From: Candidatus Iainarchaeum sp.
GTDB taxonomy: Archaea; Iainarchaeota; Iainarchaeia; Iainarchaeales; DTGL01
DNA: 50,092 nt
Direction: 5' to 3'
Assembly (NCBI GenBank): GCA_026396995.1
Contig: JAPLVS010000068.1
Location: 1 to 50,092, forward strand
Both the position numbers and the translations under genes were made by a program. The first letter of the stretch is position 1. Every line of letters starts with the position of its first letter. A model generated the notes under the pieces. That model saw only the letters and a list, made by a program, of their open reading frames with translations, was not told the origin of the DNA and ran no database searches. Positions 1 to 50,092 of the stretch are shown here, in pieces.

Positions 1-1426
1 AAGTATCGGCAAAAGTCTTCCCGGTTTGTGTTTCAAGCTTTGAAGAAACAGTTTTGGATGCCGGAAGCTGCACGTTATCGTTCAGGTAAAAGCTTTCGCC
101 TTTGACAACCAAGCCGAAATCCCTTTCCTTATCAGGAGAGAAGGCATCGAATGCAATTTTAAGCAAAGGATTCTCGGCAAACTTTGTAGCAAACCCGAGA
201 TCCGGCTCTCTATTGGAAAGTTGAGAGTCGGAATCCAGTTTTTCAAGGTTTGCTGTAAGAGAAAACTCCACTGTGGCTGTCTCCCCATCAACTGCAGTTT
301 TCACATTGTAATAACCTGGTTCGGCCGGGCTGTTCTTGAAAGACCACTGCGAAATATCGATTTTTTTGCCCTTGAAAAATTGCCCGGAATAATATTCGGT
401 GAAAGCGCTCTTGAACGAATCAGAATAATTGTCAGCCAACAACAGCACACTCAAACCCGCCAAATCGCCGCCGGAAGAAATCCTGTTCGAAAGCATCACA
501 CTGAACTGCGTCGCATCGCAAAAATAACCGCTCTCGCCTTCCTTCAAAAGCGGGTCGCACATTGTATCCGTGATCTTATCCGAATCCCATTCGAGCAGGA
601 CGCGGTCGAGACCGTAGGCGCTTGCGGTCTCAAGGCCTTGCTGTTGGGCAAGGGAGGGCGGTTCAAGCGGCGAATAGCCGTATTTTTCGATAAATTCGGC
701 TGTGGAAACCTCGTAGCCGGTCAGAATGCGGTCGCTTGAAGGAAAGTAGGCGGCATTATAGGTCTTGAAAAGCTCTGGATACTCTTCAGGCGAAAGGCAG
801 TAAAACTTGCCGCCTTTTGGAGCGCAGCGAAGCAGCCCCTCACAGACGTAATAGCGCTCGTAATCTTTTTTGCAGACATCATCTGCGCCTTTGAAAACGC
901 CCTGGTATCTTTCATAAATGTCAGGGTCGTTCGGGTCATCAGGGTTGCAGGAAAGGTCTTCATACAGGCGTTCGCACATGCAGCGATTCGAATTGCCGAT
1001 TCCATCAGGCACATCACAGGCCCAGCTGCACTTCTTTCCCTTAACCTCGGACTCGCTTTTCATAACGCATGCGCTGTTCTTGCAAACGTACTGTTCAAAA
1101 AATTGCTCCTGCTGGTACCAGGTGTATTTTTTTCCGGTTTTGGCAAAGCCGGCCTTCACACCATTTTTGACGAAGTTTGACCATTGGGCACTATCGATTT
1201 GGAGAGTAGTGAAATCCTTGTCAGGAACGGTGCGCTCGGCATCGAAATCATTGATGTTCCTTATGCATTTTACTTCTTGGATCCAGTGGTTCAGCTGTGC
1301 ACAGTCCGGGTCAGTTTTGCAGGAGGTTGCAGCCACTTCGCCTTCGGCAAAAGCCGCCATGGAAAAGGCTAAAAGGAAGAAAAACAAAATCAACACTTTG
1401 CCCGAATCTGACAAGCGCATCCCCAT
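1..1426 (-). CDS. Secreted/surface protein, C-terminus truncated by window edge; close paralog of the 5196-7550 protein
   Basis: Open minus frame running off the left edge (so absent from the ORF track); my translation starts MGMRLSDSGKVLILFFFLLAFSMAAFAEG (signal peptide) and includes YGLDRVLLEWDSDKITDTMC...GYFCDATQFSVML...FFKGKKIDIS...FKNSPAEPG...ERDFGL...TGKTFAD, matching the 784-aa protein. Confidence 0.8.
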   Translation of the reverse strand, partial: MGMRLSDSGKVLILFFFLLAFSMAAFAEGEVAATSCKTDPDCAQLNHWIQEVKCIRNINDFDAERTVPDKDFTTLQIDSAQWSNFVKNGVKAGFAKTGKKYTWYQQEQFFEQYVCKNSACVMKSESEVKGKKCSWACDVPDGIGNSNRCMCERLYEDLSCNPDDPNDPDIYERYQGVFKGADDVCKKDYERYYVCEGLLRCAPKGGKFYCLSPEEYPELFKTYNAAYFPSSDRILTGYEVSTAEFIEKYGYSPLEPPSLAQQQGLETASAYGLDRVLLEWDSDKITDTMCDPLLKEGESGYFCDATQFSVMLSNRISSGGDLAGLSVLLLADNYSDSFKSAFTEYYSGQFFKGKKIDISQWSFKNSPAEPGYYNVKTAVDGETATVEFSLTANLEKLDSDSQLSNREPDLGFATKFAENPLLKIAFDAFSPDKERDFGLVVKGESFYLNDNVQLPASKTVSSKLETQTGKTFADT

Positions 1427-1544
1427 AGATAACATGCCACTTCATATTTATATATTTTTTCATTTATTAATGGGCAGCAGTTATGCGGTTTTTTAGTAAA
1501 AAGGCAAAAAAGCATGCTAAACCGCCCGCAGCAGGGAAAAAGAT

Positions 1545-1554
1545 AATATATAAA
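1545..1554 (+). promoter_or_regulatory. Putative TATA box for the 1572 gene
   Basis: aatatataaa about 26 nt upstream of ATG 1572, consistent with a leaderless archaeal promoter. Confidence 0.35.
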
Positions 1555-1571
1555 GAAAGCGTAATAATTGC

Positions 1572-4517
1572 ATGAAATGCCTTCTCGTTACACTGATTGT
1601 GCTGGTCTTAGCTTGCCTGCTGCTCGGCAGGCTTGTAGCAGGAGATACTCTGCCTACTGGCGGCGAGATTGGTTCAGATAAATCATCTGACAATCCAAGC
1701 GCAAATTCAGGAGATGAACATTCAAAAATCGGAACAGAAACAGACATCAGACAAGATAGACCACCAGACGTTCCCTCCGGTACAGGCAACATATCTTCAA
1801 CTGAAACAACCGGCGGCCAGGTAACCGGCGGCGCAACCGGGCAGGGAACAACAACCGATGCCGCTTCAAGCCAGCCATTGGCGACAGAAGGCTGTTCCGC
1901 GCAATGGTCCTGCCTTTCTTCTTCGTTCAGGGCGCTTAGGAATGCGGATTGCTCGTTTGGGCCTGAGGAATATTGTGCTGGCGGGTGCTCGAACGGGGAA
2001 TGCAGGCAGGCATGCAAGTCGTGCTCTGCGGATTATGCCGGCCAGTGCGGTTCTTTTTCTGACGGGTGCGGTGGCACACTCCAGTGCAAGTGCGGTTCGG
2101 GTTATGATTGCGCCGGCGGAAAGTGCTGCCGCAAACTTTCCTGCAGGGCAGGCGAGTGCGGCCAGAAAAGCAATGATTGCGGGCAGTCTGTTGCCTGCGG
2201 GGAGTGCGAGGAAGGCTTTTCCTGCAATTCTTTCAACCAGTGCATCCTGAAGCAGCCGCCGAACAAGCTTGAAATAAGCAATGTGCGGGTTTTCCCTTAT
2301 TCCACCCATGCAGTCATCACCTGGCAGACTTCGGTTGAAGCGGATTCGAGGGCAGAATTCGGGGAAACAGAAAGCCTTGGCTCAAGCGCTTCTGAAGGCA
2401 TTCCGGCAGCAGAGCACTATGTCAGGCTTTACGGCCTCAAGCCTGAAACAAAATATTTTTTCAAAGTGGTTTCTTCCGCAGGGGACGCAAGAAAGGAAAG
2501 CGCAATCCTGCCTTTCACCACAACGCCGTGGAAAGAAGAACAGCTTGAAGTCCTTGCAATCCTTGTATCCCCTGAAAGCAAAACGCAGCCCGAAGGCCAG
2601 GCGTTTTCATTCAAAGCAATCACTAATTCAGCCGAGCCTGAAATGCTGGAATTCTCCTGGGATTTCGGCGACGATTCAAATGCCCTGGGAGAGAGGGTTT
2701 TCCATTCGTTTTACGGCCTTGGATTGGAAAAGGAAAAAGACTTCAATGTAAAGGTGGAGGCCAGGGACTTGAATGGCAAGACCGCGGGCGCGGAAGTGAA
2801 GGTAAAGGTTTTGAAGGCAAAATTCAAGGCGCTTGTGCTCGAGCCAAAGCAGTCGGAAACGCATTCAAAGGAAAAAGACCTCAATGTGCTCGTTGAATTC
2901 CTTGATGAAAACGACATGCCGATCAGGTGCGGGGAGGCCAACGCCAGGGTCCTGCTTGCAGGGAAAATCATCGGAATGCAGTGCACTGATGAAAACATTC
3001 TGGCCGGTTTTTTCACGCCCTGGCCTTCGGTTTCTGAAATGGAATTGCTTGAAATAAGCGCGGATTATAATGCCGAAGGGGAAAAGCATTATTTCAAGAC
3101 CCGCGTTCCGGTATATTTCCAGCCTTCACTTATTGAAGCCACTGACGCGTTCAAGGGCAAAAAATATTTCCTGAACGATTCTTTGGAGAACGCAAAAATA
3201 AGGTTTTTGCTGAACGAAATATTTGTCGTATTCCCTACAGAAATAAGGGCAACCCTTGTCTCAGGAAAAAAAGAGCAGGAAGTCAAAATAGAAAAAAACG
3301 AATACGATTATGCAATTTACTTCGACCGCGTAGTGGAAGAGAGCGATATCCTTGACGGCCTGGAACTGCACCTTGAAGGCAGGGACGCAACAGGCAACGT
3401 GGTGGATGCACTGCAGGAAGTGCCGATAGTGAAAGACAATCCCGCGCTCACGCTGGCGGTCCTTGAGCCTGCCGAAGGAAAGCGCGTTTTCGCTTTCGGG
3501 CAGGCCCTGGCCCTGAAAGCCAAAATCCTGTCGAACAATTATAAGGTCAAAGGAAAAAAACTGCTCCTGGAATGCGAAGATCTGGATTTGGCCGAAGAAA
3601 TGGAATTCGATTCCGCAAGGCAGGAATATTCAACAAAAATACTGCTTCCTGAAAAGGCCGGCGGCCTCAAAAAAATCTGGCTGAAACTAACGGCTTACGG
3701 TTCGCTCGTGGAAAAAGAACTGCTGGATTTCGAATTAGTGGAGATAACGCTGTCAGATATCCTCACGCCGGAATTCGTTTTGCCTTCCCAGGGAACGACA
3801 AAAATTTTCGGCAGCGAACTGAACGAAATCAAAGTGCGTTTCCTGCAGCCGAACGGACTGCTTTTTTCGGAAAGGGCGATTGAAGCGGAACTGGAAGTGG
3901 ACGGCTCTGCCAGGCAGGTTTTCCTGGAATTCAATGAAGGCGAAAAACTGCACAAGGCAGCGCTTGCGCCGCCGCTGGCATTGGGCGGGCACTCGCTGAG
4001 GCTTTCTGTTTCAGGGGATTTTTCAGGCGAGAAAGCCATGGCCGTGAAAATCGAGCAGGAACTGCTCCTGCTTTACGGAGCATGCATTGCAGGCGCACTG
4101 CTTGCCATTGCATTGATTGCATTTTTCCTGAAAAACTGCCTTGCAGACAGGAGGGCACTGCGCGGGGAAAAGGAAACGCTGTCAGGCCTTGAAAAAAAAT
4201 ACAAATACGAGTATTTCAAAAGGCATATCACTGAGCGCGAACTCAACGAAAAAACAGCAGGCAGCAGGCGCGGCATTGAATCAGCCAATGCGCTCCTGAA
4301 AAGCCGTTACTGGCTATACTCAGGGCTGCTGAAAACCTTTTGCTGGAAAAAAGACCTTAAAAAATGCCCGCAGGCAGTGCAGGCTGCATCGCTCACAGTA
4401 AGGCTTGCAGGGAAAAGCAGTTATTTTTCAAGGGAAGAAATGGTAAGGGCGATAATCGCCGAAGGGCACAGCGAAAAAGTTGCGGAAAAAGTGCTGGAAA
4501 AAATTTACGGAAAATAA
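1572..4517 (+). CDS. Large single-pass surface protein: Cys-rich modules, FN3/purple-acid-phosphatase-N-like domain, PKD-like domain, C-terminal TM and cytoplasmic tail
   Basis: Signal peptide; CSCSADYAGQCGSFSDGCGGTLQCKCG...; VFPYSTHAVITWQTSVEADSRAEFG...LKPETKYFFKV; FSWDFGDDSNALGERVFHSF; TM LLLLYGACIAGALLAIALIAFFL. Confidence 0.85.
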   Translation: MKCLLVTLIVLVLACLLLGRLVAGDTLPTGGEIGSDKSSDNPSANSGDEHSKIGTETDIRQDRPPDVPSGTGNISSTETTGGQVTGGATGQGTTTDAASSQPLATEGCSAQWSCLSSSFRALRNADCSFGPEEYCAGGCSNGECRQACKSCSADYAGQCGSFSDGCGGTLQCKCGSGYDCAGGKCCRKLSCRAGECGQKSNDCGQSVACGECEEGFSCNSFNQCILKQPPNKLEISNVRVFPYSTHAVITWQTSVEADSRAEFGETESLGSSASEGIPAAEHYVRLYGLKPETKYFFKVVSSAGDARKESAILPFTTTPWKEEQLEVLAILVSPESKTQPEGQAFSFKAITNSAEPEMLEFSWDFGDDSNALGERVFHSFYGLGLEKEKDFNVKVEARDLNGKTAGAEVKVKVLKAKFKALVLEPKQSETHSKEKDLNVLVEFLDENDMPIRCGEANARVLLAGKIIGMQCTDENILAGFFTPWPSVSEMELLEISADYNAEGEKHYFKTRVPVYFQPSLIEATDAFKGKKYFLNDSLENAKIRFLLNEIFVVFPTEIRATLVSGKKEQEVKIEKNEYDYAIYFDRVVEESDILDGLELHLEGRDATGNVVDALQEVPIVKDNPALTLAVLEPAEGKRVFAFGQALALKAKILSNNYKVKGKKLLLECEDLDLAEEMEFDSARQEYSTKILLPEKAGGLKKIWLKLTAYGSLVEKELLDFELVEITLSDILTPEFVLPSQGTTKIFGSELNEIKVRFLQPNGLLFSERAIEAELEVDGSARQVFLEFNEGEKLHKAALAPPLALGGHSLRLSVSGDFSGEKAMAVKIEQELLLLYGACIAGALLAIALIAFFLKNCLADRRALRGEKETLSGLEKKYKYEYFKRHITERELNEKTAGSRRGIESANALLKSRYWLYSGLLKTFCWKKDLKKCPQAVQAASLTVRLAGKSSYFSREEMVRAIIAEGHSEKVAEKVLEKIYGK

Positions 4518-4519
4518 AA

Positions 4520-5194
4520 TCAGGCCTGTTGCTTGGGCTCTTTCACTCTGGTTTTTGCGAAGTAAATCAGTGCCCCGGCAAGTGCGATTAAAACAACGGC
4601 TGTTGCAGCCAGGTTTACGGAAAACCCTTCTTGTGCGATGGCATTGAGCATGACTTTTTTTCCGGTTTCGAATTGTGTCGCGGTTTTTGTGCAGACCATG
4701 CCGCCCTGTGCCTGCCATCCGGCTTCAGCCCAGTATTTTTCCTCGCATGCCTGCAGTTCAAAGGAGGCCTTGGGAAGCACAGCAAACTTTGAAACATCGA
4801 TTGAAAGCAAAAGAACAGTGTTTTGGTCGTAGACATTTATTGATTTCCCGTTTTCAAAAAAAGGCAATATAAGCGCAAAATCCGTTTCAGCAAGTTCAAT
4901 TATGGGAATCGGCCCGTTTTCATCCAGTGGCTCAGACCCCATCAGGTATTTCGGGACATAAAAGTAATAAGTGTAAAGTTCCTTTTCAGAAAAATCAGCT
5001 ATTTGCGCCTTGTAAGTGATATCGCTTTTTTCCTCGCTTTTCTGCGGGTAAGCGGTGTCGGTGTAGGCGCTTGTCAGGCTTAACTCGCCCCGGTTGTAGT
5101 GAACCTTGCAGACATACACTTTTTGCTGAGCCGCCCCAACAAAAGCACTGCAGAAAAGCAGCAAACAAAAAAGCAAAAACAGGGTTTTTTTCAT
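4520..5194 (-). CDS. Predicted signal-peptide plus C-terminal TM protein, unknown function
   Basis: MKKTLFLLFCLLLFCSAFVGA... and C-terminal TM VNLAATAVVLIALAGALIYF; AGGTGA SD just upstream, overlapping the 784-aa gene end. Confidence 0.75.
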   Translation of the reverse strand: MKKTLFLLFCLLLFCSAFVGAAQQKVYVCKVHYNRGELSLTSAYTDTAYPQKSEEKSDITYKAQIADFSEKELYTYYFYVPKYLMGSEPLDENGPIPIIELAETDFALILPFFENGKSINVYDQNTVLLLSIDVSKFAVLPKASFELQACEEKYWAEAGWQAQGGMVCTKTATQFETGKKVMLNAIAQEGFSVNLAATAVVLIALAGALIYFAKTRVKEPKQQA

Positions 5195-5195
5195 T

Positions 5196-7550
5196 TCATT
5201 CACCTGAGAAGTAGTTAATGGCCGCTTCAAGAACCTTTACAGCCGGAGGGGAAAAAGTGCTCCCCATGTCTCCCCCTCTTTCGCGCATTATGCTGGACTC
5301 GGACTCCGCCGGGTAATACCAATAATGCGAAGCGCAACCGCCTTCTAAACAAGATGCACCTTCAAGCAGGCTCCACTCAGGGCAGCCTTTGTTCGGGCTG
5401 CAGTTCCAGCCGGTTGGCAAATATTCAAGGAATGGCGGGATTGTGCAGATGCCTGCATTTTTCCGGCACCATTCCTCGACAGTTGCCGGATGATTATCAA
5501 TGTCTAAATCGCCACTTTCCTCCGATAAGCCGAGCAGGTGCCCTAGCTCGTGCAGGAAAGATTTCCTCCAATAAGCGTCGGTTTGCCGATTTCTGTAGGC
5601 GATGTCTTCCCCGTCTACTTGTGTAACTGCGAACTGGCGCCATATTCCTTGGGACATATTTGTATTAAATGCTGCATGGGCTGCTTTGTTCAGCACTATC
5701 ACGCGGTCATAGCTTGTGCACTTGCTTGCTGCAATGGCCGCTTCACCCCAGTCGCAAGAAACTTGCCAAGAATAGGTGTTTTGTTTGCATGACATGTGGT
5801 CGTCAAAAGCAGCATAGATGTTCAGTTGCTTTTCTTTGTAGCTGAACGGGTCGGTCGAAAGCAAGTTGCTAACCGCGTCACGGGCCATTGTAAGGAACTC
5901 TTTCTTGTCTGTGAAATTGGAGCTCAAAACCACTATGTCTAATTTCTCCTCTGATGGCCCGTTTTCAAGCAACGGCTCGCAAACCGTGGTGGATTCCGCG
6001 GGGGCTGCTGCTTTGGTTTCCTCGGGAGCGGTTGGAAATTTGGAGTTCCAATAAAGCGAGAACTGATTATTAGGCGGGTCGCTGGAAACAGAGAGATATC
6101 CTTTTTTGACCTCGCCCAAAACATCTTTAAGTGAAAATTCCCCTTCAAACGTTATCGGTTGCAGCGTTGCAAAAGAAAGCTTTTGCGGCTCAACCGTAAT
6201 TCTTCTTATCGTGGTTTCTGGTGCAACGACACCATTGTCAGACAACATTTCAAAAGAGGAAGTTTCTGAAACGCATTGTACCACAAAAGAAACTTTTTCA
6301 GGCAAAAACAATAACGAACTATACTCCCCAATGTCCTTGGGCCCCGGCGACACAGAGAATTTCCCTGAAGGCATTTTTTCATTCCAGCCCTCACACCAAA
6401 TGCCGGAAGGCAACTGCTCGGAAAAAGAGTCCCTTATCGGGGCGGTGTCTGAAACCATAAATACGCCTGAACTTGCCCTTTTGAGAGTAGCCCATTCGGC
6501 AAGATAACCTTTGTCACCGAAAAACTCTTTCGGAAAAACCTTGCCTGAAGAATCGACAAGAGAATAATAAGCGATAAAAGGAGGCGTGTCATACTGTCTG
6601 CTAAGCCAAATAAACGATGGAACCGACTTGTTGAACTTGAAATGCATCGGGCCGCCGTCAGGATATGAAACGCTAAACACTTCGCCAGAAGAAGTGTCTG
6701 CAAAAGTTTTGCCTGTTTCGATTTCAACCGTCGAAGAGCCTGTTTTGTTCAAAGGCGGAAGCAGGTCGTCGAACACAGAGCCTGAGGATTCCTGGAAAGG
6801 CCCGGTTGTGCCAGCCCCAATTTCCTGGGGAGCCCCGCTTGTTCCGACCTCAATAACCGACGAGCCTGTTTGAGCCTGAGGCAAAATAACGCTGTCTGTC
6901 AGGTAAAGGCTTTCGCCCTTGCCGGCCAAACCGAAATCCCTTTCCCCCTCCGAGGGGAAGGCATCAAATGCGACGTGCAGCAAAGGGTTCTCTGCAACCT
7001 TGGAGGCAAGCCCCCAGCCCGAATACCTGTTGGTGAAATGGGATTCATAGTCCAGCCTTTCAAGGCTTTTTGCAAGCGAAAATTCCACGACAATAGAATC
7101 GCCTTCCACTGTGGCTGTTACATCGTAAAGGCCGGGTTCGGCCGGGCTGTTTTTGAAAGTCAATATCGAAATATCGATTTTTTTGCCCTTGAAAAATTGC
7201 TCATAATAATGGCTTGCGAAAGCGGTCTTGAAAGACTCTGAATAATTGTCCGCAAGCAATAGCACCTGCAGGCGGCTGATACTTCGCTCTTCCTCAATCC
7301 TTTTCAAAAGCATGATGCTGAACTGCGTCGCATCGCAGAAATAGCCCATCTCGCCTTCAATCAAACTCGGCAAGCACATTCTCGTTGTTATTTTATCCGA
7401 ATCCCATTCCAGGAGAACGCGGTCAAGGCCGTAAACATCCGGCTCATTCTGTTTCGCTGACCACACAAAAGCCGGAAAAAAGAAAAGGAAGGCAAAAAAC
7501 GCTATCAGGAAAAAATGCCTCAAAGACACCTTGAAACCCTTTTTCATCAA
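5196..7550 (-). CDS. Secreted putative zinc metallopeptidase (M64/metzincin-like)
   Basis: Signal peptide; KLDIVVLSSNFTDKKEFLTMARDAVSNLLSTDPFSYKEKQLNIYAAFDD followed by FLHELGHLLGLSEESGD (HExxHxxG) and downstream SSIMRERGG (possible Met-turn). Confidence 0.75.
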   Translation of the reverse strand: MMKKGFKVSLRHFFLIAFFAFLFFFPAFVWSAKQNEPDVYGLDRVLLEWDSDKITTRMCLPSLIEGEMGYFCDATQFSIMLLKRIEEERSISRLQVLLLADNYSESFKTAFASHYYEQFFKGKKIDISILTFKNSPAEPGLYDVTATVEGDSIVVEFSLAKSLERLDYESHFTNRYSGWGLASKVAENPLLHVAFDAFPSEGERDFGLAGKGESLYLTDSVILPQAQTGSSVIEVGTSGAPQEIGAGTTGPFQESSGSVFDDLLPPLNKTGSSTVEIETGKTFADTSSGEVFSVSYPDGGPMHFKFNKSVPSFIWLSRQYDTPPFIAYYSLVDSSGKVFPKEFFGDKGYLAEWATLKRASSGVFMVSDTAPIRDSFSEQLPSGIWCEGWNEKMPSGKFSVSPGPKDIGEYSSLLFLPEKVSFVVQCVSETSSFEMLSDNGVVAPETTIRRITVEPQKLSFATLQPITFEGEFSLKDVLGEVKKGYLSVSSDPPNNQFSLYWNSKFPTAPEETKAAAPAESTTVCEPLLENGPSEEKLDIVVLSSNFTDKKEFLTMARDAVSNLLSTDPFSYKEKQLNIYAAFDDHMSCKQNTYSWQVSCDWGEAAIAASKCTSYDRVIVLNKAAHAAFNTNMSQGIWRQFAVTQVDGEDIAYRNRQTDAYWRKSFLHELGHLLGLSEESGDLDIDNHPATVEEWCRKNAGICTIPPFLEYLPTGWNCSPNKGCPEWSLLEGASCLEGGCASHYWYYPAESESSIMRERGGDMGSTFSPPAVKVLEAAINYFSGE

Positions 7551-7585
7551 CTATATTACTATTTTCTCCTTTATATACATTAACA

Positions 7586-8134
7586 TTAAGTAGTTTTAAA
7601 TGGTTCGCCGGCCGGCTTTTCTGCAGCCGGTTCCTTCGCCTTCACTTCGCCGAAGTATTCCTTGAATTTGGGCGTGGTGCGGAGAAGATAGGTTCTGCCG
7701 AAAGGCTCTTTGAGGATGAATCCGGCATCTGTCAGTTCTTTGAGGTGGTCGTAGGCTTTGACATTCCTGTATTTCACGACCAGGGACTGCTTTATCGGTT
7801 CTTTTATTGCAATCAGTGCAAGCGTGCGCTGGACGCTTTTCGGCATTTCAGCCCTCAACGCAAGGTGCTTTACTTTTTCCATGTGGTGTGGCTTGACCCT
7901 CATCTGGTAACAGGAATCCTGGCACACGACTTCAATGCCTTTCCCGCTCGACTCGTATTCATTAATTAGTTCCGCGAGCATTTCCTCTGCGTGCTTTTTG
8001 TCTTCCAGGTCTGTGATTTTTGCCAAATCCTTCAGTTCAATCGAGCCTGGGGCCATGAAAAGCGCAGACTCCATGACCTTCTTGTTTTCGTCCCAGTCTT
8101 TTGCAATCTGCACAAGAGCGCGAAGTTTTTCCAT
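7586..8134 (-). CDS. scpB: Segregation and condensation protein B
   Basis: ESALFMAPGSIELKDLAKIT..., QRTLALIAIKEPIKQSLVVKYRNVKAYDHLKELTDAGFI; start set at MEKLRALV with GGTG SD. Confidence 0.8.
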   Translation of the reverse strand: MEKLRALVQIAKDWDENKKVMESALFMAPGSIELKDLAKITDLEDKKHAEEMLAELINEYESSGKGIEVVCQDSCYQMRVKPHHMEKVKHLALRAEMPKSVQRTLALIAIKEPIKQSLVVKYRNVKAYDHLKELTDAGFILKEPFGRTYLLRTTPKFKEYFGEVKAKEPAAEKPAGEPFKTT

Positions 8135-8233
8135 TCCATCACCAAAGAAGGCAGTACATAACATATAGCGAATTGCGGTTTTTAAGGGTTTTGGTTTTGG
8201 GCTTCTGTGATGTTTTTTAGCACGAACAGATAG

Positions 8234-9064
8234 TCAGAGGCCGTTGAAAGCCTTTTTCAGCACCAAAGCGTCCCCCTCGATGCTCGGGCTTTCGCAGACA
8301 ACAATCCCGGCGCATCCGAACTCCCTGAACGCCTTGAGCAAGTCTACATAATTGAAATCGCTTTCTTTTAGGTTCAAATGCCTGCGCTCGCCTTTCGCGG
8401 TGTATTCTATGCCTGAAACATGGCAGTGCATTTCTTTCAGGGCTTTTTTCCCCAATTCTTTTTCGACAAGGGAAAGCACCGAAGAGAATTCAGGGAAAGA
8501 ATTCACTTTGCCGTTAGAGCGCGCGTGCAGGTGCGAGAAATCGATGCATGGCAGGACCTGCTCCACTTCCTTGGACAGCGCAACCAATTCTTCCACTGTT
8601 CCAAATTGGCTCGCCTTGCCTGTGGCTTCTGGGCGCACCCAGATTTTATTGCCCTCGGATTTCAATTCGGAAACAATTTCTTTCAGTTCCTTTTTCACTG
8701 TTTCAAAAACCTCTTTCGGCGGCATCTTTTGGTAGAATGCGGCATGGAAGGTCATCGAGTATGCCCCACAATCCCATGCCCTGCGCGCTGCGTCTAGGAC
8801 ACGCTTGGCGCTCGCCTCTTTTTTGTCTTTTTCCATGGAATTGAGATTGATGAAATAAGAGCCGTGGCAGGTGAGCGCAATATTCTCCTTCTCCGCAATT
8901 TTTTTCACTTCGGGCGCTAGAGATTTGCCGATGTTCACGTTGTGCACGAATTCGAGCTCCATCGCATCAAGGCCCAATTCGCGCACCCTTTTGATTCCAG
9001 AAAGCGTATCGTAGGGCTGTGTGGAAAGCGGGATTCCCGCGGTTGCGAAAAACAGTTCTTTCAT
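8234..9064 (-). CDS. Endonuclease IV / xylose-isomerase-like TIM barrel protein
   Basis: ALTCHGSYFINLNS, FHAAFYQ, CIDFSHLHAR, EMHCHVSGIEYTAKGERRH, metal-binding TIM barrel motifs of the Nfo family. Confidence 0.75.
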   Translation of the reverse strand: MKELFFATAGIPLSTQPYDTLSGIKRVRELGLDAMELEFVHNVNIGKSLAPEVKKIAEKENIALTCHGSYFINLNSMEKDKKEASAKRVLDAARRAWDCGAYSMTFHAAFYQKMPPKEVFETVKKELKEIVSELKSEGNKIWVRPEATGKASQFGTVEELVALSKEVEQVLPCIDFSHLHARSNGKVNSFPEFSSVLSLVEKELGKKALKEMHCHVSGIEYTAKGERRHLNLKESDFNYVDLLKAFREFGCAGIVVCESPSIEGDALVLKKAFNGL

Positions 9065-9795
9065 TATGCCTGCACTTCCGTGAAAATTTTTTGCATCGGA
9101 ACTTTCATTTTTGTGAGCACTTCAAACGAGGCTTTCATCGAGCCGGGCGAGCCACACACGTAAAAGTGCGTGTTTTCGTCGTTATAACCTGCCTCTTCCA
9201 CCAACGGCTGGACATAACCGCAGGTGCCGTTCCAGCAGCACGGCCCGTCCTTGAATGAAGTTGGGAACAAAAAAAAGTTGTCCCTTTCGGTCGAGTATTT
9301 TTTCAGCTCTTCCTTGAATAGAAACATGTCGCAGGAATGGAAGCCGTAAAAGAACTGTATCACTTTCTTCGAGCCCTTGAACATGAGGTCGCGCACCATG
9401 GACATTGCCGGCGCAATGCCTGCGCCTGTGACAATGAACACGGCTTTTTCCTTTTGCGAGCGGTGCAGGAATTCCCCGAACGGGCCCTTCAAGTGCAATG
9501 TGTCGCCTGGGGCAAGGTGCTCCGAAAGGAATTTTGAAAGCCCGCCTGTGGGCTCAATTGCTATCACGAACTCCAGGAAAGGCATGTGCGGCGCCGCAGC
9601 AATGGAATAGGCGCGGTAAAGCAATTCGCCAGGGCTGTCGTTGTTTTTAAGTTTTGGATGCCCCGCCAGCACGAACTGGCCTGCCTTGAATTCAAAACCC
9701 TGCGGCTTTTCCATCCTTATCAGGAGATATGTGTTTTTGCCCTCTTCAGCAAACCTTTCCACTTCCAATACCTTTGCGTCGAATTCCCCGGCCAT
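9064..9795 (-). CDS. FAD/NAD(P)-binding oxidoreductase, ferredoxin reductase-like
   Basis: LLYRAYSIAAAP (RxYSxA), KGPFGEF, FIVTGAGIAPAMSMVRDL, HFYVCGSPGSM; stop/start overlap with the downstream gene at 9064. Confidence 0.8.
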   Translation of the reverse strand: MAGEFDAKVLEVERFAEEGKNTYLLIRMEKPQGFEFKAGQFVLAGHPKLKNNDSPGELLYRAYSIAAAPHMPFLEFVIAIEPTGGLSKFLSEHLAPGDTLHLKGPFGEFLHRSQKEKAVFIVTGAGIAPAMSMVRDLMFKGSKKVIQFFYGFHSCDMFLFKEELKKYSTERDNFFLFPTSFKDGPCCWNGTCGYVQPLVEEAGYNDENTHFYVCGSPGSMKASFEVLTKMKVPMQKIFTEVQA

Positions 9796-9864
9796 AAAAA
9801 CGCCCCTGCGATGATAGGAGAATGCCTGCTGGTTTTTTTAAGGTTTTGGGTTTTACATGGTTGT

Positions 9865-10818
9865 ATGGACCGTTTAGAGGAAAAGAAGAAGTTTGCCAAA
9901 GGCTTCTGGATTGCGTTTTTCATACTCGCGGCATTCCTTTTATTTTACTATTCCGGGGTTGCAAAGGCGTTCAACAGGGACCTTGATGCTTTCCTTGGCG
10001 CCTATGACTGGATTTTCGATTCGCTCCTGCTGTTCCTTTTCGCAATGTTTATTTCAAGGATTGTCACAGGCTTTTTGAAAAGGCAGTTCAGGCGCATAGG
10101 GCAGGCCAAACACCTGAAGCTTGACAGGACAAGGCTCGCAATATCGGAAAGCCTGGCCACGGCCACAATTTACATAATCGCATTCATAATAATCGTCGAA
10201 TCCACGCCTGAACTGAAAGCATACAGCACTTCGGTCCTTGCAGGCGTAGGATTCCTTGCAATCGTGGTCGGCTTTGCGGCGCAGGAAACGATTTCGAATG
10301 TAGTGGCAGGCATCCTTATCGCAATATACCAGCCTTTCAGGGTCGGCGACCGGATTGAATTCCAGGGAAAACTTGGAAAAGTGGAGGACATTTCCTTAAG
10401 GCACACAGTGATAAGGAACTGGGAGAACAAGATGCTTGTAGTGCCTAACGCGCTGATAAGCAAGGAAACAATAACCAATTACACTTTGGGCGGCGACGAA
10501 AAGCTGCAGATGAGCATCGAAGTGCCTTTGGGCAATGACGCCAACATCGACAAGGCAAGGAAAATAATGCTTGAGGAATTGAAAAAGCACAGGAATTTCT
10601 TCCAGCCGAAAGACAAGGGCGCGCCTGAAGCCCTGCTAACTGAATTCAGGGAAAGCGGATTTGTCTTAAGCCTTTTCTTCTGGGCAAAAGATTTCCCGAC
10701 AGGATTCGCAATGTCCTGCGATTTGAGGGAAAGCATCAAGAAAAGGCTTGACAGGGAAGGCATCAGCATGCTGTTGCCGCAGAGAATGATTGTCCAAAGG
10801 GAAGGGACAAAGAAATAA
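9865..10818 (+). CDS. mscS: MscS-family mechanosensitive ion channel
   Basis: TM segments then GVGFLAIVVGFAAQETISNVVAGILIAIYQPFRVGDRIEFQGKLGKVEDISLRHTVIRNWENKMLVVPNALI; ATG 9865 chosen over the upstream ORF extension. Confidence 0.9.
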   Translation: MDRLEEKKKFAKGFWIAFFILAAFLLFYYSGVAKAFNRDLDAFLGAYDWIFDSLLLFLFAMFISRIVTGFLKRQFRRIGQAKHLKLDRTRLAISESLATATIYIIAFIIIVESTPELKAYSTSVLAGVGFLAIVVGFAAQETISNVVAGILIAIYQPFRVGDRIEFQGKLGKVEDISLRHTVIRNWENKMLVVPNALISKETITNYTLGGDEKLQMSIEVPLGNDANIDKARKIMLEELKKHRNFFQPKDKGAPEALLTEFRESGFVLSLFFWAKDFPTGFAMSCDLRESIKKRLDREGISMLLPQRMIVQREGTKK

Positions 10819-10821
10819 AAT

Positions 10822-11586
10822 TCACTCGCCTTTTCCTTCCGGAGCGCTTTCTTCAACCGGCCCTTTCTGCACAGCACAGTCTTTGGGCAGGCTGATGAAG
10901 ATTTCGCCGAAAAAGGATTCCTGGAACAATGCAATCCTTTGCTTGTGCGCCAGGAAAAGCAGCGGAATGAATGTGTCAATTGCCGACGACGGGGTTTTAT
11001 CCTCCAAAAGTGTGGAGAACAGCACAAGGCCTTCCTCGTCAGCCTTTTCAAGGAGAATGCCAAACAATTCCTCGATTTTTTCCTCCAAATCCTTTTCATT
11101 GAATGCTGGAATTAAAAAACTCGGCGTGTATTCGCCAAGGCCTTTCCTGTATTTCAATGAGCGCTCTTTTGTCTTGTCTATTACAGCCTCAATCTGGCGC
11201 ATCAGCTCCTCCAAGGAAACAGTGCTTTCCCTTACCTTGGTGAGCGGGGTGAGTTCGGGAAGCATGTCTTCCATGCGCCTGATGTCCTCTTCGGTCAGTT
11301 CAGGCTCTTTGGGCTCCTTGAGGAATGAAAGCGAAATTGTTTTGCTTTTCAGCTTGAGCAGGATTGCACAGGCAAGGATTGCGTTTGCCGGCACCCTTAA
11401 ATTCGATTCCTGCATCTGCCTTACCCTTTCAAGGTATTTTTGGGACAATTTCACCAAATCGATAGCCCAGACATCCATTTTTTCCTTTTCAACAAGGTCT
11501 ATTAGGATGGTTTTCCAGGCAGGCTCGTCGATAAGCATGACAAGGTCCACGCTCTGCGGCACTGAATCTTTTGTGGTTTTAGGCAT
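10822..11586 (-). CDS. scpA: Segregation and condensation protein A (kleisin)
   Basis: DEPAWKTILIDLVEKEKMDVWAIDLVKLSQKYLERVRQ...NLRVPANAILACAILLKLKSK; C-terminal winged-helix-like region. Confidence 0.8.
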   Translation of the reverse strand: MPKTTKDSVPQSVDLVMLIDEPAWKTILIDLVEKEKMDVWAIDLVKLSQKYLERVRQMQESNLRVPANAILACAILLKLKSKTISLSFLKEPKEPELTEEDIRRMEDMLPELTPLTKVRESTVSLEELMRQIEAVIDKTKERSLKYRKGLGEYTPSFLIPAFNEKDLEEKIEELFGILLEKADEEGLVLFSTLLEDKTPSSAIDTFIPLLFLAHKQRIALFQESFFGEIFISLPKDCAVQKGPVEESAPEGKGE

Positions 11587-11743
11587 AATCGCACCTTAAG
11601 AAGGCCAAAGGCGCTGCAATTTAAGCTTTTTCCTCTTACTAATAGCGCTTCCAAGTATTTAATAATATCACATTAACAAAAGAAAACTGCATGCAAAAAT
11701 TTATTAAATGCGGTGGCATTATATTAAAGGTGAGGTTGAGAAA

Positions 11744-12457
11744 ATGAACAGGGTTAAGACTGGTGTTGAAGGGCTTGATGAACTGATTGAAGGCGGCATT
11801 CCTGAAGGAAGCTCGGTTCTTGTGGCCGGCGGTTCGGGAACAGGCAAAACCATTCTTGCAACGCAGTATATTTACAACGGCGGCAAGATTTACGGTGAGC
11901 CTGGCATTTACGTGAGCATTGAAACAAACCTTAAAAACATTATCTGGAACATGCAGAACTTCAACTGGGACATCAGGGAACTGCAGGAAAACAACCTCAT
12001 GAAAACCTACAGGCTCAACCTCGGCCAAACCAAGAAAAGGGAATCTGTAGAAGACCGCATAGACGAAGAATTAAATGTCATATCACAGATGGTCAAAGAA
12101 TTGGGCGCGAAAAGGCTGGTCATTGACTCGGTTTCGGCTTTCGGCGTCTGGTTCGAAAACACCGGCCTGATAAGGAACTTATTGTTCCAGTTCGTGGACA
12201 GGCTGAAAAACCTGGATTGCACAACGCTCCTCACAACCGAAACCACGGGAGCAAGAAGGCAGTTCTCGGCTTTCGGGGTAGAAGAATTCATCGTGGACGG
12301 CGTAATCGCGCTTTATTTCACTCCGCCGCACAGGAGCGTTTTCGTCAGGAAAATGCGCGGCACAGACCACTCGAAAACCATACACCCATTCAACATCACT
12401 GAAAAAGGCGTCGTAATCAACGCAACAGACCGCGTTCTCTGGGAATCAATCAAATGA
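11744..12457 (+). CDS. KaiC-like RecA-superfamily ATPase
   Basis: GVEGLDELIEGGIPEGSSVLVAGGSGTGKTILATQYIYNG; LVIDSVSAF Walker B; AGGTGAG SD upstream of ATG 11744. Confidence 0.9.
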   Translation: MNRVKTGVEGLDELIEGGIPEGSSVLVAGGSGTGKTILATQYIYNGGKIYGEPGIYVSIETNLKNIIWNMQNFNWDIRELQENNLMKTYRLNLGQTKKRESVEDRIDEELNVISQMVKELGAKRLVIDSVSAFGVWFENTGLIRNLLFQFVDRLKNLDCTTLLTTETTGARRQFSAFGVEEFIVDGVIALYFTPPHRSVFVRKMRGTDHSKTIHPFNITEKGVVINATDRVLWESIK

Positions 12458-13216
12458 ATCAGGAGGCGCTTGGCGCTTCCTTTTTCCTGATTTTCTTTTT
12501 TTCAAAGCCAGGGCTTCAACCGCTTTTCTGGCGATATTCTTGCGCCTGAACCTGCCGTTCCTTTTGTCAAAGTAATAACCCGGCATAGAAAAATGCTTGA
12601 ACCTGAAACCGATTTTCTTCAGCCCGTTATAATATGCTTTGACCAGCCTTGGGCTGCTGTCAATTGGCGGCATATCAAAACCGCCTGGAAAAAAATAATA
12701 AAATACCGGCGAACTTATAAGTTCACTCACTTCCCTGGAAATTTGGTCAATCGGCTTTGAAACCCCTTTCAGGCTTACAACAGTATAGCCCATCACTTTC
12801 CCAGAAAGCGACAAAGAAGCAATCACCTCTGATTCTGCCCGACCGGTTTTAACCGCATCAATAAAATTGAATAAGTCCCCATGCGTTAAGAGGCCTCTGC
12901 CCCTCCTTTGCCTGAAAAGAGTCAAAGGATGGGTGTGGATGCCAATTTTGAACTGCTTTGCATATTCGTGGGTTTTTTCATTGCCAACGCTGTCCATCGT
13001 CCTCTCAGCTTCACTCACGGTAGGCACAAGCGGCTTCCCGAATTCCTTGCCCCACTGCATTTCATATCTCGCAATGCGCGGCCATTCCTCAACCTGCTGC
13101 CTCACGGTTTTCCTTTCGCTTCCAGGAACAACAACCCTTCTGCCAGTGGCCTTGTCCAGCACGGTTCTCCGAACCATCGGATAATTAGGCTTCCTTCTTG
13201 CTAGAGGCATAAGCAA
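12446..13216 (-). CDS. Uncharacterized protein with HTHP...THGD motif (possible divergent JAB/JAMM-like fold)
   Basis: FKIGIHTHPLTLFRQRRGRGLLTHGDLFNFIDAVKTG...ASLSLSGKVMGYTVVSL; basic termini. Confidence 0.7.
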   Translation of the reverse strand: MLMPLARRKPNYPMVRRTVLDKATGRRVVVPGSERKTVRQQVEEWPRIARYEMQWGKEFGKPLVPTVSEAERTMDSVGNEKTHEYAKQFKIGIHTHPLTLFRQRRGRGLLTHGDLFNFIDAVKTGRAESEVIASLSLSGKVMGYTVVSLKGVSKPIDQISREVSELISSPVFYYFFPGGFDMPPIDSSPRLVKAYYNGLKKIGFRFKHFSMPGYYFDKRNGRFRRKNIARKAVEALALKKRKSGKRKRQAPPDSFD

Positions 13217-13309
13217 AAATAAGGCTCAAAAAATATTTAACCTGATTCAAGGCCTGTTTGGCATGCTTCCTTCAAAAAACATTTAAGCAGTTAGGTGCAA
13301 ATGTAAAGT

Positions 13310-13819
13310 ATGCGTAAAAGAAGCACTTCAAAAAGGAAAGCTCCAAAGGGAAACATGCAGTCAGGGAGAAGCACTAACAAGGGATGGTTTCGCCAGACAG
13401 TCAAAAGACCAAGTCTGGCCATGCAGGCAAAGTTCGGGCACCACAAGCCAAAACTGCCAATAGGGCAAAGGATACAATATTCAGATATCCAGAGTGGCAG
13501 CCCTACTTCTTCGCTAAAACCAGGTGAAGCCGGCAGAACCATAATAAGCAAACGTACAGGCGGAATAACACGCTATGCATCTCTTAACACTTCTTCGTAC
13601 GACACAGAGCAAGTAGAAGTCCTTGGCATCCGAGACCAGCATGGCTTTCGGGTGACACACCAGAAAGTCGAGACAGGCCCAGGGTATTTTGATGCACATT
13701 TCGAACCCCTGAAACAACATTTTTATCTTGGCCCAGAAAGCGGCAGTTACCAGCTGGAAGATTTCCTCCCAATAAAGGTAAGGGCCCCCAGAGCGGCAAA
13801 GGGAAAAAAGCCAGCCTGA
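13310..13819 (+). CDS. Hypothetical protein with basic N-terminus
   Basis: 169-aa ORF, divergent from the 12446-13216 gene. Confidence 0.6.
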   Translation: MRKRSTSKRKAPKGNMQSGRSTNKGWFRQTVKRPSLAMQAKFGHHKPKLPIGQRIQYSDIQSGSPTSSLKPGEAGRTIISKRTGGITRYASLNTSSYDTEQVEVLGIRDQHGFRVTHQKVETGPGYFDAHFEPLKQHFYLGPESGSYQLEDFLPIKVRAPRAAKGKKPA

Positions 13820-14196
13820 ACTATTCTGATTTCTTCAAACCAAGGCCCTGTTTTTCCAAATAAAATTTTACCCCGTCCATCTGCTTCTTGAACGGCCGCC
13901 TCGGAAGCGGTCATCTCAATGAAAACAATTTGCTGGCCCTGCTTGTCGGCAATTTCTTTTATCCTGCGCCTCTCCGACCCCACCGAGAAGGAGCCGTCCA
14001 CAACAAAGCCTTTTCCTGCCGAAAGCTTTCCTTCAAGGAATTCGCACATTTTCGAAAAAACAATTTCGCCTGCGACCGCATTCCTGTTCGTGTTATCCAT
14101 GTTCAGGTATTGGAAGCCGAGCATTTTCGAAATTTCTTTTGCGAGGAAGGTTTTGCCGGTTGCAGGCAATCCGAAAAAAACCAATAACACGCGCAA
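13747..14196 (-). CDS. P-loop kinase-like ATPase, apparently frameshifted at its 3' end
   Basis: MRVLLVFFGLPATGKTFLAKEISKMLGFQYLNMD (Walker A); the alternative frame after about 13900 gives FKKQMDGVKFYLEKQGLGLKKSE* ending at 13821. Confidence 0.65.
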   Translation of the reverse strand: MRVLLVFFGLPATGKTFLAKEISKMLGFQYLNMDNTNRNAVAGEIVFSKMCEFLEGKLSAGKGFVVDGSFSVGSERRRIKEIADKQGQQIVFIEMTASEAAVQEADGRGKILFGKTGPWFEEIRIVQAGFFPFAALGALTFIGRKSSSW

Positions 14197-14221
14197 AACC
14201 CCGGCAAAAGGAACTGGAGGC

Positions 14222-14887
14222 TTATTGCACTCCCAGTTCCTTGAAAATCGCTTTTGCCGAATCCGTTGCTTCCTTGTTCGCGTCCACTTCGAACAGAAGG
14301 CCTTTTGCTTTGTAGAATTCTATAAGCGAAGAGGTCTTTTCCCTGTATTCTTTCAGCCTTTTCTTTATCACTTCCGGCTTATCATCCTCTCTTGTGAAAA
14401 GTATGCCGCCGCACTTGTCGCAGACGCCCTCCCTTTTCGGCTTCATTCCGATAACATTGTAGATTGCGTTGCAGTTCCTGCACTGCCTTCTTCCCCCGAG
14501 CCTCTGCAGGACGGTTTTTTCGGAAACATTCAGGTAAATGACTTTCTTGAGGCTGCGCTTGAATTCAGGCAGGATTTTTTCAAGGGATTCAGCCTGCACA
14601 GGCGTGCGCGGATAGCCATCCAATGCAAGGCCTTTCTCTGCCGGAATTTTCGCCAAGGCTTCCCTCAAAAGGCCTTCCACAATATCATCGCCGACCAGTT
14701 TTCCCTGGTTCATGAGGCCTTCGACCTGCTCCCTGAACCTGTGGTCCGCCTTGATTTTCGCCCTTATCAAATCCCCGGTGGAAACCTGTGCAAGGGGAAA
14801 CTTCTGTGATACAAAACCTATGACTGTGCCCTTGCCTGCGCCGGGGGCTCCCAAAAAAACCAGTGCAACTCCTTTTTCCAAAAACAT
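14222..14887 (-). CDS. adk: Adenylate kinase with zinc-type LID
   Basis: VALVFLGAPGAGKGTVIGFVSQKF, DGYPRTPVQAESLE, LID Cys pairs CRNCNAIYN...CDKCGG; exact start uncertain (ORF to 14914). Confidence 0.88.
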   Translation of the reverse strand: MFLEKGVALVFLGAPGAGKGTVIGFVSQKFPLAQVSTGDLIRAKIKADHRFREQVEGLMNQGKLVGDDIVEGLLREALAKIPAEKGLALDGYPRTPVQAESLEKILPEFKRSLKKVIYLNVSEKTVLQRLGGRRQCRNCNAIYNVIGMKPKREGVCDKCGGILFTREDDKPEVIKKRLKEYREKTSSLIEFYKAKGLLFEVDANKEATDSAKAIFKELGVQ

Positions 14888-14956
14888 CCCTCCAATCACA
14901 ATATCAAACAGCAAAAGAGATAAGAATTGGCAAAAAAAGCAATTTAAAGGAATACC

Positions 14957-16021
14957 CTATTTTGCCTCCGCATCCACCACTACCTGCACCCTGCTCGGCG
15001 AAAAAGAGCGCACTATCTTTTTGTTTTTAATCCTTATTTTCCTTCCGGCCTTTTTTGCTGCTGCCTTTAGCGCTTCAAGCGGCGGCCCGAAAATATCGGA
15101 TTTTTCCACAAACTGGTAGAAATGAATCACTCCGCCCTTCGGCTTTAAAGCCATAAACGCAACATCAAGGAAGTTTTCGCCGCCGCGCGGCAAAGGCATC
15201 ACAACGCGGTCGCACTTTCCCGCAAGGCGCTCTGGAACAACTGTTCTGACATCGCCCTCAAACGCCTCCACTTTCCCTTCAACCTTGTTGAGCGCAATGT
15301 TTTCCTGCATGAGCCTGAAAGCATCAGGGTTCAATTCCACAGCGAAAACCTTTTCGGCCTTCGAGTGCTTTGCGAATGAAATCGCGAAAGGCCCGACGCC
15401 TGCAAACAGCACTGCGACAGTTTCGCCTTTTTTTATCAGCTCCGAGATTCTTTCCCTTTCATGGCTCAATCTTGGCGAAAAGAAAACCTTGCCCACTTCC
15501 ACTTTGTATTTGCACCCCCATTCTGCGTGCAGTGTTTCGGCCTTTTTTTCGCCTGCAATGATTTCCACAGGCCTTATCCTGAATTCGCCTTCATGGCCGC
15601 CGAGAATCCTTGCGACTGTCTTGATCTGCGGGTTGGATTCGAGCAAAGCGTTCCCTATAAGTTTTTCTTTCGGAAGAAGTTCGTCAGGGATCATGATGAG
15701 CGCTATCTGCCCGATGACATCGAAAGAAGTTATGAGTTCGGAGAGCTCTTTCTTGGAAAGCACTTTGGAGAGCGCTTCCTCAAGCGAGCGCGGCTTTTTC
15801 TGCTTTTGGGTGAAGAGGGCATGGATTGCCTTGGCCCTGCCGGCCTTTTTCTCCAGTGCTTTTTCCTGTGCCTTGGAAAGCGGCCCGAGCAGCGGAAAAA
15901 TTATGTCCGAATCTGTTTTCCTGAGCTCTTTCGAAGTGTCCAGCAGGCCTTCCCCGAGCAAAAAAAGCCTTGCTGTTTCGCCCTTCGTTTTGCCCACAGA
16001 CAATGCCAGAGCCATAAACAC
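14957..16021 (-). CDS. Class I SAM methyltransferase, Trm5/Met10-like
   Basis: EFRIRPVEIIAGEKKAETLHAEWGCKYKVEVGKVFFSPRLSHERERI, VLFAGVGPFAISFAKHSKAEKVFAVELNP, VVMPLPRGGENFLDVAF. Confidence 0.8.
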   Translation of the reverse strand: MFMALALSVGKTKGETARLFLLGEGLLDTSKELRKTDSDIIFPLLGPLSKAQEKALEKKAGRAKAIHALFTQKQKKPRSLEEALSKVLSKKELSELITSFDVIGQIALIMIPDELLPKEKLIGNALLESNPQIKTVARILGGHEGEFRIRPVEIIAGEKKAETLHAEWGCKYKVEVGKVFFSPRLSHERERISELIKKGETVAVLFAGVGPFAISFAKHSKAEKVFAVELNPDAFRLMQENIALNKVEGKVEAFEGDVRTVVPERLAGKCDRVVMPLPRGGENFLDVAFMALKPKGGVIHFYQFVEKSDIFGPPLEALKAAAKKAGRKIRIKNKKIVRSFSPSRVQVVVDAEAK

Positions 16022-16054
16022 ATATTAAAATGATTAACAGTTTAAATTCTACTT

Positions 16055-16897
16055 ATGGACTTCAATTCCTTGTTCTACGAATACTTCGAAAAGCCGGTGT
16101 ACGTGCCAGGCACCCAAGGATACAACATAGTGAACACCGCAGTGTACGGCGCAATCCTGCTCGTGCTCGCATTTTTCGTTATTTTTCCCTTCCTAGACAG
16201 GAAAGGCGTGAAATTCAACCTCAAATTCTGCCTTGGCTTAATCCCTTACATCCTGGTCGGCACATCGCTCAGAGCAATCACTTCCTCAGGCCTCCTGCCA
16301 GGCTTCACCGAAACACTGAACCCGCTGGAATTGGGCTTCTGGACCTTCACTCCAGGAGTATGGTTCCTGACATTTTTCATAACGGTTTTCGGCCTGTTTT
16401 TCGCGCGCTGGCTTGAAAAAAGCAAGGTATTCAAATTCGAAAGTGCGTTCGCAAAAATCGGGCTTTGCTTTTCACTTCCATTGCTCGTTTTCCTGTTCCT
16501 GCACTTCACAAACTGGCTCGGCTTTTTTGCTGTCATTGCGGCAATAATCGCAATTTCAGGAATCATTGCCTTGGTTTTGAAAAAAATAAAATTTACAGAA
16601 AAAATTGCCTCGAATTTCAATTTGCTTGCGGTTTCAGGGCAGGTGATTGATGGCACGGCAACAGGCTTCGCAATCTTTTTTTACGGGTTCACAGAACAGC
16701 ACCCGCTGTCCGAAGCAGTCATAAGCATAAGCCCTGCGCTTTTCCTTTTGGTGAAGGTTGCGCTTGTGCTTGCAATCCTGCATTACACTGAAAAGGAAAT
16801 AAAGGGGGAAAATTTGAGGGGATTTATCAGGGCATTCCTTATAATAATGGGCTTTGCGACAGGCCTTGCAAGCGTTTTGAAGATAGGGCTGGTGTGA
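16055..16897 (+). CDS. DUF63-family archaeal membrane protein
   Basis: Multi-TM; YNIVNTAVYGAILLVLAFFV..., LGLIPYILVGTSLRAITSSGLLPG. Confidence 0.75.
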   Translation: MDFNSLFYEYFEKPVYVPGTQGYNIVNTAVYGAILLVLAFFVIFPFLDRKGVKFNLKFCLGLIPYILVGTSLRAITSSGLLPGFTETLNPLELGFWTFTPGVWFLTFFITVFGLFFARWLEKSKVFKFESAFAKIGLCFSLPLLVFLFLHFTNWLGFFAVIAAIIAISGIIALVLKKIKFTEKIASNFNLLAVSGQVIDGTATGFAIFFYGFTEQHPLSEAVISISPALFLLVKVALVLAILHYTEKEIKGENLRGFIRAFLIIMGFATGLASVLKIGLV

Positions 16898-16898
16898 A

Positions 16899-17648
16899 AT
16901 GTTCTACATAATCGGCATTGGCCTGAGGCCGGAGCACCTCTCGATTGAAGCGCTCGAAGCGCTCAAAAAATGCGATGAAATCTTCATTGAAAAATACACA
17001 AGTGATTTCCCAGATGCCACAATAAAGGAAATTGAAAAAACCGCAGGGAAGAAATGCACCGAGCTTGGAAGGCAGGCAGTCGAGGAAGGCTTTGACATCG
17101 CCAAGGCAAAAAACAAAAACATCGCCCTGCTTGTCATAGGCAACCCGCTTTTCGCGACCACGCACGTGCAGCTCCTCCTCGATGCAAAAGACGCAGGGGT
17201 GGACTTCAGGGTTGTGCCCGGAATTTCGGTGCAGGATTATATCGGCAAAACAGGCTTGAATGCGTACAAGTTCGGCAGGGTTGCGAGCATTGTGATGCCA
17301 GAACCAAACTACAAACCAGAATCCTTTTACGATTCAATCCTCGGCAACCTTGCGACAGGCCTGCATTCGCTCTGCCTGCTGGACATAAAGCCTGCAAAAA
17401 AAATGGCGCCCAAAGAAGCGCTTGCCCTCCTGCTTGAAATCGAAAAGAAAAGGAAAAAATCCGCAATCAAAAATGCGACAATCGTTGTGATGGCTGCAAT
17501 GGGCTCTGAAAAGGAAAAAATCGCTTTCGGGAAGGCAGAGGCGCTAGCAAAAAAGGATTTCCCGCTGCCTGCGGCGCTTGTGGTCTGCACCGAATTAGGG
17601 GAAAAGGAACTGGAAGGATTGGGGAAATTGGCGGAGGAAATCAAATGA
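16899..17648 (+). CDS. dphB: Diphthine synthase
   Basis: MFYIIGIGLRPEHLSIEALEALKKCDEIFIEKYTS, LVIGNPLFATTHVQLLLDAK, VVPGISVQDYIGKTGLNAYKFGR. Confidence 0.93.
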   Translation: MFYIIGIGLRPEHLSIEALEALKKCDEIFIEKYTSDFPDATIKEIEKTAGKKCTELGRQAVEEGFDIAKAKNKNIALLVIGNPLFATTHVQLLLDAKDAGVDFRVVPGISVQDYIGKTGLNAYKFGRVASIVMPEPNYKPESFYDSILGNLATGLHSLCLLDIKPAKKMAPKEALALLLEIEKKRKKSAIKNATIVVMAAMGSEKEKIAFGKAEALAKKDFPLPAALVVCTELGEKELEGLGKLAEEIK

Positions 17649-17944
17649 CCCTCGAAAAAGAACTTCAAAAGAAAACCGAAAAATACCGCGCGCTCACAGA
17701 GAAAGCGCTTTCACTTGTGCAAGTCTCGGCAAAGGCCGACACAAAGGAGTTTGAGATTGCGCTTGATTTCCTCGGCATGGCAAAGAATTACTTAAGCGAT
17801 GGCAAATACTATGAAAAGCAGGGCGAGCTCCTGGTAGCGCTTGCATCCTATTCCTATGCGCACGCCTGGATTGACGCAGGGGTAAGGGCCGGCATCCTGC
17901 AGGGCGAGGGCAATGAACTTTTCACGCAGCCGAAAGGCAAATAA
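17645..17944 (+). CDS. DUF357-domain protein
   Basis: FEIALDFLGMAKNYLSDGKYYEKQGELLVALASYSYAHAWIDAGVRAGIL; ATGA overlap with dphB. Confidence 0.8.
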   Translation: MTLEKELQKKTEKYRALTEKALSLVQVSAKADTKEFEIALDFLGMAKNYLSDGKYYEKQGELLVALASYSYAHAWIDAGVRAGILQGEGNELFTQPKGK

Positions 17945-17968
17945 ATTGCCTGAACATAATTATATTTA

Positions 17969-18556
17969 ATGCCGAAAAGGATAGTGCAAAGGAAGCCAAC
18001 GTTTGATGAAAAAGACCGTGACTTTGCCAACAGATTGAACAGCACTTATTGCCTGAGGGCAGAACAGGAGTTGTCGCTGAGGAAAATTGCAAAACTAACA
18101 GGCGTAAGCCAGGAACAGGCAAGGCTTGACCTGGAACTATTGATTAATTCTGTGAAAGACCGGCAAGCCAAGCAAAAACTCATGGGCGTGCAAAGGACCG
18201 GGGAAGCCAGGGCCCACAGGCTGAACAGGGAATTCGACTTTAAGAGGAAGGGCTTTTCCAAAAACGCGATAGCGGAACTGCTGAGAGCCGAACATTTCAA
18301 AATGCATAAGACTGACATCACAAGGGACTTCCGGCTGCTGGTTAAATCAGTTAAAAACCCAGAGACAATAGAAATGCTCCAATCAAAGGGGCGGCCGAGG
18401 CTTACAAAAGCAAGGATGAGAGAGGCCCGCAGACTGAGGCGGGTATTTAATTTGCGCATGAAGGGCCTGACACAGGACCAAATAGCCCAGAAACTCGGAA
18501 TGAACGCCCCGGACGCAGCCCGCGACATCAAAACATTGCTTGCATCTGTAAAATAA
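17969..18556 (+). CDS. Protein of three tandem helix-turn-helix-like modules
   Basis: LSLRKIAKLTGVSQEQARLDLELLINSVKD / FSKNAIAELLRAEHFKMHKTDITRDFRLLVKSVKN / LTQDQIAQKLGMNAPDAARDIKTLLASVK. Confidence 0.7.
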   Translation: MPKRIVQRKPTFDEKDRDFANRLNSTYCLRAEQELSLRKIAKLTGVSQEQARLDLELLINSVKDRQAKQKLMGVQRTGEARAHRLNREFDFKRKGFSKNAIAELLRAEHFKMHKTDITRDFRLLVKSVKNPETIEMLQSKGRPRLTKARMREARRLRRVFNLRMKGLTQDQIAQKLGMNAPDAARDIKTLLASVK

Positions 18557-18591
18557 CCTTAAACTCCAATGCCAGAAAGAAAGCACTTGGC

Positions 18592-18990
18592 ATGGTGGCT
18601 TTGTTTGTTCTGGTTATTTTGGCACTGCTGGTCATAATCATCGCATTCCAGCCAAAGCCGATTGTCCTCACATTGCACGATAATCCCCTGCGCTTAAAGG
18701 AAAAGCAGTACACGATACTGAATGCGGTGATTACAAACATCACAGGCGAAAAGGCCGCAGATGTTTCTGTGAGGGCCGAAGCCGAGGACAGGCAGTCCAT
18801 CATAATCGGCACGGCAGGAAGCGATTCCGAAAAAATCACAGTGATAGAAAGCGGCCTGAACAGGAAAGTCAATTTCCTGGTGTTTCCCAAGACCGGCATA
18901 AAGGAAGGCAATTACAGGATAAAAGTCACGACCTTAATCAACGGCCAGCCGTTCGAGGAAAGCATTGTGTTAGAAGTGCTGCCGAACTAG
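18592..18990 (+). CDS. N-terminally anchored protein with extracellular beta domain
   Basis: N-terminal TM MVALFVLVILALLVIIIAF followed by a beta-rich Ig/CARDB-like segment. Confidence 0.65.
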   Translation: MVALFVLVILALLVIIIAFQPKPIVLTLHDNPLRLKEKQYTILNAVITNITGEKAADVSVRAEAEDRQSIIIGTAGSDSEKITVIESGLNRKVNFLVFPKTGIKEGNYRIKVTTLINGQPFEESIVLEVLPN

Positions 18991-19262
18991 CGCCTCACTT
19001 CAAAACCCTCAAATTCTTTCCTGCATTTTTCCCATTTCACTTCCACTTTTTCCACGCTTGCAGAAGGCGGGCCCTGCTTCAGCAATTCCAAAAATTCCGA
19101 GAGCGCTTTCTCTTCGCCTTCGGCCACGGCCTCAACGCTGCCATCCGGCAAATTTTTCACCCAGCCTTTAAGGCCAAATCCTTCGGCCCACTGCCGAGTG
19201 TGCATCCTGAAAAAAACTCCCTGGACATTGCCTGAAACAAGGATGTGAAGGCGCTTTTGCAT
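18987..19262 (-). CDS. acyP: Acylphosphatase
   Basis: LHILVSGNVQGVFFRMHTRQWAEGFGLKGWVKNLPDGSVEAVAEGEEKAL. Confidence 0.92.
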   Translation of the reverse strand: MQKRLHILVSGNVQGVFFRMHTRQWAEGFGLKGWVKNLPDGSVEAVAEGEEKALSEFLELLKQGPPSASVEKVEVKWEKCRKEFEGFEVRR

Positions 19263-19267
19263 AAGAA

Positions 19268-19879
19268 TCATTCGGGCTTTTGGTTTGAAAGCCAAGTTTT
19301 GAAGTCAGCCAGAGAAGATTTCCCGGTTTCCGTGAACTTCATATATCGTTCGCGCAGGACAAAATCTTGTCCAAAAACAGAAAGGAAGGCCTGCGCGTTG
19401 ATTGTTCCAGGGTGGCTGCTAAATCCTTTCCAGCGTGCAACTGCTTTTTCATATTGTTCAACAAGGCCAGGGTCAGAAAGCTGAGCTGTCGTTTTCTTCC
19501 AGCTCTCAGCCTGTTCCCTTCTAAAATCAGCATCGGCTTTGCCCATTCTGGCTTTTTCGATGGTGGTTCTCATTCTTCCAAGCCCTACTTCAGAAAGCCC
19601 GGGCTGCCTTTCCCCCTGCCTCGCTGCCTCCCCCCGCGCCTGTGCAGCCCAAGCAGTAGCCTCAGCCCTCCTGTCAGGCAATCCCTTATTCCTCCGCATG
19701 AGGGCATCATAATCTGCAGCTGTGCCCCTGTCGACAGACTCTCTGCCCCCGCCTTTCATTCTCGCAAGGTTTTTTGCCTTGTGCTTGTGCTTTTTGCCTG
19801 CCCCAAGCGGCTTCGGCGGTTTTTTCCGTTTGGATTCATTCAGTCCGCCCCTGAAGGTGGTTAATTTATGAGCCGGCAT
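19268..19879 (-). CDS. Hypothetical, Lys/Arg-rich N-terminus
   Basis: 203-aa ORF in a gene-free slot; ESKRKKPPKPLGAGKKHKHKAKN. Confidence 0.55.
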   Translation of the reverse strand: MPAHKLTTFRGGLNESKRKKPPKPLGAGKKHKHKAKNLARMKGGGRESVDRGTAADYDALMRRNKGLPDRRAEATAWAAQARGEAARQGERQPGLSEVGLGRMRTTIEKARMGKADADFRREQAESWKKTTAQLSDPGLVEQYEKAVARWKGFSSHPGTINAQAFLSVFGQDFVLRERYMKFTETGKSSLADFKTWLSNQKPE

Positions 19880-19968
19880 AAGAGGAATATGCTGCTTTTG
19901 AAAATAAAAAGGTTTTGCATAACGCAGGAGATAGCTTTAAATTATTTTGCCAGTCCTATTCTTTCCTT

Positions 19969-20523
19969 ATGGCGCTTAAAGAAGTCCGCATCCACGGCCG
20001 CGGAGGCCAGGGCGCAGTCACAAGTTCCCAAATCCTCGCGATAACCGCATTCTTTGACGGCAAATACTGCCAGGCATTCCCGAGCTTTGGGGTTGAAAGG
20101 AGAGGGGCGCCGGTGGAAGCGTTCACAAGGATTTCGGACAAGCCGATACAGGTAAGGCAGCAGGTGTACGAGCCTGATTACGTGATGGTATTGGACCCGA
20201 CACTGATGGAAGTCGTGGACGTAGCAAAAGGGCTCAAAAAAGACGGCATTTTAATCATCAATTCGGACAAAAAGCCGGAAGAATTCAAGTTGGACACCAA
20301 GGCGAAAGTGAAAACAATCGATGTCACAAAGGTCGCTCTTGAAGTGATAGGGAAGCCGTTTGTGAATGTTGCGGTGTTAGGCGCTTTCGCGGCAATCACA
20401 GGCGAAATCACGCTTGCTTCGATAAATAAGGCAATCGACCAGGAATTCGCAGAAAAAATGAAAGTAGGCGAACTGAACAAAAAAACAGCTGAAAAATTAT
20501 TCAATATGGCAAAAGGTGCTTGA
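19969..20523 (+). CDS. porG: 2-oxoacid:ferredoxin oxidoreductase gamma subunit
   Basis: KEVRIHGRGGQGAVTSSQILAITAFFDGKYCQAFPSFGVERRGAPVEAFTRIS. Confidence 0.92.
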   Translation: MALKEVRIHGRGGQGAVTSSQILAITAFFDGKYCQAFPSFGVERRGAPVEAFTRISDKPIQVRQQVYEPDYVMVLDPTLMEVVDVAKGLKKDGILIINSDKKPEEFKLDTKAKVKTIDVTKVALEVIGKPFVNVAVLGAFAAITGEITLASINKAIDQEFAEKMKVGELNKKTAEKLFNMAKGA

Positions 20524-20560
20524 ATCGAAAAGGAAAGGTAAGGCAGAAAAAGGTGCTTGA

Positions 20561-20860
20561 ATGGCAAAAAAAGAAAATTCAAAGCCGGCTGAAAAAATGG
20601 TTTTCAATGTCGGCGCTGTCATTTACGAGCCTGGCTCGACAATAAAAAACAAGACAGGCGGCTGGCGCGCGATGAAGCCGAAAATAGACCAGGCCAAATG
20701 CATCAAGTGCGGGATTTGCTGGGCGAACTGCCCTGACATGTCTGTTAAAAAGAACGAAAAGGGAGAATTCGAGATAGATTACGATTATTGCAAGGGTTGC
20801 GGCATCTGCGCGAACGAATGCCCTGTGAAGGCAATCCTGATGGAGATAGAAAAGAAATGA
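20561..20860 (+). CDS. porD: 2-oxoacid:ferredoxin oxidoreductase delta subunit (2x[4Fe-4S])
   Basis: CIKCGICWANCP ... CKGCGICANECP. Confidence 0.92.
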   Translation: MAKKENSKPAEKMVFNVGAVIYEPGSTIKNKTGGWRAMKPKIDQAKCIKCGICWANCPDMSVKKNEKGEFEIDYDYCKGCGICANECPVKAILMEIEKK

Positions 20861-21171
20861 AGGCGAAAATAGTTTACATTACTGCGCCGAATTTCGGCGA
20901 AGCGAGAAAGATTGGCTTGGGGTTGCTGGAAAAAAAATTGTGCGCTTGCATTAATATCATTCCGAACATTTCAAGCATGTATTTTGAGGGAGGAAAAATA
21001 GAGGAAATCAACGAGGCAATTTTGCTTTGCAAGACAGACAAAAGCAAACTGCCGAAAATAACCAAGAAAGTGAAGGAACTGCATTTTTATGAAACGCCCT
21101 GCATCAAGGCAATCGATGCCGAGCAATTGAACGAAGATTATTCGAAATGGATGAAAAAAGTCATGAAATGA
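20857..21171 (+). CDS. cutA: CutA-family protein
   Basis: KIVYITAPNFGEARKIGLGLLEKKLCACINIIPNISSMYFEGGKIEEINEAILLCKT; ATGA overlap with porD. Confidence 0.9.
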   Translation: MKAKIVYITAPNFGEARKIGLGLLEKKLCACINIIPNISSMYFEGGKIEEINEAILLCKTDKSKLPKITKKVKELHFYETPCIKAIDAEQLNEDYSKWMKKVMK

Positions 21172-21226
21172 GAGAGCACTGAAAAAAGGTTTTGGAAAAG
21201 AATGGCTGAAAAAGGAATGTGAAAAA

Positions 21227-22369
21227 ATGGCTGAAATGGTTGTCGAAGCAAGCATGGCGCTGGCACTGGGCGCAAAGCTCTGCAGGCCCAAGGTAGTGTC
21301 AATGTACCCTATTACCCCGCAGACCCATATCGTGGAAAGGCTTGCGGATTTCATAAGCAACGGCGAATTGGATGCGGAAATGATCCACGCCGAATCTGAG
21401 CATTCGGCAATGGCGGCAATGATTGGCGCAGCCGCAACAGGGGTAAGGACTTACACCGCAACCTGCTCGCAGGGCTTTGCATTGATGTTCGAATTATTGC
21501 CGATAATGGCAGGAAACAGATTGCCTGGAGTGATGTCGGTTGCAAACAGGGCTTTGAGCGCCCCGATCAATATCTGGAACGACCACTCGGATGCTGTTTC
21601 CGCAAGGGACCAGGGCTGGATTCAAATCTACTGCGAGTCCACCCAGGAAGCAATCGACACAACGATTCAATTGTACAAGGTAAGCGAAGACCATAATGTG
21701 CTGCTGCCTGCTATGGTCTGCATCGACGGCTTCACTTTAAGCCATGTCTGCGAAAGGGCGATTGTGCCAGAACAGGGGGAAGTCGACGAATTCCTGCCGG
21801 CATTCAAGCCTTTTGTGACATTGGACCCTGACAAGCCTGTTTCGATAGGGCCGATTTCTTTCCCGAACACTTACATGGAATTCAAGAAACAGCAGCATGA
21901 CGCGATTATGGGTGCCCTTCCCATAATACAGAAAGTGCACGACGAATATGCAAAAAAATTCGGGCGCGCTTACGGCAACGGCCTCATAGAAGAATACCGG
22001 ATGAAAGACGCGGAACGCGCAATCATCGGAATGGGCACATTGTGCGGGACAGGAAGGATTGCGGTCGACGAGTTAAGGGCTAAAGGAGAGAAAGTCGGCA
22101 TGATAAAACTGCGCTCGTTAAGGCCTTTCCCTGTAAAAGAACTGCAGAAAATCGCAAAGAACCTCAAGGGATTGAGCGTTATCGACAGGCATGTTTCAAT
22201 GGGCTTTGAAGGCCCGCTTTGCACAGATGTAAGGTCCGCATTATACGGCTCAGGAATCGAAGTGAACGGCTTCATTGCTGGATTGGGCGGAAGGGACATT
22301 ACAGTCGACAGGTTGCAGAAAGCGCTGCTTTCAACCAAAACCCACAAGCAGGGAGAGTGGCTCTTATGA
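21227..22369 (+). CDS. porA: 2-oxoacid:ferredoxin oxidoreductase alpha subunit
   Basis: YPITPQTHIVERLADFI, AESEHSAMAAMIGAAATGVRTYTATCSQGFALM. Confidence 0.93.
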   Translation: MAEMVVEASMALALGAKLCRPKVVSMYPITPQTHIVERLADFISNGELDAEMIHAESEHSAMAAMIGAAATGVRTYTATCSQGFALMFELLPIMAGNRLPGVMSVANRALSAPINIWNDHSDAVSARDQGWIQIYCESTQEAIDTTIQLYKVSEDHNVLLPAMVCIDGFTLSHVCERAIVPEQGEVDEFLPAFKPFVTLDPDKPVSIGPISFPNTYMEFKKQQHDAIMGALPIIQKVHDEYAKKFGRAYGNGLIEEYRMKDAERAIIGMGTLCGTGRIAVDELRAKGEKVGMIKLRSLRPFPVKELQKIAKNLKGLSVIDRHVSMGFEGPLCTDVRSALYGSGIEVNGFIAGLGGRDITVDRLQKALLSTKTHKQGEWLL

Positions 22370-23262
22370 TTAGAGGGTTGCCTGAAGAGGAATACTTTGC
22401 GCCAGGCCACAGGGCTTGCGCGGGATGCGGGGGAGCGCTTGCATTAAGGCATGTTTTGAAAGCCACAGGCAAGAATATTGTTGTGGTGCAGGCGACAGGC
22501 TGCATGGAAGTCGTTTCTTCACCCTATCCTGAAACCTCATGGAGGGTTCCCTGGCTGCACGTGGCATTCGAAACAGCCGCACCGACAGCAAGCGGTGTCG
22601 CAAGGGCATTGAAAACGCAGGGCAAGGAAGACGTGAAAGTGGTCGCATTCGGCGGGGACGGCGCGACATTCGACATAGGCTTCGGCGGCATAAGCGGAAC
22701 CTTTGAAAGGAACGAAAACATAATGTATGTTTGCAACGAAAACGGCGCTTATATGAATACTGGAATGCAGAGGAGCTCTGCAACGCCTTTCGGCGCATCG
22801 GCAAGCACAATGCCTGCAGGCAAAAAAATCCCTGGAAAAAAGGAACTGAAAAAGCCGGTTGCATTGATTTTGGCGGCGCACAACGCGCCTTATGTTGCCA
22901 CGGCAAGCGTGTGCGACTTAAACGATATCAACAGGAAAGTCAAGAAGGCAATGGCAATCAAAGGCCCGACTTATATTGAAATCAATTCGCCCTGCCCTAC
23001 AGGATGGTACTGCGATTCCGCAAAGGCAATCGAGGTCGCAAGGCTCGCAATGCAGACCAGGATTGCGCCAATGTATGAAATCGAGAACGGCAAGGTCACA
23101 ATCACGCACGATATCACCGAACCGAAGCCAGTGGAAGAATACCTGAAAGCCCAGGGCAGGTTCAAGCATTTGAGCCCTGAGCAAATCAAGGAAATCCAAG
23201 GGCAAGTGGACAAGGAATGGGCAAAGCTCAAGAAACTGCAGGACGCAGGATGCGAGCTGTGA
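22366..23262 (+). CDS. porB: 2-oxoacid:ferredoxin oxidoreductase beta subunit (TPP-binding)
   Basis: GHRACAGCGGALALRHVLKATGKN, VVAFGGDGATFDIGFGGISGTFERNENIMYVCNENGAYMNTGMQRSSATPFGA; ATGA overlap with porA. Confidence 0.93.
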   Translation: MIRGLPEEEYFAPGHRACAGCGGALALRHVLKATGKNIVVVQATGCMEVVSSPYPETSWRVPWLHVAFETAAPTASGVARALKTQGKEDVKVVAFGGDGATFDIGFGGISGTFERNENIMYVCNENGAYMNTGMQRSSATPFGASASTMPAGKKIPGKKELKKPVALILAAHNAPYVATASVCDLNDINRKVKKAMAIKGPTYIEINSPCPTGWYCDSAKAIEVARLAMQTRIAPMYEIENGKVTITHDITEPKPVEEYLKAQGRFKHLSPEQIKEIQGQVDKEWAKLKKLQDAGCEL

Positions 23263-23292
23263 AGCCGGGCAAAGCCTGAACCTGAAAAGCAG

Positions 23293-24090
23293 TCAGTTTT
23301 CAACTTCTTTTAGTTTTATCGGGTTTTTTCCAAGCCTTTTGAAGCGGTAAACGCCTTCCCATTGTTCTTCTATTTCTATTCCCTGCCTTCTTAATTCCTC
23401 TTGCACTCCTTCATCCCCCTTAATAAAGTCTTTCACCCCAAACTCGAGAAATGCCTCTCCGCCAACCTTCAAATAGTTAAGAGTGTTGACCAAAAGCCTG
23501 CGTGGCTTTCTAGAATGGATGATTGCAGTCATGGAAAAAATCAGGTCAAATCTTCTCCCGTACTGGTGCTTTTCGGCCTGGCCCACATGAACTTTAATAT
23601 TAAACCTTTTAATGGCATCATGGAAATTTTGTGATTCAATAAGTGTGTTTGCCATATCCCTTGCTTCCGAATCGGCGAGGTTTGGCCCTGATGCCTTCAC
23701 CTCTGCGTAAATCAATTCATTCACTTGTTCTGGGCGCAATGGCCGTGCAAGCGTTATGCCTTCCAAGTCCAGCCGATCCCCGAAGCGCTTTCCAAGTTCT
23801 GCCAAAAAATAGCCATAGTGGCAGCCGATATCCAGTACGGCCAGACTTTTTTTGCGCTTTAGCCTTTCCTCAATGATAGGGTCAATGCCACGGTATTTTG
23901 GCCCCAAAAGCCCCAATTCATAATCTCTAAAAGTGTGTTCATGAACCCAGGCACTCCCAAAAACCCGCCTCCCAAGCGCCCGGTCAGTCAGAGCGAAACC
24001 ACGGTCAATTCTCCTTATGCCTTTAATGTGGGACGCAGTTGCTTTTCTGCTACTTATCTCATAAGGGCTGAACCGGGGGGTTCTCGGCAT
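23293..24090 (-). CDS. SAM-dependent methyltransferase
   Basis: LAVLDIGCHYGYFLAELGKRFGDRLDLEGITLA, FDLIFSMTAIIH, LNYLKVGGEAFLEF. Confidence 0.75.
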   Translation of the reverse strand: MPRTPRFSPYEISSRKATASHIKGIRRIDRGFALTDRALGRRVFGSAWVHEHTFRDYELGLLGPKYRGIDPIIEERLKRKKSLAVLDIGCHYGYFLAELGKRFGDRLDLEGITLARPLRPEQVNELIYAEVKASGPNLADSEARDMANTLIESQNFHDAIKRFNIKVHVGQAEKHQYGRRFDLIFSMTAIIHSRKPRRLLVNTLNYLKVGGEAFLEFGVKDFIKGDEGVQEELRRQGIEIEEQWEGVYRFKRLGKNPIKLKEVEN

Positions 24091-24185
24091 AATGGAAATA
24101 TCTAACCAAAGCCTTTTTTTATCCTTCACAAAAACATCCAGACCAGACCAAAACTTTTTTTAAAGTTCCCAGTCCTATTTATTCG

Positions 24186-24298
24186 GGCTGGGCCACGAAT
24201 TCTTTGAACTTCAAGGAATTCAACCAACTCTCTTGGCAGCACCGCCTTCGGGCGGTGTGCCCGGCCCGCTTCCGGTTTAAGGCCAGGGCTAATTTTTT
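24186..24298 (+). ncRNA. Candidate structured RNA of three consecutive hairpins
   Basis: gaattctttgaacttcaaggaattc (24197-24221), caccgcc-TTCG-ggcggtg (24240-24257), gcccggcc...ggcc(a)gggc (24259-24289), then a T tract; T-rich TATA-like ttttttaaa upstream. Confidence 0.35.
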
Positions 24299-24355
24299 AA
24301 ACCTTAAGGTTGCAGATTTTATTGGTATCAAAGCCATTTTGAGGGGGCTTTTTTG

Positions 24356-24613
24356 ATGGCGCCAAGCGACGAAGAAGACGAAGGCTCGGAAGAGGAAAGC
24401 GAGGACGACGAGGACGTGAACCCGGAAGAGGCAGGGTTCATGCAAGGATACGAGCGCGGCGACACCACGGAATGCGCGAACTGCGGCGAAGAAATCGAAA
24501 AGGAAACCGCAGTAAAAAAGAAACTCAAAGGCAAGCTCAAATACTTCTGCTGCGACGAATGCAGAGAAGAATTCATCGAAGTCCTAGAAGACGAAGAAGA
24601 AGAGGAAGGCTGA
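24356..24613 (+). CDS. Small acidic zinc-ribbon/TRASH-like protein
   Basis: CANCGEEIEKETAVKKKLKGKLKYFCCDEC flanked by DEEDEGSEEESEDDEDV and EDEEEEEG. Confidence 0.7.
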   Translation: MAPSDEEDEGSEEESEDDEDVNPEEAGFMQGYERGDTTECANCGEEIEKETAVKKKLKGKLKYFCCDECREEFIEVLEDEEEEEG

Positions 24614-24668
24614 TTCTGCCTTTCAATAAGGCAAAGTAATAAATAGTTCAGAACCATACTGTTTGCAT

Positions 24669-25430
24669 ATGTCAAGCTCCGTTATAAAGCCAGAAGAAGA
24701 TCAAATGGGGAAAGAAAGCGCGGCAAAAGACCCTCTGCTGGATTCCCTTATTTACAGGCTTTTTTCTTTTGACGAACTTTCAATTTACAACTACACCCTT
24801 GTTTTCTTGGTGCTGCTGGCAGTATACGGTCCAGGCCTGGTTGCGAACCCGGGCGAGTGGGGGTTATGGGAATATTTTTCATTTGTGGCGTTTGTAGTCC
24901 CGGTCATAATTGGCACTGCATATTGGCTTTTCCTTGCGTTCAAATATGCATTCAGCACCAAGTCGCCTGGCAGGGATGGCGGTCCGGCAGAATACATGAC
25001 ACATTTTTCTTTCCTTTTTTTGCTTTGCTTCTGGTTCCAGACCGGAAGCGCGTTCATGGACTACCTTAAAGGCCAGGACACGCTTTCCTGGCTTTTGGTT
25101 TTCCCCATATTCTCCTTTGCGAAAAGCGCTTTTGCCGGCGGGATATTATGGGTTAGGGACATGGGAAAGCGCGGCCCTCTCACCTTTTCAAAAATGTTCT
25201 CTGAAGGCAACGCTTCCAGAATCAGCGTTGTTGCCTGCACCGCGGTCCTAATCGTTTCGTTCTATTACCTGCAGAATATGGGCAACGGATTCATGCCTCC
25301 AAAAACAACAGACCCAGCAACAATCACCTGGCAAAATTACCCCCTTATGAACGCAAGCGTTTCGCTTGGCCTGGCGCAGATTGTTGAAAAACTCTTCAAA
25401 AGGGAAAAGCCCAAAAATACAATCGAATAA
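24669..25430 (+). CDS. Multi-pass membrane protein, unknown function
   Basis: At least five hydrophobic segments. Confidence 0.75.
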   Translation: MSSSVIKPEEDQMGKESAAKDPLLDSLIYRLFSFDELSIYNYTLVFLVLLAVYGPGLVANPGEWGLWEYFSFVAFVVPVIIGTAYWLFLAFKYAFSTKSPGRDGGPAEYMTHFSFLFLLCFWFQTGSAFMDYLKGQDTLSWLLVFPIFSFAKSAFAGGILWVRDMGKRGPLTFSKMFSEGNASRISVVACTAVLIVSFYYLQNMGNGFMPPKTTDPATITWQNYPLMNASVSLGLAQIVEKLFKREKPKNTIE

Positions 25431-25457
25431 GGATACGCAGCAACTTAATCCGAAACC

Positions 25458-26006
25458 CTATTTCCCCAGGCACGGCCCTTTTTGCGCCAGGAATTTGCTG
25501 CTTTTTCTTTTGTTATAGGGGTTTTCGCTTGGCGAGGTGAGCTCCTCGAAGGTCAAGCGGCAGATGCCCATGCCAGGCCACAGTTTCACAGGCACTTTCG
25601 AAATGTTCGCGATTTCAAGCACTAGAACGCCTTCAAAGCCAGGGTCGACAGAGCCTGCGGTCGAATGGATTACAAGGCCAAGCCTGCCAAGGCTGGATTT
25701 CCCGTCAAGTCTTGCGGTGAGGTCTGCGGGAAGGCAGACGCTTTCAATTGTGCTTCCGAGAACAAATTCTCCGGGGTGGACAGTGAAAGGCTTGCCTTCA
25801 GGCACTTTGATTAGTTCTGTGAATTCGTCCTTGAGGCCTTCCCTTGTGTCCACATGCGTTACTTCTGTGTGCCTGAAAACACGGAAATCGCTGCCAAGGC
25901 GCAAATCAACAGAGGCGACAGAAATGTTCTCGGGAATTAGGTCTGAAATCTTCAAGCGGCCTTCCTTGACCGCTTTCCTGATGTCCCTGTCGCTCAAAAC
26001 AGCCAT
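25458..26006 (-). CDS. dcd: dCTP deaminase
   Basis: SVDLRLGSDFRVFRHT, ARLDGKSSLGRLGLVIHSTAGSVDPGFEGVLVLEIANIS, WPGMGICRLTFEEL. Confidence 0.92.
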   Translation of the reverse strand: MAVLSDRDIRKAVKEGRLKISDLIPENISVASVDLRLGSDFRVFRHTEVTHVDTREGLKDEFTELIKVPEGKPFTVHPGEFVLGSTIESVCLPADLTARLDGKSSLGRLGLVIHSTAGSVDPGFEGVLVLEIANISKVPVKLWPGMGICRLTFEELTSPSENPYNKRKSSKFLAQKGPCLGK

Positions 26007-26010
26007 AAAA

Positions 26011-27081
26011 TCACTTTTTCCCCTTACTTAAAATTCTTACAACATTTTCCTTAAAAACAGGGAACTTTGCTCGCGGCACCGCTCCTGCGGAGGCAGGGAT
26101 ATGGCCTCCGCCGCTTGCACCAGGAATCCCTTTTGTCGCATTTTCAAGCAATTCGTTCATTTTGACCTTGAAGTCCTGCCTGCGCGCCGAGAAACGCAAA
26201 TTCTTTTCCCCCAAGTCCTGGACAATGATAAGGGTTTTGTCCGGGTGCTTTAAAGTGAGCGAATCTATCAGCGCTGATTTTATTTCGAATGGGGGCTTGA
26301 ATTTATAAAAAATCAGCCCTTCGGCTTTATGGAATTCCGCGTTTTTCTTGAAGTCCTTCTGCCATTTGGAGAGCTCTTTGCTGAGCATTTTTTTGTATTT
26401 GTTCAAAGGGCTTTTGAGCAACTGCTTCGGGGTTTTCGAATGGAATTCCGCGAAGAGGTCAGCGAATTTTTCCCCTTGGATTGTTTCGACCGCGCTTACC
26501 AGCCCTTCCAGCGACTGCAATTGCTTCAGGGAAACCTTGTTTTCCTTTATTGTTTTTGCAAAGAAAGGCTTCCAGTTCTTATAACTCATATCCCCCAACA
26601 GGCCGACGCAGGCAATCCACTGCTCTTTTTTGAGGCTGACGAGATTTGAACATAAATCAAAGGCGAGCTTTGAAGCAGGGTATTTGCTGCCGTCGATTTT
26701 TTTCATGTGTTGGGCCTTGATGAAAACCGTGCGCTTCGAATTGCAGTCCCTGTATTGCTTGTGGTGGTCGATTAAGAGCAGCGGGGCGAGCTTTTCCAGC
26801 GATTTCACGTCTTCAGGGCTTTGGTCTATGGATAAATCGAGGGAAACGATTTTGTCAGGCGCAATGGATTTGAGCGCAGCAATTGCCTCGCCGAATTCGA
26901 AGTATTCGGCGCTGATCGCGAAGTCCGCGCCGCGGCCGCGGATTTTCTGCAGCGCTTTCGAGAAAACCAGTGCGGCGCAGAGGCCGTCAGTGTCGCGGTG
27001 GTGCACTATTGCAACCACGTCATTTTTACAGATTGATTTGATGAATGCCTTGAACCGCTTAAGCAGGACTTCCTTTTTCAT
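26011..27081 (-). CDS. DHH-family phosphoesterase (archaeal RecJ/GAN-like)
   Basis: VAIVHHRDTDGLCAALVFSKAL, IVSLDLSIDQ, LLLIDHHKQY, GGGHIPASAGA. Confidence 0.85.
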   Translation of the reverse strand: MKKEVLLKRFKAFIKSICKNDVVAIVHHRDTDGLCAALVFSKALQKIRGRGADFAISAEYFEFGEAIAALKSIAPDKIVSLDLSIDQSPEDVKSLEKLAPLLLIDHHKQYRDCNSKRTVFIKAQHMKKIDGSKYPASKLAFDLCSNLVSLKKEQWIACVGLLGDMSYKNWKPFFAKTIKENKVSLKQLQSLEGLVSAVETIQGEKFADLFAEFHSKTPKQLLKSPLNKYKKMLSKELSKWQKDFKKNAEFHKAEGLIFYKFKPPFEIKSALIDSLTLKHPDKTLIIVQDLGEKNLRFSARRQDFKVKMNELLENATKGIPGASGGGHIPASAGAVPRAKFPVFKENVVRILSKGKK

Positions 27082-27206
27082 TACGGAATAAGCCTGTTGA
27101 ATAGTTTTAATTCTTTCCTCTTGCTTTCATTTGGCAGTTAAACAATATTCAACAGCCTTAATGGCTGCCTGAAAGGTTTTTAAATCCAAAAACAGTATTT
27201 AGTTTG

Positions 27207-28445
27207 ATGAAAGCCAAAATAGCGCTTGCCTGCGCATTGCTGGCCATGCTGTTCCTGTTCTTCAGCGGGTGCGGGCAGCCGAACGTGTGCGTTTCAAGCG
27301 ACGAATGCGCCGGCTTCAAGTGCGGACTGCAGTGCGGGCAGGGCCAGGTGCTTGAGAAAGCCTGCGCAGGCGGAAAATGCGAGTGCAGGTGCGTGCAGGC
27401 CGGAAGCGAGTGCTCAACGGATTCGGACTGCGAAAAAGCAAAGGAATGCGGACTGCCGCCGAACAAGGTTTCCTGCAGGAACGGCTTCTGCAAATGCGGC
27501 TTCGAGTGCACTGATGAAGAGGACTGCAGCTCATTCCAGTGCCTTTTGGACTGCCCGCGCAGCTACAATATTTGCGCAAGCGGCGCGTGCTCGTGCAACT
27601 GCGAGTCAAAGCAGAAAGAATACATTCCGTGGGAGGCAAAAGAGCTCAGGGATGAACTCGCCGGAAAGATTATTATTGTAAACGGCAGGGCAGAAGCCGG
27701 GCTGGCCAGGTGCACTTTGATGGCGTGCACAGCGCAGGAGCCCTGCTGCAATTCATGTTCTGCAGGGCTTGAGCTTGCATCAACAGAGGAAGGGAAAACA
27801 GATTCGATTGAAATCCGCGGTTCCTACAAAGGCCTGGAGCCTGCCTGCTCAGGAAACGAGTGCAACATTAAATGCAGCCCGCTTGAAGCCGGCAACATAT
27901 ATTCTGTTACAGGCTTGTGGAAGAAAGAAGAAACAAGCGAGGGCGCGAAATACTATCTTGAAATAATAAAATTCGCGCTGCTTGAGGAAAGCGTTCCCGA
28001 AATAAAGCCTGAAAAAACAGAATACGCGCAGGGCGAGCCGATAAAATTCGGCGTTGAATTCGGCAGGGCTGCATTTTTGCAGGCATGGGCAAAGCCGAAA
28101 ATCCAGAAAAAAGAGGGTGAACAATGGCAGGAATTCGATTCGGAATGCGGCTGCATAAAGGAATGCGGAAAGGAGAGCGGCACATGCGAGGAAAACTTCC
28201 CTGAATGCCCTGCCAAGGAAGGGTGCTCGGATGCAAGGCAGGGAGGCTGGCAGTGGAACCAAGAGTACTGCGAATTGAAGGAAATAGCCTGCCAGTGGAG
28301 CACGCCTGGCTCGCAGGAAAAAGTCTACTGCGGAAGCGCAACGAAGGCAGGGCCAGGCACTTACAGGATTGCATTCCAGTATGTCGAGGACTGCAGCGCA
28401 ATAACAAGGCTCACGGCATACTCGGATGAATTCACCATAAAATAA
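27207..28445 (+). CDS. Cys-rich secreted lipoprotein-like protein
   Basis: MKAKIALACALLAMLFLFFSGC lipobox-like; dozens of Cys residues. Confidence 0.75.
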   Translation: MKAKIALACALLAMLFLFFSGCGQPNVCVSSDECAGFKCGLQCGQGQVLEKACAGGKCECRCVQAGSECSTDSDCEKAKECGLPPNKVSCRNGFCKCGFECTDEEDCSSFQCLLDCPRSYNICASGACSCNCESKQKEYIPWEAKELRDELAGKIIIVNGRAEAGLARCTLMACTAQEPCCNSCSAGLELASTEEGKTDSIEIRGSYKGLEPACSGNECNIKCSPLEAGNIYSVTGLWKKEETSEGAKYYLEIIKFALLEESVPEIKPEKTEYAQGEPIKFGVEFGRAAFLQAWAKPKIQKKEGEQWQEFDSECGCIKECGKESGTCEENFPECPAKEGCSDARQGGWQWNQEYCELKEIACQWSTPGSQEKVYCGSATKAGPGTYRIAFQYVEDCSAITRLTAYSDEFTIK

Positions 28446-28529
28446 AAACCGCCTGCCGGAATGCCACCAAAAGCCTTATTAAACCAAATTCAGTATTCAA
28501 TAATATCGATTTGCTTCGGGGTGTTGTGA

Positions 28530-28694
28530 ATGGTTTGCGAACATACTAATTCGAAAGGAAAAAAATATTACCTGCACCAGAGCGGCAGGCTCATGTATTT
28601 CAGCGGGGACCCAAAGAAGGGAATAGACCTTCCGGCAGGCATGACAATCGTTGAAAACCAGCGCACAGGCCTTCCGATGGTAAAAAAGAAATAA
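28530..28694 (+). CDS. 54-aa conserved-looking small protein
   Basis: ATG GTT TGC GAA ... AAA TAA: MVCEHTNSKGKKYYLHQSGRLMYFSGDPKKGIDLPAGMTIVENQRTGLPMVKKK; below the ORF-track cutoff. Confidence 0.6.
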   Translation: MVCEHTNSKGKKYYLHQSGRLMYFSGDPKKGIDLPAGMTIVENQRTGLPMVKKK

Positions 28695-28719
28695 ATGCCG
28701 TCAATTGCCAGGTGAGAGG

Positions 28720-29544
28720 ATGAAATACAAACTTGCGGATTACGCGAAAGCGGCAGCGGAATACAGGAATGCCCTGAAATTCCTTGCAAAAAAAACAATT
28801 CTCGTGGAATTCCCTTATTCGAACAAAAAGGCCTATTATTCGCTTGCGCCGCTCAGCAATGCGCTGCACGAACTCGGCGCGGATTTGAGCGTAACGCTCC
28901 ACGAAGGCAAAAGCCAAAACCTCGAAATATTATGCAATTTCTGGAATGCTTTCAGGGATATGGAAGAAGGCATTAAAACGCCTGAAGCCGCGGCACTCGG
29001 AGCATTCATTGCTGAAGCCGAGAAAAAGGCAGGCAAAGGCAAAATAAGGGAAAACATGCGCCCGCCTGACGCGCTTATCAGCGCAGAAAAAGAATGCTTT
29101 GTTGTTGAAACCGCAGCAGGCCTTTTCCCGCTCGAATTCAAGGAAAAATGGTTCAAGGAAAGGGGCAAAAAAGGCCTGATGGCTGCTGCGAAAAGGATTA
29201 TTGTGGACGGCTTTGCGCTCAAGAAAAGTGAAAAGTTCTCGGTTGGATTTGAGATTATCCCGAAAAAAAAGGACCTTGAACTGCCATTGGACGATTACCT
29301 TGACAATTTTGCCATTGCAATGGCGATGGTCGGCGAGGCAAAGAAGAGGGGGACGCGCGTGGTGATGGGCGCCGGCACAGGCCGAAAATCCAAACTCGAC
29401 CCGATGAACAGGATTGCCGAGATAAAATCGATTATTGCAGGCTGCGAGCACGACAGGAAAGTGAAAGAGCCTGTGTTCCAGAAATATTCTGCCCTTTCCG
29501 GAAAAACAGGGACAAGCGCATGCCGAAGACAAGGGTGGGCATAA
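28720..29544 (+). CDS. M29-type aminopeptidase-like protein, N-terminal half (possibly split or frameshifted gene)
   Basis: LAKKTILVEFPYSNKKAYYSLAPLSNALHELGADL...; overlaps next ORF by 25 nt in another frame; GGTGAG SD. Confidence 0.65.
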   Translation: MKYKLADYAKAAAEYRNALKFLAKKTILVEFPYSNKKAYYSLAPLSNALHELGADLSVTLHEGKSQNLEILCNFWNAFRDMEEGIKTPEAAALGAFIAEAEKKAGKGKIRENMRPPDALISAEKECFVVETAAGLFPLEFKEKWFKERGKKGLMAAAKRIIVDGFALKKSEKFSVGFEIIPKKKDLELPLDDYLDNFAIAMAMVGEAKKRGTRVVMGAGTGRKSKLDPMNRIAEIKSIIAGCEHDRKVKEPVFQKYSALSGKTGTSACRRQGWA

Positions 29545-30341
29545 CTGAAACGCTGCCTATCGAGAATTTTGTTAGGACATGCAATGTAGACTATAACGAA
29601 ATGAAGGCGCTGACACTTGCAATAAAAAAGGAAATGGACAAGAGCGAGCGCGTGATAGTGCGCGGCAACCTCCCTGAAAAAACTTGCACTAATCTCACTG
29701 TTTTCCTGACAAAGGGAAAAATGAGGAGGAAGGTCACGACAAGCGATGCCGACGCAAGCAAAAAACTGAACGCGCAGGTGCTGAAAGAAGACGGCATTAT
29801 TTCAGGGATGTTCGCGAACTTCCCGAGCGGCGAGGCATTTTTAACACCTGAAAGCATCGAAGGCATTGCCGTGGGCGATGTAGTGATAAACCTTGACAGG
29901 AGCCATCTGCTCAGCCCTAAAAACCCGCTTATCGTGGAATTCAAAAAAGGGCGCTGGAAAATCGTGAAAGCGCCCCCCGCAATAAGAAAGAAAATGAATG
30001 AAGAGATTGCGGATTCAAAAAAGCTTGTGGCAGAATACAGGAAAAAGAAATCGCTGCCGGCGCCGATAATAAAGCAGTACAGCGACAACATGAACAGGGT
30101 GGGAGAGTTCGCAATCAACACGAACCCGAAGGCCAGGCTCAGCAATTACCTTATTGAAAACGAGAAAATCGCGAAAATGATCCACATCGCGCTCGGCTCT
30201 GGATTCGAGCCTGACAGGCAGACATTGTACCATTGGGATTTCGTGATAAACTCGCCGAGGCAGAAGCTCGATATTTTCGGGATAGACAAAAAAGGCAAAG
30301 AGCACTGGATTATCAGGAAAGGAAAGTTCGTTGTAAAATAG
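29520..30341 (+). CDS. M29-type aminopeptidase-like protein, C-terminal half
   Basis: NFPSGEAFLTPE, RVGEFAINTNPKARLSNYLIENEKIAKMIHIALGSGFEPDRQTLYHWDFVI. Confidence 0.75.
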   Translation: MPKTRVGITETLPIENFVRTCNVDYNEMKALTLAIKKEMDKSERVIVRGNLPEKTCTNLTVFLTKGKMRRKVTTSDADASKKLNAQVLKEDGIISGMFANFPSGEAFLTPESIEGIAVGDVVINLDRSHLLSPKNPLIVEFKKGRWKIVKAPPAIRKKMNEEIADSKKLVAEYRKKKSLPAPIIKQYSDNMNRVGEFAINTNPKARLSNYLIENEKIAKMIHIALGSGFEPDRQTLYHWDFVINSPRQKLDIFGIDKKGKEHWIIRKGKFVVK

Positions 30342-30386
30342 GCGATTGGCAAAATGGCCTCAATTGGCCAAAGGAAAGTTCGCGGT

Positions 30387-31454
30387 ATGAAAGAAAAAAT
30401 CGCTGAATTGTTCGATTCCACTGGCCTTGACCAAATCCTGATTTTCAGCCGCTCAGCCGAACAGCCCTATTTCCAGTATTTCACCTCACTTCCATTGAAC
30501 CAGTTTGAGGGCAGTGCGCTTGTCCTTTCCAAGGACAGAAAACCGCTTGTCATAACGAACACGCTCTGGAAAGGCCTTCTTGAAAAAAACAAGGAATTCA
30601 ATGTTGCTGCAGCCGAGAACAGGAAGGCATTCATTGAAATCCTGCAAAAGGCCCTGCCGGAAAAAAAAGTCTGGGCAAACTACCACGATTTTTCAACAGC
30701 CGGGCTTTCAAGGCTGAAAAGAAGGCTCAAGGGAAAAAATCTGGCGAACATTTCCAGGGTGCTTGAAAAGCTGCGCGAGACAAAAACAAAAGAAGAAATA
30801 AGGAAGATTGCGCGCGCAGCCAAAATCACTGAGAAAGCGCTCAAAATCGTGCCCCAGCTTGTGAAAAAAGGGATTACCGAAAGAGCCCTCGCAAAAAGGC
30901 TTGAAATCGAAATGCTCGAGAGCGACGCCGACACAACCGCTTTCCCGGTGATAGTTGCCTCAGGCAGCGGCGGGGCAACCCCGCATTACAGTCCAAGGGA
31001 AAAGAAAATCTGCAAAGGCTTTTTGCTTGTGGACTGCGGGGCAAGATTCGAAAACTATTGCGCGGATTTAAGCCGGACTTTTTTTGTGGGTCGCGCATCG
31101 GAAAAAGAAAAAGGCCTTTACGAACTTGTCTCTGATGCAAAACTTGCGGCCGAAAAAAAGGCCGTGATCGGCGGCAGGGCTTCTGAAACAATGAAGGCAG
31201 TGGAATCCTCCCTTGCCGGGCAGGGGTTCAAAATGGTGCACTCGCTGGGGCATGGCATTGGCCTGCAGGACCATGATTTCCCTGAAAGCATCAACAGGAA
31301 AAGCAATTGGCATTTCAGGCCTGGAATCTGTTTCACGCTTGAGCCTGCGGTTTACGGCAAATTCGGCGGCATAAGAATCGAGGACGACTATTTGATGGAA
31401 AGGAAAAGGCTGAAGCCTTTTTCAAGGGCGCCAAAAGAACTTTTTGAGATATAG
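30387..31454 (+). CDS. M24-family Xaa-Pro aminopeptidase
   Basis: FPVIVASGSGGATPHYSPREKKICKGFLLVDCGARFENYCADLSRTFFVG, HSLGHGIGLQDHDFPES, CFTLEPAVY. Confidence 0.9.
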   Translation: MKEKIAELFDSTGLDQILIFSRSAEQPYFQYFTSLPLNQFEGSALVLSKDRKPLVITNTLWKGLLEKNKEFNVAAAENRKAFIEILQKALPEKKVWANYHDFSTAGLSRLKRRLKGKNLANISRVLEKLRETKTKEEIRKIARAAKITEKALKIVPQLVKKGITERALAKRLEIEMLESDADTTAFPVIVASGSGGATPHYSPREKKICKGFLLVDCGARFENYCADLSRTFFVGRASEKEKGLYELVSDAKLAAEKKAVIGGRASETMKAVESSLAGQGFKMVHSLGHGIGLQDHDFPESINRKSNWHFRPGICFTLEPAVYGKFGGIRIEDDYLMERKRLKPFSRAPKELFEI

Positions 31455-31459
31455 CCTTT

Positions 31460-32242
31460 TCAGCGCAGATACTTCAGTGTGTTCCTGAGGATGCCGGGAG
31501 TAATGCCCGGATCATAATTGAAGTAAATGCTTTTTCCTTTGGCAAGCGGCTTTTCCACAATGCCTGGGTAATGTTTTGTGGACTGCATGTCATTTATTGT
31601 TGCGATTTCGTTCCCTGTTGCGGAAACAGGGAACACTTCAAGATAAAAGAAAGGCTGGTCGCTTGCCGCCGGGATATGTTCTATGCCGATCATTATTTTG
31701 CTGTTATAGTCCGCCCTTTCAAGTTCGGCCGTAACGTTCAGCGGCGAGGTGCAGCTTGGCTTGTTTTCCTTTGTGTACGCACAGTCCACAGGCACAATGT
31801 CCGAGCCGAAGTTGGCAAGCCAGCCTATGACTTCCGGGGTTTCTTGGTTGTAAATTCCGCTGTTGCTGACAACAATGAGCTTTCCGCCTCTATTGACATA
31901 ACTTGTAATAGCTTCCCCGACCCCGCTCGGCAGGTATTTGCTGTCCTGGTTGGATTGGTCGAGCATTACAATATCATACTGTGCGAGTTTTTCCTTTGCG
32001 TTGGTGCGAAGTGATTCCTCGTCCCTTATCACATAGACCGCGAGATCCTTGCTGTTGTCCAATGCTTCGAGCGCCGCCGGGCTTGGGTTGCCGATAACGA
32101 GCATTTGGGAAGGTTTCGGCTGGGTGATAGGCCCGATTTCCCAAAAACCAAGCCAGCCCCCGGCAGCAGCCACAATTACTAATAGGAGAATCAATGCGAT
32201 TATTCCGAATATGGCAAAAAACGCAAAAAGCTCGTTTTTCAT
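31460..32242 (-). CDS. Membrane-anchored GATase-like-fold protein, paralog A
   Basis: N-terminal TM; MLVIGNPSPAALEALDNSKDL...YDIVMLDQSNQ...GGKLIVVSNSGIY; about 60% identical by eye to 33271-34041. Confidence 0.7.
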   Translation of the reverse strand: MKNELFAFFAIFGIIALILLLVIVAAAGGWLGFWEIGPITQPKPSQMLVIGNPSPAALEALDNSKDLAVYVIRDEESLRTNAKEKLAQYDIVMLDQSNQDSKYLPSGVGEAITSYVNRGGKLIVVSNSGIYNQETPEVIGWLANFGSDIVPVDCAYTKENKPSCTSPLNVTAELERADYNSKIMIGIEHIPAASDQPFFYLEVFPVSATGNEIATINDMQSTKHYPGIVEKPLAKGKSIYFNYDPGITPGILRNTLKYLR

Positions 32243-32311
32243 CAAACCCTCTCCGCCTGCACGACAAAATAAGTACGCGTCCCTTGTTTAAATAACTTTC
32301 TGGAAGGTGCA

Positions 32312-32353
32312 ATGAATGCCAAGAAAGCGCCAAAAGAACTGGTTGAAATATAA
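32312..32353 (+). pseudogene. Possible relic of an M24 peptidase gene 3' end
   Basis: MNAKKAPKELVEI* vs M24 C-terminus SRAPKELFEI*; nucleotide match gcgccaaaagaact..ttga.atata. Confidence 0.35.
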
Positions 32354-32383
32354 GGAAAAGAAAAAAAAAGGAAAGCCTGCAAC

Positions 32384-33184
32384 TCATTCGGCAGGCGTTG
32401 CGGTCGTTTCTGGTTCTGCAGTTCCGGTTTCTGCAGGTTCTGTTCCAGTGTCAATCGAATCCATTGAAGCCAGCGTATAGCTGTACATTGCAAGGCTTCC
32501 CACGAGCGAGCAGTCCATCATGGTCTCGCTGTCTGTTCCTGCTGATTCTTTGGCTTCCTTGATTGAAGTTTCAAGGTCTTCGAGGCCTGCTTCCCAGGAA
32601 GTGAAAGACGCGCCCGCAGGCAGGCCTGGCTGTTCGGCCTTTTTTGCCTTGAGGTCGACTTTAACGGAACTGTCGGAGATGCCGAGCATGTCGTTTTTGA
32701 CCATGTCGGCAAGTTCTGTGTCTGTGCATGAAGCCGGCACTTCAAAAGAGTAGGACACAGTGAAAGTGCCGTCCTCGGCCTTTTCCGCTTTTTTTGCAAG
32801 CGACGGCATGCACTGCTTTGCGCTTTCGAAATACGGCTGGAATGCGGATTTTTCATCTGAAGTCATCGAGGTTCCGGCCTGCGCTTCAAGGAGCGAAACA
32901 AATTTTTCGAACCCGCAGTCCTTGCCTCCGGCAAACAGCCCGTCATAAAGAAGGATTAGTTTCCCGAAAGCCGTGGTGTCTGCAAAAGCGATTGCCTCCT
33001 CTTCGGTGCCGCCCTGGGGCTTCAAAACGCCGCCGAAATAAATGACAGCGGCCGCGGCCAAAACCAAAAACACTGCAACCGCAATCCAGAGTGTTTTCGA
33101 ACCGCTTTTCTCGTGCCCGGCCAGGCTCTCCTTCGGGGCCTGTTCAGCACTGCTTTTCCTGAATGCTCTCGCCTTCGCTTCCAT
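32384..33184 (-). CDS. Single-pass membrane protein with extracellular domain, unknown
   Basis: TM TLWIAVAVFLVLAAAAVIYFGGV; Thr/Glu-rich C-terminus. Confidence 0.65.
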   Translation of the reverse strand: MEAKARAFRKSSAEQAPKESLAGHEKSGSKTLWIAVAVFLVLAAAAVIYFGGVLKPQGGTEEEAIAFADTTAFGKLILLYDGLFAGGKDCGFEKFVSLLEAQAGTSMTSDEKSAFQPYFESAKQCMPSLAKKAEKAEDGTFTVSYSFEVPASCTDTELADMVKNDMLGISDSSVKVDLKAKKAEQPGLPAGASFTSWEAGLEDLETSIKEAKESAGTDSETMMDCSLVGSLAMYSYTLASMDSIDTGTEPAETGTAEPETTATPAE

Positions 33185-33270
33185 AAACAAAAACCTCCAA
33201 GGATGACAGAATAATAACGCGCTTTTGGTTTATTAAACTATATGAAATCTGCACTTGGCACATGAACCGC

Positions 33271-34041
33271 TTATTGCAGGTATCTCAAAGTGTTCCTGAG
33301 GATTGCCGGCGTCAGGCCAGGATTATAATTGAAGTAAATGCTTTTCCCCAAAATCCCTGTCTTTTCCGCTATCCCAGGGTAATACTTTGTGGAATTCGCG
33401 TCCTTTATTATCGCTATTTCATTGCCTGTCGCAGAAACAGGGAATGTCTCGAGGGAAAGGTAAGGCATGTCTTTTGTTTCAGGAACCCTGTCAATGGCTA
33501 ACATTATGGGGTGGTCATAATCAACCCTTTCGAGCACGGCCGTGACATTCACAGGCAAGGTGCAGCTTGGCTTGTTTTCCCTTGTGAAAACGCAGTCCAC
33601 CGGCACTATTTCAGAGCCGAAATTGGCTGTCCAGCCGATTATTTCAGGGGCATCCGGGCTGTATATGCCTGAATTCTTCACCACAATAAGCTTTCCGCCT
33701 TTTTCAGCGAAAGCAGAGAGGGCTTCAGCGGCTGCGCTCGAAAGCATTTTGCTTTCCTGCCCTGACTGGTCCAGCATCACAATATTGTAATCGGCGAGCT
33801 TTTCCAAGGCGTTTTGGCTCAGGAAAGCCTCATCCTTTACAACAAATTCGGCCAAATCCTTGCTGTTGCCGAGCGCCTCAAGGGTTTCAGGGCTCGGCTT
33901 GCCTATAATGAGCATTTTTGCAACATAAGGCCGGGAAGGATTAGAAGGGCTTGAAGCGGTTCCTGTGTGCTGCAGCTCGCTGCACCCGCAAAGCAAAAAA
34001 AGCACGGAAAACAAAACCAGCAAAAATATCCAGAGCTTCAT
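33271..34041 (-). CDS. Lipoprotein GATase-like-fold protein, paralog B
   Basis: Lipobox-like LFLLCGCSE; MLIIGKPSPETLEALGNSKDL...YDNIVMLDQSGQ-type core shared with paralog A. Confidence 0.7.
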   Translation of the reverse strand: MKLWIFLLVLFSVLFLLCGCSELQHTGTASSPSNPSRPYVAKMLIIGKPSPETLEALGNSKDLAEFVVKDEAFLSQNALEKLADYNIVMLDQSGQESKMLSSAAAEALSAFAEKGGKLIVVKNSGIYSPDAPEIIGWTANFGSEIVPVDCVFTRENKPSCTLPVNVTAVLERVDYDHPIMLAIDRVPETKDMPYLSLETFPVSATGNEIAIIKDANSTKYYPGIAEKTGILGKSIYFNYNPGLTPAILRNTLRYLQ

Positions 34042-34156
34042 TGAAAGGCCTCCGCAATCCAGAGCGGACTGTTAAGATTGGCGTCTTATTGTTTAAATAT
34101 GTTTCCAAAAAGCTTTTTGCGCTTCCTTTTAATTCATTTTCTTCCTCTTTTAATCC

Positions 34157-34246
34157 ATGGAACTCCCTGAAGCGAAAGCCGTAATCGAGGACGCCCTCCA
34201 GAAAAAGCACATGCTTTGCCTTGTGCGGGGCTGTTTCGTGGAATAA
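34157..34246 (+). pseudogene. Apparent 5' remnant of a nucS-like gene
   Basis: MELPEAKAVIEDALQKKHMLCLVRGCFVE* resembles NucS N-terminus MEFMQAQKQIMQAIERKEMLCVIGECAVEY. Confidence 0.45.
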
Positions 34247-34337
34247 CACTTAAAAGGTGACTGTTAGACTGGGTATTTTTGGATTTTTTTGCTTTAAAGG
34301 GGTGTTTTTAGGGCTGGCGGGGTTTGAAAATTTTCAT

Positions 34338-35276
34338 TCAGCTAAGTTCTTTTTTTCCTGGTTTTTTTCTCATTTCTTCTGCCAGTTCGTTCAGTTCTTT
34401 TAAGGTCTTTTTGGCAAATTTTTCAAAATCTTTGCCTGGTTGTTCCACTATAAGCCTTTGTTCTTCGCCTATTTTGAATTCTTCTTCAAATTTTTTGTTT
34501 TTGAGGTTTTCTGCATACTTTAGGTATTTGAACATAAATTCGGTTTTTTCAATTGCCATTTTCTTTACCAATTTTATTGTGGCGCCCTTCGTTGAAAGAA
34601 CATACAAGTCAATTATGTCTCTTGCTTTGAATCCACGCCTTGTCAATATGGCCCGGATTTTTTCTGCAGCAATTTCTTCAAGCGAATAAATATAAAATTC
34701 TGGGCTTTCTGTTGCCAAAAATGCGTGTTCCGGGTATTCGAGTTCCAGTTCTTGCTTTTGGTTTTCGGCTATTGCCGCCAGCTTGTGCTTTTTTGGTTTT
34801 TGAATAATCTTGTCAATGAAATTTAATTGTATTTTGATGAAGGTTTCTTTTTCATTGGTTGTCGGCACATACCAGAATTTGAATGTCGTGAACCTGTTGC
34901 TTCCGCCAAATTGGGCATAACGCTTGTTTGATTTTTCAGGCTTGAAATCCAAGCCAAGGTTTTTTGCCGCAGTCTCGAATAACTGCATTAGCTTGTTTAT
35001 TTCTTGGGAAACTATTTTTCTTGCTTGGTTTTGTGTTTTGCCATCGAATTGTTTCTGGTCGATCCAAGTGAAATCCAAGTCTTCCGAAAAACGATAATAG
35101 CCAAAATAGGCTTTGGTCAAGCAAGTGCCGCCTTTGAATGCAAAATTTTCAACAAAATGCCCTGATTTGGATAACTCGATGAGCAGGCCTTGGAGGTAAA
35201 GGTCTTTTTCTATCAAATCCCTTTCGGTTATTTTTAGGTCGTTTGAAATCTTTTCCACAAGGTCTCTTGGAATCAT
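34338..35276 (-). CDS. AbiEii/AbiGii-family nucleotidyltransferase toxin
   Basis: FVENFAFKGGTCLTKAYFGYYRFSEDLDFTWI, SLEEIAAEKIRAILTRRGFKARDIIDLYVL; ATGA overlap with upstream gene. Confidence 0.88.
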   Translation of the reverse strand: MIPRDLVEKISNDLKITERDLIEKDLYLQGLLIELSKSGHFVENFAFKGGTCLTKAYFGYYRFSEDLDFTWIDQKQFDGKTQNQARKIVSQEINKLMQLFETAAKNLGLDFKPEKSNKRYAQFGGSNRFTTFKFWYVPTTNEKETFIKIQLNFIDKIIQKPKKHKLAAIAENQKQELELEYPEHAFLATESPEFYIYSLEEIAAEKIRAILTRRGFKARDIIDLYVLSTKGATIKLVKKMAIEKTEFMFKYLKYAENLKNKKFEEEFKIGEEQRLIVEQPGKDFEKFAKKTLKELNELAEEMRKKPGKKELS

Positions 35277-35911
35277 TTTAATTCCCCTGCAATTTTTCTG
35301 GCTTTTGCGCTGTAGCGTTCTGCATAGTTCAAAAGTTTTTTGTGGTCGGCTTCTTCCGCCCATTCAATGAGTTCGTCAATTATTGCTTTTTCAGTCTTGC
35401 CTGAGTGAATTCGCAAGTGAACCAGGTCCAAGAGTGTTTTTTCCAGGTCGGAGTATGGGAATTTCCAGTCCTTTTTTATTCCAAAACCAAAGAGTTTTTT
35501 ATTCAATTTCACAAACTTGACTCTCCTGTCCAAAATCTCGAATGGCTTGGCCCTGAAAATAGTATCTGAAACAACATAATCAATCGTAAAATATTCGTGG
35601 GTTATGGCGTTGAGTTTGATGGCTGTTTCTAACCCAAAATACCAGTTCTTGACTTTCTTGTAGTCCATTGCTTTGGCTATTGCTTCATACGAGCTTGGGC
35701 TGCCGGTATTGAGCCTGCGCTCTTCAACAGAAGGAATGTAAAAAAAGCCCCGCACAATCCGTTTAAGGTATTTGTTGCCGAAAAGATAGGCCAAAGCGTC
35801 AGTATACTTGATTTTGAGCCTTGCGCACAATTCCTTTAACTCGACATCTGAGATATAGCGTTCTTTCCATAACAGCAAACGCCGAACCAAAACCCTGTAT
35901 TTCATTCGCAT
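35273..35911 (-). CDS. AbiEi-like antitoxin/transcriptional regulator
   Basis: Adjacent to AbiEii; N-terminal wHTH-like region; LFGFGIKKDWKFPYSDLEKTLLDLVHL. Confidence 0.75.
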   Translation of the reverse strand: MRMKYRVLVRRLLLWKERYISDVELKELCARLKIKYTDALAYLFGNKYLKRIVRGFFYIPSVEERRLNTGSPSSYEAIAKAMDYKKVKNWYFGLETAIKLNAITHEYFTIDYVVSDTIFRAKPFEILDRRVKFVKLNKKLFGFGIKKDWKFPYSDLEKTLLDLVHLRIHSGKTEKAIIDELIEWAEEADHKKLLNYAERYSAKARKIAGELK

Positions 35912-35954
35912 CACAATTTAATAATAAGTATCAAATTATAATATAAACCTATCG

Positions 35955-36026
35955 CGGGAAAAAACCGCAAAAAACAGGCGCCAAAAAGTTTCTTTTTCGG
36001 GAAACTATTCACTTGCCGGGAAACCA
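35955..36026. repeat. Three CGGGAAA-core repeats upstream of the AbiE operon (candidate operator)
   Basis: gcgggaaaaaaccgc (35954-35968), cgggaaacta (35998-36007), cgggaaacca (36017-36026). Confidence 0.35.
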
Positions 36027-36190
36027 GTTTTTTTCAATTGTTTTGGCAGCCTTGCCCCCACAATGAGAGATTCCCTCCAAACAAGGCTTCCCTGAGGCTC
36101 CGAGCCACTTGCCGGCCATTCTTAAACTTTTTTAATGGCCGCAAACATCCTCAAGCACCATTAAAAACAATTCCGCACTCTCCCTATTTC

Positions 36191-36949
36191 ATGGAATTCA
36201 TGCAAGCACAAAAACAAATAATGCAGGCAATCGAAAGAAAGGAAATGCTCTGCGTAATCGGAGAATGTGCCGTGGAATACTGGGGAAGGGCGGCAAGCAA
36301 GCTGCCCAAGGGAAAAAGAATGCTCCTGATTAAAGGCGACTCCTCTTTTGCAATCCACCAGAACAAATTGCTGAGGCCTGTGAACTACATGATGGGCGCA
36401 GCTATTTCCAGCGAAATCCGCGACGGAGTGCTTGTGGTTTGCGCAGAAAAAAGGAAGCCTGCGGAAAAAATCACTGTTTCGTTTTACGATGTCGGCTTTG
36501 CGCAAGCATTCGAAATGGAGGATTCACAGGATTTGAGGCTTTTCGGTTCAGAGGCCGAACTGAGCAAAGAACTCATGGAAGACCTTTCCTTTATCGAACC
36601 AGGATTGAAGCCCGCAAACCAGGAATGCCCTTTCAGGAAAGGCATGGTGGACATCGTTGCGGAGGACGCGCAGGGCAACCTTGTGGTAATAGAAGTGAAG
36701 AGAAGGAAGGCAGACTACAAGGCAGTATCGCAGCTTTACCGCTACATGAAAGAAGTTGAAAAAATGAAGGGAAGGAAAAGCCGCGGCATACTTCTTGCGC
36801 CCGACATCCAGAAAAAGGCAAGGGAAATGCTCGAAGAATACGGCCTGGAATTCGCAAGGCTTGATTTTGAGATAGGGAATCCCAAGGCAAAAATCAAAGG
36901 CGTGAAAAGGAAGCAGGCAACGCTGGCTGGATTCGCGGGTGGGCAATGA
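36191..36949 (+). CDS. nucS: Endonuclease NucS
   Basis: LCVIGECAVEYWGRAASKLPKGKRMLLIKGDSSFAIH, MVDIVAEDAQGNLVVIEVKRRKADYKAVSQLYRYM; C-terminal QATLAGF PIP-like motif. Confidence 0.9.
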   Translation: MEFMQAQKQIMQAIERKEMLCVIGECAVEYWGRAASKLPKGKRMLLIKGDSSFAIHQNKLLRPVNYMMGAAISSEIRDGVLVVCAEKRKPAEKITVSFYDVGFAQAFEMEDSQDLRLFGSEAELSKELMEDLSFIEPGLKPANQECPFRKGMVDIVAEDAQGNLVVIEVKRRKADYKAVSQLYRYMKEVEKMKGRKSRGILLAPDIQKKAREMLEEYGLEFARLDFEIGNPKAKIKGVKRKQATLAGFAGGQ

Positions 36950-37007
36950 GGGAAAGGGCGTGAAGAAAAAGCAGGGCACGCCGGCTGGGTTTTCTGATGG
37001 GCAGTGA
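36896..37007 (+). repeat. Tandem imperfect duplication (about 55 bp) of the nucS 3' end
   Basis: 36896-36949 encodes KGVKRKQATLAGFAGGQ*; 36953-37007 encodes (G)KGVKKKQGTPAGFSDGQ* in a different frame. Confidence 0.7.
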
Positions 37008-37260
37008 AAAGATTCACAGGGAAATCACAAAAATAAGGTCAAAGGAGGCGACAAGGATATGGCAGTTCCTTCTGGGCCTTGTAATCCTTACCTTCATTTT
37101 GCTTGTGCTTTTTGTCGGCTTTCTCGGCCCGGATGCCGCATGGATAGCCTATTTTTTGTCGGTTTCTGTTCTCGCAGGCTGGCTTGCATTCCATCTCCTG
37201 AACCTTGAAAGCAGGAAACAGGAACTGGAAGAAAAAGCAAAGGAAAGAAAAGATATTTAA
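36997..37260 (+). CDS. Small two-TM protein
   Basis: IWQFLLGLVILTFILLVLFVGFLG and IAYFLSVSVLAGWLAFHLL. Confidence 0.65.
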   Translation: MGSEKIHREITKIRSKEATRIWQFLLGLVILTFILLVLFVGFLGPDAAWIAYFLSVSVLAGWLAFHLLNLESRKQELEEKAKERKDI

Positions 37261-37291
37261 ACAAGGAGAGAATTATTATATCGTGGTTTTA

Positions 37292-38440
37292 ATGAACCGT
37301 AAATTCGCAATCCCTGCAATCCTGGCTGTCCTCGCTTTTGTTTTTTTGAGCGGGTGCATGCAATCCCCGCTGGAGAACACCGAAACAACAACCATTTACA
37401 AATTCACAAAGGATGCCGGCGTCGAATTTATTTCGGAAATGACCGGCAACCTTACAAGCGCGGCGGACGACTGGAGCAACTGCAACGAAAAGATAGACTC
37501 GCTCTTCGACATGATGATATCGTTCAGCCAGATGGCAGCCAAGGACATGAACGAAGAGCAAAAGCAGCAGCTCGAGGCCTTCAAGAAAATGAAGGACATA
37601 ATAAACTGCGAATTCACGCAAAACAAGGATGCGAATACAGGAAAACTTTCTTTCAGCATGCTGATTACAAGCGAAAGCTTTGGGGTGCTGAAATCCATGG
37701 GCGGGTCTTCCTCAGCCGGCAATTTTTCGGATGTGGTAAAGAAAAACGAGGACGGCACGATCGAGGTCAACATGCCGGTCAAGGAGGGGACAACCTCAGT
37801 CAACATCACCGGAATGCAGTCGCAAAAGCCCAAGGAAGTAAGGATTTTTGTTGAAGGCGAAGTGCTCGAATTCACGCCCGAAACATACGTCAAGGAAAAC
37901 GGCTACTATGTGTTCAAGGACCCGGCAACCCTGGAAGGCAAAACCCTCCACATAAAGTACAAAAAGCCGTCTACGGCGCTCCTTTCAATAATGGGCTTCG
38001 ACATTACAATGGACGTGCTCCTGATAATCGGCGGCGCGGTTTTGCTGCTGATAATTATAATAGTCGCTGCCATATTGCTCCTCAAGCGCCGCAAGAAAAA
38101 GGCACCGGTGCAGGATTATTCGCAGATGACTCCGGAGCAGAGGGCAAAGCAGGCGATAATCGAGGGTGAAAAGGAAAGGATAAGGCAGGAAATGTTCCAG
38201 GCAACAGCCCAAGACCGGCATGAGGAACAGCCTGCGCAGATGCCGAAACCGCAGCCGGCCCAGCCGCAAAAACCGCCCCAGCCGGCGGCAGGCGGCGACG
38301 AGGCAAAAATCGCAAGGCTTGTCGCATTGCTGAAGCCGAAAAGCAGGGAATACGCTTCGAAAGAAATAAGGGACACGATAGTGGAGGGCGGCTATTCGGA
38401 AGCAATCGCGGACGAGGTCATAAGAAGGCTTGGAATCTGA
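37292..38440 (+). CDS. Lipoprotein with extracellular domain, C-terminal TM and conserved cytoplasmic tail
   Basis: VFLSGC lipobox-like; TM VLLIIGGAVLLLIIIIVAAILLL; tail KEIRDTIVEGGYSEAIADEVIRRLGI. Confidence 0.75.
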   Translation: MNRKFAIPAILAVLAFVFLSGCMQSPLENTETTTIYKFTKDAGVEFISEMTGNLTSAADDWSNCNEKIDSLFDMMISFSQMAAKDMNEEQKQQLEAFKKMKDIINCEFTQNKDANTGKLSFSMLITSESFGVLKSMGGSSSAGNFSDVVKKNEDGTIEVNMPVKEGTTSVNITGMQSQKPKEVRIFVEGEVLEFTPETYVKENGYYVFKDPATLEGKTLHIKYKKPSTALLSIMGFDITMDVLLIIGGAVLLLIIIIVAAILLLKRRKKKAPVQDYSQMTPEQRAKQAIIEGEKERIRQEMFQATAQDRHEEQPAQMPKPQPAQPQKPPQPAAGGDEAKIARLVALLKPKSREYASKEIRDTIVEGGYSEAIADEVIRRLGI

Positions 38441-38456
38441 GTTTAGCTTCTGCGGA

Positions 38457-38573
38457 TTAAGATGCTTCGCCTATTTCCACTTCAATTTCCTCTTCATCAA
38501 AGTCCGCTTTCACTAACTCCCGAAGGATTGCGTCAAGCTTTCCTTTCGGCTTTCTTTTATCGAAGGCATCCAC
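38457..38573 (-). CDS. Possible 38-aa ORF (GTG start)
   Basis: VDAFDKRKPKGKLDAILRELVKADFDEEEIEVEIGEAS*. Confidence 0.25.
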   Translation of the reverse strand: MDAFDKRKPKGKLDAILRELVKADFDEEEIEVEIGEAS

Positions 38574-38639
38574 GGCAAATCAGACAGATTGAAACAGCGA
38601 AAGGTTAATTAAACTAACTTTTTGTTTTTGCAATCCTGG

Positions 38640-39881
38640 TCATTTGAGCGCTTTTTCGATTTCCAAAAGCCGGTTGTATTTCTCTGCGCGCTCAGAACGC
38701 GCAGGAGCCCCGAACTTGCACTGGGCTGCGCCGATTCCCACAACAAGGTCTGCAATGAAGGAATCGCAGGTCTCGCCGCTGCGGTGTGAAATTACAACAT
38801 TCCATTTGCTCCTGAAAGCAAGCCTTGCAGCCTCAAAGGATTCTGTGAGAGAACCTATCTGGTTCACTTTGAGGAGGAGCGCATTGCAGGCTTTAAGGCC
38901 AACAGCTTTAGAAATTCTTTTCGGGTTGGTTACGAGAAGGTCGTCGCCCACAATCTGTATTTTAGAGCCTGATTTTTTTGTGAATTCCTGCCAGGCCGGC
39001 CAGTCTTCCTCTGCAAAGCCGTCTTCTATGGAATAAATAGGGAAACGCCCGCACAAATCAGCATAATAGTCGATTAATTCGCCTGAAGAAAACTCCTTTT
39101 TCCCGAGGCGGTATTTTCCGTTTTCGAAAAATTCGGATGCCGCACAGTCAAGCGCGAATTTTATTTCCTTTCCATAGCCGGCTTCCTCGGCGGATTCAAG
39201 CATTAATTCAAGCCTTTCTTCTGTGCTTTCAATCGGGGGCGCAAAGCCGCCCTCGTCGCCGAGCGCTATCGCCGTGGACCCGAATTTTTTCTTGAGCTTT
39301 GCCTTCAAAACCATGTAAGTTTCAACGCTCATCCTGAGGCCTTCCCCGAAGCTTTTGGCCTTCACAGGCGAAATCATGTGCTCCTGGATGTCGTGCTCGA
39401 AGCCTGCGTGCTTGCCGCCGTTCATTATGTTGAGCATAGGCAGCGGAAGGCAGAACTTCTTGTTCCCGAACTTTTTTCCGAGGTATTCGAACAATTCCAG
39501 CCCTTCGGACTTTGCCCCGGCCCTTGCAACGGCAAGCGAGACAGCCAGGATTGCATTGGCCCCGAGCTTCGACTTGCTCTCAGTGCCGTCCAATCCAATC
39601 ATCAAGCGGTCTATTTCTTCCAGCCCGAAAACATCCATGCCTTTTATTTTCGGCGCAATGATTTTTTCGATGTTTGAAACAGCCTTCATTACGGACTTGC
39701 CGCCATATTCTTTTCCGCCGTCCCTCAATTCGAGGGCTTCAAATGTGCCTGTTGAGGCACCGCTCGGCACCGAAGCGCTCGAAATGCCATCCTCTGTCTC
39801 GACAAAGCATTTCACTGTGGGATTGGCCCTCGAATCAAGGATTTGCATTGCCTTTACAGACTTTATCTCCGCCATCCGCAT
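38640..39881 (-). CDS. eno: Enolase
   Basis: QILDSRANPTVKCFVETEDG, PSGASTGTFEALELRDG, GDDLLVTNPKRI, LLLKVNQIGSLTES, VISHRSGETCDSFIADL. Confidence 0.97.
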   Translation of the reverse strand: MRMAEIKSVKAMQILDSRANPTVKCFVETEDGISSASVPSGASTGTFEALELRDGGKEYGGKSVMKAVSNIEKIIAPKIKGMDVFGLEEIDRLMIGLDGTESKSKLGANAILAVSLAVARAGAKSEGLELFEYLGKKFGNKKFCLPLPMLNIMNGGKHAGFEHDIQEHMISPVKAKSFGEGLRMSVETYMVLKAKLKKKFGSTAIALGDEGGFAPPIESTEERLELMLESAEEAGYGKEIKFALDCAASEFFENGKYRLGKKEFSSGELIDYYADLCGRFPIYSIEDGFAEEDWPAWQEFTKKSGSKIQIVGDDLLVTNPKRISKAVGLKACNALLLKVNQIGSLTESFEAARLAFRSKWNVVISHRSGETCDSFIADLVVGIGAAQCKFGAPARSERAEKYNRLLEIEKALK

Positions 39882-39956
39882 ACCAACAATAAAGAACACC
39901 CAATAAACTTTTAATAATTAGTAAGCAATCTATGTTCATTCTTCGGGGGCTTTTGG

Positions 39957-40862
39957 ATGAAAAACTCTGTTATTCTTTCCGGAAACGCGAATCCGGAACT
40001 GGTAAAGGAAACCGCAAAAAAATGCGGTGCAAGGCTCGGGAAGGTGCACATAGAAAAGTTCCCTGACCTTGAGACATACGCAAGAATCGATGAGCCTGTC
40101 GCAGGCAAAAAAGTTTTCATTGTCCAGCCGACCTGCACTCCGGCAAACGAGCACCTGGTAGAACTTCTGCTGATTGCGGATGCGACAAGGCGCGCCGGGG
40201 CAAGGAAAATAATCGCAGTTGTGCCCTATTACGGTTATGCAAGGCAGGACCGGAAGGTCAAGGAAGGCGAGCCTGTTTCGGCCCAGCTCTTCGCAGGCCT
40301 GCTCAGGAAAGCCGGAGTGAACGAATTCATCGCAATGGACCTGCACTCGCGCGCGGTAGAGACATTCTTAAAACCCAAGGCGCACCTGCATGCGCTCCCT
40401 GTAATCGCAGGCTATTTCAAAAGCAAAAAAATAAGGGATTTGGTTGTTGTCGCGCCTGATAAAGGCGCCCTTAAAAACGTGAAAATGCAGGCAAAAGCCC
40501 TCGGGGCAAAAATCGCAGCAATTTCCAAGAAAAGGATTTCAGGCTCGCAGGTTGTGGCTGAAAAAATCGAAGGGGATATCAAAGGCAAAAACTGTGTAAT
40601 CATTGATGACATAATCAGCACAGCAGGCACAATGTGCGAGGCGGTCAGGATGCTCAAATCAAACGGCGCAGCAAACGTTTATGTCGCTGCCACCCACGGC
40701 GTGCTTGCAGGGAAAGCGATTGAAAGGCTCAAGGCGGCGCCAGTGAAAGAAGCGATTATCACTAACACGATTCCGCAGGCAGAGCATAAAAAAGCCCTGA
40801 AAAAATTGAGGGTGCTGAGCGTTGCACCGGTGCTGGCGGAAGCAATCAAAAAAATGGCTTAA
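39957..40862 (+). CDS. prs: Ribose-phosphate pyrophosphokinase
   Basis: YYGYARQDRKVKEGEPVSAQLFAGLLRKAGV, VVAPDKGALKNVKM, CVIIDDIISTAGTMCEAVRML. Confidence 0.96.
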   Translation: MKNSVILSGNANPELVKETAKKCGARLGKVHIEKFPDLETYARIDEPVAGKKVFIVQPTCTPANEHLVELLLIADATRRAGARKIIAVVPYYGYARQDRKVKEGEPVSAQLFAGLLRKAGVNEFIAMDLHSRAVETFLKPKAHLHALPVIAGYFKSKKIRDLVVVAPDKGALKNVKMQAKALGAKIAAISKKRISGSQVVAEKIEGDIKGKNCVIIDDIISTAGTMCEAVRMLKSNGAANVYVAATHGVLAGKAIERLKAAPVKEAIITNTIPQAEHKKALKKLRVLSVAPVLAEAIKKMA

Positions 40863-40879
40863 TTAAAAAAGGCCTGGCC

Positions 40880-41290
40880 TTACCAGAATTCTTCCTTGTT
40901 CTTGATTGCAATCACTTCGATTGCGACATCGCAGCCCTTGTGCACTGTCTTGTTGACTTCGACAAGGGTGCTTGCAGGCGCTGAGTTGGCAAAATATTTG
41001 CTCCTTACAGCCGAAACGTCCTTGAATTTGGATATATCGGTAAGGTAAATAGTTTCCTTTACCACGTCGTTGAAGGAGGCGCCATCCTGCTGGAGGATTT
41101 TCTGGATGTTCTTGAAAACAAAATCAGCCTGCTTTGAAAAGTTTTTCGGGGCAACAGCCTTGCCTTTGCTGTCGACAGCGACCTGGCCGTTAACAAAAAT
41201 TATCTCCTGTGCGCCCATGTCCCTCTTTATCCTGTGCGAGAAGTCAACCTGTGGAATGAAGCGCTTTGGATTCAAAAGAACTTTGCCCAT
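40880..41290 (-). CDS. RidA/YjgF-family protein
   Basis: IIFVNGQVAVDSKGKAVAPKNFSKQADFVFKNIQKILQQDGASFNDVVKETIYLTD. Confidence 0.9.
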   Translation of the reverse strand: MGKVLLNPKRFIPQVDFSHRIKRDMGAQEIIFVNGQVAVDSKGKAVAPKNFSKQADFVFKNIQKILQQDGASFNDVVKETIYLTDISKFKDVSAVRSKYFANSAPASTLVEVNKTVHKGCDVAIEVIAIKNKEEFW

Positions 41291-41341
41291 ATAACTAATT
41301 TCCCCAAGGGAATGAATAAAAAGGCTACTGGAGGCGCTTTT

Positions 41342-41761
41342 TCAGATCTTTAAGCCCATAAGGCCTGTGTCCTCTTCGAGTTCCCTGTGAAGCGGGTGCC
41401 CTGATTTAAAAAGCACTATCTCGGCAGTAACTTTCACTTTTGCTGAAAACAGGTGCCCGCCCTTCACTTTTTTCTTTTCATCCGCAAGCGCGGCATGAAG
41501 ATGGAAATTGTACACTTTCGGCTCCCTGATAATGAGGCCGCTGAGCGCAACAAGCTCGTGGGGCTTTTTGAAAGATTGCTTTGCATAATCGCCTTTAGCC
41601 CTGAAATAGCCCAATTCAAAATCCGAAAGCATTCCCACAGCAGACAGCACAACAGCGGTCACTGTGCCTGTCCGCTTGCACGCCTTTTCCAGCTCCTCGA
41701 AAAAATCCTCGCCTGCGTACATGCGGACAAAAATTAAGCCTTCTTCCTCTTTGCAGTCCAT
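41342..41761 (-). CDS. PPC (DUF296) domain protein
   Basis: EGLIFVRMYAGEDFFEELEKACKRTGTVTAVVLSAVGMLSDFELGYF, NFHLHAALADEKKKVKGGHLF. Confidence 0.85.
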   Translation of the reverse strand: MDCKEEEGLIFVRMYAGEDFFEELEKACKRTGTVTAVVLSAVGMLSDFELGYFRAKGDYAKQSFKKPHELVALSGLIIREPKVYNFHLHAALADEKKKVKGGHLFSAKVKVTAEIVLFKSGHPLHRELEEDTGLMGLKI

Positions 41762-41848
41762 AAAAAGAACAAGCCTGGAAGTGCTTAAAATGGTTTCCAG
41801 GGCTGCAAAAGAATATCCTTTTATTTCCCTGAAACAACAAATTATAGC

Positions 41849-43165
41849 ATGAAGCCAAGGCAGAGGAAAAGCCACGCTTTCCCAAAACAGAAAGCCGAGG
41901 CAGAACAGGCCGAAGCGCAAAACCCAGATGCGAGGTTTTCCTACACTTTCCAATTCGAACCCACTGCCAGCACAATGGCATACCGAAGGGCAGGGAGAAA
42001 AAGGGTTTCGCTGCCAATGCTGGCAGGCTGGCTTGACTCGCCAGATCCGGCAAAAAAACTGCTTGCAGCAAAGTCCATTGCCAAGTTCAAGCCCCAGACG
42101 CTGGAAAGGAATCTGAGCGAAGGGCAGCTGGTGAGGATTGCAAGGTTCGGCGGCTGGCCTAAAACACAAACGCAAGGCCAACAGGCACTGGCAATAATGT
42201 ACGCAAGGAAAGGCCCTGACGCGATATGGGCGCTCAAGGCAATGGCTGAAGGCCCGATATTTGAATTAAGGCCGGCTGCAGCCGATGCACTGGCAATGAT
42301 TTATGCAAAAATAGGCCCTAAAGCAATTCCCGAACTCAAGGGATTGCTTGAAAGCAAAAACCTATTCATAAACAACGCTGCGGGCCTCGCGCTTTTTGAA
42401 ATCTATTCCAAAATGGGAGCGGACGGCTGGGAAGAGATAAGGAAAATGCAGAAAGGCGAAGGCTATCCGATAGTGCCTGGCGGCGCATTGCTGATGCAGG
42501 AAGCAATCGAAAAGAGGGAAGGCATAACTGGGAGGCAAAAGAAGGTCAGGGAAAGGCTCGAACTGTTCCCGGAAGGCAAGGAGCGGAAACTGCTCCTTGC
42601 GGCAAGGGAACCGGCTTATGCCACCCCGCAAGCCAGGGCGCTTTTGAGGAGGACAGCCCTGATAAACCAAATCGCAGGCCAGCTCGAGGCAAAATATGGC
42701 AGGGCATTTATTGGAATAGTGGTTTTCGGGAGCGCCTCAAAAGGCTATTTCAAAAACGTTTCCGACCTGGACTTTGCGGTTATCGCAAAAGACGAGGCTG
42801 TTGCGGAAGAATTCACGCAGATCGCAGGGCAATACGAATGGTTGAGGCCCTGCATGAGCCATTTCGTGAACCCCGGCGGGAAGCAAAACCAGGCTCCGCT
42901 TTTTGCAGGCATTTTCTTCGGCAACAGGAAAAGGCTGCAAAACGCCCAGAAAAAAGCATTCAGCAGCAGGACTCCCGAACAATGGGATATAACCCGCGCG
43001 AAAATAGCCAAAGACGAAACAAATCTCCTAAAGGCCTTCGACAGGTTTGGAATCAAAAGCCCGAAAGAGCAAAGGAGATACATTGCTGCAGCCGCAATGA
43101 GAGTGCCGCCCCCATACAATGAAATGAAGGCGCTGATGGAAAGCAGGCGGCGCCAAAAGCGCTGA
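41849..43165 (+). CDS. HEAT/PBS-lyase-like repeat protein fused to a MNT-type nucleotidyltransferase
   Basis: RPAAADALAMIYAKIGPKAIPELKGLLES; IGIVVFGSASKGYFKNVSDLDFAVIAKD (GS...DxD). Confidence 0.75.
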   Translation: MKPRQRKSHAFPKQKAEAEQAEAQNPDARFSYTFQFEPTASTMAYRRAGRKRVSLPMLAGWLDSPDPAKKLLAAKSIAKFKPQTLERNLSEGQLVRIARFGGWPKTQTQGQQALAIMYARKGPDAIWALKAMAEGPIFELRPAAADALAMIYAKIGPKAIPELKGLLESKNLFINNAAGLALFEIYSKMGADGWEEIRKMQKGEGYPIVPGGALLMQEAIEKREGITGRQKKVRERLELFPEGKERKLLLAAREPAYATPQARALLRRTALINQIAGQLEAKYGRAFIGIVVFGSASKGYFKNVSDLDFAVIAKDEAVAEEFTQIAGQYEWLRPCMSHFVNPGGKQNQAPLFAGIFFGNRKRLQNAQKKAFSSRTPEQWDITRAKIAKDETNLLKAFDRFGIKSPKEQRRYIAAAAMRVPPPYNEMKALMESRRRQKR

Positions 43166-43202
43166 TTCAACGCTTTTAATCCTATTCTCCCAAATTCCCT
43201 AT

Positions 43203-43286
43203 ATGCCGGTTTCTTTCCAGTCCGAAAAGCACTCCGATTCGGAAATGAAGAGATTCAGGGGAAATGAACTCTCAGCCCATTTATAA
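43203..43286 (+). pseudogene. Short ORF, possibly the truncated 5' end of a native gene
   Basis: MPVSFQSEKHSDSEMKRFRGNELSAHL* just before the AT-rich block. Confidence 0.25.
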
Positions 43287-43352
43287 ATAATCTCCGCATA
43301 AAATAATTACATGCACTGTGCTCAGTTCTGAATTAGTTTGTGAGGAGATTTT

Positions 43353-44492
43353 TTGCAAAAATTGTGTTTTAATGGGGGGATAAGGAGAAAAAATAAGGGC
43401 GGAATTTACCTTACAGTCTATTCCACGCCTTTTGCGAGATTTCTTCTGGAAAACGGCATTGACAGAATTAGCCTTGTTTTTAACGGCAATTCATTTGTAA
43501 TAAGGAGGGGCAAGAACAGCAAGGTAACCATGGAGCGCCTGAACAGAAATCAACCGCTGTGTGTTTTTTCAGTTACAAAAATTATCCCAAACTCACTAAA
43601 AGAAAAAGCCATTACTTTACGCCGGCAACTGAGAGTAAATGTTTTGGTTGAAAATTTTTGCTCCGAAATAGATATAAGGAAACATAATAAATCTGTCAAT
43701 TCACTTGAGCCTTCAAGTAGGATGGAACCCGTTAAAGAAAATGAAAAAATTGACATTGGCTGTGCCATCACCTGCTTTCGGTCAAAAAACAGTTCTTTTT
43801 ATAGGTTCTCAGTAAGGCACAGAATACTCGAAGAAATAGCAGATAAAAAGGAGGAAATTATCTTAGGAAGAGAAAAAAACGGCAATTTCACCATTAGAAA
43901 AAATCCAAAAGGAAAAAAATTACACCTATACCGCTATCCAAATGGCCACCCGCTTGCATATTTGCAAATATCCCAAAAATTCCTGACCAAAAAAGAGAAA
44001 GAGATATTCAAAAATGGCCGAAGGAGCATTTCTTACAGGGCTTTTCTTTCGGAAAAAGAATTTGAATTGGATATTAGTAAATTTTTTAACGCCAAGGAAG
44101 AAAGAGAATTAGCATATTCTTTACTTAAAAAAGGAGTAGAAATCAGCATCCCGAAAATGGGAGAAAGACAGGGGGATATTATTCTGAAAAAGTCCGGAAT
44201 TCAAATTGAAATAACCAACCTTCTGCCGGGCAAAGCCTCGAATAAAAATAACGCCCACGGAGAAGGCATCCACATTAACGGGCGGCTTTGTGAAGGATTT
44301 CTCAGAGTAAAAAAGCAGGAAACTCCTTTGTTCGTTGTTGTCTTCAACGAAAGGTGGGTTGAACAAAAATGGGTTGAACAACTAGTTCAACAGGTAAAAC
44401 CGGAAGTAATTGTCATCACAACAAATTTTAAGGACGATTGGGCCGAAGATGTTTCCCGCAAAATAGTTAATGCAGCAAACAAGGTGCTTTAG
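43353..44492 (+). CDS. Uncharacterized protein with C-terminal PD-(D/E)XK-like core, AT-rich
   Basis: TTG start with GGAG SD; EERELAYSLLKKGVEISIPKMGERQGDIILKKSGIQIEITN...LFVVVFN; stop directly abuts the lhr ATG. Confidence 0.7.
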   Translation: MQKLCFNGGIRRKNKGGIYLTVYSTPFARFLLENGIDRISLVFNGNSFVIRRGKNSKVTMERLNRNQPLCVFSVTKIIPNSLKEKAITLRRQLRVNVLVENFCSEIDIRKHNKSVNSLEPSSRMEPVKENEKIDIGCAITCFRSKNSSFYRFSVRHRILEEIADKKEEIILGREKNGNFTIRKNPKGKKLHLYRYPNGHPLAYLQISQKFLTKKEKEIFKNGRRSISYRAFLSEKEFELDISKFFNAKEERELAYSLLKKGVEISIPKMGERQGDIILKKSGIQIEITNLLPGKASNKNNAHGEGIHINGRLCEGFLRVKKQETPLFVVVFNERWVEQKWVEQLVQQVKPEVIVITTNFKDDWAEDVSRKIVNAANKVL

Positions 44493-47078
44493 ATGATTGA
44501 ATTTGAAACAGAACCAGCCACCGATAAAGAAATATTCGATTCGCTTAACCCGCTACTTTCGAACTGGTTTAAGCAAACATTCGGCTCTTTCACCGAACCT
44601 CAGAAATATGCCATCATGAATATCCACAGCCTAAAAAACACCTTGATTACTGCCCCAACCGGGACTGGAAAAACACTATCTGCATTTACCGCTATTCTAA
44701 ACGAATTAATTTCTCTCTCGGAATACGGCCAGCTGGAGGATAGGGTTTACTGTATCTATTGCTCCCCGCTCCGTGCTTTGAGCAACGACATTGAAAAAAA
44801 TCTGAAAGAGCCCCTGGAAGAAATCACCGAAATAGCAAAAAAACAAGGAAAGAAAATCAACATACGCGTTGCAGTACGTACTGGCGACACTCCGGCAAGT
44901 GAACGGGCTAAAATGCTAAAAAAGCCGCCCCACCTCCTGATTTTAACGCCCGAAACATTAGCCATAATACTCAACAGCCCAAAATTTATTGAACATTTGA
45001 AAGGAACAAAATGGGTTATCATAGACGAAATCCATTCGCTTGCAGAAAACAAGCGCGGCGTGCACCTGAGCCTTTCGCTTGAAAGGCTGCAGGCATTGAA
45101 TCCGGACATCTGCCGCATCGGCTTAAGCGCCACGATTTCGCCTTTGGAAGAAGTGGCAAAGTTTTTGGCAGGCATGGAAAACGAAAAGGAGGAAAGGGAC
45201 TGCAAAATCGTGAATGTGCAGTTCACTAAAGGATTGGACCTGAAAGTCTTGAGCCCATTGCCAGACCTGATTAACACCACTGCGGAGCAGGTAAGCGAAA
45301 AATTGTACGAAAAACTCGATGAACTTATTCAGGCGCACAAAACCACACTTGTTTTCACGAACACGCGCTCTGCAACCGAAAGGGTTGTGAACCATCTCAA
45401 GGAAAAATTCCCAGGCAAATATGAAGGGCAGATCGGCGCACACCATTCATCGGTGAGCAGGGAAAAAAGGCTCAGCATAGAGGACAGGCTCAAGAAAGGC
45501 GAACTGAAGGCTGTTGTGTGCTCGACAAGCCTTGAGCTCGGCATAGACATCGGTTACATCGACCTTGTGGTATTGCTTGGCTCGCCAAAGAGCATTGCAA
45601 GGGCGCTGCAAAGAATCGGGAGGAGCGGGCACCATCTCCACGACACGATAAAGGGCCGCATAATTGTTCTGGACCGCGATGATTTGGTTGAATGTTCGGT
45701 TCTGCTGAAAAATGCGATAGAGCAGAGATTGGACAAAATCAGCGTGCCGAAAAACTGCCTTGATGTGCTTGCACAGCAGATTTACGGGATTGCGATTGCG
45801 GACAAAATCCATGAAAGGGATTTGTTCAACCTTGTGAGGAAAAGCTATTGCTATCACTCGCTTTCAAAAGCGGATTTCAACGAGGTCATATCCTACCTCA
45901 GCGGCGAATATACCTCACTTGAAACAAGGCATGTTTACGCGAAAATCTGGTACGACAAGGAAACAGGAATGATTGGAAGAAGGGGAAAATTCGCGCGCGT
46001 GATATATATGACCAATATCGGCACAATCCCTGACGAGGCGCACATAAAGGTCAAAATAGGCAATCACACAATCGGAAACATCGACGAGAACTTCCTTGAA
46101 AGGATGAAAAAGGGCGATGTTTTCGTGCTCGGCGGCGAAAATTTCGAATTCAAGTTTTCGCGCGGAATGACAGTGCAGGTGAAGGCAGCGGAATACAGGC
46201 CGCCGACAATTCCCACCTGGAGCTCAGAAATGCTTCCTTTGAGCTTCGATTTGGCCAACGAGATGCAAAAATTCAGGTATCTGATGGAGGAAAAACTAAA
46301 AGCGGGAATGAAAAGGAAAGAGGCAATGGAATTCCTCCAGAAATACCTTTACTGCGATGCGAATGCCGCCGAAGCGATTTTCAATTATTTCAGCGAACAA
46401 TACCGTTATTCCAAAATCCCGCACGAGAAGAGGATGGTCATTGAGCAGGTGAAAGAAGGGGATGAAAATTCCATCATATTTCATTCGCTTTACGGCAGGA
46501 GGGTGAACGATGCCCTCAGCCGCGCGTTCGCTTGGGCTCTCTCGAAAACAGTGCACACCGATGTCATGGTGAGCGTGAACGACAACGGCTTTGTGCTCAC
46601 AACAAACAAAAAAATGCCGATAGAGAACGCATTTACAGTGCTCGAAAAAAACGATTTGAAGGGAGTGCTCGAGAAAGCGATAGGAGATTCTGAAGTGCTC
46701 AAGAGAAGGTTCAGGCACTGCGCCACCCGCTCGCTCATGATTCTGCGCAATTACAAGGGCCGGGAGAAAAGCGTGGGAAAGCAGCAGATGAGCGCAAGGC
46801 TTCTTCTTAGCGCGGTAAGGGGAATTGACGATAATTTTTCAATCCTTAAGGAGGCAAAGCGCGAAGTGATGGAAGACCTTATGGATATCGAAAGTGCGAA
46901 AAAAGTCATCGCGATGGTGAATTCCGGCAAAATAAAAGTGGAAAAGCTCCAGCTCGAAACGCCGAGCCCTTTCGCTTTCGGCATTTACGCGATGGGCCGC
47001 ATGGACCTGATGAAAATGGAATCAAGGCTCGAATTCATCAAAAGAATGCACGAAAAGGTGCTAAGCAAGATAGGCTAA
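44493..47078 (+). CDS. lhr: Lhr-family DEAD/H helicase
   Basis: LITAPTGTGKTLSAF, YCSPLRALSNDI, WVIIDEIHSLAENKRGVHLSLSLERL, IGLSATISPLEEVAKFLAG, VVLLGSPKSIARALQRIGRSGH. Confidence 0.95.
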   Translation: MIEFETEPATDKEIFDSLNPLLSNWFKQTFGSFTEPQKYAIMNIHSLKNTLITAPTGTGKTLSAFTAILNELISLSEYGQLEDRVYCIYCSPLRALSNDIEKNLKEPLEEITEIAKKQGKKINIRVAVRTGDTPASERAKMLKKPPHLLILTPETLAIILNSPKFIEHLKGTKWVIIDEIHSLAENKRGVHLSLSLERLQALNPDICRIGLSATISPLEEVAKFLAGMENEKEERDCKIVNVQFTKGLDLKVLSPLPDLINTTAEQVSEKLYEKLDELIQAHKTTLVFTNTRSATERVVNHLKEKFPGKYEGQIGAHHSSVSREKRLSIEDRLKKGELKAVVCSTSLELGIDIGYIDLVVLLGSPKSIARALQRIGRSGHHLHDTIKGRIIVLDRDDLVECSVLLKNAIEQRLDKISVPKNCLDVLAQQIYGIAIADKIHERDLFNLVRKSYCYHSLSKADFNEVISYLSGEYTSLETRHVYAKIWYDKETGMIGRRGKFARVIYMTNIGTIPDEAHIKVKIGNHTIGNIDENFLERMKKGDVFVLGGENFEFKFSRGMTVQVKAAEYRPPTIPTWSSEMLPLSFDLANEMQKFRYLMEEKLKAGMKRKEAMEFLQKYLYCDANAAEAIFNYFSEQYRYSKIPHEKRMVIEQVKEGDENSIIFHSLYGRRVNDALSRAFAWALSKTVHTDVMVSVNDNGFVLTTNKKMPIENAFTVLEKNDLKGVLEKAIGDSEVLKRRFRHCATRSLMILRNYKGREKSVGKQQMSARLLLSAVRGIDDNFSILKEAKREVMEDLMDIESAKKVIAMVNSGKIKVEKLQLETPSPFAFGIYAMGRMDLMKMESRLEFIKRMHEKVLSKIG

Positions 47079-47102
47079 AGGCAATGGCCAATAAAATGCC
47101 TT

Positions 47103-47723
47103 TCATTGATTTCCTGCGCAATTTGTTACGCCATCCTTGGTGAAGCAGCCCTCTATCCATTGCAGGCCCATTAAGCCGCAAATAATGTAAAGCTCGTTGT
47201 CTGCATTGCCTAAATATATTCTTGCAGTAAGGCCTTCGTGCAAAACCGGCTGGTCTTCAACCGAATCGGCTATACACCCGCTCACGCTGCACGCTTCCCC
47301 GCCTGGAGTCACAATCTGGAGCCTGTCACCAGGCAAGGGCGCCCCTTTCAAATATTTTCCAATTGCAATATCAGAATATGTAAACATTGCGAGGATATCT
47401 TCTTCTGCCAAAGGCCCCTGCCCCGCATTAGTGAGATATAGTTCCACACGCCTTTCCTTTTCTTTTGGGTCAAGGATTTCAATGCCGTTCACATCCAAAG
47501 CCTTGACTTCCGCTTTCTCAACTTTGCCTTCCACAATGTAATCCGCCTGTTCCTCAATGTACTTGGAATCGCCGCATTCCGCAATCAGCATGTTGCTGCC
47601 GCCGACGCCAATCACCTTTACCGGCGCGCTGTTCATGGGAAAGAAAACAAGGAAGCCGGCAATTACTACCGCCAAAATTGCAAAGCCTGCAAGAGCATAG
47701 AGCAATTTTTTGTTTTTGGCCAT
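47103..47723 (-). CDS. N-terminally anchored extracytoplasmic protein, unknown
   Basis: N-terminal TM LLYALAGFAILAVVIAGFLVFF; Cys pairs in the C-terminal part. Confidence 0.65.
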   Translation of the reverse strand: MAKNKKLLYALAGFAILAVVIAGFLVFFPMNSAPVKVIGVGGSNMLIAECGDSKYIEEQADYIVEGKVEKAEVKALDVNGIEILDPKEKERRVELYLTNAGQGPLAEEDILAMFTYSDIAIGKYLKGAPLPGDRLQIVTPGGEACSVSGCIADSVEDQPVLHEGLTARIYLGNADNELYIICGLMGLQWIEGCFTKDGVTNCAGNQ

Positions 47724-47881
47724 TGGATCCCTCCGTCAAAAAGGCAACAAATGCCGCAATATAAACGAAGTTTCGGTTAATAAGCATTGCGGGGCTATTC
47801 GGCTGGCTGAATTCAAAAAGGAAGGGAAATAACGGCACTTTTAATATTATTTTCTAATCAGGTTATTAGCTGGCGTCAAAG

Positions 47882-48634
47882 ATGAATGAAAAGAAAGAAA
47901 TTCTCAAAGGGATGAGGCCAGTTAATCTTGGCCTCTTCTTTGAAAAGGAAAAAATCCTTGCAATCGCAGACCTGCATTTGGGTTATGAGGAAATGCTGAA
48001 CGCGCAGGGCGTTTTCTTGCCGCGCACGAATTTTGAAAAAATCAGGAAGGCTCTGGATGAAATGCTCAAGGAATTGCCAAAATTAGACATAATCGTCATC
48101 CTCGGGGACTTGAAGCACGAGTTCGGCTTCATCTCGCAGCAGGAATGGAAGGAAGTCATCGAAATGCTCCAGTTCCTGCAGAAGCACTGCAAAAAAATCG
48201 TGCTCATAAAAGGAAACCATGACAAAATTTTGGGACCGCTTGTGAAATGGGAAGGACTCAAAATCGAGGAAGAATTCTACATAACCAAGGCGGGTGTTTT
48301 GTTCCTGCATGGGGATAAAATTTCTGCAAGCGATAATTTCCAGAAAGCGAAAACCATCGTCATTGGCCACGAGCATCCCGCGGTTTCATTGAGGGAAGGG
48401 ATAAAATCTGAAATGTTCAAGTGCTTCCTGAAAGGCAAATTCAAAGGCAAAAATCTGGTCATATTGCCGAGCCTTGACTTGGTTTCCACAGGCACAAACA
48501 TTTTGAGGGAAAAACTTCTCAGCCCCTTCCTTAAGCAGGATTTGGGCAATTTCGAGTGCTGGCTTGTGGAAGACAAGGCGTATTATTTCGGGAGACTAAC
48601 GGAACTGCGATACAAAAATATATTAACAAGGTAA
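47882..48634 (+). CDS. Metallophosphoesterase (PdeM/archaeal SbcD-like)
   Basis: ILAIADLHLGYE, VILGDLKHEFG, VLIKGNHDKI, VIGHEHPAVS. Confidence 0.88.
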   Translation: MNEKKEILKGMRPVNLGLFFEKEKILAIADLHLGYEEMLNAQGVFLPRTNFEKIRKALDEMLKELPKLDIIVILGDLKHEFGFISQQEWKEVIEMLQFLQKHCKKIVLIKGNHDKILGPLVKWEGLKIEEEFYITKAGVLFLHGDKISASDNFQKAKTIVIGHEHPAVSLREGIKSEMFKCFLKGKFKGKNLVILPSLDLVSTGTNILREKLLSPFLKQDLGNFECWLVEDKAYYFGRLTELRYKNILTR

Positions 48635-48650
48635 ATGCTAATACTAAAGA

Positions 48651-50092
48651 ATGAAACATGCAAAAACAGCGCTCTTCTGCCTTTTTGCGGTGACTCTGCT
48701 TTTATTAGAGGGATGCACGCAAACAAAAGAAGGCCTTGCAACACTCGAAAGCAAAGACGCCATATACTTTGAAGAACCGCAAACTGCAACCTTCACCCTT
48801 GACCTTTCAAACAACGTGGCGAAGTACAATTTCAAAGACATATCAAATCCGGTAGAAAACTCCAACCTGACGCTTGAAACCCTACACCAAAACTGCGGCA
48901 TAAACCAAATATCGTCCTATGAACCTTCTTACGAAACCAAATACTATTCGGACGAACCACAATACAAACTTGCCACAGGAATCGGGTACCACGTGCACCT
49001 AAGCCCTTCAATACCATGCACAATAACCCTTACTGGAAGCCCATGGCAATTCCAGCCTTTCGCCCTGACCGCAAACAAATGGCATTTCATCGGAACACCA
49101 TACACAACAGTGACAAAAGAACAAATAAAAGGCACATGCGAAACCGCAAACCTTTCCATAGAATACGACGACTACACCAGCGGCTCGCTGAAAACAATTA
49201 CCAATGTCACAAAACTTGAACCGGGAAAAGCCTACTGGGTAAAAAGCACGCAAAACTGCACGCTACAGACAACTCAAACCCCAACTCCAACACCCACACC
49301 AACCCCGTCACTTACACCAACCCCTACTCCGACTCCCACGCCGACCCCCACATCCACGCCAACACCGACGCCTGCACCCGCCGATGGGGAACCTGTTACA
49401 ATTTACGTCGGCGGCGCGCCAGCCCAGTTCAATGATTCCGGGACAGTGAAAACATTGAAACTTATAAGCCGCCAAGACGCAAACGACCTGCAGATCTGCA
49501 ATGTAGAAATGAACGACCTGCAGGGAACTTCTGCTTACCCTTACAGGCTTATCAATGGCGTTCCATTCGGTTTTAGTTTAGACCGCCAATCCGGATTCCT
49601 TGTAGTTGGTGCCACGACGAACGGCTGCAAAATCCTGATATACAGCAAAAGCAATGTGTCATGCAAAGACAGCGACCAAACGGTTTTCATTGTAAACCCG
49701 GATGGCAGCACAAGCTGGCCGCCAGGCAACGACAGGTATACCACGGGCGGAATCGACATAACAAACCAGTACGCGATCCTGTACGTTGAAGACAAGTGCG
49801 CCAAAAGGACAGTAAACAGCAATGGAACCTCCAGATATGACCCTGTGCTGGCAGGAGAGTACGTGCTCGAGATGGCTTGTGTTAACGGCCTGGCGCCAGG
49901 GGCAGTGGAAACCCAGTGCCAGAACGGATGCAGCAACGGGCAATGCAACCCGTGCACCCCGAAAACCTGCACAGACCAAAACTGGCAATGCGGAACAGGA
50001 AACGAACCAAACTGCAACACAACAATAAACTGCGGAAACTGCACAACCGGAACATGCCAAAACAACAAATGCATCGATTCAAACAATCCAAA
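48651..50092 (+). CDS. Cys-rich lipoprotein-like surface protein with Pro-Thr linker, truncated by window edge
   Basis: MKHAKTALFCLFAVTLLLLEGC; (PT)n linker; C-terminal CNPCTPKTCTDQNWQCGTGNEPNCNTTINCGNC; open frame to window end, absent from the ORF track. Confidence 0.75.
   Translation, partial: MKHAKTALFCLFAVTLLLLEGCTQTKEGLATLESKDAIYFEEPQTATFTLDLSNNVAKYNFKDISNPVENSNLTLETLHQNCGINQISSYEPSYETKYYSDEPQYKLATGIGYHVHLSPSIPCTITLTGSPWQFQPFALTANKWHFIGTPYTTVTKEQIKGTCETANLSIEYDDYTSGSLKTITNVTKLEPGKAYWVKSTQNCTLQTTQTPTPTPTPTPSLTPTPTPTPTPTPTSTPTPTPAPADGEPVTIYVGGAPAQFNDSGTVKTLKLISRQDANDLQICNVEMNDLQGTSAYPYRLINGVPFGFSLDRQSGFLVVGATTNGCKILIYSKSNVSCKDSDQTVFIVNPDGSTSWPPGNDRYTTGGIDITNQYAILYVEDKCAKRTVNSNGTSRYDPVLAGEYVLEMACVNGLAPGAVETQCQNGCSNGQCNPCTPKTCTDQNWQCGTGNEPNCNTTINCGNCTTGTCQNNKCIDSNNP
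49272..49380 (+). repeat. Low-complexity (CCN-ACN)n Pro-Thr linker repeat within CDS
   Basis: TPTPTPTPTPSLTPTPTPTPTPTPTSTPTPTPAPA. Confidence 0.85.

Follow-up and report, generated by a model that had tools for sequence, protein, structure and literature searches.

What is the gene that directly precedes lhr, a helicase gene, in this archaeal draft genome, and does it belong to one system with the helicase? The genome is G000 in our coding (genomes are coded Gnnn and loci Lnnn), and the window is the whole stretch of 50,092 nucleotides that was analysed. Gene X is the open reading frame at 43353-44492 (+); it starts with TTG, encodes 379 amino acids and ends with a TAG stop codon at 44490-44492, and the ATG of lhr at 44493 is the first base past this stop. 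The sequence GAGGAG at 43342-43347 (+) is probably its ribosome binding site, and a putative TATA-box-like element (TTTATAAATA) was read further upstream at 43280-43289 (+). A sequence-only reading had described a TTG-start gene behind a GGAG-type Shine-Dalgarno sequence that abuts the lhr start codon (44492/44493), and we could confirm this, together with the peptide segments quoted there, which are present in the translation. The locus had been given correctly as well, whereas the stated length of 380 amino acids is reached only when the stop codon is counted.

The downstream gene (44493-47078, +) encodes Lhr, as it matched NCBIfam PRK13767 with 1257 bits against a cut-off of 849, and represents a native host gene for an aLhr2-type helicase. 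Further downstream, a profile match identified a TIGR00024 metallophosphoesterase (47882-48634, +), which usually adjoins lhr in this archaeal order according to our neighbourhood survey. On the upstream side, a gene at 41849-43165 codes for a protein with a nucleotidyltransferase-like domain and HEAT-like repeats, each scoring close to its Pfam cut-off; nothing matched this gene in the corresponding region of the sister genome G001. Gene X itself looks foreign in composition: its GC content is 37.6% and its GC3 38%, compared with 47.7% GC for the window and a GC3 of about 0.55-0.61 for the neighbouring genes, in agreement with the earlier remark that the gene is AT-rich. It is a real gene and not a chance open reading frame, because a full-length homolog (55-56% identical) is also found directly 5' of lhr elsewhere. 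This sole close homolog belongs to G055, a genome of the same order and a different family, where it runs into lhr with an overlap of 14 nt.

Searches of gene X against Pfam, NCBIfam and PADLOC gave nothing above the cut-offs, a search of PHROGs and a sequence search of the PDB were likewise without a match above cut-off, and no relatives were found in viral, phage and plasmid collections. Relative to the libraries searched, the family is thus new. Using iterated profile searches, we collected 19 full-length members from 18 archaeal genomes (family X). The distant members came from G263, G424, G450, G439, G517, G011, G324 and G063, and further members from two other phyla. The weak matches of the first round (G062, G118, G280, G409, G320, G330, G123 and others) were taken as chance. 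Another weak profile match (E 1e-4), at L119 598-1863 (-) of G725, is a protein with the motif MEITHTN whose gene converges on a DNA methylase gene; this protein is possibly a restriction enzyme.

The distribution of the family speaks to the proposal that gene X and Lhr work together. Within the phylum, our search found gene X in 2 of 87 genomes, whereas Lhr was present in 43 of 87 at the threshold used; nearly all Lhr-bearing genomes therefore lack X, which does not support the earlier suggestion that the two form one system. The linkage to lhr that had been expected of homologs holds within the lhr subfamily (2/2) and fails for the family as a whole (2/19), 17 of the 19 members lying beside other genes. 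A dedicated nuclease-helicase pair for repair or defence would account for the fact that both members of the lhr subfamily abut lhr with no intervening gene. Nevertheless, most Lhr proteins of the phylum do without X, the usual partner of lhr is the TIGR00024 phosphoesterase, the relatives of X adjoin unrelated genes, and the number of PADLOC models of known anti-phage defence systems that matched gene X was zero. We therefore regard such a pair as very unlikely.

If not to lhr, to what are the members of the family linked? X is located directly 5' of lhr in two genomes, of kae1 in two, of ileS in four, of trm5/tyw2 in one and of elp3 in one, and directly 5' of tyw1 in three, to which one decayed copy must be added. 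Of the remaining copies, one lies between purE and purC and one downstream of rps3ae, while those arranged tail to tail with their neighbour adjoin ogt (two copies), NAC-alpha (one) and rpl11 (one). The start codons of lhr, kae1, tyw1, elp3, trm5 and ileS are abutted or overlapped by X, and in both kae1 copies the X frame stops on the same TGA within the first kae1 codons. In G439, a small AbrB/SpoVT-like open reading frame (MMEIKFKRQLRKSGGSAVVAIPKEVCDAIGIKLDDEIFIKIENKKIIL; L110 ~561-750, -) is divergent from the adjoining tyw1-linked X. In a tree of the C-terminal domain, the members clustered perfectly by neighbouring gene: the tree required 10 label changes, the minimum possible, compared with a mean of 14.2 changes after label shuffling, and none of 200 shuffles was as low as 10. 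More than one phylum is represented in each of the kae1, tyw1, ileS and ogt groups, and related copies are thus found at homologous sites in distant hosts. Since the members group by neighbour and the groups span phyla, we conclude that family X is keyed to sites and not to lhr.

The protein has a modular organization. Two related copies of a single unit seem to make up its N-terminal part (hhalign probability 46%, E 2e-4). Unit 1 (residues ~10-105; 43380-43667, +) is a probable DNA-binding unit, judging from its strands and helices in the AlphaFold2 (AF2) model and its likeness to unit 2. Alignments and the AF2 model place unit 2 at residues ~135-240 (43755-44072, +); it is common to the single-unit relatives at kae1 and elp3, which align with the gene X protein only from this unit onward. 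The tyw1-linked members have an HTH-like N-terminal stretch (HTH_3, 21.5 bits in G450, slightly under the cut-off). What all members have in common is the C-terminal portion of ~140 residues, in gene X a nuclease-like domain at residues 241-379 (44073-44489, +) that was delimited by the family alignment and modelled with a pLDDT of roughly 60-90. This domain resembles PD-(D/E)XK nucleases, with D...E-x-T/S replacing E-x-K: the candidate metal-binding Asp275 (44175-44177, +) is followed by the motif Glu286-Ile-Thr288 (44208-44216, +), and T or S occupies the position of the canonical Lys. The D and E-x-T/S are kept in 15 of 15 members outside the ileS branch, with the D displaced in the alignment of G263; the restriction-endonuclease-like layout with E-x-T for E-x-K that had been read from this protein alone is thus supported by its relatives.

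An AF2 model from the single sequence had a pLDDT of 34 and was unusable, whereas a model from seven sequences reached a mean pLDDT of 62 and ~90 across the last 70 residues. The order of helices and strands in this model is compatible with a restriction-endonuclease-like core (alpha-beta-beta-beta-alpha-beta). In a Foldseek search with the model, the best PDB match had an E of 0.04, which is not significant, and the nuclease-fold matches (MUS81-EME1, XisH and BstEII) had E values of 0.1-0.4 only and were not significant either. A solitary nuclease of a restriction-like or toxin-like kind, moving among gene-dense genomes and coming to lie beside conserved genes by chance, would be consistent with the motif, and the weak G725 match with its ME-I-T motif does adjoin a DNA methylase gene; but none of the X genes was seen to have a methylase beside it, and chance insertion predicts neither the perfect clustering by neighbour across phyla nor the likely mosaic lhr gene described below. 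We consider this explanation highly improbable.

Comparison of congeneric genomes revealed sites with and without X. In genus g35, the lhr site measures 1217 bp in G055, which has X, and 102 bp in G063, with flanks that are 87% identical upstream and 81% identical at the start of lhr. In genus g287, X separates trm5 from tyw1 in G439, while the same interval in G436, G437 and G438 is a gap of about 18-44 bp; tyw1 itself is 74-81% identical across this comparison. Hence, at lhr in g35 and at tyw1 in g287, X is restricted to its site, with occupied and empty alleles among congeners. There are also decayed copies: the tyw1-linked copy in G568 has a deletion of ~220 amino acids and a frame change, the same genome holds frameshifted ileS-type fragments, and a remnant of 60 amino acids adjoins the 3' end of pdxS in G182. 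In G055, the place 5' of tyw1 that is taken by X in G063 is filled by two overlapping open reading frames (L103 2393-3085 and 3019-3705, -), which may be one frameshifted gene. One of them has a LAGLIDADG-like motif (Pfam 15.6 bits, below the cut-off of 22.5), and a PDB search with it gave no match.

The lhr gene of the window probably has a mosaic 5' end. In a nucleotide tree, its first 200 codons group with G055 and G063 (UFBoot 99). Family-level vertical placements were rejected by nucleotide AU tests on all codon positions (p 0.011 and 0.030); with positions 1+2 only, the family placements had p values of 0.049 and 0.092, and amino-acid AU tests on Lhr residues 1-120 and 1-300 did not reject vertical descent (p 0.12-0.37). 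GC3 is ~0.47 in the first 200 codons and 0.61 thereafter, and the GC3 test on the first 300 gave p 0.0045, while a value <0.05 was obtained for just one of the 12 control lhr genes. By contrast, residues 301-861 of Lhr group with their own family, and their grouping with G063 was rejected (AU p 2e-59). A site-pattern test for mosaicism had first seemed significant, but residues 51-300 yielded comparable fractions in control genomes; because the site-pattern count failed this control, it was replaced by the tree and composition tests. We take the first ~200 codons (44493-45092, +; boundary approximate) as a candidate co-conversion tract, which on the strength of the nucleotide tree, the nucleotide AU tests and GC3 is likely, not proven. 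At the 5' end of lhr, G063 falls into one group with the window and yet has no X there. The Lhr proteins of G063 and its congener G055 also have inteins, at different sites: in helicase motif VI in G055 (L005 11366-13126 and L041 2772-5048), where the C-terminal contig has a LAGLIDADG_3 match (53.5 bits), and in the Walker A motif in G063 (L059 6042-10346). Inteins in aLhr2 were already known (PMC8301817).

We infer that gene X is probably a free-standing, intron-less, homing-endonuclease-like mobile gene of the lhr subfamily of family X. We favour this reading because of the foreign composition, the presence or absence of a single gene between shared flanks, the target-keyed subfamilies across phyla, the position of X at the very edge of its neighbour, the likely mosaic lhr, the conserved acidic residues and the decayed copies, and also because lhr carries inteins in genus g35 and the arrangement resembles that of the T4-type enzymes described below. 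The N-terminal units would probably be responsible for recognising a long DNA site in the 5' part of lhr, and the PD-(D/E)XK-like C-terminal domain (D275, E286-x-T288) would probably cut lhr alleles without the insertion. Homologous recombination would then repair the break and thereby copy X and some of the flanking lhr sequence into the recipient. The new copy would land just 5' of the lhr start codon, so that lhr stays intact and translatable, and the other branches of the family would have done likewise at the borders of further conserved genes.

Several results weigh against the homing-endonuclease reading: the canonical Lys is replaced, the fold matches are not significant, the amino-acid AU tests do not reject vertical descent, the site-pattern count failed its control, and G063 has no X at lhr. 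Its main difficulty comes from the ileS branch, in which A replaces the catalytic E in four of four members. In these (L109, L116, L117 and L118), 'IAIS/IALF-SHxAK' is found where others read IEIT, and SHxAK is newly conserved. Since the linkage to ileS is nevertheless kept across phyla, which homing alone does not explain, this suggests a retained non-catalytic role or a different active-site layout, and domestication or regulation is possible for this branch. More generally, recurrent linkage to the same neighbours could be a sign of function. The members might then be gene-specific cis-regulators or accessory factors, whose subfamilies are co-transcribed with the adjoining gene and control or assist it; at least those of the ileS branch would use the nuclease-like fold to bind. 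Such a role would fit the same-gene linkage across phyla, the start-codon overlaps, which allow translational coupling, the many tRNA and translation genes among the neighbours and the E-to-A replacement itself. We find it unlikely for the family, however: the neighbour set includes functionally unrelated genes (lhr, purC, ogt), the convergent orientation of some copies precludes co-transcription, X is very rare and patchy (2/87 genomes in the phylum), congeners have empty sites, lhr is likely mosaic, and 15 of the 19 members keep the D and E. A broader proposal, which we make tentatively and hold to be quite possible without leaning towards it, is that family X comprises undescribed free-standing homing endonucleases of archaeal chromosomes with a D...E-x-T/S site, each branch being keyed to one edge of one universally conserved gene and the ileS branch having become a non-catalytic gene-specific factor.

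If gene X is indeed homing-endonuclease-like, the family would show how selfish genes persist in streamlined, small-genome archaea without introns or inteins, parked on the chromosome next to the ends of genes for translation and repair. It would also explain patchy 'operons' that otherwise seem functional, and would be a source of new site-specific nucleases with targets that can be guessed from the neighbours. The locus thereby cautions that tight gene adjacency need not mean partnership.

Phages are the best-known source of free-standing homing endonucleases. Those of T4 lie between conserved genes, cut a neighbouring gene in genomes that lack them and are copied together with the flanks (PMC2988022). 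The Seg GIY-YIG and Mob HNH enzymes of T4-like phages, which spread by 'intronless homing' (PMC2988022), are likewise single nuclease genes of patchy occurrence between conserved genes, and X would share with them a target in the neighbouring conserved gene and the co-conversion of flanks. Unlike them, X is found on archaeal chromosomes, would have another nuclease fold class, has copies that overlap the edge codons of the neighbour, and has a putative cleavage activity. From type II restriction endonuclease-like, Mus81-EME1 and XisH-type folds, to which the modelled X has weak, non-significant matches, it differs by the absent methylase partner and by T/S for the catalytic Lys. The homing endonuclease I-Ssp6803I is intron-encoded and of the canonical PD-(D/E)XK class, and differs from X in both respects, in a comparison made by description. 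PD-(D/E)XK is one of six recognised homing endonuclease families (PMC6083498, PMC3943268), and this bacterial enzyme (PMC3943268) has the same fold class as proposed for the C-terminus of X. Finally, the pair of Lhr and MPE (TIGR00024) is a conserved archaeal lhr neighbourhood (PMC8301817) that is seen in this order too: MPE is the usual neighbour of lhr, whereas X is inserted only occasionally, and on the opposite side.
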